Source: Stomorhina lunata (taxonomy: Eukaryota > Arthropoda > Insecta > Diptera > Rhiniidae). Taken from it: a stretch of DNA of 64,000 bases. The stretch's first letter is position 1. Each line of letters begins with the position of its first letter. The position numbers and the translations under genes were made by a program. The stretch covers positions 161,148,806 to 161,212,805 of the forward strand of contig OW121740.1 in NCBI GenBank assembly GCA_933228675.1. Direction: 5' to 3'. A model generated the notes under the pieces. It saw only the letters and a program-made list of their open reading frames with translations. It made no database searches and was not told the DNA's origin. Shown piece by piece: positions 1-64,000 of this stretch.

Positions 1-24
1 TATATATATATATATATATATATA
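1..24. repeat. (TA)n microsatellite, cut by window start
   Basis: Pure alternating TA from the first base, so it probably extends beyond the window edge. Confidence 0.95.
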
Positions 25-51
25 CAATTATACCTCGTTTAAGAATATAAG

Positions 52-882
52 ATTTATAGCCTTCACCACCATAGGTGGAAAGGGTATTCTAAGTTTGTGC
101 TGATGTTTGTAACGCAAAGAAATATTTGTCTTCGACCCACCTTTTAGTATACCAATAGACTTAGAATTACTTTCTGAGTCCCTTTAGCTATGTCAGTCCA
201 TCCGTCCGTCTGGCTGGACAGCCAACCGTCCAGCGGGACCCCCCCCCCCCCCCCCTGTGAACTATATAATCAAAGTACAGGTCGCAATTCTAAAGATAGT
301 TTGATGAAATATGGCGCAGATCATTTTTTTGATAGTGGGACAATTGCTATTGAAATACATCAAAATCGGTCCATTATTTATTTTACCTCCCATAGGTCCC
401 AATTCCCGGAATTGATATTTTGGCCACAAATATCAATATTTATTCATGAAATTTAAAACAAACACTCCATATATAAACCAAAATCATTCTGCTAAATTTC
501 GTTGAAATCGGTCCACATTTGACCATAGCTCACATACAAACCCTTTTGTCAAAACGCACTAAATGCGACAAAAATCTCTAAAACGCTCATAAATCTGAAG
601 ATAATAACAATTTTGAGTTTATTTTTTGCATACATAATTTTTGTAAAAACTGTAATCGATTTGCCAAGTTTCAAGATAATCGGTTCACATTTGACCCTAG
701 CTCTCATATAAGTCCAAATGAAGGAAACAGCTTAAGTGTATAAGTTTTGACAACAATGTTTGTATGATGGTAAAATTTAGCAAATATTTGTCTTTATACT
801 GGAAAATGAACACATTTGACCTTAGTGGTGAAGGGTATCGTATGGTCGGGGCGTTATCGAATATATCACTTTCTTACTTATT
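52..882 (+). mobile_element. DINE/INE-1-like interspersed element, copy 1
   Basis: A near full-length copy of a repeat seen eight times in the window. It opens with a CCTTCACCACCATAGGTGG-type 5' end, then the GTTTGTAACGCA block, a GAGTC...TTAGC...ATGTC core, a CCGTCCGTC run and a GGCTGGAC block, interrupted here by a C-run of about 16 bases at 239-255. It ends with a GTGGTGAAGGGTATCG block and a CACTTTCTTACTT tail. The 5' CCTTCACCAC and the 3' GTGGTGAAGG are complementary and form subterminal inverted repeats, as known for DINE/INE-1 elements of flies. There is no coding capacity; the 88-codon frame at 190-456 is chance translation of the repeat. The family name is inferred from the shared core block. 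Confidence 0.75.
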
Positions 883-2365
883 TTTTCTCAATCAAAATCT
901 CATAAGTTAAATAACACATTAAGTGCACAAGTTACTTTACAATAGCTAAATTTATTATATAAGTTATGATATTTATAGTATTCATTCATAAACCCTTTGA
1001 CAGTTTCTTTAAACTAAAATAACATATTGTCACTTATCCAAAATAAAATCTATGTCCAACAGAAAAAAATAGAAAATATGCCCATTAAGCATTTTGCCAT
1101 CAAAAATATGCCTTTTTAATAAAATAAATAATTTGCCATCATAAATATTATTAACTTTTCGTTAGTAGCAAAATTTGTTGTTATATAAATAATATTGGCA
1201 CATGTCAATTTAAGAGCTAAATAAAAAGTTTCTGGAAAAAGGGCTTAAACTAGTTAAATATCTACTTAATATATTATTTTTTTTTTTTTTTGCATATTTT
1301 GCAAATGCTAGAGACATTTTGTCAAAATTGTTGAAACAAATTTAAAACAATCTATTGTTAGTTTATGGCAAAACTTATAAATAAAAGTTAAAATTTATTT
1401 TATTTTATTTTCTCTTATTTGTTAGCAAAACACATGTACTAAACTCATATAAAATGACTGTTTTTATATACTTTATTTTTGGGGTAAAAAACTGAAACAA
1501 TTTGTATAAAATCCACGTTTACAGTTTAAAGCGTTTTATATATATTTTTTTCTATTTTGTATTGTCGTGTATATAATTTGTGTCTTTTGTCAAAAACTTT
1601 CAAGTGCCAATATGTTGCCAAAATATTTCGTTTTTTGTTTCCTTTTATTTTTTTCTCTGCTTTCGCCATCAAGTTGTTCTGTGGCGGTGGCAGTACTAAC
1701 ACAGTTATAAGTAGAAGACAGCAACATGCATACAAACACAAAATCAGCCGGAAACTAAAGGCAGAGATATGATACCCTATACCTATATACCTTAACTTTA
1801 AGAGAATCCCTGATTGAGGTATGATAGATGCTAAGTTTTGTCAATATATTAATATGTTCTCAAAACTCATGACAGCTCAAGTGATTCCTAGAAAAATGTC
1901 TATAAACTGTGTAACAATTTTAGTAGATAAGGTGGTAGTGGAGCGTCTAATCTATGCAAATGCCGAAAATTAAATTTTAGATAGTAATTTTAATTGATCC
2001 TCTTAATGGGCCTATAAACAATATCTTAAAGTATAACAAACATCACAAGTGTAGGGTGTCTAAATAGGCATTTCGACCTCCATTTCTGCTTGCTTTCCAA
2101 ACGTATTCATTTTAATATTATTTTAAAAGTTTTATTGAATGCAATACGTAAAAACCCATGTAGAGGAAGAGAAAATAACAAAAATTATCTGGTTCAGAAA
2201 TCATGAAAAACTACTCGTACATAAAAACTAAAATATTTTTGAATTTAAAAAATTTATTCTAGTATAAATAGATGTTAGCTATTAGTGGGTAGCTTGAGAA
2301 ATTTGTAGCTATATGGGAAAGATTTTAGGAATAAACATCAATTAGTGGAAAGTTTTGAACCAAAA
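883..2365. other. AT-rich DNA with no recognised feature
   Basis: Short A and T runs only. Two opposed 71-codon frames at 1526-1772 overlap each other and show no protein-like motif or codon pattern. I see no gene, RNA or repeat here. Confidence 0.6.
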
Positions 2366-2720
2366 GAAAACCTTAATTATCTAAGATACTAAAGGAGACA
2401 AATTTCACAATTCGTACTAAAACTTTATTTTTTAAAAACTTTTATATGAAAATATAAAACCTTAATTATATTGGAAACTAGAGCAGATAATCTGTGATTA
2501 TTAAAAAAAATCAAAATTCGTACTAAAACTTAATTTTTTGAAAATCAAGAGATAGAGAATCCATTTGGGCAAAAATCTGTGATCAATTAAAAAAATTTCA
2601 AAATTCGTACTAATTTTTTCAAAATTTGCATATGAAAACAAAAAACCTTAAATATCTCTGAAACTAGAGCAGGTGGAGCCATTTGGGCAATAATCTGTGA
2701 AGGTTAAGAAACTATAGCCA
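2366..2720. repeat. Diverged tandem repeat, period about 90-105 bp
   Basis: The block ATTCGTACTAA recurs at 2410, 2516 and 2603. Blocks resembling AAACCTTAATTAT, GAAACTAGAGCAG and ATAATCTGTGA recur around it. Spacing is uneven (106 and 87 bp), so the units have suffered indels. Confidence 0.6.
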
Positions 2721-2744
2721 ATTTTAACTTTTGAATACAACACA

Positions 2745-3005
2745 TGTTAATTTTCAAAATGATCCCAAAACTGGACGCATATTTAAGAAACTACAGCCAA
2801 TTTTAGGTTTTTGATGCAAAAAATCAAAATTTTTAAAATGATCCCAAAAATTAAGTATTTTCTCGATTGGACGCATATTTAAGAACCTACAGCCAATTTT
2901 AGGTTTTTGATACAAAAAATAAAAATTTTCAAAATGATCACAAAAATCAAGTATTTTTTCGATTGGATGCATATTTAAGAAACTACAGCCAATTTTAGGT
3001 TTTTG
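2745..3005. repeat. 96-bp tandem repeat running into the assembly gap
   Basis: CTACAGCCAATTTTAGG recurs at 2791, 2887 and 2983, exactly 96 bp apart, with a GATTGGACGCATATTTAAG block in each unit. The array is still repeating when the N run begins, so the gap probably reflects collapse of this satellite. The 72-codon frame at 2754-2972 on the minus strand is repeat translation. Confidence 0.85.
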
Positions 3006-3205
3006 NNNNNNNNNNNNNNNNNNNNNNNNNNNNNNNNNNNNNNNNNNNNNNNNNNNNNNNNNNNNNNNNNNNNNNNNNNNNNNNNNNNNNNNNNNNNNNN
3101 NNNNNNNNNNNNNNNNNNNNNNNNNNNNNNNNNNNNNNNNNNNNNNNNNNNNNNNNNNNNNNNNNNNNNNNNNNNNNNNNNNNNNNNNNNNNNNNNNNNN
3201 NNNNN
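3006..3205. other. Assembly gap, 200 N
   Basis: Exactly 200 undetermined bases, a typical fixed-size scaffolding placeholder, so the true length is unknown. The apparent frames across it are artefacts. Confidence 1.
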
Positions 3206-4404
3206 GGTAAAATGAGGCAAAAAATCAATAACTTGTTTATTTCTTCATATTTTTGACTGAAACTTACTGAGCTGACATATTATGGTCCTTTCTTTATATT
3301 GTATAAATTATATGGTAAAATTAAAAGTGGTTGGCCAAATGAAAAGAGACATATAAGATACAATAATAAAATGTGTTTAATAATTTTGAAAAATATTCAA
3401 TAATTTTCATTTATGTACAGGCCTTTTGTCTACCTTATAATATATAATTTGTAAAATTTGGATGAGTAGTTTGAGAGATATATTTAAATTTCTGAAAAAA
3501 TTGTCCATTAGTCAAGATTTATTTTTATATAAAAAAGCTCAATATTTCAATAAAATGTTGAAAACTCATAAAAAAAAATGTTCAAGAATGTGATTTTCAT
3601 GTTCTTTCTGCATTTTTGATTTGTTCATTGCAATGTGGCCACCACCTGTGTAGATGTATTGCTTACAGAATTTCCTTAAAAACAAAGTATTGTTCCATTT
3701 TTCTCAATCTTATTGTAAAAATTTAACTCAAGAACGTACTGGCTAACAAAGAGGGCTGAAAAATTCAATGCCACGCCCAAATTTTTTCCAAATTTATGCT
3801 TATTTGAATTCATTATATAATTTGTTATCCTAAATTGGTTTTTTGGTGGTAACTAAAGTAAATTTTAATCTAATAAAAAGATGAAGTTAGTAAAATGATT
3901 CTGGTAAATAGCCCGGCAAGAGAATAAGGCTGAAATTCGAAATATATACTAATAGTACTTAACAGTAAAATATCCAAGTTATGTGTTACCTCTTTTAGCT
4001 CCTTTTTCTTAGATATGGCCTTTCAAAATTTTGATTTTTAAGATTTTCACTAGTTATTTAATTATCTCAAATTCACTTCAACTTTCGAAAAAACCAAACC
4101 ACCGAAATTTCTAGAAACTGCACAAAATGATTCACTAATAACAATATTTAAAAAGTGCTTAAAAATTTAGAACAAAAACTTTAGTGGAAAAATTATATTT
4201 GCTTTTATTCAAAAGTATATAAAAAAATTTTTTTGTTTTAAAATTGTAGGCAAAAAAAGTATAGACTTTGAGCTAGTATAAAATCGAATCAGTTATCCGA
4301 TAGTCAAAGATTAAGTTAAATTGGATACTTTAGAGTGTTGGCTATAAACTACCATCAACATTTAATCAAAATTTTTAAACTAAGAAAAATTATTTTTGGA
4401 CGCT
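3206..4404. other. AT-rich DNA with no recognised feature
   Basis: Unassigned sequence between the gap and the second DINE-like copy. It does not continue the 96-bp repeat. I see no gene or RNA. Confidence 0.55.
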
Positions 4405-5002
4405 TTTTACCACCGTGCATAGGTGGTAAGGGTATTATAAGTTTGTGTTGGTGTATGTAACGCATACAAATATTTGTCTTAGACTCACCTTTTAGTATAC
4501 CAATAGACTTAGAATCACTTTTTGAGTCGATTTAGCGATGTCAGTCCGTCCGTTCGTCAGTCTGGCTGGACCCCCATGTAAACCATGTAATCAATGTACA
4601 GGTCTTCTAAAGATATCAATATTTTTTCAAGAAATTTAAAACAAATACTGTTTATGTAAACCAAAATCACTGTACAAAATTTCGATGAGACAAAAATCTC
4701 TAAAACGCTCATTAATCTGAAGAGAACAAGAATTTTGAGTTTAGTTGTAGCATACATACATTTTCTAAAAACTGTAATCAATTTGCCAAATTTCGAGATT
4801 ATCGGTAAACATTTGACCCTAGCTCTCATATAAGTCCAAATGACGGTAACAGCTTTAATATATAAGTTTTAAGAAAATGTTTGTATGATGACAAAATTTA
4901 GCAAATATTTGTCTTTATATAGGAAAAATAACACCTTTAACCTTAGTGGTGAAGGGTATCGTATGGTCGGGCTGGGCCGACTATAGCACTTTCTTATTTG
5001 TT
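4405..5002 (+). mobile_element. DINE/INE-1-like interspersed element, copy 2 (internally deleted)
   Basis: Same family as copy 1. It has the CACC...ATAGGTGG 5' end, the GTATGTAACGCAT block, the CGATTTAGCGATGTCAGTC core, the GTGGTGAAGGGTATCGTATG block and a GCACTTTCTTA tail. It is about 600 bp against about 800 bp for fuller copies, because the part just after the GGCTGGAC block is shortened. Confidence 0.75.
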
Positions 5003-5456
5003 TTAAATTTTTTTATTTTTCTGAAAATTTTGTTTGGCATATTTCAAGGAGAAACTTTAATTTAGATATAATTTCTTTTCTTCTTTTTAAACTCCTCTAA
5101 ATTGACCCACCTTAATGTTCACTGATTCATGTGAATGTTTTTATTTATGTCTGCCACTGACAAAGACAAAATATTTTTGCTTTATATTTAAAATAAATAA
5201 ATTAAATTTATGTGGAAATACAACAGTTGCGTTTAGGTATGCAAAAAAAAAAAAAAAAAAGTTTAATAATTTTTCACAAACTTAAAGTGTTTGAAAAACG
5301 TTAAGGAAAAAGTTACGGGTTGAAATAAAAAAATAATGGCTTCAGACTTTAAAATTATACATAAGTAATAGCTGAACTATAATTTTAAATTTTTTTTAAT
5401 TTTCTTTGTTATTTACCAAAATTTTTCTAGGAAAAATGAAAAAGATCTATGTCGCA
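5003..5456. other. AT-rich DNA left of the Transib insertion
   Basis: Contains an A18 run at 5244-5261. No coding or structural feature is seen. This is the left flank of the Transib target site. Confidence 0.6.
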
Positions 5457-5461
5457 CGTCG

Positions 5462-6880
5462 CACAGTGGTTTACGGACGCTTTTTTTTGGAAATAATTCT
5501 GTAACTTTTGAACGACTGGAGATATTTGAATGAAATTTGACATGGTGGTAGTCAAGGAGTATTTGAGTTGGTTTTTAAAAGCACTGGTCCATGAGGGGTC
5601 GGGAGAGTGATTGATGGACCTTCAAAGTTGGTCACCTCGGGTGTTCGATTTTTTTAAAAATTCGCCAAAAATCCATTTATGTATGGATTGAAAAGAAATT
5701 TTAAACTTAAGTTGTCCTTGAGAAGATCTACAAAAAATATGCTTAAATGTGTAGGTTATCTCCTTTGGATTTCGAGATATTTGGGTAAAAAGGAATTTTT
5801 AGGTTGATTTTTTACCTCTTTTTTTAAGCTTTTTTTGATCTGGTGGACGCATCTGAGGACCAAAAATTTTTTAAGAATATTCTTTAAATTTGTAATAAAA
5901 TTCTGAATAATTTTTGTGCAAGTTAGTTATAGAAATCTTCTTTTGTTTAAAAGTTAAAAATATTCAAAGTTGAAACTTACAAAAAATTTCGCTTTTTTTT
6001 TAGTTTTTCCCCAAAAGATAGCTATATTTTTTCACTAATAAAAAAATATTTTCTTAAGAAACATAAAAAGATTTTTAAAGTTTTTAAAAGAAAACATAAT
6101 GAGAATGCGTATAAAACAAATTTCTTGCTAATTGGACTTTTGGTCCTCGCACATGTCCTCTCCAAAAAATGGCAATTTGTAAAAAAAAAAATTAGTTTAA
6201 ACAAAAATTTCTCAAAAGGCAAAGCACCGATTTGAAAAAAATTATAATGTTCATATTTTCCAATATATCTGTTATTGATTAGAAAAGTTTTTTCTGAAAC
6301 GCGCTGCAAATAGAGACAGTGTTGCCATATTTGTAAAAAAACTCATTTTTTGAAACACCTTTTTCCCCAGTTGGGAATTGGGGAATTTTTAAGTTAAAAT
6401 TGGGAATTTTTTTTAGTCTATTGCTTTTACATCTTATTGGTCTACATTACTACAAAATTTCATTGTAATATCTTTATCCATGTCATTTCCACAGAATATC
6501 AAAGATTAAAAATATTTTCCTTAAAAAAGCAGAAAAACAATTTTTTTTTGTTTTACGATACAAAGTGTAAAAAAAGTAACGCACTTAAAAAAAACTTTTA
6601 CTTAGTGCTAATCTCCTAGTCTTTCCCGATCTAATGATACTAAACATGTATATAAAGCATTAATACCGAGTCTTAAAAAACTCTGAAAACTTTGGCCCCC
6701 GTAGCATTTTTACACTGTTTATTTAAATATAAGTGATGAATTTGTGCATATAAAGTTAATTATCATACTCAAATATTTCACTATTTTTAAGATGACAATG
6801 ATCCTTCGCTAATAAACAAATATTTTCTTCAAAAAGATATAAATAGTTTTTTATTTTTTTAAAGAAAACATTATAAGAAT
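5462..6880 (+). repeat. Left long terminal inverted repeat of the Transib element
   Basis: Pairs with 9572-10963. Outer bases are CACAGTGGTTTACGGACGC, followed by a T8 run. Identity is very high over most of the arm and weakens after about 6830. The 95-codon minus frame at 6022-6309 and the 60-codon plus frame at 6437-6619 reappear mirrored in the right arm with zero or one residue changed. That reflects the inverted repeat and is not evidence of genes. Confidence 0.92.
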
Positions 6881-7433
6881 GACTTAAAAAAATTTTATTC
6901 GATTTTGCCTTTTGTTCCAAGCTAAAAAATAAAATTTTAGTAAAAGATTCTAAATAAGTAAGTACGAGTAAGGCACCGATTTTGATAACAGTGTAAAGGT
7001 AATATATCCATAATTTGTAGCAAAAGTTTAATTAGAAGAGTACTTTTATAGTAACAGTGTGACAATTTATTTAAAATAAGATTTAAAGGCATTTTTCCGG
7101 TATTTAAAATTGGTGTATTTGAAAAAATTGCAAAATTATGTTAAGGTTATAAAATGTTTTTTAATGTGAAAGTTAATGCAATAGGTAAAAATTGTTACAA
7201 CTTGGGTTTTTCATAATGGTCAGAAAGGATATGGTTACTCACCTCCATACAGGTAGGTTTTACGAGACGCACATATTGGTTGAGTTATATATGCACCTAT
7301 TTTTAGAGGTAAAAAATACATTAATTCATTGATTTCTTTATTATTCTTTGGATACAGGTATATATAAAAAATGTTTTTTTTTAATATAAAAAAGAAAGTT
7401 TTAAATGTAACTGCTATTAACAGTTAAAACATC

Positions 7434-8897
7434 ATGGCTATAACATTGGAATTTAAAGTGTTGTGCGATATTCTTTTTGAACAACCAAGCAGTTCGAGAG
7501 CAGAAAAAATTAAAATAATCATGCGATATGCTAAAAGTCAAACTAACTCCATGATTCTCAATAGTAAGGAAGACAAAGTCGTAAAATTTGTAAAGTTATT
7601 TGAACTTAAAATTAAGTCGGTTAATTACTGTTTAAAAAGATTTGAATCTAAATTTAAAGACTGGCTGAAGGACTCAATTGAGCTTAAAACTTCTGGTGCT
7701 GGAGCCCCTCTAAAAAACTATGATGATCTCGGAGAAAGATCTAAAAAGATGCGATTATCCGAAGTTCTTTCTACTCATTCGGATACTGAAATCAAAGATT
7801 CCTTTAAGGAAGTGCTCAAACGAAATAATCAACCAGCTGAAGCTAAACAAATAGCAGATATTCTCCCAGAGGCTTCTCCTAAACGTCTTAAGCGAATTAT
7901 TAAGAGTATACCAACTCCTTCTTCTCAATCAGAATTTTCGGAGGAAGAAGCACTTGCTCTTATGCTCGAGTTGAAATTGAGTAAAAATAAATATATTAAA
8001 CTCTGTAAGGCATTACGAGACAAAGGACACTCAATTTTACCAGGATATAATGCGTTATTAAAAACCAAAAAAAACTTAATACCAACAAACGTGATAGGAG
8101 ACGAAAGTGCATCTGTGGATTTATCAAAATTATTGGAAAATACGGCATCAAGGCTGATATCTACTACATTGTCTGAAGAAGAAGCCAAGAAACTTGACAA
8201 CAAGGACTTAACTTTAATATGTAAATGGGGATGTGACGGTTTATCTGGATTACCGGAATACAAACAATCAACATCTCATCAGAACACAAATGACTACAGA
8301 AGCGTTTTTATGGCATCCCTAGTACCACTAAGATTAAGAAAGAATCGTTCTGAACCATCCACATCAAAAGAGCGTACTGAATATGTGTGGGTTAACACAT
8401 CTCCAGGATCAAAGGCATTTTGCAGACCGATCAGATTCGAATATTTAAAAGAAAATGCAGCAAGCACAAAAAATTGGGTTGATGATATCAAATATTCAAT
8501 AGACAATTTGAGTCCAGTCTGCATAGACATACATGGATATTTGATTAATGTAAATTTTGAGCTTCAATTGACAATGATAGATGGAAAAGTAAGCAACGCT
8601 ATAACGGAAACCCATTCAACTTGGAAATGCTCATTATGCGGAAAGAAGAAATCGGAATTTCTACAAACTTCAGAAGATGCATCAGCTAGTACTGCAATTA
8701 ATCAAGAGGTTCTGGAATTTGGTATATCGCCCCTACATGCACGTATCCGATTTTTAGAATTTATGCTACATATAGCATATGATCTGAAATATAGGAATAT
8801 ACCTGATAATCAGCTAAAATCCGTGAGAAATAATAAGGAACTGATTGAAATGAGATCCAGTGAAAAAAAAGGATTCAGGAAGAATTCAAAACTATGA
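7434..8897 (+). CDS. Transib transposase (RAG1-related), N-terminal and central part
   Basis: 487 codons; start ATG with an adenine-rich upstream context (AAACATC). This is the catalytic DNA transposase that cuts at the element ends. By-eye comparison with RAG1: D268 in CDGLSG matches the first catalytic Asp (RAG1 CDGMGD). D383 in MIDGKV lies 16 residues before C399-x2-C402 and matches the second catalytic Asp, which in RAG1 lies 19 residues before the same Cys pair of its zinc site. The block at 432-449 (SPLHARIRFLEFMLHIAY) matches the RAG1 DALHCDIG region. The reading frame is lost in an A8 run (8863-8870): codons after K479 are out of frame, and the true continuation is in the frame of the 8894-9442 ORF. 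The start could be slightly different, because the N-terminus is poorly conserved in this family. Confidence 0.9.
   Translation: MAITLEFKVLCDILFEQPSSSRAEKIKIIMRYAKSQTNSMILNSKEDKVVKFVKLFELKIKSVNYCLKRFESKFKDWLKDSIELKTSGAGAPLKNYDDLGERSKKMRLSEVLSTHSDTEIKDSFKEVLKRNNQPAEAKQIADILPEASPKRLKRIIKSIPTPSSQSEFSEEEALALMLELKLSKNKYIKLCKALRDKGHSILPGYNALLKTKKNLIPTNVIGDESASVDLSKLLENTASRLISTTLSEEEAKKLDNKDLTLICKWGCDGLSGLPEYKQSTSHQNTNDYRSVFMASLVPLRLRKNRSEPSTSKERTEYVWVNTSPGSKAFCRPIRFEYLKENAASTKNWVDDIKYSIDNLSPVCIDIHGYLINVNFELQLTMIDGKVSNAITETHSTWKCSLCGKKKSEFLQTSEDASASTAINQEVLEFGISPLHARIRFLEFMLHIAYDLKYRNIPDNQLKSVRNNKELIEMRSSEKKGFRKNSKL
8863..8870 (+). other. A8 frameshift site inside the transposase
   Basis: Reading switches here by -1 (one base re-read). 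Immediately after it, the downstream frame gives KRIQEEFKTMTG, which runs into the conserved C-terminal part. The run contains a canonical A-AAA-AAA slippery heptamer. It could be a lost A (mutation or homopolymer sequencing error) or programmed -1 frameshifting. No obvious stable downstream hairpin stands out. Confidence 0.85.
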
Positions 8898-9442
8898 CGG
8901 GTCTAAACATAGACAAACCACTTGTAGGATATGGCAGTACAAACGATGGTAATACGGCCAGGCGATTCTTTGAAAATTATGAAACAACTTCAAAGATTAC
9001 TGGAATTGATGAGGAAGTTCTTCGTAAATGTTACGTAATATTATCGGCAATAAATAGCAAATATCAAATAAATGCTGAAAAATTTCGTATACGACATTTG
9101 TATCACTGGAAAGAAATTACACCAACAGTTCATAAAGTCCTTCAACATGGTCGTGAAATAATTGAATCAAATCTTCTCCCACTTGGTGAACTGACAGAAG
9201 AGGCCCAGGAAGCGCGGAATTCAGATTTCAAGTATATCCAACTATTTAATACCAGAAAATGCTCAAGAAAATCGCAAAATCAGGATCTAATAAATTATCT
9301 CTTGTTGTCTTCTGATCCTGCTCTATCAACGATAAGAAAGAAATGGTGGAGCAGTTATACAAAAACTTCTGAAAACGAACACCTGGAAGAGGTTCTTGAT
9401 ATAATAGATTGTACTGATTATTTTACTGAAAATAAAAATTAA
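8894..9442 (+). CDS. Transib transposase (RAG1-related), C-terminal part
   Basis: 182 codons from the first ATG, but homology begins upstream of it, from 8870. Residues 17-27 (NDGNTARRFFE) match RAG1 MNGNFARKLM. H80 and H85 in VHKVLQHG match the zinc-binding His pair of RAG1 (FHKTLAH). E106 in QEARN, 21 residues after H85, matches the third catalytic residue E962 of RAG1. With the first part the transposase would be about 669 residues, a normal Transib length, with D268, D383 and E106 (second frame) as the DDE triad. The 4-base overlap with the first frame (ATGA at 8894-8897) looks like bacterial coupling but is coincidental in a eukaryotic transposon. The frame ends 130 bp before the right arm. 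Confidence 0.9.
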   Translation: MTGLNIDKPLVGYGSTNDGNTARRFFENYETTSKITGIDEEVLRKCYVILSAINSKYQINAEKFRIRHLYHWKEITPTVHKVLQHGREIIESNLLPLGELTEEAQEARNSDFKYIQLFNTRKCSRKSQNQDLINYLLLSSDPALSTIRKKWWSSYTKTSENEHLEEVLDIIDCTDYFTENKN

Positions 9443-9470
9443 GTAAATAACTACTTTTATATAAATATGT

Positions 9471-9516
9471 AATAAAAACTGTAAGTTTAAACTTTAACTA
9501 CAAATACTTCAATAAA
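9471..9516 (+). terminator. Candidate polyadenylation signals after the transposase
   Basis: AATAAA occurs at 9471-9476 and again at 9511-9516, 29 and 69 bp after the transposase stop and before the right arm. Their position fits the mRNA 3' end, but AATAAA is common in such AT-rich DNA. Confidence 0.4.
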
Positions 9517-9571
9517 ATGTATTTCACCTTTTAATATAAGTACAAATTATTTACATTTTGATATTTCATAA

Positions 9572-10963
9572 ATCCTCATGATATTTTCTTTAAAAAAATA
9601 AAAAAATATTTGTTTGTTATCGAAGGATCATTGTCATCTTATAGTGAAATATTTGAGTATGATTATTAATTTTATATGCACAAATTCATCACTTATATTT
9701 AAATAAACAGTGTAAAAATGCTACGGGGGCCAAAGTTTTCAGAGTTTTTTAAGACTCGGTATTAATGCTTTATATACATGTTTAGTATCATTAGATCGGG
9801 AAAGACTAGGAGATTAGCACTAAGTAAAAGTTTTTTTTAAGTGCGTTACTTTTTTTACACTTTGTATCGTAAAACAAAAAAAAATTGTTTTTCTGCTTTT
9901 TTAAGGAAAATATTTTTAATCTTTGATATTCTGTGGAAATGACATGGATAAAGATATTACAATGAAATTTTGTAGTAATGTAGACCAATAAGATGTAAAA
10001 GCAATAGACTAAAAAAAATTCCCAATTTTAACTTAAAAATTCCCCAATTCCCAACTGGGGAAAAAGGTGTTTCAAAAAATGAGTTTTTTTACAAATATGG
10101 CAACACTGTCTCTATTTGCAGTGCGTTTCAGAAAAAACTTTTCTAATCAATAACAGATATATTGGAAAATATGAACATTATAATTTTTTTCAAATCGGTG
10201 CTTTGCCTTTTGAGAAATTTTTGTTTAAACTAATTTTTTTTTTTACAAATTGCCATTTTTTGGAGAGGACATGTGCGAGGACCAAAAGTCCAATTAGCAA
10301 GAAATTTGTTTTATACGCATTCTCATTATGTTTTCTTTTAAAAACTTTAAAAATCTTTTTATGTTTCTTAAGAAAATATTTTTTTATTAGTGAAAAAATA
10401 TAGCTATCTTTTGGGGAAAAACTAAAAAAAAAGCGAAATTTTTTGTAAGTTTCAACTTTGAATATTTTTAACTTTTAAACAAAAGAAGATTTCTATAACT
10501 AACTTGCACAAAAATTATTCAGAATTTTATTACAAATTTAAAGAATATTCTTAAAAAATTTTTGGTCCTCAGATGCGTCCACCAGATCAAAAAAAGCTTA
10601 AAAAAAGAGGTAAAAAATCAACCTAAAAATTCCTTTTTACCCAAATATCTCGAAATCCAAAGGAGATAACCTACACATTTAAGCGTATTTTTTGTAGATC
10701 TTCTCAAGGACAACTTAAGTTTAAAATTTCTTTTCAATCCATACATAAATGGATTTTTGGCGAATTTTTAAAAAAGTCGAACACCCGAGGTGACCAACTT
10801 TGAAGGTCCATCAATCACTCTCCCGACCCCTCATGGACCAGTGCTTTTAAAAACCAACTCGAATACTCCTTGACTATCACCATGTCAAATTTCATTCAAA
10901 TATCTCCAGTCGTTCAAAAGTTAAAGAATTATTTCCAAAAAAAAGCGTCCGTAAACCACTGTG
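9572..10963 (-). repeat. Right long terminal inverted repeat of the Transib element
   Basis: Reverse complement of 5462-6880. It ends GCGTCCGTAAACCACTGTG at 10963, immediately followed by the CGTCG duplication. The inner limit is soft because the last ~50 bp are diverged and T/A-rich. Mirrored open frames at 9806-9988 (minus) and 10116-10403 (plus) are shadows of the arm. Confidence 0.92.
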
Positions 10964-10968
10964 CGTCG

Positions 10969-11228
10969 CTCTATGTTATTTCTGCTGCAAAAAAAAACAT
11001 TTTTTGACCACCGCTTTTGAAAAATTTAATCATGCAGTTCTATAGAGAAGAGTCTAGATATTAAGGATCAATAATTGTTTTTAAGAAAAAGTCATGTAAT
11101 GTCTTATAAAAAAGGTATTGAAATGTGCTTAAACTTCTAAAACGAAAAGTGATGAAATTTTTAATCAAACTCAGTTGCCCATGAATTGAATATAGTTTCA
11201 TAGCTTTAATCTTGATGTCGATGTTATT
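10969..11228. other. Spacer between the Transib element and the foldback element
   Basis: AT-rich, no coding signal. It begins CTCTATG just after the right target duplication. Confidence 0.55.
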
Positions 11229-11686
11229 AAGACACAGAACCTTAATTTTAGTCTGCAGAAGAAAATAACGTAATCTCGTATATAGTTAGGAAGATATCAG
11301 GCAATTAAAAAAATTCTAGAAAATTCAGTGTTTTCGTTTTTCTTTGGACAAAAACTAAGTTGGCTCGGTTTTGCTCGGGGGTCTTACTATAACCGTGTGA
11401 AAGTTGAAAGTCTCTTCTTTAGAATAAGCGAAAAAAATTCTCTGAAATTTACCGATCGTGGAACAAAATTCAAAACTTAAAAAAAAATGTCACATAAATT
11501 GTTACGCATAATTTAAGAAAAAAGTGTTGCAGTCATTTAGGCGTAACTTTTTAATAAAATTGAATTTAAGTAGGAATCTTCGGATTTCAATCAAAATTAG
11601 TAGAGTTATTTTTTGGGTCAACCAATAGATGCGTGCCGAATTTCAACAAATTCTGTTGAGAATTGCGGCTTATATTGAGAAGAAAA

Positions 11687-12467
11687 CAAGTAAGAAAGTG
11701 CTATAGTCGGTCAAGCCCGACCATACGATACCCTTCACCACTAACGTCAAAGGTGTTATTTTTCCTGTATAAAGACAAATATTTGCTAAATTTTGCCATC
11801 ATACAAACAGTTTCTCAAAACTTATATATTCAAGCTGTTTCCGTCATTTGGACTTATATGAGAGCTGGGGTCAAATGTGGACCAATTATCTCAAAATTTG
11901 GCAAATTGAATACAGTTATTAAAAAAAATTATGTGTGCAAAAAATAAACTTGAAATTCTCATCATCTTTAGATTTACGAGCGTTTTAGTGATTTTTGTCT
12001 CATTTAGTGGGTTTTTAAAGTAGATTTTGTATGGGAGCTTTGGTCAAATGTTTACCGATTTCAACGAAATTTGATACAGTGATTTTAGTTTACATAAGCA
12101 GTATTTGTTTCAAATTTCATGAAAAAATATTTATATTGGTGGCCAATATATCAATTCCGGGAAGTGGGACCTATGGGAGGTACCATAAATAATGGACCGA
12201 TTTTGACGAATTTCAATAGCCATGGTCCCACTATAAAAAAAATTATCTGTGCCAAATTTCATCAATTATCTTTAGAATTGCGACCTGTAGTTTGATTAAA
12301 AGGTTTACATGGGGGTCCAGCCAGCCGGACGGACGGACATCGCTAAATCGACTCAGAAAGTGATTCTAAGCCAATTGGTATACTAAAAGGTGGGTCTAAG
12401 ATAAATATTTCTATGCATTACACACATCAGCACAAACTTTTCACCTATGGTGGTGAAGGTTATAAAT
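11687..12467 (-). mobile_element. DINE/INE-1-like interspersed element, copy 3, nested in the foldback element
   Basis: Full-length, reverse orientation: starts AAGTAAGAAAGTGCTATAG, then CGATACCCTTCACCAC, and ends CACCTATGGTGGTGAAGG. The CGGACGGACGGACATCGC core lies near 12330. It interrupts the internal repeat units of the foldback element, so it inserted later. The 94-codon frame at 11663-11947 is repeat translation. Confidence 0.8.
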
Positions 12468-12477
12468 AGGTGAAAAA

Positions 12478-13190
12478 GGGGGGTCCAAAGCAGGTACTCT
12501 AAGGAGTGGACAGATTTCAACCAAAATTGATTGAGGTCTTTGTTGGATAAATTAATAGACGTGTGGCCATTTTTGTATAATCCGCAATTCTAAACAGAAT
12601 TTTATGAAATTTAACACACGTCTATAAATTAATTAAAAAAAGATTTTCACTAATTACCTCCGAGGGGTACCTGCCTTGGTTTTTCCACCTAATTTTCTTT
12701 TTTAATGTACAAGTCGCAATTCTTTATAGAATTTGATTAAATTCGACTTCTAATTTTGGTTGAAATTAGTCGACTCCTTGGGGCACCTGCCGTGTACCCC
12801 CATTATTCTTCTTAAAATACAATCCGCAATTCATAACATGAAAATTCGGCACACGTCTATTAGTTGATCTTAAAAAGTGGTCTACTAATTTTGGTTTAAG
12901 TTAGTTAACTACTTGGGTACCAGCCTTGGAGCCCCATTTTTACAAATTTTTCTTTACGTGTACAAGTCGCAATTCTCAACAGAATATAATGAAATTCGAC
13001 ACACGTCTATGAATTAATGTAAAACAGAACTCTAATAATTTTGGTTGAATTTAGTCGACTCCTTGGGATACCTGTCTTGGATAACCGTTTTTGCCCATTT
13101 TTCTTCTTAATGTTGATTCATTCATTAGTTAAAAGAGTTCTACTAATTTTGGTTGAAATCCGTCGACTCATACGGAAATTACGATTAAAT
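12478..13190. repeat. Internal tandem repeats of the foldback element, period about 130-140 bp
   Basis: Units carry CTAATTTTGGTTGAA, GTCGACTCCTTGGG, a GGTACCTGCCTTGG-type block and ACACGTCTAT. The first unit (about 12478-12600) is inverted relative to the later ones, so the mirror centre of the element lies near 12.6 kb. Confidence 0.75.
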
Positions 13191-13545
13191 TTATTTTGAT
13201 TAAAAAGTTACGCCTAAATGACTGCAACACTTTTTGCTTAATTTATGAGTAACAATTTATGTGACTTTTTTCAGAAAATGTTGAACTTTGTTCTATGATC
13301 GGTAAATTTCAGTGAATTTTATTCGCTCAATCTAAAGAAGAGACTTTCGCCTTTCACGTGGTTATGGTGGGAGTATCGAGCAAAATCGAGCCAACTTAGT
13401 TTTTGTCTAAAGAAAAACGGAAACCCTGAATTTTGTAGAGCTTTTTTGATATTCTGATATCTCCTTAACTATATACTAGATTAAGTTATTTTTTTTTGCA
13501 GACTAAAACTAAGGTTCTGTATCTTAATTAAATACATGTGAAAAA

Positions 13546-15014
13546 TTAACAAAAATTAAACTTATTAGGGAGTTTCATTCTATGAATAGTTGCACAAATA
13601 TTCGTAGTAAGCTTATGTAGAGTTCACATGATTGGCTAATCCTCAAACCACCTTGTTCTTTCCATAAGTAGGAGAACAATGATCCAGGAGGAGAAAATTG
13701 ATCCAGGACAATGAAAACCATGACCTATTGTATTAATTAATTAACGTTATGCCTCATCAATTTCTGACCTCAATGAGGTCTCTCTTCTGCGCGATTGTGA
13801 TGATACCATTTGTCTTTAATCCCCCTAGAATTTTATTGAAAGTACAACCTTTAGAAGTCAAGGACAAAAGAATCACGAAAGTCCACATTAAAATAAAAAT
13901 TGTTTATTTTTCAAGTCAATATGGATGAAAATAAACCACTTTTCAAATAAATATTTTTAAAATAAAAAAGTTATAATACAATTATTACATTCAGCAGTGA
14001 ATATAATTTGACATTTTTCCATCTAATTATAGTTATTTATTTTTAAAAGTTATTAATATCATTCGCTCACTGTAATTTTACTTTTCTTTTAAAAAAAAAC
14101 TAGCACAGAATGTGTAATACTTGTACTTTAGTGTGGGTGTTTATATCTCTCTATTTTGTCATTAGTTTGAGTATTATTTAAAAATATGTGTGTGTCTTTG
14201 TATGTTTGTATTCAGCCATGAATTATATTATCTTACCGTATGTCACTAACAGTGACAGCAATGGTTTAACACGCAACACTTTCAAAGAATTGTAGTTTTT
14301 TTATTTTTCATACATTTCTATTTGCTAGTGTCTGCCATATAACAATTTATCAGACATATGAACTATTATTACGAGTATAAATTTTTTTTAAGCTTCATAC
14401 ACATAACTACAAGCATTTATGTATAAAGTTGTAAATGAATAAATTGCTAAAAAGTTCCGGTAGTTTTAAGAAACTACCGAATAAAGCCAAAGGTTCAAGC
14501 ACTTTCATGATTAATTATATCGACTTTCAAATGCCCAAAACATATGCAACTTTTTCCAACCCAGACGAGCCCAGTTTGACCCTTATATTTACATTATATT
14601 CATATTTGATAACACAAAATTTCCATTTATGATTACAGAACTACATTTTTTTGGGGTAAATATTTATGGCTTTAACTGTAGGGCTACTTTTTTTTACAAG
14701 TGTCTAATATGAATGAATGTACATTTGTACAAAACCTTATCGGTGTGAATTTAAACATTAAATGTCTGACAAAATGAGTGTCATTTCTCATAAACATATA
14801 ATAAAATATAGTGAAAAATAAGGCTATTATAAACACATATACCCCATTTACCACAAGTGTGCCATAACAAAAAAAAACTTAGTGTTCAGAAAAAAGGAAA
14901 TTTATTTTTCTAAGTATGTACTTACTTTAATATTTTTTGCAAAAAATAGATTTTTGGTATTTTTAGTGATCTCTGTTTTGATGAAAATCGTACTTTTATA
15001 TTTCCTCTAAAATG
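13546..15014. other. AT-rich DNA with no recognised feature
   Basis: A short direct repeat, GATCCAGGA, lies at about 13680-13720. The 65-codon frame at 14435-14632 has no recognisable motif. Nothing else supported. Confidence 0.55.
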
Positions 15015-16468
15015 TATATACTAGGGTGGGTCGTTTTTTGACTTTTGTCTCTGATCGACTTCTAATAGTGAAATTATATGGCCAAATTATGTCAATCGGA
15101 AGTGTGTAAAATATTGATTTATTTTTAGGATACGAGCCCGCGCAACGGGCCCAAAGTTTGTGAGCCCATTTGTATGGGGAAAACTGAGAGTATTTGCAGT
15201 TTTTGCTACATTTCGTCCATTTACAATTTATTTTAAAGAGAAATTTATGGGGACCATATTGTCCCCATAAATTTTTAATTTTTGCTTCCATGACTTTAAA
15301 GGGTTAAAATATTTTTTATAAAACAAAAAATAATCTTGGTGTCAAATAATAGCATTAATGGTTTCTAATCAAAATTTTGCTGAAAAAAGTGCCAAAAAAA
15401 ACTTGGGTCATTTTTGACCCCATGTCTAAAAAGAGTTAAAATATTTTTTTTTAATAAAAAATACTTTGTCTTAGTGTAAAATAATTACTTGTAAGTATAT
15501 TTATTAAAATTCAGTAATAAATTAATAACTTATGTATTTAAAAAATAAAAAAATACATAAAATCAAATTTTTCATTTTTGCCTCCGGAAAAAAAGGGTTA
15601 GGTTTAACGAATTTTAAAAACAAAGAACCTGTTTATATATTCCATAGTAAAGATAATTTTATTCTATATAAAAATTATTAAAATTGAACATAAATAAGAT
15701 TTATGAAGCATTTACTCAAATTATGAGCAAAAATTACTTTTTTGCGAAATTCGTCGAATTCGGACACAAGGTACTGGAAAATGGTTTGAGATATCGACCT
15801 CAATTTTTTTTGAGTTTTGTTGTCTTTTTATCTATATTAACACACCGATGAGAGAAATTCAAATTTGTAAAATTTCTTTAACAAAATTTTCAAAAAATTA
15901 AAAAATGCGTTTTGAAACCCACCTGAGAAAAATTACCCATTTTCGATTATGAAAAAAACTAAGTAAATATTGTTATATTTTAACAAAATTAAACTATGAA
16001 GTACTTACAAGTCTTAAAATGATAAATCATGTCTTATTTTGCGAGCTTTTGTCCAAAGTAGTTTTTTCTAGCGGTGTATCCTTAGGCGTATTGTCAAGGA
16101 CACGAATCGCAATAACTTCAAAACTGTTTTATTTTATTTATTTATAATTCACAATAATATATAAAAACCACATGGATTTCAAATATTTATGACTTCAATT
16201 AAAGCTGCATTAGTTCACTTTTAGATTCCATTATCCTTTCTCTTTAAAATAAATTGTAAATGGACGAAATGTAGCAAAAACTGCAAATACTCTCAGTTTT
16301 CCCCATACAAATGGGCTCAAAAACTTTGGGACCGTTGCGCGGGCTCGTATCCTAAAAATAAATCAATAATATTTTGCACACTTCCGATTGACATAATTTG
16401 GCCATACATTTTCACTATTAGAAGTCGATCAGAGACAAAAGTCAAAAAACGACCCACCCTAGTATATA
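15015..16468. mobile_element. Non-autonomous DNA transposon with ~225-bp terminal inverted repeats
   Basis: The element proper is 15021-16462 (1442 bp). Both ends read CTAGGGTGGGTCGTTTTTTG inward. The arms (15021 to about 15245 and about 16236 to 16462) match closely and include GAAAACTGAGAGTATTTGCA and a GC-rich CGGGCTCGTATCC block. TATATA lies on both sides (15015-15020, 16463-16468), compatible with a TA-based target duplication as in Tc1/mariner-type elements. The centre is AT-rich with no transposase. The 94-codon minus frame at 15007-15291 reads the arm only. Confidence 0.85.
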
Positions 16469-16554
16469 CCCTTTAGGCGTTTTCTAAAATCTGATATGTA
16501 TGTGTATAAATTATGTAGGTCCATAGTCCAGAAGCTCCAGAAACTTGATTTCAA

Positions 16555-16622
16555 CTGACCGACAGACAGAAAGACAGGCAGACAGGCAAACAGACAAACA
16601 AACGAACAGACAGACAGACATC
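16555..16622. repeat. (GACA)n microsatellite, imperfect
   Basis: GACAGACAGAAAGACAGGCA and similar, about 65 bp, just before the next DINE-like copy. Confidence 0.9.
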
Positions 16623-16659
16623 TATTCTTTTACTGGTTCTACAATCACTAATAATACAT

Positions 16660-17465
16660 TTTTATACCCATCACCACCATAGGTGGAAAGGGTATTATAA
16701 GTTTGTGCTGATGTATGTAACGCATAGAAATATTTGCCTTAAACCTTTTAGTATACCAATAGGCTTAGAATCACTTTCTGAGTCGATTTAGCGATGTCCA
16801 TCCTTCCGTTCGTCCTTTCGTCTGGCTGGCTGGCTGGTTGGCTGGCTGGACCCCCATGTAAACCATTAAATCAAACTACAGGTCGCAATTCTAAAGATAA
16901 TTTGATGACATTTGGCACACATCGTTTTTTGATAATGGGACCATGGCAATTGAAATTGGGCAAAATCGGTCCATTATTTATGGTACCTCCCATAGGTCCC
17001 ACTTAGCCACAAATATCAATATTTTGTCATGAAATTTAAAACAAATACTGCTTATGTAAACTTAAATCACTGTACCAAATTTCGTTGAAATCGATCCACA
17101 TTCAACCATAGCTCCCATACAAACTCTTCTGTCAAAACTCACTAAATGAGACAAAAATCACTAAAACGCTCGTAAATCTTAAGATAATGCGAAATTTAAG
17201 TTTATTTTTTGCGTACATAATTTTTGTAATAAGTGTAATCAATTTTTCAAATTTCGAGATAATCGGTCCACATTTGACCCTAGCTCTCATATAAGTCCAA
17301 ATGACGAAAACAGCTTAAAAATATAAGTTTTGAGAAAATATTTGCATTATGGCAAAATTTTGCAAAAATTTGTCTTTAGACGGGAAAAAGAACACCTTTG
17401 ACCTTAGTGGTGAAGGGTATCGTATGATCGGCCTTGACCGACTATAGCACTTTCTTACTTGTTTT
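16660..17465 (+). mobile_element. DINE/INE-1-like interspersed element, copy 4
   Basis: Full-length. The 5' end is TATACCCATCACCACCATAG, followed by GAGTCGATTTAGCGATGTCC, a TGGCTGGC run, a CATGTAAACC block, a GTGGTGAAGGGTATCG block near 17408 and a CACTTTCTTACTTG tail. It is non-coding; the 70-codon frame at 16794 is repeat translation. Confidence 0.8.
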
Positions 17466-18232
17466 TCCTATATAACTGGCATCTCCAAACTTTAGCATCA
17501 AGTTGGCACGCTTTTTCGATATCCGATCTGAATGAAACTTTGTATTTAGATTGTTGGGGTCAAATGTAAAAAATTTGTTCTGTAAATATTACAAAGTTTA
17601 ATTTTCTCCATACAAAGGTGGGGCACTCTAATGTATATATATTAAAAACTACCACATTCACAAAACAGAAATCTGGTCTAGTCAAATTGTGTCAGGGCTG
17701 CACTAAAGCAGACAATTATTTTCAATAATTCATATTTTTCATTTCTTCCTCAAAATTTCCCTTTTAAACTTTTCATTTTATTTAAAAGCCTTGAATCTTT
17801 CAACTAAGAAAAAAAATTCAAATAAAAGCAAAAATACATGGCACAGACATGCGATATATGAGAAAGTGTATGTAGTAATTTGTTCTTAGCTCTAACTTCG
17901 TACATTATAATTATAAATTTTTCGTTGTGAATAATTAGGGAAATTATTTATTTTAGTTTTGCAAATTTCTTCAAAACACGAATTTAGTGCTTATGGCTTT
18001 AATGTTTTAAACGGGATAAATTAGGAAAAATATTCATGAAAATTATGTTAGTCGTGATAAGCAGACAAATCACTTAATTAAAAAAGTTATAATTTTGTAA
18101 AAGAAAAATACGCAGGGAAGAAGCAATAGAAAAACTTGGAATATTTTAGTTATTTTTTTGAAAGATGTTTGAAAGAAAAAATAGTTTTTTAACTGAGGGG
18201 GGAGTTGGTAATTGTAAGAAAATGCTTGTAAT
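17466..18232. other. Unassigned DNA between two DINE-like copies
   Basis: The first ~170 bp is slightly less AT-rich (TCAAGTTGGCACGC, TATCCGATCTGAATG) and may be an old repeat. I recognise no gene or RNA. Confidence 0.5.
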
Positions 18233-19018
18233 TTTTATACCCTTCACCACCATAGGTGGAAACGGTATTATAATTTTGTGCTGATGTATGTAACGCATAG
18301 AAATATTTGTCTTAGACCCACCTTTTAGTATACCAATTGTCTTAGAATCACTTTCTGAGTCGATTTAGCGATGTCCGTCTGTCTGGCTGGCTGGCTGGAC
18401 CCCCATGTAAACCCTGTAATCAAACTACAGGTCGCAATTCTAAAGATAATTTAATGAAATTTGGTACAGAACATTTGAACATGGGACCATGGCAATTGAA
18501 AATCGTCAAAATAGGTCCATTATTTATGGTATCTCCCATAGGTCCCACTTCCCGGAATTGATATATTGGCCGCAAATACTAATATTTTTTCATGAAATTT
18601 AAAACATATACTATTTATGTAAACGAAAATCATTGTATCAAATTTCGTTGAAATCGGTCCACATTTGACCATAGCTCCCATACAAACTCTTCTGTCAAAA
18701 CGCACTAAATGAGACAAAAATCACTAAAACGCTCGTAAACCTAAAGATAATGAGAATTTCAAGTTTATTTTTTGCACACATAATTTTTGTAATCAATTTG
18801 CCAAATTTCGAGATAATCGGTCCACATTTGACCCTAGCTCTCATATAAGTCCAAATGACGGAAACAGCTTAAATATATAAGTTTTGAGAAAATGTTTGTA
18901 TGATGGCAAAATTAAGCAAATATTTGCCTTTATACGGGAAAAAGAACACCTTTGACCGTAGTAATGAAGGGTATCGTATGGTCGGGCTCGACCCACTATA
19001 GCACTTTCTTACTTGTTT
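18233..19018 (+). mobile_element. DINE/INE-1-like interspersed element, copy 5
   Basis: The cleanest copy. It has TATACCCTTCACCACCATAG at the 5' end, GAGTCGATTTAGCGATGTCC in the core, AACATTTGACC-type blocks and a GAAGGGTATCGTATGGTCGG 3' block. The tail is CACTTTCTTACTTGTT, in a T-rich insertion context. The 65-codon minus frame at 18520-18717 recurs in other copies as repeat translation. Confidence 0.82.
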
Positions 19019-20380
19019 AAAAGAAATTTGAGTTTTTAAGCTTTAACTTAAACAATAAAAGTTTATCTAGTACTTAATATCTTTAAATGCAGTGATAGAT
19101 CTTCCATTTCCAGACATAAGCAATAAAATTGTCTAAACTATTAAACTCTTTTATTTCAGGTATAAAAACTTACTTAAACTTTTCCACCTTTGCTCATCTG
19201 TAGTTAGTAATTGCTCCTTAATCGAATCCTGACATAAACAAATTATTATTTATTTCTTACTTTCTTTCCTTTAACAAACTTTGAATTAATGAATTAATCC
19301 TCGCAAATAATTAATGCTACAGTGAGTGAAAAAAAAAACAAAACATTACAACAATACAATACACATTTCATTAAAACATAAATTAATTACGACTAAACGG
19401 ATTAATGAAACCCTAGGGATTATGCGTGTTATAGCATAAATATTTATATAATTTGTGATAGTGCAAAAAGAAAAAGCACGTTAAAATACACATGAGCGCC
19501 TGATGGATGAATCATGATGAATCTTAAAGAATTTTTATATTATTTTATATACAAAATTAATGAATACGAATCACGTTGCGAACAAAAATTATGTATGATT
19601 TTATATACATACTTAGAAGAAGTTGGAAAATAGCTGCACGTACGATTTTATTGAAGAAAAGTGTTTATGGTTTTTACAACTTTAATAGTTTTTCAATGTT
19701 TATTTATACTCTACACCATTACTGCAGTTATTTAGGTAATATTGTTTTTGTATTGGTATTTGATCTTAAGGTGAGTCAAGATAACAAAACTACTCAAAAT
19801 CTATATGTGAATATATTATTTTAACTGTGTCTCTCTGTGTGTCTTTGTTATTGTCTGTCTAAAGCTTTATAAGATTTTACTTAGAGTAACTTACAGTCAG
19901 TCTTGACCATCTTAACTTTCTTACTACTTTGTTTTGGGTTAATAGCAAAATTTGTTAAATAATAAAACTTTTAAATTCAAATCTCTAAGGCAAATACATA
20001 TAGAAAAGTAATTACAAAATTTTATAATTTTCCCACTCTTGAGTTTTTTAGCTTAATTTTAATTAAATAAAAGCATTTATCACTTACCAAACAATTGCAG
20101 CTGGGAAAACATAAGAAATGTGTTATATTTGTATTGCATTAGATATCACTAAATTCTTTTCCCATTATTCTTATCTCCCAGTTGAGCTTAAGGCTTCAAA
20201 GTCACTGCATATTGAGCTAAAATTATAGAAACATCAAGCAATTTGAAATATAGGGTATTTTTTAGTTAAATTCAGCTTTGAAAATCTTCAAACTATCAAT
20301 CTTTTCACATAAATCTGTTACCTGCCTAAGTAAACGTAAATTTTGCATACTTTTAGGATAAAACATTTTTTATAAAAATG
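19019..20380. other. AT-rich DNA with no recognised feature
   Basis: The 82-codon frame at 19576-19824 has no motif and lies in ordinary AT-rich sequence. No RNA or repeat seen. Confidence 0.5.
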
Positions 20381-21455
20381 AGTGGGAAGCGAAGAATTTT
20401 ATATAGAAAAGTTGACAGTGGGAAGAGATTTCTATAGAAAAGTTGACAGTGGCAAGAGTTTTCCATAGAAAAGTTGACAGTGGAAAGAGTTTTCTATAGA
20501 AAAGTTGACAGTAGAAAGAGTTTTCTATAGAAAAGTTGCCGGTGGAAAGAGTTTTCTATAGAAAAGTTGCCGGTGGGAAGAGTTTTTTATAGAAAAGTTG
20601 TCGATGGGAAGAGTTTTCTATAGAAAAGTTGACAGTGGGAAGAATTTTCTATAGAAAAGTTGAGAGTGGGAAGAGTTTTCTATAGAAAAGTTGACAGTGG
20701 GAAGAGTTTTCTATAGAAAAATTGACAGTGGAAAGATTTTTCTGTAGAAAAGTTAACAGTGGGAAGAGTTTTCTTTAAAAAAGTTGACAGTGTGAAGTGT
20801 TTTCTATAGAAAAGTTGACAGTGGGAAGAGTTTTCTATAGAAAAGTTGACAGTGGGAAGAGTTTTCTATAGAAAAGTTGACAGTGGGAAGAGTTTTCTAT
20901 AGAAAAGTTGACAGTGGGAAGAGTTTTCTATAGAAAAGTTGACAGTGGGAAGTGTTTTCTATAGAAAAGTTGACAGTGGGAAAAGTTTTCTATAGAAAAG
21001 TTGACAGTGGGAAGAGTTTTCTATAGAAAAGTTGACAGTGGGAAGAGTTTTCTATAGACAGTTGACAGTGGGAAGAGTTTTCTATAGACAAGTTGACAGT
21101 GGGAAGAGTTTTGTATAGAAAAGTTCACAGTGGGAATAGTTTTTTTTATAGAAAACTTGACAATGGGAAGAGTTTTCTATAGAAAAGTTGACAGTGAGAA
21201 GAGTTTTCTATAGAAAAGTTGACAGTTCGAAGAGTTTTCTATAGACAAGTTGTAAGTAGGAAGAGAAATAGAAAAGTTGTCAAAAGAAAGAGTTTTCTTG
21301 AGAAAAGTAGGTTTCTTTAGAAAAGTTGACAGTGGAAAAAGTTTTCTTTATAAAATTAGTCAGTATGAAGAGTTTTCTATAGAAAAATTGTCAGTGGGAA
21401 GAGTTTTCTATAGAAAACTTGTCAGTAGGAAGAATTTTCTATAGAAAAATTGTCT
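20381..21455 (+). repeat. 31-bp satellite A, forward array (~34 units)
   Basis: The monomer is the palindromic box TTTTCTATAGAAAA (14 bp) plus linker GTTGACAGTGGGAAGAG (17 bp). The central part (about 20810-21110) is nearly perfect, and both edges are diverged, as expected when unequal exchange homogenises the middle. Translations of the array are not genes. Confidence 0.97.
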
Positions 21456-23292
21456 ATTCAGTCCAGTTGACCAGTTTTTTAACATAAATATTTGCCATAT
21501 CCATCTTTTAACATAAAAAAATCCACTTTGTTTAAGCAATATCAAAGTGATTTGAAGCAACTGCCATACAAAATAATTTCTTGCTATATACATTTTTTTT
21601 TGAAAAAATTAAATTGTTGTATATTTTGTTATCTTTTAATCTATTGCCCAGGACAAATGAAAAAAATTAAATTAAAAAATTTTTCTAGTACACCCTTTAT
21701 TTTTACAACATAGCAACAAAAGCCAGCGCGACGTCAATAAAAATGGCTAAAAAATTCAAGTTTGGAAAAAAAGTAGAGAATATCAAGTAAAAATATCAAA
21801 TATAATGTTTATGTCAAATAACTAACAACAGCTGCAAACCATCCAGCTAAACAAAATATGAAACTCTTTATAACAATGCACTTTTATTTTATATCTATGC
21901 ACTCAAAAATATTTAGATATGACAAATTCCTAGTTTATTTTAATATCAATCAAACTAATATATCACCGCAGTTTTATTGAAAAAATCAGAGGCCAAATCG
22001 CAGCATTCGATATCGATCGAAAACTCAGATTTTTAAGCAAATATTGTGTAACATACCTTAGGAAAAAACATTTAATAAAATTTGATATCTAAATACATCC
22101 GTTGGTTTGTCAAAACATTTAGTTTCAACGAAATTCTTTTACTATGAGGGAACTTTGAACAAATAAGTTACAATGCTATACATTTTTTAGATTACCCTAA
22201 AAGTATGCTTCACAAATGTTTCTGAAATATATGACATTTCGATTAAAATCGAATGCGGCGTTTTGACCCTAGATACATATTTAATGAAGTAAAAAAAATA
22301 AATATATATTTAAATTTAATTTTTAAGCTCTATAAAGGAGTTATAACATTTGTAATATCTCATTTTCTTATATTCTAAAGTTTAAAAATTATATTGAAAC
22401 AACCCATATGAATGTGTTTTAAAAATTAAATAGAAAAAAAGTAAATGAAAAAACTTCACATGAAGACGATGAAACGATATTAAATACTGACATATAACAG
22501 CTTTTGTTGTTCTAAATTATCACAGAAAATGAATGAAAAACTAACCCACTACACATAATAGAAACAACAACAGCAACTGCAACAAAATAAAAAAAAATAT
22601 AGTAAAATAAAATGAAAAACTGCATATTTTTATTATAAAAACTCTTACGGTTAGCTACTGCTCTACTAAAATTCCTGTTACAGAAAACATGTGAACACAT
22701 ACGTTCTTAAAGGCACATATATGTTGCACACACACACACATACGCAGTAAGTAAGCAACAAAAGAAACTCGAGCAATTTTTATGAAACAATAACAACAAA
22801 AGTAACAAGAACTCACATTTATTCTTATAAACAATTGTTACTCATATTAAAAAAAACAAACAACAAAATGAAACTGAATTGCTCAAATTTTTATTGTTGC
22901 TGTTGAAAAAAGTAACTAGTACATAAAAATGAATGAAATTCTCATACTAACAATCATTTATATGTATGAATGTATCATTTTAGACAAATTCGTATATAAA
23001 TGTGTTTTTGAATGTACTGTGTGTTTGCTCTAATATCTCCCAGGATGTGTAAGTATATGTGTGTCATTTTTTGTGTTAGTAAAAATGCGTTTATATGAAA
23101 TACGATCATGAGAGTGTGTGAATTTTTTGTTGTTTTATATAAATAACAATTATTTTATATTATGATGATGGACCACAGAGCAAACAATACAGTGGTTTAT
23201 GATGAATACGAAGGAAGCTATTTGTATTTGAAGATGTCAACTCTATTCGCATTACCAACCTTTCGAAAGAAAACTTATACAAATGCCAATTT
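21456..23292. other. Spacer between the two opposed satellite A arrays
   Basis: AT-rich, including a CA run near 22727-22740 and several AACAACAAC-type stretches. The 60-77-codon frames here lack recognisable motifs. If transcribed through, this 1.8 kb would be the loop of a long hairpin formed by the flanking arrays. Confidence 0.6.
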
Positions 23293-23820
23293 ATTTCTAT
23301 GGAAAACTCTTCCCACTGTAAACGTTTCTATAGAAAACTCTTCCCACTCTAAACTTTTCTATAGAAAACACTTCCCACTGTCAACTTTTCTATAGAAAAC
23401 ACTTCCTACTGTCAACTTTTCTATAGAAAATTCTTCCCACTGTCAACTTTTCTATAGAAAACTCTTCCCACTGTCAAATTTTCTGTACAAAGCTCTTCGC
23501 ACTGTCAACTTTTCTATAAAAAACTCTTCGCATTATCAACTTTTCTATAAAAAAATCTTCGCACTGTCAACTTTTCTATAGAAAACTCTTCCCACTGTCA
23601 ACTTTTCTATAGAAAACTCTTCCCACTGTCAACTTTTCTATAGAAAACTCTCCCTACTGTCAACTTTTCTGTAGAAAACTCTTCCCACTGTCAACTTTTC
23701 TAAAGAAAACACTTCAGACTGTCAACTTTTCTATAGAACACTCTTCCCACTGTCAACTTTTCTATAGAACACTCTTCCCACTGTCAACTTTTCTATAGAA
23801 AACACTTCCCACTGTCAACT
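23293..23820 (-). repeat. 31-bp satellite A, inverted array (~17 units)
   Basis: Same monomer as 20381-21455 but on the opposite strand: the plus strand reads CTCTTCCCACTGTCAAC between TTTTCTATAGAAAA boxes. A few units differ, for example ACTCTAAAC or GCATTATCAAC. Confidence 0.97.
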
Positions 23821-23909
23821 AAGAAAATCTTCCTAACTTTTTTAAAATGAGTTTACGCGTCGTATTAGTATTATTTATAAAGAAAACTTTTCGTAAATAA
23901 ATTTTTAAA

Positions 23910-25410
23910 AAACATTTTTCATACAATAATTTCTATAGAAAAGTTTTTATGTAAAAATTTCTATAGAAAATTTTTCATATAAAAATTTCTTTAGAAAAAT
24001 TTTTATAGAAACTTTCTACAGAAAAATTTTCATACAAAAATTTCTATAGAAAATTTTTCATATAAAAATATCTATAGAAAATTTTTAATATAAAAATTTC
24101 TATAGAAAATTTTTCATATAAAAATTTCTATAGAAAATTTTTCATATAAAAATTTCTATAGAAAATTTTTCATATACAAATTTTTTCTATAAAATTTTTG
24201 ATATATAAATTTCTATAAAAAATTTTTCAGATAAAAATTTCAATGGAAAATTTTTCATATAAAAATTTTATAGGAGAATTTTCATACAAAAATTTTTATA
24301 GAAAATTGTTCATAAGAAAATCTATATTGAAATTTGTTTTTATAAAAATTTCTGTAGAAAATTTTTCATATAAAAATTTCTATAGAAAATGTTTCATATA
24401 AAAATTTCTATAAACAATTTGTCATATAAAAATTTCCAAAGAAAATTTTTCATATAAAAATTTCTATAGAAAATTTTTCATATAAAAATTTCTATAGAGA
24501 ATTTTTCATATAAAAATTTTTATAAAAAATTTTTCATATAAAAATTTCTATAAAAAATTTTTCATATAAAAATTTCTATAGAAAATTTTTCATATAAAAA
24601 TTTCTATAGATAATATTCTATATAAAAATTTTTTATATAAAAATTTTTATAGAACATTTTTTCATATAAAAATTTCTACAGAAAATTTTTCATATAAAAA
24701 TGTCTATAGAAAATCTATCTTATAAAAATTTCTATAGAAAATTGTTCAAAGAAAATAGCTATCGAAAATTTTTCATATAAGAATTTCTATAGATTTTTTT
24801 TCATATGAAAATTTCTATAGAAAATTATTTATATAATAATTTCATTCGAAAATTTTTTATGTAAAAATTTCTACAGAAAATTATTTCATATAAAAATTTC
24901 TATAGAACATTGTTCATATTAAAATTTCTATAGAAATTTTGCATATACAAATTTCTTTAGAAAATTTTTCATATAAAAATTTTAATAGAAAATTTTTCAT
25001 ATTAATATTTCTATAGAAAATTTTTCATAGAAAATTTTACATATAAAAATTTCTATAGAAAATTTTTCGTATTAAAATTTCTTTAGAAATTTTTTATATA
25101 AAAATTTCTATAGGAAATTTCTCATTTCAAAATTTCTATAAAAATATTTTCATATAAAAATTTCTATAGAAAATTTTTCGTATAAAAATTTCTATAGAAA
25201 ATTTTTCATATAAAAATTTCTATAAAAAATTTTTCATATAAAAATTTCTATAGAAAATTTTTCATATAAAAATTTCTATAGAAAATTTTTCATATAAAAA
25301 TTTCTATAGAAAATTTTTCATATAAAAATTTCTATAGAAAATTTTTCATATAAAAATTTCTATAGAAAATTTTTCATATAAAAATTTCTATAGAAAAATT
25401 TTCATATAAA
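23910..25410 (+). repeat. 28-bp satellite C, array 1 (~53 units)
   Basis: The monomer is TTTCTATAGAAA (12 bp) plus ATTTTTCATATAAAAA (16 bp). It starts within ~90 bp of the end of satellite A and shares its CTATAG palindrome. The last ~250 bp are nearly perfect. The linker itself is quasi-palindromic. Confidence 0.97.
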
Positions 25411-27667
25411 TAAAATAGTTTAACCCTAAAAGTATGCAACACTTTTTAAAACTAATGTGAAATAAGTTGAAAGCACTGAATATTACCATTGATATGGCAT
25501 TCTCCCGCGTTCAAATGCGGATGTTTCCTCAATGTGTGTTTTTGTATGACATATTTTCTGCATTCAGAGTATATCTCAAATGTCCATTGTTACAAAAAGA
25601 TTATAACAAATTCCGGAAATACAAGATAGCAAATATCAAACTGATGTGACCTACTAAGAAGTATTATAGCTGGAATTATATAAAAAGCTTTGTTTTTATA
25701 TACTATCAAAATGGTCGCTATTGTAGACCGTATCGGCTTTGCCGAATCTTAAATTGATAAAAATTCCATAAATAAAAACTTTGTTTCCTATATATCTCTA
25801 TGGTGAAATGTAGACCACTATCATGTTCAAATGACTGATGGACAAGCAGAAACCCCCTTTTATTTTTGGAATTTTCTATAAATAGTGAGCTATGGTCAGA
25901 CATGAACCGATTACTCCCAATTTCTATATCAACAAGTCTTAAATTTTAATAAGAATGCAGGATATACATTTTTAGGGTTTTTAGCCAATATTATGCTAAT
26001 TATAAACAGACATATCCAGCTTCTATTCGATGAGTTTACAAATTAATAGTTTATGTTGACTTTTTGAGATTCCAATATTTCAAATCATAAATTAGATCAT
26101 TAGAACTACTAATACCTATCGAAGAGATTAAGGAAATACATTTTTCCAGAAATCTTTCTACTGAAATCCTATCCCACAAATCCTAAATATGTAAAATTTC
26201 TTAAGTGTTAAGAACTCTGTTCGACTTTACAGTTTTTCTAAGTTTAGCACTAATAACCTACCTTAATAATAAGGCTTTTATTTCAGATTATTTTATCTTC
26301 CACTGATTTGATCTATAATTAGGACAAACCAATATTATTTTAAGGTTATCTTTTAAAATTTGTATTATATTTCAAACATACAAAATATTTTAATTTTATC
26401 ACTAATTGTGCCAAAAGTAGCTGTAACTAATAATAAAATAACAAAATATTCCAAATTATGAAAAGGTCAAGTTTATGCGTCATACGAAAATTTTCAATTC
26501 AAATTATTTTATCAAATAGGCAAAGTTTCATAAACAATAGTCAAAGAGTCGAAAGTTTTCTTGACAATTTAGGCATAAAAGTGACTAGTAAATGTTAGAT
26601 ATAACATTCATCTACCACCATTTGCCTCAAAACTAATTAGTGTAAAAGTCAAGATAAAATACTGAAAACATGAATATCTATTCCAAAGAAAGGTGGGAGT
26701 ATTAAAAATTCATCAAAAACCAAATTTAAATGTTTATACCAAAACTGTTTAAAATTCTTTAAAGCTTAACTGTTTTCATTAAATTAGTTTCTCACTATTG
26801 AAAATACCTTTTCAATCTACCCACCTCAAACCAACTATTAATGGTTTTGTACTACAACTGTTACAGCATGTTTTGTCGTAGTCAACAACAACGACATGCC
26901 AAAGTAACCTGTATTTACAACAAATAACATCAACTTCTCCTGTGTAAGTATATGTTTAGCATAATAACAAAACCAGCAAACAATTATAGCAAGGACACTA
27001 GCATTCGACAAAAATAACAAAAACAATAACAACAATAAGAACAACAAAAATAATTATAACAAAATATCTGCAACACCTGAAGTAATAATTAGACAACAAA
27101 CTGTAGCTAAAATATTTTAACTGAAAAAAAACTTTTAATTGCTTACTAAACAACAAGAGTAATTTATCAAGAAGAAGCTAAAGGAAAAAAACAACAACAA
27201 AAATAAATTCACTTCAAACTCACAGATACCCCAAGACAAAGACAAGCAATAAAATTTGTTAAAAATAATTTGAATAACAAGAAAAGGGGTTGGTTAAAAA
27301 TTTCAAATATTTTAGGGACAATTTTTTTGGGTGTCATTAAAACTTTGAAAAAATTGTCTGTAAAAAAAGATTTTTAAATATAGTTCTTAAATTATGTAAT
27401 TTTAAAGATTTATTTCTTTAAATGTTTACATTTAAAATAAAGAAAAATTTGAAAACGATAATTATAGTATGAGTAATAATTAAAACGGAGTTTATTAGTA
27501 TTATATATTATTATGTATCTATGATTAATTAATGCCTAGAAGTATGCAATAGCTTTTGACTTTAATATACATACAATAAAACCACTTAAAATTATAATAA
27601 AATTTTGTAATCCTCTCAAAAAATATGGTTTTTCGAAGTCATCAAAGTAACAATTTTTTGTTGGATG
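25411..27667. other. AT-rich DNA with no recognised feature
   Basis: A purine-rich AACAAC/AATAAC stretch occupies about 26980-27060. The frames of 60-69 codons at 25467, 25718 and 26838 have no motifs. No gene or RNA is supported. Confidence 0.5.
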
Positions 27668-29365
27668 ATCAAAATTTGTCTACAGTAAAATTTTGATTAA
27701 AATTTGTCTTTAGTAAAATTGTTATCAAAATTTGTATTAAGTAAAACCGTCTGAAGTAAAATTTAAATCAAAACTTGCTTTAGTAGAATTTTGATGAAAA
27801 TTTGTCTTCGTCAAAATTTTTTTTAGAAAACTTTTGATCAAAATTTTTCTTTAGTAAAATTTTGATCATAAAATTTTAATCAAAATTTTTCTTTAGTTAA
27901 GTTTTGATTAAAACTTTTCTTTAGTAAATTTTTGATCAAATTTTTTCTTTTGTAAAATTTTGATAAAAATTTAAAGTCTTTAGTAAAATGTTGATCAAAA
28001 TTTTTCTTTTTTCAAAATTTGATCAAAATTTTTCTTTAGTAAAATTTTGATCAAAATGTTTCTTAAATAAAATTTTTCTTTAGTAAAATTTTGATCAAGA
28101 TTTTTCTTTTGTAAAATTTTGATAAACATTTTTCTTAAGAAAAATTTTAATCAAAATTTTTCTTTAGTAAAATTTTGATCAAAATTTTTCTTTAGTAAAA
28201 TTTTGATCAAAATTTTTCTTTAGTAAAATTTTGATCAAAATTTTTCTTTAGTAAAATTTTGATCAAAATTTTTCTTTAGTAAAATTTTGATCAAAATTTT
28301 TCTTTAGTAAAATTTTGATCAAAAGTTTTCTTTAGTAAAATTTTGATCAAAATTTTTCTTTAGTAAAATTTTGATCAAAATTTTTCTTTAGTAAAATTTT
28401 GATCAAAATTTTTCTTTAGTAAAATTTTGATCAAAATTTTTCTTTAGTAAAATTTTGATCAAAATTTTTCTTTGGTAAAATTTTGATCAAAATTTTTCTT
28501 TAGTAAAATTTTAATCAAAATTTTTCTTTAGTAAAATTTTGATCAAAATTTTTCTTTAGTAAAATTTTGATCAAAATTTTTCTTTAGTAAAATTTTGATC
28601 AAAATTTTACTAAAGAAAAATTTTGATCAAAATTTTACTAAAGAAAAATTTTGATCAAAATTTTTCTTTAGTAAAATTTTGATCAAAATTTTTCTTTAGT
28701 AAAATTTTGATCAAAATTTGTTTTTAGTAAAATTTTGATCAAAATTTTTCTTTAGGAAAATTTTGATCAAAATTTTTCTTTAGTAAAATTTTGATCAAAA
28801 TTTTTCTTTAGTAAAATTTTGATCAAAATTTTTCTTTAGTAAAATTTTGATCAAAATTTTTCTTTAGTAAAATTTTGATCAAAATTTTTCTTTAGTAAAA
28901 TTTTGATCAAAATTTTTCTTTAGTAAAATTTTGATCAAAATTTTTCATTACTAAAATTTTGATCAAAATTTTTCTTTAGTAAAATTTTGATCAAAATTTT
29001 TCATTACTAAAATTTTGATCAAAATTTTTCTTTAGTAAAATTTTGATCAAAATTTTTCTTTAGTAAAATTTTGATCAAAATTTTTCTTTAGTAAAATTTT
29101 GATCAAAATTTTTCTTTAGTAAAATTTTGATCAAAATTTTTCTTTAGTAAAATTTTGATCAAAATTTTTCTTTAGTAAAATTTTGATCAAAATTTTTCTT
29201 TAGTAAAATTTTGATCAAAATTTTTCTTTAGTAAAATTTTGATCAAAATTTTTCTTTAGTAAAATTTTGATCAAAAGTTTTCTTTAGTAAAATTTTGATC
29301 AAAAGTTTTCTTTGATTGAAATTTTTCTTTATTAAAATTTTGATCGACATTTTTCTTCACTGGGA
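27668..29365 (+). repeat. 28-bp satellite D, array 1 (~60 units)
   Basis: The monomer is the perfect palindrome AAAATTTTGATCAAAATTTT (20 bp) plus TCTTTAGT (8 bp). The first ~400 bp is diverged and the rest nearly uniform. Two units at 28599-28654 are inverted, with both break points at the GATC centres. A CATTAC variant linker occurs twice, 56 bp (two units) apart, near 28946 and 29002. Confidence 0.97.
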
Positions 29366-30957
29366 ATCAAGGATAGCAGAAAATTTTTGTCAAAATTTGT
29401 CTTTAGTAAAATTTTTTTCAAAATTTGTTTTTTTTTTTTTTTTTTTTAATTTTGATCAAAAACTTAAAAACAGTTAAAACTGTTTTTGTGTTTCGAATTG
29501 CCTGGCAAAGATATTACATCAAAAAAAAAATTGTTTGCCCAACATTTTATTTATTTTCCAAACTTCTGATGAATTTTGTTTCATTTATTGTTTTCGCTTC
29601 TATCAAAAAATACCAAAAACAGACACCAGGTGTGAGACTTTCGTTGGCTAAAAGTGAATTTCCAAAAAAATATAAAGTTTTCGTTGAACAACTACAAAAA
29701 ATTTTCTTATTGAATTTGGAAATATATTAGAGTTTTAGGAAGCCATACAAGAAGTTTTCACAAGCTACAGTCCATGAAATGAAAACAGGGTGAGTAAGCC
29801 CCAATTTTTTTTCGAAGGACAACGGCCCTGTCAAAATAAAAATGAGTATCCCCACATAAGCTTCGGGTAGTCTAATGTGTATGTATTATATTTTAATATC
29901 AATTTTGTAGGGTATTATGGTGCCATTTATGACTTACTTTTGCTGTATTTTTTCCTTGGCTACAATCAATCTTGTTATTTCTTTTCATGCATTTATTGCA
30001 TGATCAACTTCTTCAAGGATTTTCCCAAACACTCTTTTATTTTCCGTTGCATGTTTTTTCATATTGTCTTTTAAAAAGTTTTTCACTATCTTTTGGCAGC
30101 ACATGCACTTGGGCTGTTTTCTCTCGTGAAAAACTCTGTAAAAAAACCTAAAAACATAACTTTAAATTATTAAATTTACTGAATTTTAAAAACAAGTTTT
30201 TTTCTGGTTCCTTTGAACAAAAACGTTAAAACAATAAGAAAGTACTGAAATATAAAATAAAATAGTAAAAAAAACAAATCCTATGATAACTTCAATTTGG
30301 GGCATGTAAAATTATTTGTTTTCATTGTTTGTTTTTAAATAAAAATAAAAATTTCTAAAAAAAATTTTAGTTACTGACCTTTACATTTTCTATTATTTAT
30401 CGATTCATGGATTAGTTCGTTTTATAATTTGAATTTCCAATTTCAAATCAAATGCCAAATATTAAAGCTAACCTCAATTTTGGCCATAATTCAAGTGTCA
30501 ATAAAATTAGCCTTTATTGGAAAATTTTAACACGCATAAAATAAAACTCCTCCATAAATATTTGAACTTAAATTAATTTAACCACAGATACAGATATTTT
30601 CATATATTGTATATGATCGCCTTACCACATATGCAAATGTTAATACACATAAATATAAATGACACGTAAATACAACAACAACAAATATCATTTAAATCAC
30701 ATAAACAATTGAGATTTATTGCAAATAATGAAAATAAATGAATAAATTAAAACATTTTACCCACAAAAATGTTTCAAAAAGACCTTTAAATGTTAATATT
30801 TGTGATGAAGTATTTAAATTAAAATCAAAAATACCATAAATTTTAATTTAAACAATTAATCTAACATAAAAAGGAATTTTTAAAATGGGTGACAAAAATT
30901 GACAAAAGAATAAAAACAAACTTAAATCGTCATCTGAGATTCAAAAGGGCGTAAGCA
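29366..30957. other. Spacer between the two satellite D arrays
   Basis: Begins with a degenerate satellite remnant and a T-run at about 29427-29448. The 101-codon frame at 29425-29730 starts in that T-run; its later part (QKQTPGVRLSLAKSEFPKKY) does not match a family I know. The rest is AT-rich with no supported gene. Confidence 0.5.
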
Positions 30958-33020
30958 AATTTGCCTTTAGTAAAATTTTGATCAAAATTATCTTTTGTTA
31001 TATTGATCAAACTTTTCCTTTAGTAATTACTAAAGAAAATTTTGATCAAAATTTGTCTTTAGTAAAATTTTTCTCAAAATTTTCCTTTAGTAAAATTTTG
31101 ATCAAAATTTGTCTTTAGTAAAATTTTGATCAAAATTTGTCTTTAGTAAAATTTTTCTCAAAATTTTCCTTTAGTAAAATTTTGATCAAAATTTTTCTTT
31201 AGTAAAATTTTGATCAAAATTTTTCTTTAGTAAAATTTTGATCAAAATTGTTCTTTAGTAAAATTTTAATCAAAATTTTTCTTTAGTAAAATTTTGATCA
31301 AAATTTTTCTTTAGTAAAATTTTGATCAAAATTTTTCTTTAGTAAAATTTTGATCAAAATTTTTCTTTAGTAAAATTTTGATCAAAATTTTTCTTTAGTA
31401 AAATTTTGATCAAAATTTTTCTTTAGTAAAATTTTGATCAAAAATTTTCTTTAGTAAAATTTTGATCAAAATTATTCTTTAGTAAAATTTTGATCAAAAT
31501 TTTTCTTTAGTAAAATTTTGATCAAAATTTTTCTTTAGTAAAATTTTGATCAAAATTTTTCTTTAGTAAAGTTTTGATCAAAATTTTTCTTAAGTAAAGT
31601 TTTGATCAAAATTTTTCTTTAGTAAAATTTTGATCAAAATTTTTCTTTAGTAAAATTTTGATCAAAATTTTTCTTTAGTAAAATTTTGATCAAAATTTTT
31701 CTTTAGTAAAATTTTGATCAAAATTTTTCTTTAGTAAAATTTTGATCAAAATTTTTCTTTAGTAAAATTTTGATCAAAATTTTTCTTTAGTAAAATTTTG
31801 ATCAAAATTTTTCTTTAGTAAAATTTTGATCAAAATTTTTCTTTAGTAAAATTTTGATCAAAATTTTTCTTTAGTAAAATTTTGATCAAAATTTTTCTTT
31901 AGTAAAATTTTGATCAAAATTTTTTTTTAGTAAAATTTTGATCAAAATTTTTCTTTAGTAAAATTTTGATCAAAATTTTTCTTTAGTAAAATTTTTATCA
32001 CAATTTTTCTTTAGTAAAATTTTTATCACAATTTTTCTTAAGTAAAACTTTGATCTAAATTTTTCTTTAGCAAAATTTTGATCAAAATTTTTCTTCAGTA
32101 AAATTTTGATCAAAATTTTTCTTTAGTAAAATTTTGATCAAAATTTTTCTTTAGTAAAATTTTTATCACAATTTTTCTTTAGTAAAACTTTGATCTAAAT
32201 TTTACTTTAGTAAAATTTTGATCTAAATTTTACTTTAGTAAAATTTTGATCAAAATTTTTCTTTAGTAAAATTTTGATCAAAATTTTTCTTTAGTAAAAT
32301 TTTGATCAAAATTTTTCTTTAGTAAAATTTTGATCAAAATTTTTCTTTAGTAAAATTTTGATCAAAATTTTTCTTTAGTAAAATTTTGATCAAAATTTTT
32401 CTTTAGTAAAATTTTGATCAAAATTTTTCTTTAGTAAAATTTTGATCAAAATTTTTCTTTAGTAAAATTTTGATCAAAATTTTTCTTTAGTAAAATTTTG
32501 ATCAAAATTTTTCTTTAGTAAAATTTTGATCAAAATTTTTCTTTAGTAAAATTTTGATCAAAATTTTTCTTTAGTAAAATTTTGATCAAAATTTTTCTTT
32601 AGTAAAATTTTGATCAAAATTTTTCTTTAGTAAAATTTTGATCAAAATTTTTCTTTAGTAAAATTTTGATCAAAATTTTTCTTTAGTAAAATTTTGATCA
32701 AAATTTTTCTTTAGTAAAATTTTGATCAAAATTTTTCTTTAGTAAAATTTTGATCAAAATTTTTCTTTAGTAAAATTTTGATCAAAATTTTTCTTTAGTA
32801 AAATTTTGATCAAAATTTTTCTTTAGTAAAATTTTGATCAAAATTTTTCTTTAGTAAAATTTTTATCAAAATTTTTCTTTAGTAAAATTTTGATCAACAT
32901 TTTTCTTTAGTAAAATTTTTATCAACATTTTTCTTTAGTAAAATTTTTATCAACATTTTTTTAGTAAAATTTTAATCAAGATTTTTATTTATTAAAATTT
33001 TGATCAAAGTTTTACTCAAA
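30958..33020 (+). repeat. 28-bp satellite D, array 2 (~73 units)
   Basis: Same monomer and orientation as array 1. The core (about 32230-32860) is almost perfectly uniform. Variant units TTTTTATCACAATTTTTC followed by ACTTTGATCTAAATTTT recur about 140 bp (five units) apart near 32016 and 32158, showing block duplication. The edges decay. Confidence 0.97.
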
Positions 33021-34978
33021 TTTTGTACTAAATTTTTATCAAACTTAAAAGTCAAAATTCAAAAATGATTTAATAAAAACTACACTTTTTTTCTTTTAGA
33101 TGTATTTTGGGTGGATTCATTGTTACATGCCCAACAGTTTGAAATTTTAGTAATGTCTCACAAAAATATAAACATGATTTTTGTCAAAAAGTAAAAAACA
33201 AATACAAAAAAAATACCTTTTAGCTAAGAGTGTTCTCCCTCTCTAGTCTAAATATTTCAAGTCTACAAAATTTTAATGAAATGTTGCGATTTTTAATTAA
33301 TATAAACGAAAATGTCAATCTGTCTACATACTAAACAATAATGACACAAGCTATATACTCATACTAATGTCAAATGTATACATTTATTGGCATGTATGTA
33401 TTTATATGATAAAAGTGTTCATGTATATATCAATGTTTATTACATCACACATGCACACAAACACACACACACACACACATCATATCAGACATAACTCCCA
33501 GTGGCGTTGTAAATAAATTAGTCATATACCATTTAAACGCGTTTTGTTAACAAAATTAATACCCTAAGAGGGTGTTAATATTGATACAGCCATTTCTTTC
33601 TTTATAAGATTCTACACACCCATTTATTCACCGATTCATCTCAGCATATAAATGGCATCTAAAACTATTACAACTACTAAACAAACTATTTGACATGTAG
33701 TACGAGTACCTAATACTAAACGATAAATAGAAAATCATACAAAACATGTCGTATCTATAGTATCCGTACGTCAGCTCATGTTTGTTATACTTGTGAGTTG
33801 GGTTAAAACATTAACATTGCAACACAATTTTGCATTTAAACATGTTGTAGGTATGTATGTACTCGTTTGATGAAATGTGTGCATGTGAATGGATTTCAAA
33901 ATTTAGTGTGTTTAACAAATGTAGTTGTATAAGTACCAGTATTAGCTTGTATACATCAAAATGTAGTTGCTTGTGTAGTTGTGATATGATTTTCTCGTGA
34001 TAGAAATTTTCGAAGCATATATTCGTGTGTATGTGTTTGAAATCAATGTAAGAACATATTGCCAAAATGTGCAAATCTAGGTTAGCATTTGTTTATGCAT
34101 AAACATTTATTGAACATTATTTTTTGGAACGAATCAATGCAATTTGTTACATTATAAAAGTTTAATAAGTATGCATTTAATTTTATTTATAAGTAGTAAT
34201 AGTAATTTTCTGAAATATGTCGACTTTTTTATTGTCAGTGCCAGTTTAACAGATTTACGTCATGTCGTTTGAACCTAAAGAAAATCTCTATTAAACAAAC
34301 TTTTAACACCTACCGCGTATGATTGATATTTAATTTAGATATTGAAATATTTATTGCTCATACGCGATATAACACTAATTTTAAGCAAGTGAATATATGC
34401 AATCAAAAAACGAGCATTCTTTTTACAAAACAATTTAGAAAAAAAATCTAAATTTGTTATAAATTAGCAGTGATTATGGAAAGACCGATGTTTACTTAAT
34501 AATTCATAAAAAACTATAAGATTATCATAGTTTTATAGTAGGAATTTTGTATGGAAAATTTGAATTATAAGATTGTCAGAGCTATACTTTCGTTTATGAG
34601 CTTATGTTGCAGCCAGATAAAGTTTTGGGTAACGAGGAGAACAAGAAGGCAGTTTATATTATTTTAAAATTACAAGTAGAAGTAACCTTAAGGTCCTTAA
34701 GGTACCTTAAAAAAGGGGACTTAAAGGAAACCGTGCCAACATTAGGGACTAGAGAAAATTATTTTTTATGGAAGAAGTCGGAGGTAAGATTAATGATTTT
34801 CTTCAACACAACTTATATATCTCCGTTTGGTATAGAATTTTGAGTCAAATTGAAAACGAAGTGTTTTCACATCAGCACCGCATGTTAACAATTTGAAACA
34901 AAGCGTTTTCAATTCAACACCGTTCTTAACTGAACTGGTACAAATTCGGTATACATTTTTGTTGCAATATTGCAATAA
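33021..34978. other. AT-rich DNA with a CA microsatellite
   Basis: A (CA)n run lies at about 33455-33478. The 60-87-codon frames at 33811, 34604 and 34790 show no motif. No gene or RNA is supported. Confidence 0.5.
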
Positions 34979-36260
34979 TAAAGAGTGTTCTAAAAAAAAT
35001 ATGCATTTACTATTTTAGACAAAATTTATCCATAGTGCAAGAAATAATTTATTTTTTGATCAAGTTAGTTTCTATAGATATGTCAGATACTATTATTTTA
35101 GAAATTATTAATTTTGAATAGTTATTTTAATCAAAATGGGCTGCGAAAAAAAAGTTCGTGAAAATATAGTTAAAAATCCGTCATGGACTTTTAAAAAAAA
35201 TAGCTAAAAATTTGAAAGTTGACCCTCGAACGGTTTCTAATGCCATCAGACGGTATAAGGAAAACCTGAGCATTGAAAGAAAACCTGGATCAGGGAGGAA
35301 ACAAAGTCCTACAGATATTGGTAAGGCAAAAGAAGTCGAGCGACTCTTTCGAAGAGCGCCTAACACTTCTTTAAGAAAAGCAGCTCGTACGGTGAAATGT
35401 TCTACGAATTTTGCACATAGAGTCAAAGCTTATGCTGGACTGAAGACATACAAAGTCCAAAAGGTTCCAGATCGCAATGCTATAAAGAACTTAGAAGCAA
35501 AAAAACGAGCGAAAAAATTGAAGTCTGATTTCATAAAAAAATACACCTGTTGTGTGATGGATGATGAAACATATGTACTGGCAGACTTTTCTCAACTTCC
35601 TGGTCAAGATTTTTATGTTGCTGATAAACGGGGCAATGTTCGGCAAGAGTTTCGCACAAAAAAACAAACAAAATTACCTAAGAAGTTTCTCGTGTGGCAA
35701 GCTATTTGCAGTTGTGGCAAAAGAAGTAAAGTATTTGTGGCATCTGGCACAATAAACACAGAAATTTATATAAAGGAGTGCCTACAAGAGAGCCTTTTTA
35801 AGAGAGCACAGAGTGACTACATTTTTTTGGCCCGATTTGGCATCATGTCATTATGGAAAAAAGGCACTTGAGTGGTACTCAAAGAATAATGTCATTTTTG
35901 TACCACGAGAGGCAACTCCACCTAACTGTCCAGAACTTCGGCCTGTGGAAAGGTATTGGGCTCTGGTAAAAAAGGAATTGAAGAACACAGGAAAGATTTC
36001 CAGGAACATGTCCAATTTTAAGCGCAGATGGAACACATGCTTCAAAAAGGTATCAGAAGCAACTGTGAAATCTTTAATGGGAGGGTTTCCGAAAAAAGTC
36101 GATAATTTTGCAAAACCCGAGTACTAAGTAAACATTTTAATGCTAAATGATTTTGTATAATATGTCATTATATTTGCGTATTTTGTAGAGTTTTTATATT
36201 AAAAGTTTTGATTTTTATTTAAGAAAATCCAACTACAATTTTTATTTAGAGCACTCTTTA
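34979..36260 (+). mobile_element. Tc1/mariner element (DD37E type) with TA duplication
   Basis: The element proper is 34981-36258 (1278 bp). The ends read AAGAGTGTTCTAAA on the left and, inverted, AAGAGTGCTCTAAA on the right: one mismatch in 14. TA lies directly outside both ends (34979-34980, 36259-36260), the standard Tc1/mariner target duplication. A transposase fills most of the interior. Element size, end type and gene layout are all typical of the superfamily. Confidence 0.93.
35136..36127 (+). pseudogene. Tc1/mariner DD37E transposase, two homopolymer frameshifts
   Basis: The first ATG at 35136 gives MGCEKKVRENIVKNPSW. The frame then breaks in an A8 run (35193-35200; one extra A) and continues as IAKNLKVDPRTV, a helix-turn-helix region for end binding, followed by a GSGRKQSPTD linker. 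The first catalytic Asp lies in VMDDETYV (35560-35565). The frame breaks again in a T7 run (35822-35828; one extra T). It then gives WPDLASCHYG, with the second catalytic Asp at 35834-35836, and PVERYW, with the Glu at 35948-35950. Thirty-seven residues separate them, so this is the DD37E group known from insects. Without the two extra bases the protein would be about 329 residues, the usual length. As written, no full transposase can be made. Confidence 0.92.
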
Positions 36261-36583
36261 TCGTTTTCAGTTTATAAACATACTCTGTTAATTCACTATA
36301 GGCCCCGAATTGTATGATTTTAAACACTGATGTGTTCAATTTATACCCAGCAAAACTTTTCATTGCCAAGTAATGAGTTAAACAGCTAAACTATTGAACA
36401 CGAACTACTTACACATTCACTGTTTAAGTCATTATATTAAAATGGGGATGTCATTGGAGGAAAGTACTTATCAATTGCAGAAAAGTAATGACTTGGGTAA
36501 GCTATTTTAAAACAACAACTAAAACTTTATTTTTGTTGTTTTATTAAAAAAAATATATTTTTAAACGAAATACAAAATTTTTA
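36261..36583. other. Spacer between the mariner element and the tRNA-like sequence
   Basis: AT-rich; no feature recognised. Confidence 0.5.
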
Positions 36584-36655
36584 TGACCCCATGGGGGGCT
36601 CGAACCCATACCCCTACGACTGCTAGGCGGAGACTCTTCCACTGAGCTACTTCAT
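36584..36655 (-). pseudogene. tRNA-like sequence (Ala-AGC-like), degenerate
   Basis: On the minus strand, TAGCTCAGTGG (36639-36649) matches the internal pol III A box and GGTTCGAGCCC (36596-36606) matches the B box, at normal tRNA spacing. The D-arm can pair (GCTC/GAGT). The anticodon loop would be CTAGCAG, with T33 and anticodon AGC. The anticodon stem is only partly paired and no 7-bp acceptor stem forms, so a working tRNA is unlikely. It is either a decayed tRNA or the head of a tRNA-derived SINE. Confidence 0.55.
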
Positions 36656-36939
36656 ATGTTGAAAACTTAGCAGCTTATAATTAATATATAGAATTTTTAT
36701 TTTTAGATCCAAAATCATATGACAATAACTTTGTTTTTCCCTGCTTTTTTTGCTTTGTTGTAATTTTTAGAAAAATATTTCTATACGATTTTTTGTAAAT
36801 GTTTAATGCATTTAATAAAAAATAAAGAAGTTTTTTTTAATTATTTTAAAACTTAAATAGTTTAAATCTTCTTCTTCTTCTTTTTGGTTATAACATTGAC
36901 TCTTACTTACTTAAAAGGCCTATAGTTACAACCTGTTAA
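36656..36939. other. AT-rich spacer
   Basis: Contains a CTT-rich run near 36870. No feature supported. Confidence 0.5.
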
Positions 36940-37085
36940 GGTCAAAGTGCGAGCATATTTTGGAATTCCATGGACTTCGATGTTGTGCAAATATTCTACA
37001 ATTTTATAGGCCAAGCTTTGAAAAATGTTCCTCTACTTGGTCTTTCCATCGAAGTTTCGGACGTCCTCTTCTAGCATTAGGTGGT
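36940..37085 (-). pseudogene. Non-LTR retrotransposon fragment (C-terminal end of the reverse transcriptase ORF)
   Basis: Minus-strand translation gives RGRPKLRWKDQVEEHFSKLG before a stop. The GRPxxRWxDxVxxD-type block is typical of the C-terminal end of insect non-LTR retrotransposon ORFs. It is too short to name the clade. A related fragment in the other orientation lies at 38935-39050. Confidence 0.6.
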
Positions 37086-37499
37086 GGAACATTTTATTTA
37101 TAATTTTATCCTCTTCATAGTAATTATTTTTTCCAAGAGAGGGTTACTAGCCCGTCGTCCTAACCCATTTTTATCGATCTTATGGGACAACTCTCGGTGC
37201 ATGTTAGCTCACTACATTAAGGGGTGTTAAACTAGTTCCCTGGGTGATACCACAAGGAGGTCAGTGGCCGCAGTTGAGATCAAGGATGACCCAGATAAGT
37301 TGGACTTACCAAGTTAAGACCTCCCCTACATAATCAAAATTGGCTCATGATGGTATTTTTTCATTACGGTGAGTTAGTTTTCTAATTTTTTTTACAGAAG
37401 GAAATATTTAAGTTTAAGTGTAATCGATTTTGTTTTTTTTTGGGCTTTTTGAAGGACACTAGGACAGTTTCAATTAATACCAACAATTTGTAAAAATGT
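37086..37499. other. Less AT-rich island of unknown nature
   Basis: About 37140-37330 is clearly more GC-rich than its surroundings (GGTTACTAGCCCGTCGTCC, GGGTGATACCACAAGGAGG) with no open frame. It may be untranslated sequence of the neighbouring retroelement or a SINE. I cannot identify it. Confidence 0.4.
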
Positions 37500-37781
37500 T
37501 GCTTTTAAATCAAAGCTACCAAGATGATACGCCACAAATCAATGATGACGGTGTTATATGTCCACTACCAAACCAAAATGATGAAGAATTGTAATAACTT
37601 GATTGAAAATTTTAAAGCTGCGGGTACCAATGGTTTACAAGCAGAGGCTTATGTCGCAGCTTAAAGGAAAGATATGGTTAAAAGAACGAATATGCTCTTT
37701 GGCCAGTGTGAAAGGCTTAAGCCAATGTGAAAGGCTAAAGTTAACGAAATAATTGGGACCTACCAATGTGGCTTTAGACCA
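37500..37781 (+). pseudogene. Non-LTR reverse transcriptase fragment, decayed
   Basis: Two recognisable pieces are linked by disrupted frames. From about 37595, NLIENFKAAGTNGLQAEAY matches the KNNKAAGxDGLPAE block at the start of the RT domain. At 37740-37781, VNEIIGTYQCGFRP matches the IIxxYQCGFRPGRST block of endonuclease-type non-LTR elements. Stops lie between them (TAA at 37592, TAA at 37661, TGA at 37728). The copy is cut off right after the CGFRP motif by the next insertion. Confidence 0.75.
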
Positions 37782-38035
37782 GGGCCCTATTTCACTAAGT
37801 TACAAGTCTACAATTACAAGTGTTTTTGCCTGTAAAGTTTTGAACTTGTAAAAAAAATTAGTTTCATTAAAATACAATTACAAGTTTGTAGCTACAAGTG
37901 ATTTTTACAATTCACAATTTTACAAGCCATACTTCTACAAGTGGTTTTGTTTCACAAATCTAAATTTGTACTTGTACACTTGTAAAATTGTAGAAAAAAA
38001 GCATAGGGTCGACTAAGACTCTCAAAAAAATTTTT
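37782..38035. repeat. Small MITE-like insertion
   Basis: Abruptly interrupts the RT fragment. It starts GGGCCCTATTTCACTAAG and ends GCATAGGGTC, so the ends share a weak inverted GNCCCTAT. The inside is full of TACAAGT/ACTTGTA motifs on both strands. There is no coding sequence. Confidence 0.45.
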
Positions 38036-38154
38036 ACAAGTTATAAATGAATGACAAATTGAGTTCAAATTTGGTATTTAACTATCTTTTAATGAAAATT
38101 AGTTAAAATTGATACAAAATCAAATCAATATTAATGACCATTTATTCATTTTGT

Positions 38155-38320
38155 TTGATTACAAGGTTTACATGGGGGTCCAGCCAGATGGACGGACGGA
38201 CTGACATCGACTCAGGAATGAATTCTAAGTCCATTGGTGTACTAAAGGTGGTCTAAGACCAATATTTCTATGCGTTACATACATCAGCCCAAACTTACCT
38301 ATAGCGGTGAAGGATATGAA
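38155..38320 (-). mobile_element. DINE/INE-1-like element, copy 6 (5' end fragment)
   Basis: Reverse orientation, only the 5' ~165 bp. It contains TTTACATGGGGGTCCAGCC, the GGACGGACGGACTGACATCG core, TGCGTTACATACATCAGC and a TATAGCGGTGAAGG end. Confidence 0.75.
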
Positions 38321-38854
38321 AATATAATCATGTATACAGAACAAGGGAAATCAATGATGTCATTGACTCAAGGATACCTCAAAAAACATATCTTCCCTTT
38401 TCTTTATAATTTTCTCAAATGTGGATAATAGTGTAGACAACAAAATATGAAAACCAAAAAAATTAACCCATAGTGGATCGGAAAACAAAAAACTTTTTCT
38501 AAAATAATTCATATTTCAGTACAAATTTTAAATTTGAATACAAGATTAAATTTTTTAATTAAAGGACATGAAACTACAGGACATATGCTAAAACACGAGT
38601 CTAATAATGAAAATCTGATAACCGTATCAAAAGTTATATGCATATAAAGTGGGTATATTTCGGAAAAAAAACGAACTTTGAATCGCCATAAAATCTGAAC
38701 CAAAGCGAAATTAAAAATTTTGAAGAAGTTTAAAAATTGCCTAGGCTAGGAGAATGTATATAATTTCATGAAAATCGTAGATGGTGTGGTTCAGTACGAG
38801 TTCAAAAATGTTTTATTTCACTCCATATATTTATCAAATATTTTATTTTATTAT
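38321..38854. other. AT-rich spacer
   Basis: The 64-codon minus frame at 38509-38703 has no motif. Nothing supported. Confidence 0.5.
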
Positions 38855-38901
38855 AATTGTAGAAATTGTAATTGTAGAAATTGTAATTGTAGAAATTGTA
38901 G
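38855..38901. repeat. 15-bp short tandem repeat, 3 units
   Basis: ATTGTAGAAATTGTA is repeated three times. The two overlapping small frames here (NCRNCNCRN and EIVIVEIV patterns) are its translation. Confidence 0.85.
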
Positions 38902-38934
38902 TTTACAAGTCCAAGTCCAGGCTAGGACAATACT

Positions 38935-39050
38935 CCAGAAAAAAATTCTTAAAAGATCTCGTGGGAACTCATAGAACAGGACGTCCTAAACTTTGATAGA
39001 AAGACCAATTAGAAAAGAATCTTCCAAAGCTTATATGACGAAATTAGAGA
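38935..39050 (+). pseudogene. Non-LTR retrotransposon fragment (C-terminal end), second copy
   Basis: Reads GTHRTGRPKL, then two stops, then KDQLEKNLPKL. This is the same conserved GRPKLRWKDQ block as at 36940-37085 but from a different element copy and on the plus strand. The Arg-Trp codons have become stops. Confidence 0.55.
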
Positions 39051-39344
39051 ATATACTCACAAGAATATTACTTCAGTTTACCGTGACCAATCGAACGTTT
39101 AAGTACAAAACAGTTTTAGCTTAAGCCAAGATAGGCTGCCCATACGAAGAATTTTTGTAATTTTTGTATACATCACGATCATTAATAAAACTCAGAAAAA
39201 TAAGAATAGGAAGTATTCAGTTGAGATTTGAATGTTAACAAAGTTGGTTAATGCCGCTTTGTTAAAAAAGGCAAAAACTATTAATTTGGTAAACACTGTT
39301 TGAAGCAAATGTAACCGAATTGGGAATATTTTTCAAAAGAGAAA
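39051..39344. other. AT-rich spacer
   Basis: No feature recognised. Confidence 0.45.
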
Positions 39345-39692
39345 TATACAGGCATGTCACGAATTCCGTTCGGAATTGAAACCATTCCGTAGTTGAATTC
39401 CGATCGAAATGGTTTTAGGTTCTATAGATTCCGAAAAATTTTAAATGTCCAAAATCGGTACAAAATAAGATGTTTTCAATTGAAATTTTCAACTTTATCT
39501 TTGTTTTAACAAAAAACACTGATTAATTGAGGAAATTGTTCAAATATTGAATAAACAACTAAAAACATATGAATTCAATTCCACTTTGAAAATAGAAAGT
39601 GGTTTCATTCCGAAAAATTGTTTCGATTTAATTTTTCAATAGAAGCAAAGTGCGGAATTCATTCCACTTCCGAACGGAATTGAGTTCTGTGA
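39345..39692. mobile_element. Small inverted-repeat (MITE-like) element
   Basis: The left end CACGAATTCCGTTCGGAATT is mirrored near the right end by TTCCGAACGGAATTGAG, followed by a CTGTGATATGGC outer piece corresponding to GGCATGTCACG. GAATTCCG/CGGAATTC motifs recur inside on both strands. No coding sequence; family not identified. Confidence 0.55.
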
Positions 39693-39714
39693 TATGGCTG
39701 ATACACTAAAAACT

Positions 39715-40015
39715 AAAAAAATTAAAAATTTTTCTGTATAAATATTTTTTAGATAAAAATAATTTTCTATAGAAAAATTTTCGATTAAAACATGTTTTAT
39801 GGAAAGATTTTTAATGAAAATATTTTTCTATGGAAATTTTTTTTAATAAAAACTATTTTTATAGAAAATTTTTCGATTAAAATATTTTCTATAAAAATAT
39901 TTTTATAAAAAAAATAATTAATTAAATAAAAAAAATTTTTCTATAAAAAAATTTTCGATAAAAAAATATTTCTACGGAAAAATCTTCGATAAAAATATTT
40001 TTCTACAGAAAGTCA
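39715..40015 (+). repeat. Satellite C-like remnant, strongly diverged
   Basis: About ten units with TTTTCTATAGAAAA-like boxes mutated to TTTTTATGGAAA, TTCTACAGAAA and similar. The 28-bp spacing is only partly kept. Confidence 0.7.
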
Positions 40016-40496
40016 AGTTATCAAGCTATTACGAGCTGTATTCATAGTTTACATGCCGTATTTCCATGTTAGTAGGTAGTACATGACCTAGTCGGTTTAT
40101 GAAAAGCTTAATAACTTTTATAGTTTAATTAGAAAATAAATTCTCTTGTTATATTGATATAAACTTTCATATAAGAATAAGCAAAAAAAAAACTACTAAA
40201 GTCGAAAAAGTCTACAAATTTTGTTTTGTTTAGATAACAAACTCTTTTGATTAAATCTTTTTTTTCTTTTGCGCAATCTGTTTTCTTTTATTGGCTGAGC
40301 TATGGGTCGATAAGTTGATGAACCGTGGTAAAATTGTTTTTTTGCGTATAACTCTTAAACTTAGAATTATTTCTGAAATTTTTTTGAAATGATGTGTCAT
40401 GTACTCAATTGGGCCTATAACCCACGCTAGGTCGTTCCCCATGTTTTTTTTTAGTGTAGCCGAGTGTGATTAATTTATAACCATAAAAATTTGTAA
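40016..40496. other. Unassigned DNA
   Basis: About 40290-40440 is slightly less AT-rich (GGGCCTATAACCCACGCTAG). The 63-codon minus frame at 40251-40442 has no motif. Confidence 0.45.
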
Positions 40497-40771
40497 AACA
40501 AGTCAGAAAGTGCTATAGTCGGTCAAGCCCTACCATACGATACCCTTCACCACTAAGGTCAAAGTTAAATTATCTTTAGAATTGCGACCTATACTTTGAT
40601 TACATGGTTTACATAGGGGTCCAGCCAGCCGTCCAGACGGACGGACGGACTGACATCGCTAAATCGACTCAAAAAGTGATTCTATGCCTATTGGTATACT
40701 AATTATAACGTTACATACATCAGCACAAACTTATAATACCCTTTCCACCTATGATGGTGAAGGGTATAAAT
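40497..40771 (-). mobile_element. DINE/INE-1-like element, copy 7 (internal deletion)
   Basis: Both ends are present in reverse orientation (CAAGTCAGAAAGTGCTATAG and CACCTATGATGGTGAAGG). The middle ~500 bp is gone: the sequence jumps from the GGTCAAAG block to TTATCTTTAGAATTGCGACC. Confidence 0.8.
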
Positions 40772-40814
40772 TCATTTATGATATGAACCTAAGCCTTACT
40801 TGAACTCACATTCA

Positions 40815-40893
40815 TTATTTGGGTATTAAATATTCGAACTTTTTAAATTAAATTAATTGAAAAATTAGGATTTATCAGGCTTGAGTTCATTTT
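40815..40893 (+). repeat. Arm fragment of the ribozyme-bearing element
   Basis: Carries ATTCGAACTTTTTAAATT, GAAAAATTAGGATTTATCAG and CTTGAGTTCATTTTT, the same outer arm as at 63188 and 63654. It is cut at the T-run where DINE-like copy 8 begins. Confidence 0.8.
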
Positions 40894-41302
40894 TATACCC
40901 TTCACGGGTATTATAAGTTTGTGCTGATGTTTGTAACACATAGAAATATTTGTCTTTTGAAATATTTGTCTTAGACCCACCTTTTAGTATACCAATAGGC
41001 TTGGAATCACTGAGTCTGAGTCAATTTAGCGATGTCCGTCCGTCTGGCTGGTTGGCTGGACCCCCATGTAAACCTTGTAATCAAACTACAGGTCGCAGTT
41101 CTAAAGATAATTTGATGAAATATGGCACAGATCATTTTTTTGATAATTAGACCATGGCTATTGAAATTCGTCAAAATCGGTCCATTATCAATGGTACCTC
41201 CCATAAGTCACATTTCCCGGAATTGATATATTGGCCACAAATATCAATATTTTCTCATGAAATTTATTTCTATTTTTTGCACACATAATTTTTGTAAAAA
41301 CT
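40891..41302 (+). mobile_element. DINE/INE-1-like element, copy 8 (3'-truncated)
   Basis: Starts TATACCCTTCACGGGTATTA (the CACCATAGGTGG part is deleted) and runs through the core GTCCGTCCGTCTGGCTGG. It ends near TGCACACATAATTTTTGTAA without the 3' block. It abuts the arm fragment at a T-run. Confidence 0.8.
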
Positions 41303-42194
41303 AAACTTAGTTTTTCTAGTTGTTATCCTTTCCATTTTAGGAAACGATACACTTCCAAGCTAATCTCTTGTACTTATACTCTGACATTTACCAAATTTTC
41401 CCTTGTGGGTGGAATGTGTCTAGAAGCCAACAAGAAATGATATCATTGATTGATGATATTGCCATTTCTTGAAAACATACAATTTAACCTAAAAACAAGA
41501 CAAGTAGAAGAAAATAAAATAGAAAAGAAAAGAACCTAAATTTGTGCAACGCAAATGATTTCTTTAGCTTTGACATTGACACAACGATTGACACGTCAAA
41601 GATGTTTCTTTTCGATTGTTTGTAAAAAATTTCCGCTTAATGTCCTAACAAAGCTCGTTATTTTTATTTTTTTGCTAAATATTTTAGATTTCCTTATTTT
41701 CTTAGTGGATTTTTCCTTAAACATGTGATTAGTCCATTTTCTGAAGGGGTGATTGTGTCTTGTTGTGATTTTAAGTTTAAAATCATGTCACAAATGACAT
41801 TTGTTAGAGTTTAATATCTTTTTGGATTTGCTTTGTGATTTCCTTCATAGAAAATGAATGACAAATACGTTTCTAGTCAAGTGGAATGATTACAATGATA
41901 TGGGGATTTATAGAAGTTAGAAAAACAATTTTGGATGTTTTTCTATTTTTAAAGTATAAATCGACAGTTGGTTTAGATTAAAAGGGGTGGTCACAATTTA
42001 AGCTTAAATATATGTTTAAAATTTATTTTTCCGTCACGACTAAAAATGTAAAAGTGTTGCTACTTTTTTTTGCATTTTCTGATTGAAAGCCAGGCGAATT
42101 TAATGAGAAATGTGTCAGAGAAATTGTAATTGTATGTCAAATATGTAAAACAAAAAATTAAAAAAATTTATTTTTAAACATTGATATTTTATAT
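41303..42194. other. Apparently unique AT-rich DNA
   Basis: Less repetitive than most of the window, with no open frame of note. Confidence 0.5.
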
Positions 42195-42775
42195 TTTTCT
42201 AAAAAAAAAAGTGAAGACTGAACTATATTCTATAGAAAAAAGTGAAGACTGAACTATTTTCTATAGAAAAAGGTGAAGACTGAACTATTTTCTATAGAAA
42301 AAAGTGAAGACTGAACTATTTTCTATAGAAAAAAGTGAAGACTGAACTATTTTCTATAGAAAAAAGTGAAGATTGAACTATTTTCTATAGAAAAAAGTGA
42401 AGACTGAACTATTTTCTATAGAAAAAAGTGAAGACTGAACTATTTTCTATAGAAAAAAGTGAAGACTGAACTATTTTCTATAGAAAAAAGTGAAGACTGA
42501 ACTATTTTCTATTTTCAGTCTTCACTCTTTTCTATAGAAAATAGTTCAGTCTTCATTCTTTTCTATAGAAAATAGTTCAGTCTTTACTTGCTTCTATAGA
42601 AAATAGTGAATACTATAGAAAATTGTTCAGTCGTCACTTTTGTCAATAGAAAATAGTTCAGTCTTCACTTTTTTCTATAGAAAACAGTTCAGTCTTCACT
42701 TGTCTCTATAGAAAATAGTGAATACTGAACTATTTTCTACAGAAAATAGTTCAGTCTTCACTTTTTTCTATAGAT
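42195..42775. repeat. 31-bp satellite B, array that folds back on itself (~18 units)
   Basis: The monomer is TTTTCTATAGAAAA (14 bp) plus AAGTGAAGACTGAACTA (17 bp). The left half (42195 to about 42510) is forward. From about 42511 the plus strand reads CAGTCTTCACT, so the right half is inverted. Further flips occur near 42600-42612 and 42715-42740. Same box and period as satellite A, but with an unrelated linker. Confidence 0.95.
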
Positions 42776-44615
42776 AAAAATGAAATATTATTTAGTAAAA
42801 ACAAATAATTAATATTTTGGCTTTAAGTGTTATAGTTTTTTTGTCCAAAAAAAATAAAGTTCTCAAATTGCGATTTTTGGACTTCTGGCATTTGGATCCC
42901 CTTTTAACAAAATTTGCAACATTTTAACTTTTAAATGAGTCGCAAGCCTATTCAGGTTTCAAACCACAACATTTTCCCCAAAATAAGAGGAAAACAAAGA
43001 AAAACACCAACCAAAGAAAAGAAAACATAAAGACCATTTGCTAGTTAAGAGCATTTTAATCCTTTTTTCCTTTTTATGTTAGTGTGTGCGTTTTTATGTA
43101 TGGGAATAAGTGGTAGTGTTTTTTTTTGTTGTTGTTGTTTTAAATCCATTAAAAGCCCATTTACCAAAATTTAAAAGTGAAAAACCCTGCCGTTATCCTG
43201 TTATAACAAACTTTATTTATGTTGTTTTTCAGCTTTATTGAAGTTTGTGGTAGTTGTTATTTTAAGACAGGTTTTCTTGCCAAGTTTTTTGATGGAATCT
43301 TAAAAAAACATCAAAAATTTTCTTTTGTGAAAATTTATTTGTTTAACGGCTTTTTTTTTTGGACGATTTTATTTTAAAGTCAAAACATGTTGCCAGCAAA
43401 ACATCAACAACAAGAACATGTATTTAAGTATCAACAACAAAAAAAGGTAAGTAAGTTTTATTGCTATTGTTGTAAGATAAAAACACTAAATAAAATAAAA
43501 TAACAAGTAGCCGCCGCCATTGCAAATAAATTTATACTCTAAAGTAATGCCTCCTGTTGTAAACACGCCGTAAATGAATGAAATGAAATGGAAACAGAAA
43601 AAGGTGGTAGATTTACGATGTCAAGAATTAAAGGAGTTACTTTTTTTTAAGTCGGAAACCCAAGAATATTATTCATCTCCGCGGCTATGTTAACACTTAA
43701 ATTGTTGCTCGCTCTCTTAAGCTTCGAAAATCCACACTTTATTGCCAAAAGGTGATGCTTTAAGTATTAAGCGGTTTTTGGTGTCATGTTGCTTTTCATA
43801 CATTTACACTTCTGTTTAAGAATTTTATTTTATTTATTTACTTTTTACAAGTGGCGTGTGCAATTTTTGCGTAAATTTTATTTTTATTTATGTATTTACT
43901 TGTTCATGTATTGTTTAACTCCTGCCACACAGATACGAAATTACCTATTAACATCTGTGAACGTGTGTGTAAAATTAAAAAGGCCTTTAAACACCTCATA
44001 TAAGTCTTATTTGTATGTATATGTAGGTATTGAATTGCTTTAATCTTTATATTGAAATACTTTAAAATGTGAACGTTGACCTCACTTCGTATAATATAAT
44101 AATGCATATAAAATTTGGGAAATTGTAAAAAGAAAATAATCGATTGTAAAACAGAAGAAAAATATTATTATCCATTAAATTGTTTAACATCGTGAAAACA
44201 TCGTTGTTAATTGCTTTAAACGTACATAAATAAAAACTGTAAAAAAAAGTTCCATGAAATAATAAATTTTTTTAAAATTGTATTTTCTTATTTAAAACTT
44301 TATTATTTCGATAAGTTAAAGTTTGCTTTCTATTGCTTTGCTTTAATGAGGAATAAAAATTGACACCTATTTTAGAAGTATATAACTTTTTTTTTAAATA
44401 GAAATCAACCAAATAAATGAATATTGTTTTCATTCATCAGAATGTTCTTGCATAGACAAAGCACATCCAAAATCTTCATGTCAGTCAAGGGATATCTCGC
44501 AATGTTAACCTTTGGAGTAGTATATTATGTAAAGTTTTTTCTATTCATACTTAAAATGCCATAAGTGCTGACTCGATAGGTGATGGCTCTGAACTTTAGA
44601 GCCATCACCCAAACC
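42776..44615. other. Apparently unique AT-rich DNA
   Basis: Contains GTT and CAA triplet-rich stretches and the candidate exon at 43387-43446. The frames at 43786 and 43904 overlap on opposite strands without motifs. Confidence 0.5.
43387..43446 (+). other. Candidate first coding exon with splice donor
   Basis: ATG in a fly-like context (TCAAAACATG) opens 20 codons with a Gln-rich composition (MLPAKHQQQEHVFKYQQQKK). These are followed directly by GTAAGTAAG at 43447, an excellent 5' splice site. No matching downstream exon is seen in the window, which could simply mean a long intron. CAA-rich low-complexity DNA can produce this by chance, so the call is tentative. Confidence 0.22.
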
Positions 44616-46690
44616 AAAAATTTTTCTTCTAAAAATTTTTATATCAAAAATTTTTTTATTTATTATTTTTATACCGAAAAATTTTCTATAATTTTTTGAA
44701 AAAAATTGTTTACCGAAAATTTTTCTATAAGAAATTCTTTTACCGAAAGATTTTCTATCAAAAATTTTTATAACAGTTTCTTTAAAAAAATGTTAAATAA
44801 AAAAACTCTTATACCAAAAAAATGTATATAAAAATTTTTGTACCGAGAAATTGACTTAAAAAAAAATTATATAGCAAAAAAAAAATTTCATTAAATATGA
44901 TTTATTAAAAATTTTGTACCGAAAAATTTTTTATTAAAAATTTTGTACCGAAAAATTTTATATAAAAAATTCTTAAGCCGAAAAATTTTCAATAAACAAT
45001 TTTTAAACCGAAAACATGTATTTCTAAAAAAAATTAAACACCTAAAAATTTTTTTTAAATATTTTGATACCGAAAAATTTTATATAAAACGTTTTGATGA
45101 TGAAAATTTGTCTATAAAAAATTTATATAACGAAACAGTTTGTATAAAGAAATTTTATAAAAAAATTTTATATAAATTTTTTTTATACCCAAAATATTTC
45201 TATAGAAAATGTTTATACTGAAAAATTGCCTTAAAAAAATTGTTCATATAAAGATTTTTGTATCAAAAATATTTATACCGAAAAATTTTTATAAAATAAA
45301 CAGAAAACATTATAATAACAAATTTTTATACCAAAAAAATTTTCTATAAATTTTTTTAACTAAAAAATTTTCTATTAAAAAGATTTAAAAAAAATTATAC
45401 TGAAACAATTTTCTATAAAAAAAATTTATATCAAAAATTTTCTATAAAAAATTTTTTTACAAAATTTTCTATAAAAAAATTTTATAGCGAAAAATTTTCT
45501 AGAAGAAATTTTTATTCCAAAAAATTTTCTATAAAAAATTTCTATACCAAAAACTTTCCATAAACAATTCTTATACCGAAAAATTACCTATAAAAAATTT
45601 TTATAAAAAAATTTTTATAAAAAAATTTTAATATAAAAATTTCAATTTCTGTAGAAAGTTTTTTATATAAAAATTTCTATACAAAATTTTTCATATTAAA
45701 ATTTCTATAAAAAAGTTTTCATTTAAAATATTTTATATAAAAATTTCTATAGAAAATTTTTCATATAAAACCTTAAATTTCTATAGAAAGTTTTACATAT
45801 AAAAAATTCTAAAAAAAAATTTACTTGCAAATTTCCATAGAAAATTTTCATATAAAAATTTCTATACTAAATTTTTCATATAAAAATTTCTATAAAAATT
45901 TTCCATCTAAAAATTTCCATTAAAAATTGTTTATATAAAAATTTCTATGGAAATTTTTTATATAAAACTTTCAATTTCTGTAGAAAGTTTCACATATTAA
46001 AATATCTACAGAAAATTTTTCATCTAATAATTTCAATAGAAAATCTTTCATCTAAAATTTATATATAAAATGTTTCATCTATAAATATCTATAATCAAAT
46101 TTTCATTTAAAAATTTCTGAACAAAAATTTTCATATAAAAATTTATATAGAAAATTTTTCATATAAAAATTTCTACAGAAAATTTTTCTTATAAAAAGTT
46201 CTATAGAAAATTTATGTTAATTTTTTAGAAATTTTTTTATCTAAAAATTTCTATAAAAAATTGTTCTTATTAAAATTGCTATAGAAAACTCTTCATATAA
46301 AAATTTATTTAAAAAATTTTTCTTATAAAAATTTTTTTCCTATAAAAATTCTATAGCAAATTTTTCATCTTATATTTCTATCAAAAATTTTTCATATAAA
46401 AATTTTTAAGAATATTTTTGATATAAAAATTTCTTTACAAAATTTTTCATACAAAAATTTCTATACAAAATCTTTTTTATAAAAATTTCTATAAAAAATT
46501 TTTCTTAGAAAAATTTCCATAGAAAATTTTTCATACAAAAGTTACTATAGAAAATTTTTCTAATAAAAATTTCTTTAGGAAATTTTTTTAATAAACATTT
46601 AATTAGAAAATTTTTCATCTAAAAATTTTTTAAAAAAATTTAAAAAAAAATTTCTACAGATAATTTTTCGTATAAAAATGTTTATAAAAA
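44616..46690 (+). repeat. 28-bp satellite C, array 2 (diverged)
   Basis: The left part to about 45600 is a variant with ACCGAAAAATTTTCTATA-type units. The right part is the standard TTTCTATAGAAA plus TTTTTCATATAAAAA. High divergence and many indels mark it as an old edge. The 92-codon frame at 44943 is repeat translation. Confidence 0.92.
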
Positions 46691-47085
46691 AAAATTTATT
46701 GAAAAATTAGGTTTAATCAGGCTTGAGTTCATTTAACTTTCAAATTATTAATTTTGAAAATTTTTTTGATAAGTAATTGTGGAGAAAAACTGAAAAAATT
46801 ATTTTTGAACGCGGCTCAGTGGATTGCAATTTCTGTCCCGCCACAGGACGTCATCAGCACTTAGCGCCCTCGACCACAGTCGAGTTGTCAAATTGCAGAG
46901 ATAATCATCAATTTAACTCATTGAGTTTGATCGAACATCACTACGTTTAATTGATTGTGTTACTTTTCAAAAAAATTTCAAAAAAATTTTCAAAATTAAT
47001 AATTTGAAAGTTAAATGAACTCAAGCCTGATTAAACCTAATTTTTCAATCAATTCTAAAGTTCGAATAATAAATTCCCAAATAAA
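46691..47085. mobile_element. Ribozyme-bearing inverted-repeat element, copy b
   Basis: About 70-bp inner arms, AATTAGGTTTAATCAGGCTT on the left and AAGCCTGATTAAACCTAATT on the right, are continued on the right by AATTCTAAAGTTCGAATAAT and CCCAAATAA. They flank a markedly GC-richer body with the hammerhead-like motif and the perfect hairpin CTCGACCACAGTCGAG. The element sits in the middle of satellite C. No open frame; non-autonomous. Confidence 0.8.
46814..46865 (-). ncRNA. Hammerhead ribozyme-like motif (minus strand)
   Basis: Minus strand, 5' to 3'. Stem I strand is GCTAAGTG, followed by the core CTGATGA. Stem II is GTCC/GGAC with a short loop, then GAAA. A short stem III (ATTGCAAT) ends with T16.1, then C17, then the stem I partner CACTGAGC. 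All catalytic-core positions fit. Weak point: the closing pair of stem II would be C-A instead of the usual G-C, and stem I has one mismatch. Cleavage would fall after the C before CACTGAGC. Confidence 0.6.
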
Positions 47086-47089
47086 GAAA

Positions 47090-48545
47090 AATATTTATAT
47101 AAAAATTTCTATCGAAAATTTTTCATAAAAAAATTTCTAGAGACAATTTTTCATATAAAAATTTCTACAGAAAACGTTAACCCATTTAAAAATTTTTTTA
47201 AAAAATTGTATACCGAAAAATTTTTTATAAAATATATTTATAATATAGTAACATTAATTTTTTATTAATTTTTTTATAAAAAATATTCTATAAAAATTTC
47301 TACATCGAAAAATTTTCTATAAAAAATTTTAATATCAAAAATTTTCTATAAAAATTTTTATACCAAAAATTTTTATAAAAACTTTTCTATAAAAAATTTT
47401 ATAGCGAAAAATTTTCTATAAAAAATATTTATACCAAAAAATTTTTCATAAACAATTTTTATACCAAAAATTTTGCATAAACAATTTTTATACAGAAAAA
47501 TTTTTATAAACAAATTTTCACATAAAAATTTCAATTTCTATAAAAAGTTTCTCATACAAAAATTTCTATACAAAATTTTTCATATTAAAATTTTTCTAAA
47601 ATATTTTTCATCTAAAAATTTTTCTAAAATATTTTTCATCTAAAAATTTCTACAAAAAAATTTTTTATATAAAAATTTTTATATAAATTTATTAAATTTA
47701 TTTTAATTTCTATAGAAAGTTTTACATATAAAAATATCAACAGAAAATTCATTCTTCTAGAAAAAATGTTCCTTTAAAAATTTCTATGGACAATTTTTCA
47801 TATTAAAATTTCTATAAACATTTTTTTATGAAAAAATTTCTATAGAATATGTTTAATATAAAAATTTTAATTTTTTTAAGGAAGTTTATATAAACATTTT
47901 AAGAAAATTTGTCATCTTAAAATTTTTATAAAAAAAATTTTCATATAAAAATTTCTATACAAAATTTTTCTTATAAAAATTTCTACTGAAAATTTTTCAT
48001 ATTAAAATTTCTATAGACATTTTTCTAATAAAATTTCTTTAGAAAATTTTTCATATAAAAATGTCTATAAAATTTTTTCATCTAAAAATTTCTAAAGAAA
48101 ATCTTTCATCTAAAATTTCTATTTAAAATTTTTCATCTAAAAATTTCTTAAAAAATTTTTCAAAAAAATTTCTACAGATAATTTTTCAAAAAAAAAAAAA
48201 ATTTATAGAAAAATATTTCTATAAAAATTTCTATAGAAAATGTTTGATATAAAAATTTCTATCAAAAATGTTTCATAAAAAAAATTCTGTAGAAAATATT
48301 TCATATACAAATTTCTATAGAAAATATTTTATTTAAAAATTTATATAAAATTTGTCTATATAAAAATTTCTATAAAACATTCTTCTTATAAAAATTACTA
48401 AAGAAATTTTTTCAAAAAAAATTTTAAACCGAAAAATTTTGTATAAAAACATTTTATAACGAAAAGTTTTCTTTAAAAATATTTTTATACTAGAAATTTT
48501 CTATAAAAAATTTGAATACCGAAAAATTTTCTACAAAAAGGCTTT
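47090..48545 (+). repeat. 28-bp satellite C, array 3 (diverged)
   Basis: Continues the same satellite on the other side of the inserted element, again mixing ACCGAAAAATTTTCTATA-type and standard units. Confidence 0.92.
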
Positions 48546-49760
48546 TCTACTTTTAACTAAATTACAAAAAACGCCTTAAAACATTATTTAACTGTTCTAT
48601 ACCCAAAATATCTTGACAGTCATTGTTAAGGGTAAATATTAAAAACCGTTTCAGTTGTTTTTCACCTGAATTGCTACCAATTCGATTTGATTTACACCTG
48701 AATAGATGGCAAACATTAAGTGATTTTTACAAGGTAAAAATTATTTTACAATTGTCGTAAATCTCTAGATATTTATTTAAGCAATTTCGAATAAAATCTT
48801 TATTTATTTCCCCCATAAAAATGGGAGTGTTAAAATGTTATTCTACGCATTAAAAATCAAAAATCAATAAAAATTTTAATGGTTAAATCAAGGAAAACAC
48901 AGAAGAGTTGTTAAAGCGAGATAAACAAATTTGTTTGCAATTTTCAAAAATTTCATTACTTAAAGTGTTAGTGGGCTAATAAAATTGAAAAATTAAAAAC
49001 TCATTAAATTTAAAATGGCATTAAACTGAAATTATGAACATATTTATTCTAAGAAAGAAGTTAACTAATATTCCCTTTTTAACTACAATTTATTAATTAA
49101 CTAAATATAAGTCATAAAAAATTTTGCTTTATTAAAACCAACAAGTAAATGAATAAAAAAAACCCCATAAACCTTTGAAAAAACTTTCTATTACAAAATA
49201 TTCCTCCATTTTTATTTCATTGCAAATTCCAAAAGATTCCATGGAAAATATTAAAAGCGTTTTTTATTTTTGTATTACCTATTCATTTCCTTTGTCTTTG
49301 GTTTGTTTTTCTTGATGTCGTTTTTCTTTCCCTGAAAGTATTTAATGGAGATGTCTAGTTTGCATGTCAGAATTCAATAAATGTAATATTTTATGACACT
49401 GGTGTCGTCCGTAATGGATTAAATCGAAGGTGAGGAAGGCAATGGCTAAAAAAACGAATAAAAAACAAGACAAAACAATAATTTATTTACCCCAACATGA
49501 TAGAGAGTAGATCAAAATGACTTGAACTCCTTGTCGGTCGTAAAAAATGTGAACAATAAGAAAGAAAAATGTTGCGTGTTGAAAAAATTGACAATGGAGC
49601 TAAAATGTATTAAATTTTGTTTTGACATTATGTCGCGATAACCGTTTTGTTAGAGGAAATTGAAAAAGAAAGGCGGCATATGAAGACGAAAACGAGGAGC
49701 TACATCAAATTATTATGGCGAAGTCATTTCTGAAAAACACTCATATTAAAATGATCACCA
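48546..49760. other. Unique-looking AT-rich DNA inside the satellite region
   Basis: No open frame of note, no RNA motif recognised. Confidence 0.5.
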
Positions 49761-52330
49761 AAAAACATTTAATACAAAATATTTCATATTAAAATTTTCA
49801 TTTCAAAATTTCTATAAACAATTTTATAAAAATTTTATAAAATTTTTTATAGAAAACTTTTGAAATAAAAATCTCCACAGAAAATTTTTCATATAAAAAT
49901 TTCTAAAGAAATTTTTTCAAACAAAAATTTCTACAGAAAATTTTTTATCTATAGAAAATTTTTCATATAAAAACTTTTAGAAAATCTCTTATAAAAAATT
50001 TTTATAGAAAATTTTTCATCTAAAATTTTGTATAGAAAATTTTTCATCTAAAATTTTGTATAGAAAATTTTTCATCTAAAATTTTGTATAGAAAATTTTT
50101 CATCTAAAATTTGGTATAGAAAATTTTTCATCTAAAATTTTGTATAGAAAATTTTTCATCTAAAATTTTGCATAGAAAATTTTTCATCTACAATTTTGTA
50201 TAGAAAATTTTTCATTTTTCAAAATTTCTATTGAACTCACACAAAATTTTCATAATAAAATTTTTCATAAATAAAATTTATTTCAAAATTTCTACAGAAA
50301 ATATTTCATATAAAAATTTCTATAGAAATATACTCACACAAAAATCATCAATAGAAAGATTTTATATAAGAATTTCTATAAAATACATTTTTAATATAAA
50401 AGTTTCTATAGAAAATGATTCAAATAAAAATTTCTACAGAAAAATTTTGATAATAAAATTCCTATAAAAAATTTTGTATATAAAAATTATTATAGAAAAT
50501 TTTTCAAATAAAAATTTCTATCGAAAATTTTTTATATACAAATTTCTACAGACAATTTTTGATATAAAAATATCCACGAAAACTTTTCTTATAAAATCTC
50601 TATAGACATTTTTTGATATAAAAATGTCTATAAAAATATTTTCAGACAAAAACTTCTATAGAAAATTTTTAATTTAAAGATTTCTTTAAACAAATCTTTA
50701 TCTAAAAATTTATATAGAAAATTTTTCATCTAATATGAAAATTTTACATATAAAAATATCTATGGAAAATTTTTTATATAAAAATTTCTATGGAAAAATT
50801 TGTATATAAAAATTTCTATGGAAAAATTTTTATACAAAAATTTCTGTAAAAAATTTGTCATATCGAAAATTTTTCATATAAAAATTTGTATAAAAAATTC
50901 TTCATACCAAAAATTATTCATATAAAAATTTCAATAGAAAATTGAATATGTAAAAATTTCTTTAGAAAATTGCTGATATAAAAATATCTATAGAAAATGT
51001 TTCATATAAAAATTTCTATAGAAATTATTGCATATAAAAAATTTTATAGAAAATTTTTCAAATAAAAAATTTTATAGAAAATTTTTCAAATAAAAAATTT
51101 TATAAAAAATTTTAAAATAAAAATTTGTACAGAAAATTGTTTATATAAAAATTTAAAAAAAATTTACATACAAAAAGTTCTATAGAAAATTTTTCATCTT
51201 AAAATGTCAACAGAAAATTTTTCATCCAAACATTTCTATGAAAAATTGTTCATATACAATTTTCTTTAAAAAATTTTATAGATATAAAAATTTCTATCGA
51301 AAATTTCTTTTTGAAGGAAAATTTGTCATATAAAAATTTCTTTAGAAAATTTTTCATCAAAAAAATTCCATATAAAAATTTCTATAGAAAATTTTTCATA
51401 TAAAATTTTTTCATATAAAAATTTCTAAAGAAAATATTCATCTAAAAATTTCCATAGGAAATTTTTCATATAAAAAATTGTTAACATAAAAATATCATCT
51501 AAAAACGCCTATAGAAAATTCATCGTCCAAATATTTCTATAGAAAATTTTTCATCTAAAAATTTCATTAGAAACTTTTTATTCAAATTTTAATAGAAAAT
51601 TTTTCATATAAAAATTTGTGCAGAAAATTTTTGATATAAAAATTTCTGTAGAAAATTTTTCATATAAAAATTTTCACAGAAAATTTCTTAAATAAAAATT
51701 TCTATAAAAATTTCTGTAAAAAATTTTTTATGTAAGAACTTCTTTAGAAATTTTTTTATATAAAATTTCTATAGAAAATTTTTTATATAGATATTTTCCA
51801 TATCAAAATTTCTATAAGAAATGTTTCATATAAAAATTTCTATAAAAAATTTTTCATCAAAAAATTTTTACTGAAAATTTTTTTATCGAACAATTCCTGT
51901 AGAAAGTTTTTCATAAAACAACTTCTATAAAAAATTGTTAAATCATCTTATAATTTCTATAGGAAATTTTTGATTTAAAAATTTCTACAGAAAATAAAAA
52001 TTTCTCTAAAAAAATTTTCTATAAAAATTTCTATAAAAAAAAATGTTTATATAAAAATTTTTATCAAAAAAATTTGTCATATAAAAATAGAAAAATTTTT
52101 AAATAAAAATTTGTAAAAAATATTTTTATAGAAAATTTTTCATATCAAAAACATTTTTCATGTAAAAATTTCTACAGAAAATTTTTCATATAAAAATATT
52201 TATAGAAAATTTTTTACGTAAAAATTTCTATGGAACATTTTTTATATAAAAATTTCTATAGAAAATTTTTCATATAAAAATTTTTCTATAAAAAATTTTT
52301 CTATAGAAAATTTTTCATATAAAAAGTTTT
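49761..52330 (+). repeat. 28-bp satellite C, array 4 (~90 units)
   Basis: Mostly diverged units. A short uniform block at about 50000-50215 has the variant CATCTAAAATTTTGTATAG repeated about eight times, a recent local expansion. The 78-codon frame at 50231 is repeat translation. Confidence 0.93.
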
Positions 52331-52364
52331 ATCAAAAAATAACAAATTAGTTGGGATGTAAATA

Positions 52365-52762
52365 TTATTCAAAAGAAGTGTATTTGCATTTGATCCCAAA
52401 CCTGTTACATTTATTTATTAATGTAACAGATCAATTTATTGATAAAAAGCCAAAAAATGTTTGCGGAGAAACTGAAAAATGTTTGTTTTTGTTCAGTCGA
52501 TAATCTACGCTTTTACTTTTGGTTTATGAACATAATTCTTAATAGTTATGTTTGTAAATTTAGTAATAATGCGAGGTTTTCGATCTGTCTAAATTGGGGA
52601 TAATCCTCCTGAAGAGATGGCTTAACCAACCATCGAAACGCGTCGAGGAATTTGGTTTCTCCGCAAACATTTTTTGGCTTTTTATCAATAAATTGATCTG
52701 TTACATTAATAAATAAATGTAACAGGTTTGGGATCAAATGCAAATACACTTCTTTTGAATAA
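52365..52762. mobile_element. Ribozyme-bearing inverted-repeat element, copy a
   Basis: Perfect inverted arms of 108 bp (52365-52472 and 52655-52762), starting TTATTCAAAAGAAGTGTATT inward and ending at GCGGAGAAAC. The 182-bp body is less AT-rich at its right end and holds a hammerhead-like motif. It is inserted in satellite C. Identical arms imply recent insertion or continual repair of one arm by the other. No transposase and no convincing target duplication. Confidence 0.88.
52604..52649 (+). ncRNA. Hammerhead ribozyme motif (plus strand)
   Basis: Stem I is TCCTC (52604-52608) with GAGGA (52645-52649). The core CTGAAGA (52609-52615) fits C3 U4 G5 A6 N7 G8 A9. Stem II is GATGG (52616-52620) with CCATC (52630-52634) and loop CTTAACCAA, including the usual G10.1-C11.1 closing pair. 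GAAA follows at 52635-52638. A minimal stem III (AC-GC-GT) ends with T16.1 at 52643, and C17 is at 52644, where cleavage would occur. Very short stem III is known from the minimal hammerheads of Penelope-like retroelements. Read by eye, not folded. Confidence 0.75.
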
Positions 52763-53675
52763 AAAGTTTTCTATAAAAAATTTTTCATACAAAATTTGTT
52801 CATATAAAAATTTTTCATACAAAAATTTTTCATATAAAAATTTTTATATAGAAAATTTTTCATATAAAAATTTTGCTATAGAAAAGTTTTCATATAAAAA
52901 TATTTTTAGAAAATTTTCGACAATTTTTCATACGTTTTCTCATATAAGTTTTCTATACAAAATTTATCATATTAAAATTTCTATAGAATATTTTTCATAT
53001 TAAAATTTCTATAGAATATTTTTCATATAAAATATTTTTCATGTAAAAATTTCTATAGAATATTTTTTATATAAAAATATTTATAGAAAATTGTTTACAT
53101 AAAAATTTCTATGGAATATTTTTCATTTAAAAATTTCTATGGAATATTTTTCATTTAAAAATTTCTATGGAATATTTTTCATTTAAAAATTTCTATGGAA
53201 TATTTTTCATTTAAAAATTTCGATAGAAAATTTTTTATATAAAAATTTCTACAGAAAATTTTTTATATAAAAATTTCTACAGAAAATTTTTTATATAAAA
53301 ATTTCTATAGAAAATTTATCTTAAATTTAATATAAAAAATTTTTCATCTAAAAATTTCTTTAGAAAATTTTTCACATAAAAATAAAGTAGAAAGTTTTTT
53401 TATACAAAGAATTCTTCAGAAAATTTTTCATCGAAAATTTCTATAAAAAATTTTTCATCTCAAAACTTGTATCAAAATATCTATAGAAAATCTTTCATAT
53501 AAAAATTTCTAAAAAAAAATTTTTACAAAAATTTATATAGAAAGGTTTTTATATAAAAATTTTCATGGAAAACTTTTTACATAAAAATTTCTACGAAAAT
53601 ATTTCATCTATAGTAAATTTTTCTTATAATTATTCTTTTTAAAAATTTTCGTAGAAAATTTTTCTTATAAAAAAT
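52763..53675 (+). repeat. 28-bp satellite C, array 5
   Basis: Standard and variant units. ATTTCTATGGAATATTTTTC is repeated about four times near 53110-53220. The 91-codon frame at 52728 is repeat translation. Confidence 0.93.
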
Positions 53676-54695
53676 TTCCAATTGCTTGGGCTATGTCGTA
53701 GTCTGTGTCTGAATTGATCATATTCTCTTTTTGCTGTAGTACCTTTCTTCGCCCAAAATAAAAAGTGCTAAAAGCTAAACTTTATTTTGATGTTAGAGAT
53801 AAAGAAAGTCAAAATAACAAAAAGAAAGCTCTTTTTTTGTGAAAGAAGAATAGACAACTCAAGGTTTTATTATACAATTGCTAAAGATTTTTTTAGTCTA
53901 TTTTTATGGTTATTTAATTATATAATGTTTACTTTGAAGGCAACTAATAAATATTAATTATATTTCAGTTCCTTCGCTTTTTAATCCTTTATTTAGCAAA
54001 ATTATATTTTATTTCCGAAAACCCCAAAACTGCCTTCACTTTTCTATTTTAGTTGAGGTTTTTAAGGGTTAGTGTTTGGGTCTGAAATTTTTTTTTGTGC
54101 TTTGTTTTATTTTCAAAGCCACAAGTTTTTCCCTTCTTTTAGTTTAGACTTTATAGATTTGCAGAAACATTTTAGAATTGTTTGTTACTTTTGTTACATA
54201 AAAATATTTTATTAGATTTTTCCCTGTTTTATTTGTGATTTTCATTGTAATCTTTTTCTGTTCTTTTTTTTGGAGTATTTTTGGTTATTGTTTGTTACAT
54301 TTTTTGTTGGCTACTGAATTCGGAAAAAAAACTAGATAATTAAAACCAAACCTTTGTGGATATGGTTTTTTCCCCAGAATTGTTTGATGTTGTTTTGATG
54401 TATTTTTTTAATTTATTTTATTTATTATTTTGTAATAAAAATAATAAAAGAAAAAGTTTCTTTTTGTAGAATCCATTCGTTTGTTATGGAATAATAATGA
54501 AATAAATTTCGTAAGCATGAGTATTAAGTTTCCTTTGTTTCGCTTTTAATTTAAGGAAATTTAATTTAAAAGCTTTTACGTTAATTTTATAAAATGGGGT
54601 TCGAGTCTAATAAATTTTGAAATAGTTTGTAAAATGTAGGACTAATTTTATAACTCTCAAAAAATAGTGGGGATTACACGAAAATTATTTGTATA
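53676..54695. other. Unique-looking AT-rich DNA between opposed satellite arrays
   Basis: No open frame of note. This is where the orientation of satellite C changes from forward to reverse. Confidence 0.5.
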
Positions 54696-57600
54696 TAAAG
54701 AAAATATGACTTAACATTTAAAAATTTTCTACATACATTTTTATACGAAAACTTTTCTTTCAAATTTTTTTTTTTTTAATTTTCTATAAAAATGTTTACA
54801 TAAAAAATTTCCTTTCGAAATTTTTATATGAAAAATTTTCTATAGAAATTTTTATATGAAAAATTGTCTATATAACTTTTTTTTTTTTTTTTTGAAAAAT
54901 TTTCTATAAAAATTTTTATATTAAAAATTTTCTATAAAAATTTTTATATTAAAAATTTTCTATAAAAATTTTTATATTAAAAATTTTCTATAAAAATTTT
55001 TATATTAAAAATTTTCTATAAAAATTTTTATATTAAAAATTTTCTATAAAAATTTTTATATGAAAAATTTTCTATTAAAATTTTTATATGAAAAATTTTC
55101 TACAGAAATTTTTATATGAAAAATTTTCTTCAGGAATTTTTATATGAAAAATTTTCCATAGAAATTTTTATATGAAAAATCTTCTATAGAAAGTTTTATA
55201 TGAAAATTTTTCAATAGAAATTTTTATACGAAAAATTTTCTATAGAAATTTTGATATTCAAAATTTTCTATAGAAATTTTTATATTAAAAATTTTCTTTA
55301 GAAATTTTTTATTCAAAAATTGTCGATAGAAATTTTTATGTAAAAAATTTTCTAAAGATATTTTGTTTATGAAAAATATAAAATTTTGATATAAAAAATT
55401 TTATGTAGAAACTTTTATATAAAAATTTTTCAAAAGAAATTTTCTTATATTAAAATTAAAATTTAAAAATTTTCTATAAAAATGTTTTGTATGAAAAATT
55501 TTCTATAGAAATTTGTTGTATAAAAAATGTTTTATAGAAATTTTTATATAAAAAAATTTCTATATCAATTATTATCTGAATTATTTTCTGTAGAAATTTT
55601 TGCATGAAAAATTTTCTATAGAAATTTGTATTTGAAAAATTTTCTATAAAAATTTTTATACGAAACACTTTCGATAGAAATTTTTATATGAAAAACTTTC
55701 TATAGAAATTTTAATATGAAAAATTTTCCATAAAAATTTTTATATGAAAAATTTTGTATAGAAATTTGTATTTGAAAAATTGTCTACAGAATTTTTTATA
55801 TGAAAAATTTTCTATAGAAATTTTTATATAAAAAATTTTCGATAAAAATTGAATATGAAAAATTATCTACTAAAATTTGTATATGAAAAATTTTCTATAA
55901 AAATTTTTATATGAAAAATTTTCTAAAGAAATTTATTAAAGAAAGATTTTCTATAGAAGTTTTTATATGAAAAATTTTCTATAAAAATTTATAGAAATTT
56001 TTATGTGAAAAACTTTCTTAAGAAATTTTTATATCAAAAATTTTCTATAGACATTTTTATATCAAAAATTTTATAGAAATTTTTTTATAAAAATTTTCTA
56101 AAGAAATTTGTTTTCATATAAAAAATTCTATGGGAAAATTTTCATAGAAAATATTTGATCTAAAAATTTTAATAGCAAATTGTATATAAACAATTTTTAT
56201 AGAAAATTTTTCATCTAAAAATTTCTAAAAAATGTTTTTTATATAAAAACTTCTTTAGAAAATTTTTCATATAAAAATTTCTATAAATAATTCTTCACAT
56301 AAAAATTTCTATAGAAAATAATTAAATTTTTTATCTTTAAATGTCTCTAAAAATTTTTAATCAAAAAATTTCTATAAAAAAATTTTTCATTTAAAAATTT
56401 CAATAAAAAATGTTTATACTAAACATATATAAAAATTTTTCATGTAAAAATTTTTATAGAAAATTTTCCATCTCAAAATTTCTTAATAAAATTGTAATTC
56501 TGAAAATTTCTGTACAAAACGTTTTATAAAAATTTATAGAAATTTTTATGTGAAAAACTTTCTTAAGAAATTTTTATATCAAAAATTTTCTATAGACATT
56601 TTTATATCAAAAATTTTATAGAAATTTTTTTATAAAAATTTTCTAAAGAAATTTGTTTATGAAAAATATAGAAATTTTTATATGAAAAAATTTTTCTATA
56701 GAAATTTTTATATGAAAAATTTTGTATAGAAATTTTTCTTTAAAATTTCTTATATAAAAAATTTTGTATAGAAGTTTTTATATGAAAAATTTTCTATAAA
56801 AATTTTTATTTGAAAAATTTTCTATAAAAATTTTTATGTGAAAAATTTTCTAAAGAAATTTTACTATGAAAAATTTTCTAAAGAAATTTTACTATGAAAA
56901 ATTTTCTAAAGAAATTTGTCTATGAAAAATTTTTTATAAAAATTTGTATATGAAAAATTTTTTATAGAAATTTTTTTATGAAAAATTTTCTATAGAAATT
57001 TTTTTATGAATAATTTATTTATAAAATTTTTTATATAAACATTTTTTTATAGAAATTTTTATTAAAAAGAAATTTTTATATAAAAAATTTTCAATAAAAA
57101 TTTAATATGAAAAATTATCTATTTAAATTTTTATATGAAAAATTTTCTATAAAAATTTTTAACGAAAAATTTTCTAAAGAAATTTTATTATGAAAAATTG
57201 TTTATGGAAATTTGTATATGAAACATTTTCGGTAGAAATTTTTCTATAAAAAATTTTCTATATAAATTTTGATATCAAAAATTTTTCATAGAAATTTTTA
57301 TATGAAAAATTTTGTATAGAATTTTTATTTGAAAATTTTTGTATGGAATCTTATACAAAAAATTTTCCATAGAAATTTTTATATAAAAAATTTTCTATAG
57401 AAATTTCTATATGAATATTTTTCTATAAAAATTTTTCTATAATAATTTTTATATAGAAATTTTTCTATAAAATTTTTTTTATGGAAATTTTTATATGAAA
57501 AATTTTCTAAGGAAATTTATTTATAAAATTTTTTATGGAAATTTTTATATAAAACATTTTCTGTATAAATTTTTATATGAAAAATTTTTAAGTGAAAAAA

Positions 57601-58290
57601 TTTTCATAGAAATTTTTATATGAAAATTTTTATATAAAAAATTTTGTATAGAAATTTTGTTTTTGAAAATTTTTCCTTTGAATTTTTTATATAAAAAATT
57701 TTGTATAGAAATTTTATATGAAAAGTTTTCTATAAAAATCTGTATATGAAAAATTTTTTAAAGAAATTTTTTTATGAAAAATTTTTATATGAAATATTTT
57801 TTAAAGAAATTTGTTTATGAAAAATGTTTATATGAAAAATTTTTTAAAGAAATTTTTTATGAAAAATTTTCGAAAGAAATTTGTTTATGAAAAATTTTTT
57901 AATGTAAATTTTTAAATGAAAAATTTTTTAATGGAAATTTTTAAATGAAAAATTTCTTAATGGAAATTTTAAAATGAAAAATTTTTTAATGGAAATTTTT
58001 GTATGAAAAATTTTATGTAAAAATTTTTTATAGAAATTTTTATATAAAAAATTTTTTATTGAAATTCTTATATGAAAAATGTTCTATTATTATTTTTTTA
58101 TGAAAAATTTTCTATAGAAATTTTTATAAAAAACATTTGTATAGAAATTTTTATGTGAAAAATGTTCTTAAAAAAATTTTTATATGAAAAATTTTCTGTA
58201 TAATTTTTTTTGTGAAAAATTTCTATATGGAAATTTTTGTATGAAAAATTGTCTACGAAATTTTTTTATTAAAATTACAATTGAAAATTT
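54696..58290 (-). repeat. 28-bp satellite C, inverted array 6 (~125 units)
   Basis: The plus strand reads TATGAAAAATTTTCTATAG followed by AAATTTTTA, the reverse complement of the other arrays. The block at about 54890-55070 is nearly perfect (CTATAAAAATTTTTATATT variant). A forward-orientation segment is embedded at 56116-56527. Confidence 0.95.
56116..56527 (+). repeat. Forward-orientation satellite segment duplicated from ~61.0-61.4 kb
   Basis: Nearly identical to about 61016-61424, sharing rare variants such as TTCTATGGGAAAATTTTCAT, TGATCTAAAAATTTTAATAG and TTATACTAAACATATATAA. Its two sides carry a ~130-bp direct repeat of local sequence (about 55982-56113 and 56528-56659). Confidence 0.88.
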
Positions 58291-59645
58291 TCCTATTGTA
58301 CTGCTGGGTACTAGTGAGTGTCGATATATTTTTTTAAACTTTCAATACTCGTCTTCGTTATGGATATAAAAAAGTTTTTTCTCTTATGCTAGATTTTGCG
58401 GTTACACGCAAAAACATTGTAAATGATTGGTTACACGATTATTTACAACTTGTTTCTACATTCAAGTCGGTCATGCATTAAAAGCCTTTTCTCATTATTT
58501 GGAATATCTTACTATTTGTTGAAAAATATTAAATCAAAAAAATCATTTGAGATTATGATTTGTTAATGACCGTGGAATCGAGCTTCGGTACCAACATGCA
58601 AGCATTACTAAAAATACTAAGCTCAGTTTCGCTGCTCACTAAGTAAAACATCTAACATATTCAACAACAGATGGCGCTGGATCTTAAAAAACATATCAAA
58701 ATGTAAGGATCAACTATTATTTTTAAATGTGTTTAGTTGTGCTTCTGGTTTATAAACTTACTTTTCATCTAAGTCAATATGATATGGATCCTTTAGTAAA
58801 TAAACGATTCGTTAACTTATGCATGATATTTTCCTCATATTTTATAATAAATAGAAATTTCAAAGAAACGAAGTATAAAAATTGACACGTTTCTAAAAGT
58901 ATAAACATTTTTTGTTGATTCTTCAAAATGCCAATATCTAGGAACTAAGTAAATATGGGAGTTTTTTTTAAATACAACTTAAAAATGGTTAAGATACAAA
59001 ATGTATGTGGCACATCCTTTGAAGAAAAGTATTAGCTAAAGGCATTCTCGTTATTTCTTTAATACAAATCGAGTTGGTTTTCTGCGAAGTTGCAAAGGGA
59101 ATATAAAAAATTATACGATTTGGCACAATTTGTATGTTTTAAAAAGGATTCATAAAGGACTATTTCAAACAAAACTCCCAATTTAATAGATAAATTTTAC
59201 TTATCTCTTCGTTTTCGTGCTAAATTTCACAAAAATATTTAATTAAATATTTTATATTTTCTTAGTGCTTTAGGAAATTTATTTAAAAATATTGAAAATA
59301 TTTAATTAAATTATATTCTACTGAGAATTTTTTTTTACTTTTTTAATAAAATTCCTATTTTCATATAATTTGTTTTTTGTTTAACAACCTTAAGTGTTAT
59401 TTTACCTTTACGAAAATATTAAAGCAATTTAGAAATTTTAAAAAATTTAACCATAAATTTTGCAAACATTTTAGACGTCATGTAAACCTACATTTATTTA
59501 TTTTCCATTATTTAATTTTCTTAGTAGCAAACAACAACATGAACTATAATATATCATAAATATTAGAAACTTTAAAACCATATTTTCTATTTTTTTTTTT
59601 AAGTTTTTTACTTAAGTTAATATAAGAATGGACATTAAGCGGAGT
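58291..59645. other. Unique-looking AT-rich DNA between opposed satellite arrays
   Basis: Slightly less AT-rich near 58560-58680 (ACCGTGGAATCGAGCTTCGG, ACAGATGGCGCTGG). The 60-codon frame at 59377 has no motif. No gene supported. Confidence 0.5.
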
Positions 59646-62600
59646 CAATTTCTAGGAAACAAATTTGATATACAATTTTTTATATACAAATTTAAAAAAA
59701 ATTGTTCATATTAAAATTTCAATAGAAAACTTAAACATAAGAAAGTTTTTATAGAAAATTGTTCATCTAAAAATTTCTAAAGAGCATTTTTTATATTAAA
59801 ATTTCAAGAGAACTTTTTTGATATAAAAATTTCTAGAGAAAATTTTGTATCTGAAAATATATTTAGACAGTTTTTCTTTTTCTATAGATAATTGTTCATC
59901 TTAACATTTATCACAAAATTTTCATCAAAAGTTTCTGTAGAAAAATTTTTATATAAAAAATCGTTTGTCTAAATTTTTTATAGAAAAGTTTTCATTTAAG
60001 AATTTCTATAGAAAATTTTTTATCTAAAAATTTCTATAGAAAATTTTTCATCTAAAAGTTTCTATAGAAATTTTTTGATGAAATAGTTTATTTATAAATT
60101 TTTCTATACAAAATCTGTTATCTATAAGTTCCTTTGGAAAAGTTTTCATATAAAAATTTTTATAGAAATTTTAAGATGAAACATTTGTTATAGAAAGTTT
60201 TTCATAGAAAATTTCTATAGAAAATTTTTTATCTAAAGATATTTTTCATCTAAAAATTTTAATAGAAAATTTTTCATCTAAAGAATAAAAGAAATTTTTA
60301 GATGAAAAATAAAAACTTCTTTACAAAATTTTTCATATAAAAATTACTATAAAAAATTTTTCATCACAAAATTTCTATAGAAAATTTCTCATCTATAAAA
60401 AATGTTTAATATAAAAATTTTTCATCTAAAAATTTCTATAAAAGATTTTTCATATAAAAATTTCTATGGAAAATTTTTCATATAAAAGTTTTTTATAGAA
60501 AATATTTCATATAAAAATTATTCATGGAAAATTCTTCATCTAAAATTTTTCATATAAAAATTTCTACAGAAAATTTTTCATATAAAAATTTCTATAGAAA
60601 ATTTTTCATCTAAAAATTTCCACAGAAAATTTTTTATTTAAAAATTTCCATAGAAAATTTTTTATCTAAATATTTCTTTAGAAAATTTTTTATCCAAAAA
60701 TTTCTATAGAAAATTTTTATCTAAAAACTCTTATAGAAAAGTTTTCTTCTAAAAATTGCTACAGAAAATTTTTTATCTTAAAATTTTTCTCGAAATTTTT
60801 AATCTAAAAATTTTTAAAGGAAATTTTTCATTTAAAAATTTCTATTAAAAAAATGTTTAGTATAAAAGTTTCTATAGAAAATTTTTCATTACCTCAATAA
60901 AATTATAATTCTAAAAATTTCTATACAAAATTTAAAATAAAATTTCATTAGAAAATTTTACATATAAAAATTTCTATAAAAAATTTTTCATATATAACTT
61001 TCTTGGGAAGATTTTTCATATAAAAAATTCTATGGGAAAATTTTCATAGAAAATATTTGATCTAAAAATTTTAATAGCAAATTGTATATAAACAATTTTT
61101 ATAGAAAATTTTTCATCTAAAAATTTCTAATAAATGTTTTTTATATAAAAATTTCTTTAGAAAATTTTTCATATAAAAATTTCTATAAATAATTCTTCAC
61201 ATAAAAATTTCTATAGAAAATAATTAAATTTTTTATCTTTAAATGTCTCTAAAAATTTTTAATCAAAAAATTTCTATAGAAAATTTTTCATTTAAAAATT
61301 TCAATAAAAAATGTTTATACTAAACATATATAAAAATTTTTCATGTAAAAATTTTTATAGAAAATTTTCCATCTAAAAATTTCTTAATAAAATTGTAATT
61401 CTGAAAATTTCTATACAAAACGTTTTATCTAAAAATTTCTATAGAAAATTTTTCATATAAAAATTTTTCATTTAATTTAATTAATTAATTTAATTTCATT
61501 TTTCTATAAAAAATTTTTCATAAAACATTCTAGAGAAAATTTTTCATATAAAAATTTCTATGGTAAAATTTTCATAGAAAATATTTCATCTAAAAATTTT
61601 AATAGAAAATAACTCATTTAAAAATTTTAATAGAAAATTTTGTATAAAAAAATGTTTATAAAAAATTTTTCATCTAAAAATTTCTATAAAATTTTTTTTA
61701 TATAAAAATTTCTATAAAAAATTTTTCATATAAAAATTTCTATAGATAATTTTTCACATAAAAATTTCTATAGAAAATTTGTTCATATAGAAAATTTTTG
61801 ATATAAAAATTTCCATCCAAAGTTTTTCATGCAAAAATTTCTATAGAAAAATTTTCTTCTAAAAATTCTTGTAGAAAAATATTCATTAAAAAATTGCTAT
61901 AGAACATTTTTTATCTTAAAGTTTATCTAGAAAATTTTTTATCTTAAAATTTCTACAGAAAATTTTTCTTCTAAAAATTTCTATAAAAAAATTTTTCACA
62001 TAAAAATTTCTGTAAAAAATTATTAACATAAAAATTTTCTACCTAAAAACTTGTATAGAAAATTTTTCATCTAAAAATTTCGCTAGAAAATCTACAAGTT
62101 TTTATAGAAAATTTGTTCATCTTTAAATTTCTATAGAAAATTTTTCATCATAAAATTTCGATAGAAAATTTCTTATATAAAAATTTCTATAGAAAATTGG
62201 TCATAGAAAAATTTGTATCTAAAAATTTCTATAGAAAATTTTTGATATGAAATTTATGAAAATTTTTCATTTTAAAATTTCTATAGAAAATTTTTCATCT
62301 TAAAATTGAGACATTGAATTCTTCATCTTAAAGTTTCTATAGAATTTTTTTCATATAAAAATTTCAATAGAAAATTTTTCTTATAAAAATTTTTATAGAA
62401 AATTTGTAATATAAAAATTTTCTACCTAAAAACTTCTATAGAAATTTTTTCATCTAAAAATTTCCCTAGAAAATCTACAAGTTTTTATAGAAAATTTGTT
62501 TATCTTTAAATATCTATAGAAAATTTTTCGTCATAAAATTTCGATAGAAAATTTCTTATATAAAAATTTCTATAGAAAAGTGATCATAGAAAAATTTGTA

Positions 62601-63180
62601 TCTAAAAATTTCTACAGAATATTTTTGATATGAAATTTATGAAAATTTTTCATTTTAAAATTTCTATAGAAAATTTTTCATCTTAAAATTGAGACATTGA
62701 ATTCTTCATCTTAAAGTTTCTATAAAAATTTTTTCATATAAAAATTTCAATAGAAAATTTTTCTTATAAAAATTTTTATAGAAAATTTTTTATATAAAAA
62801 TTTCTATAAAAAATATTTCCGAAAAAAGTTTCTATAGAAAATTTTTCAACTAAAAATTTCTATTGAAAATTTTTTATATAAACATTTTTATAAAAAAATT
62901 TTCATTTTAAAATTTATAACGAAAATTTTTTTATATAAGTATTTTTATACAAAATTTTTCATTAAAAAATTTCTACAGACAATTTTTCATATAAAAAATT
63001 ATTATAGAAAAATTTTCATCTAAAAATTTCTATAGAAAATTTTTCATAACAAAATATTAATAGAAAATTTTTGATAGAAAATTTTTTATATAAAAATTTC
63101 TATAGAAAATTTTTTATATAAAAATTTTTATAGAAAATTTTTCATATAAAAATTTTTAGAGAAATTTTTAAATAAACAAA
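59646..63180 (+). repeat. 28-bp satellite C, array 7 (~125 units)
   Basis: Forward again. It has a TTTTTCATCTAAAAATTTC sub-variant in many units. It contains the donor copy of the 56.1-kb insertion and a ~383-bp tandem duplication at about 62034-62800. Confidence 0.95.
62034..62800 (+). repeat. ~383-bp higher-order tandem duplication within satellite C
   Basis: The block starting TCTACCTAAAAAC near 62038 recurs near 62421 with the same rare variants (AAATCTACAAGTTTTTATAG, AAATTGAGACATTGAATTC), 383 bp apart. Confidence 0.88.
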
Positions 63181-63187
63181 TTTTTAA

Positions 63188-63500
63188 TTATTTGGAAATT
63201 AATTATTCGAACTTTAAATTGAATTAATTGAAAAATTAGGATTTATCAGGCTTGAGTTCATTTTTAATTTTCAAATTATTAATTTGAAAATTTGAAAGTA
63301 ATAATGTGGAGAAAAACTGAAAAATTATTTTTGAACGCGGCTAGTGGATTGCAATTTCTGTCCCGTCACAGGACGTCATCAGCACTTAGCGCCCTCGACC
63401 ACAGTCGAGTTATCAATTGCAGAGATAATCATCAATTTAACTCATTGAGTTTGATCGAACATCACTACGTTTAATTGATTGTGTATTCTCCTATTACTTA
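63188..63500. mobile_element. Ribozyme-bearing inverted-repeat element, copy c (right arm missing)
   Basis: Left arm TTATTTGGAAATTAATTATT through GAAAGTAATAATG, then the same body as copy b with the ribozyme-like motif and the CTCGACCACAGTCGAG hairpin. After GATTGTGTATTCTCC and ATTTTGC the sequence diverges from copy d and no right arm follows. The 60-codon frame at 63292 is body translation. Confidence 0.8.
63340..63390 (-). ncRNA. Hammerhead ribozyme-like motif (minus strand), copy c
   Basis: Same motif as at 46814-46865. The stem II loop differs by one base (TGTGACG against TGTGGCG), and stem I is GCTAAGTG with CACTAGC, leaving a single bulged A. The core CTGATGA, GAAA and C17 are unchanged. 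Confidence 0.6.
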
Positions 63501-63653
63501 TTTTGCTCGATCTTTTCACTTGCCGTTGGCATGTAGAGAAGAACAAGACTTTTTGGTTTGATGCTATTTATAGAATAGTAACAGTGTTCACATATGTAAG
63601 TAAATTACATGATTGTATGTGTGTGTAAATGCAACGTGCCCTTTGCTTTTTAA
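63501..63653. other. Spacer between two element copies
   Basis: About 150 bp, less AT-rich (CACTTGCCGTTGGCATG), present between copies c and d only. It may be target DNA or part of a longer element version. Confidence 0.5.
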
Positions 63654-64000
63654 TTATTTGGAAATTAATTATTCGAACTTTAAATTGAATTAATTGAAAA
63701 ATTAGGATTTATCAGGCTTGAGTTCATTTTTAATTTTCAAATTATTAATTTGAAAATTTGAAAGTAATAATGTGGAGAAAAACTGAAAAATTATTTTTGA
63801 AAGCGGCTAGTGGATTGCAATTTCTGTCCCGCCACAGGACGTCATCAGCACTTAGCGCCCTCGACCACAGTCGAGTTAATTTAACTCATTGAGTTTGATC
63901 GAACATCACTACGTTTAATTGATTGTGTATTCTCCTATTACTTATTTTGCACATTATTACTTTCAAATTTTCAAATTAATAATTTGAAAATTAAAAATGA
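63654..64000. mobile_element. Ribozyme-bearing inverted-repeat element, copy d, cut by window end
   Basis: The left arm repeats copy c, 466 bp downstream. The body has a ~30-bp deletion just after the CTCGACCACAGTCGAG hairpin. The right arm begins near 63952 (ATTATTACTTTCAAATTTTC) and runs off the window. Confidence 0.85.
63806..63856 (-). ncRNA. Hammerhead ribozyme-like motif (minus strand), copy d
   Basis: Identical in core and stems to copy c; the stem II loop is as in copy b. The motif is retained although the body next to it carries a deletion. Confidence 0.6.

What the first reader, a model, noticed from the sequence alone, without database searches (positions are those of the whole stretch)
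52365..52762. Small inverted-repeat element carrying an intact hammerhead ribozyme
Perfect 108-bp inverted arms enclose a body with CTGAAGA, a 5-bp stem II, GAAA, a minimal AC-GC-GT stem III, C17 and a 5-bp stem I in exactly hammerhead order (52604-52649). Hammerheads are established in Penelope-like retroelements and retrozymes, not in MITE-like elements with perfect terminal inverted repeats. Either this is a rearranged Penelope-type terminal repeat or an undescribed ribozyme-bearing non-autonomous element.
Basis: partly seen in the sequence, partly recalled or inferred. Interest (0 to 1): 0.9.

Follow-up and report, generated by a model that had tools for sequence, protein, structure and literature searches.

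The report
Ribozyme retroelement copies inserted back-to-back
The perfect inverted repeat is most likely not a DNA transposon but two pieces of one small ribozyme-carrying retroelement inserted back-to-back, with the end pattern left by Penelope-type elements, which bears on the open question of what moves such parasites.

Summary
In detail: 108-bp arms, 100% complementary, and a complete minimal type I hammerhead (HHR) at 52604-52649; a strict descriptor hits once here and 0 times in 1000 random windows. Rfam scores nothing. The MITE reading fails: the genome (728 Mb, inferred fly) holds many copies of a ~465-bp non-coding monomer, F1, and the 'TIRs' are two F1 fragments joined head-to-head. 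F1 3' ends fall at two sites 33 nt apart (61 of 78); 13 of 13 fully resolved fold-backs (of 21) have one end at each, as have 6 of 8 resolved in the older subfamily. That is the published Penelope-like element (PLE) 'tail' signature. The genome has a PLE with an 832-aa frame, an HHR-like motif, two-site ends and head-to-head structure. The HHR is the most conserved stretch between two F1 subfamilies. A second, unrelated HHR-like repeat, F2, has similar end geometry and forms opposed tandem arrays. Best reading: a non-autonomous retrozyme-type element copied by PLE machinery. Against: no stem covariation, HHR not the minimum-energy fold. Cleavage and mobilisation are untested.

The parts
52325..52472 (-). 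F1 fragment, monomer m335 to m187; its outer end is the longer (T, 'tail') end. Contains the left 'TIR' 52365-52472
   Evidence: 98.7% identity over 149 nt to the L011 monomer
52466..52762 (+). F1 unit, monomer m463-m465-m1 to m295; its outer end is the shorter (S) end. Contains the right 'TIR' 52655-52762; overlaps the left fragment by 7 nt at the head-to-head junction
   Evidence: 99.3% identity over 298 nt
52604..52649 (+). Minimal type I hammerhead motif; predicted cut after C17 at 52644 (m176)
   Evidence: conserved between subfamilies
52638..52643 (+). Palindrome ACGCGT (stem III strands plus the 2-nt loop), able to pair with a second copy
   Evidence: sequence; kept in 31 of 36 aligned copies
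52319..52330 (+). Left copy of a possible 12-bp target-site duplication ATAAAAAGTTTT (right copy 52759-52770); overlaps the element ends, not significant
   Evidence: 49 of 506 mismatched flank pairs reach 12 or more
63181..63950 (-). F2: second HHR-like repeat, about 1.65 tandem units of 466 bp, outer end at T (m2 175)
63942..64000 (+). F2: start of the inverted partner, running off the window end
46693..46960 (-). F2 fragment with HHR-like motif, outer end at S (m2 134)
46984..47091 (+). F2 inverted partner, outer end at T (m2 175)
   Evidence: 86.8% identity
40811..40895 (-). Short F2 fragment, outer end near T (m2 172)

Best explanation
52325-52762 is one insertion of a non-autonomous, non-coding retroelement (F1, monomer ~465 bp) of the metazoan retrozyme type. 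Proposed route: F1 transcripts carry a minimal type I hammerhead whose palindromic stem III probably works as a dimer; monomers or multimers, perhaps circularised, are bound by a PLE reverse transcriptase/GIY-YIG endonuclease, which cuts AT-rich DNA and starts cDNA inside the RNA at two sites, S (m~300) and T (m~333). Both cut target strands act as primers, as a rule one product starting at S and one at T; the two cDNAs meet head-to-head, often at microhomology, leaving a perfect inverted repeat with one 'tail'. Shown here: the repeat family, the motif and its conservation, the S/T ends, the one-of-each pattern, copies longer than one monomer, and a PLE in the same genome with a like end geometry. 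Inferred: cleavage, dimerisation, a circular or multimeric RNA template, dual priming, and that a PLE (this one or another) is the mobiliser.
For: 3' ends: 61 of 78 copies or fragments end at S (38) or T (23), 6.0 expected. Fold-backs: 13 of 21 have both ends resolved and all 13 are S|T; chance 2.6e-5 to 8.3e-5 if ends were independent. Older subfamily, my reading of the rows: 9 head-to-head pairs, 6 S|T, 1 S|S, 1 T|T, 1 unresolved. Copies cross the monomer junction, the longest 639 nt (L043). Published PLE features that match: 30-40-bp tail on one of two inverted terminal repeats, head-to-head inversion, AT-rich targets, two internal RT starts (PMC3846280, PMC11167929). The genome's PLE: 832-aa frame with RVT_1 and GIY-YIG, outer ends 38 nt apart in a head-to-head pair, other copies ending near 331-333 or 372-374. 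Distances from HHR cut to S/T: F1 124/157, F2 125/166, PLE 81/121 nt (my arithmetic). HHR: 1 difference in 46 columns between subfamily consensuses versus 40 in 254 (P 0.006) or, without gap columns, 30 in 244 (P 0.026).
Against: No Rfam score. HHR stems show no covariation. The HHR fold is 6.5 kcal/mol less stable than the free fold of the isolated 76 nt and 3.2 less in the unit. No excess of 5' ends at the HHR cut (7 of 78, P 0.11), so cleavage of the template is not seen. F1 and the PLE share no notable sequence, and neither a tail motif nor a stem at site S in F1, F2 and PLE each taken alone beats chance. Two of eight resolved older fold-backs break the one-of-each rule, although in these the arms are 77 and 110 bp apart. 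In vitro, Anolis PLE insertion did not need HHR cleavage and start sites did not differ between strands in bulk (PMC11167929). Target-site duplications are inconclusive.
Confidence: 0.78

Rival explanations
1. F1 is the terminal repeat of an ORF-bearing PLE that I did not recognise, so the copies are truncated remnants of an autonomous element.
For: PLE-type ends and inversion; most copies are short; only the best-scoring candidates were examined (40 of 373; 40 of 3749).
Against: 11 of 12 GIY-YIG matches are one PLE family without F1 sequence; several copies run through m465 back to m1 with no ORF between (L010, L011, L014, L019, L023, L043, L045, L046), so the repeating unit is 465 bp.
Confidence: 0.1
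2. A retrozyme-type element moved by a LINE or other reverse transcriptase; the resemblance to PLE ends is coincidence.
For: Retrozymes elsewhere have no proven mobiliser; PMC7229834 names LINEs or PLEs.
Against: Two fixed internal 3' ends, one tail per fold-back and head-to-head inversion in F1, with like geometry in F2 and in the genome's PLE.
Confidence: 0.08
3. A MITE or other DNA transposon with 108-bp TIRs.
For: Perfect arms; TA on both sides in the sequence.
Against: Copies do not share the two arms; arm lengths and junctions vary, outer ends are unequal, single-arm copies are common.
Confidence: 0.02
4. The hammerhead motif is a non-functional passenger or a conserved motif with another role.
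For: No Rfam score, unfavourable fold, no covariation, no 5' ends at the cut.
Against: 0 of 1000 random windows; most conserved 46-column window between subfamilies; HHR-like motifs at a like place in F2 and the PLE.
Confidence: 0.15

Closest known systems
Metazoan non-LTR retrozymes (Cervera and de la Pena 2020, PMC7229834; opening part, passages and Discussion seen)
   Same: Short non-coding AT-rich repeats with type I hammerheads, in tandem, many copies, proposed circular RNA intermediates, PLEs named there as candidate mobilisers
   Different: F1 is mostly single or fold-back rather than long tandem, has a 2-bp palindromic stem III like the minimal HHRs of PLEs, and shows two fixed 3' ends with a tail; I found no report of these ends in retrozymes
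Penelope-like elements, Penelope/Poseidon clade (PMC3846280 passages; PMC11167929 passages and main-text section)
   Same: Minimal HHR, tail of 30-40 bp, head-to-head inverted terminal repeats, AT-rich targets
   Different: F1 has no ORF and no sequence match to the genome's PLE
Short nonautonomous Penelope elements of heliconiine butterflies (PMC6685494, three passages seen)
   Same: Non-autonomous elements assigned to Penelope in an insect
   Different: The word hammerhead does not occur in that paper; their structure was not compared
Plant LTR retrozymes (from statements in PMC7229834 and PMC7761336)
   Same: Non-autonomous retroelements with hammerheads and circular RNA
   Different: Type III HHRs in LTRs, movement attributed to Gypsy elements
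MITEs (general knowledge)
   Same: Small non-coding element with inverted repeats
   Different: Arms here are not fixed terminal repeats

Membership tests
Type I hammerhead ribozyme | Conserved core CUGANGA / GAA / H17 with stems I, II and III in order | tested here: met
   core identical in 23 of 36 aligned copies, and five of the other 13 differ only at position 17 by my reading
Type I hammerhead ribozyme | Covariance-model score | tested here: not met
   the same search also gave no hammerhead for the PLE and F2 motifs
Type I hammerhead ribozyme | Stem pairing supported by compensatory changes | tested here: inconclusive
   94.6% of cells paired but no two-sided change, equal to shuffles
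Type I hammerhead ribozyme | Self-cleavage | not testable with these tools
   needs an in vitro assay
Metazoan retrozyme | Non-coding repeat of a few hundred bp with type I HHR | tested here: met
   465-bp monomer without long ORF; published range ~170-400 nt, so slightly longer
Metazoan retrozyme | Tandem head-to-tail copies | tested here: inconclusive
   F1: partial tandems up to 639 nt only; F2: multi-unit arrays
Metazoan retrozyme | Circular RNA | not testable with these tools
   no RNA data
PLE-type insertion product | 30-40-bp tail on one of two inverted ends | tested here: met
   33 nt; 13 of 13 resolved fold-backs; 6 of 8 in the older subfamily
PLE-type insertion product | Head-to-head inversion | tested here: met
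   21 fold-backs among 78 copies or fragments
PLE-type insertion product | Target-site duplication of about 8-10 bp as in the examples of PMC3846280 | tested here: inconclusive
   satellite flanks confound
Autonomous PLE | ORF with RT and GIY-YIG | tested here: not met
   F1 monomer has none; no PLE-type ORF noticed in the ORF lists of the fetched F1 loci
MITE | Fixed terminal inverted repeats shared by copies | tested here: not met

The most novel reading that the evidence does not exclude
Animal hammerhead retrozymes are satellites of PLEs: two sequence-unrelated families in one genome use the PLE's two-site internal priming, with both cut target strands primed and one product starting at each site. 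When the template is an HHR-made RNA circle this gives opposed head-to-head tandem arrays (F2); when synthesis stops early it gives perfect inverted repeats that pass for MITEs (F1).
Probability: 0.5. Interest if true: 0.78.

Novelty: new variant of a known kind. Interest (0 to 1): 0.62.

Why it matters
What mobilises animal retrozymes is left open in the papers I read; PLEs were proposed from shared type I HHRs, tandem arrangement and co-occurrence (PMC7229834 Discussion). The two-site end rule gives evidence at the level of single insertions and a direct test: give F1 or F2 RNA to a purified PLE protein and map the cDNA starts. It also warns that a perfect inverted repeat can be a fold-back retroelement product rather than a MITE, and that a covariance-model scan alone would have passed over these motifs.

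Tried and rejected
MITE/TIR reading: rejected by the copies. Rfam hammerhead support: none. Target-site duplication: the window's 12-nt match is reached by 49 of 506 mismatched flank pairs, and same-locus flanks share a 14/28-bp AT-rich repeat, so neither the long matches nor the control settle it. A common tail motif (TCGAATAA in F2 and PLE): chance level, P 0.20 two-way and 0.43 three-way. A stem spanning site S: chance level in F1, F2 and PLE taken singly (P 0.32, 0.35, 0.16); across 28 F1 copies one of its 7 pairs has a two-sided change in 7 cells (8 of 500 shuffles reach that), probably one event, while the number of such pairs is not above shuffles (497 of 500). Excess of 5' ends just after the HHR cut: 7 of 78, P 0.11. 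HHR stem covariation: none. The exact HHR in IMG/VR: 0 matches. Not answered at any try: RF00163 over the genome, the HHR-pattern searches, the PLE protein over the genome; so there is no genome-wide copy number of intact motifs.

Print searches. No title or abstract start listed there, and no passage I read, describes PLE-type tails or head-to-head structure in retrozymes; I did not read most listed papers. Seen: PMC7229834 (part 1 of 6 of the text, passages, Discussion), PMC11167929 (passages, main-text section in two parts), PMC3846280, PMC7761336 and PMC6685494 (passages only). Cervera and de la Pena 2014 is not held; Lunse et al. 2017 was seen only as a reference title.

Rows dropped before counts: and one search left out HSPs under 40 nt and hits overlapped by a better hit (more than half on the same strand, more than 80% on either). 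Searches left out 6 of 36 rows as belonging to neither group (L016:1620, L025, L027, L036:8416, L037, L038), a grouping I made by eye. The loci behind searches are L009-L046 (38, chosen from the hits) and the window, not a random sample.

Full report
OBSERVATION. The window lies in a 728-Mb, 104-contig genome. Arms 52365-52472 and 52655-52762 are exact reverse complements. A loose descriptor hits once in the window and once in 100 Markov windows; the strict one hits once in the window and 0 times in 1000 random windows. Rfam reports no hammerhead, nor for two other HHR-like motifs of this genome.

COPIES. The 398-bp element gave 105 matches in its own genome, from 40 scored of 373 first-look candidates. 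Many cover only element positions ~104-398. Flanks show that the sequence goes on in both directions, and in L011 a 465-bp unit is followed head-to-tail by part of another. I number the monomer m1-m465 on L011; the hammerhead cut lies after m176. A query from an older subfamily had 3749 first-look candidates, 40 of them scored.

WHAT THE INVERTED REPEAT IS. In monomer terms the window element is m335 to m187 on the minus strand (52325-52472) joined to m463-m465-m1 to m295 on the plus strand (52466-52762), with a 7-nt overlap. The 'TIR' is the part that both fragments cover; the left fragment runs about 40 nt further out. In L009-L046 and the window I found 78 copies or fragments: 38 end 3' at S (m286-308), 23 at T (m325-337), 17 elsewhere, with 6.0 expected at S and T together. 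Of 21 head-to-head fold-backs, 13 have both ends resolved and each has one S and one T; seven have S and one has T with an unresolved other end. Independent ends would give 13 of 13 with a probability of 2.6e-5 to 8.3e-5. In the older subfamily I read nine head-to-head pairs off the rows: six S|T, one S|S, one T|T (the last two with 77 and 110 bp between the arms; one of the six S|T pairs has 117), one unresolved. Junctions differ between copies and 15 of 21 overlap by at least 1 nt. 5' ends cluster at m417-m5 (29 of 78, 9.1 expected) but not at the ribozyme cut (7 of 78, 4.0 expected).

COMPARISON WITH PLEs. Passages of PMC3846280 describe a 31-bp tail optionally present on one of the inverted pLTRs and call head-to-head the most frequent inverted arrangement. 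PMC11167929 reports that the Anolis PLE protein cuts AT-rich DNA, extends both strands, starts cDNA inside the RNA, and that the 30-40-bp tail is the stretch between two RT start sites. The preferred start is 111-118 nt into the ORF and the HHR cut at +26, so 85-92 nt apart by my subtraction. That paper saw no start-site difference between strands in bulk, and HHR mutants still inserted in vitro. F1 matches the tail and the inversion and suggests a stricter one-of-each pattern per insertion.

A PLE IN THE SAME GENOME. A GIY-YIG search gave 12 matches at E<=0.1, all 14 candidates scored. L047 holds an 832-aa frame (RVT_1) and, head-to-head with it, a 633-aa frame; the outer ends of the pair differ by 38 nt within the terminal repeat. 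L048 holds a relative with parts repeated at 2798 bp. The seven further matches fetched are the same family; five of them reach the end region, three ending near 372-374 and two near 331-333. HHR-like CTGA-A/T-GA..GAAA motifs precede the ORF in L047 and L048 and occur in five of those seven; there stem II is preceded by an extra U. The twelfth match was not fetched. I infer a fly host. Apart from short chance-level hits and one F1 fragment inserted nearby, the PLE and F1 share no sequence.

HAMMERHEAD STATUS. Between the consensuses of 22 young and 8 older copies the 46-nt motif has 1 difference against 40 in 254 flanking columns (P 0.006); without gap columns, 1 in 46 against 30 in 244 (P 0.026). 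Of 255 sliding 46-column windows only four have so few, starting at columns 142-145, the first of which is the motif itself. In 36 copies the core is identical in 23, and five of the other 13 differ only at position 17 by my reading; ACGCGT is kept in 31. Against: no stem covariation, and the HHR fold is not the minimum-energy fold. A 2-bp stem III closing a 2-nt loop is unlikely in a monomer, but ACGCGU can pair with a second copy; PMC7761336 says PLE minimal HHRs may cleave as dimers (passage). The first 344 nt of the L011 unit fold far better than shuffles (z -6.35, 0 of 100 shuffles).

F2. The window holds a second, sequence-unrelated repeat with an HHR-like motif, tandem at 466 bp (63181-63950, minus), and a fold-back at 46693-47091 with ends S (m2 134) and T (m2 175). 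Its position 10.1-11.1 is a C-A mismatch, so activity is doubtful. In the genome (159 matches shown from 40 scored of 1561 candidates, list cut) F2 units ~468 bp apart form opposed head-to-head runs, for example C12:254025-257152 (-) and 257204-260150 (+), C2:50763499-50766955 (-) and 50766954-50770628 (+), and two on C1. By my reading, two further F2 fold-backs (C7:33784182, C10:120251836) have one S-like and one T-like end. Opposed multi-unit runs are what priming from both target strands on a circular or multimeric template would give; that is inference.

VERDICT. A non-autonomous retrozyme-type element copied in PLE fashion, a new variant of a known kind. Shown: family, motif, conservation, end rule, a coexisting PLE with like geometry. 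Not shown: cleavage, circular RNA, the identity of the mobiliser.

Noticed in passing
   Followed up: partly
window 7428-9442: Transposase ORFs matching PDB 6pqn 'DNA-mediated transposase'; from recall, this is the Transib/RAG1-like family
   Followed up: partly
L019:1955-2328 region and L021:6861-7235 with upstream: Two F1 copies stop at CGACG next to CCACTGTG ends, and L021 has Transib-like ORFs upstream: probably Transib insertions into F1 with a 5-bp CGACG target
   Followed up: partly
window 6022-6342 (-) and 10083-10403 (+): Near-identical 106-aa frames in inverted orientation on both sides of the Transib-like ORFs; the same frame occurs upstream of F1 in L019
   Followed up: no
window 35170-36127: Frames with weak, below cut-off matches to HTH_23 and DDE_3, probably a Tc1/mariner-like remnant
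   Followed up: no
window 51800-52330 and 52760-53400: The insertion sits in an AT-rich repeat with 14/28-bp periodicity
   Followed up: no
L011-type F1 copies, m1-m344: The RNA strand folds far better than shuffles (z -6.35), closed by long stems around the HHR and up to the tail
   Followed up: partly
L024:158-1639 (-), L044:3-2054 (-): Long open frames beside F1 copies (494 and 684 aa), probably other retrotransposon ORFs; not identified
   Followed up: no
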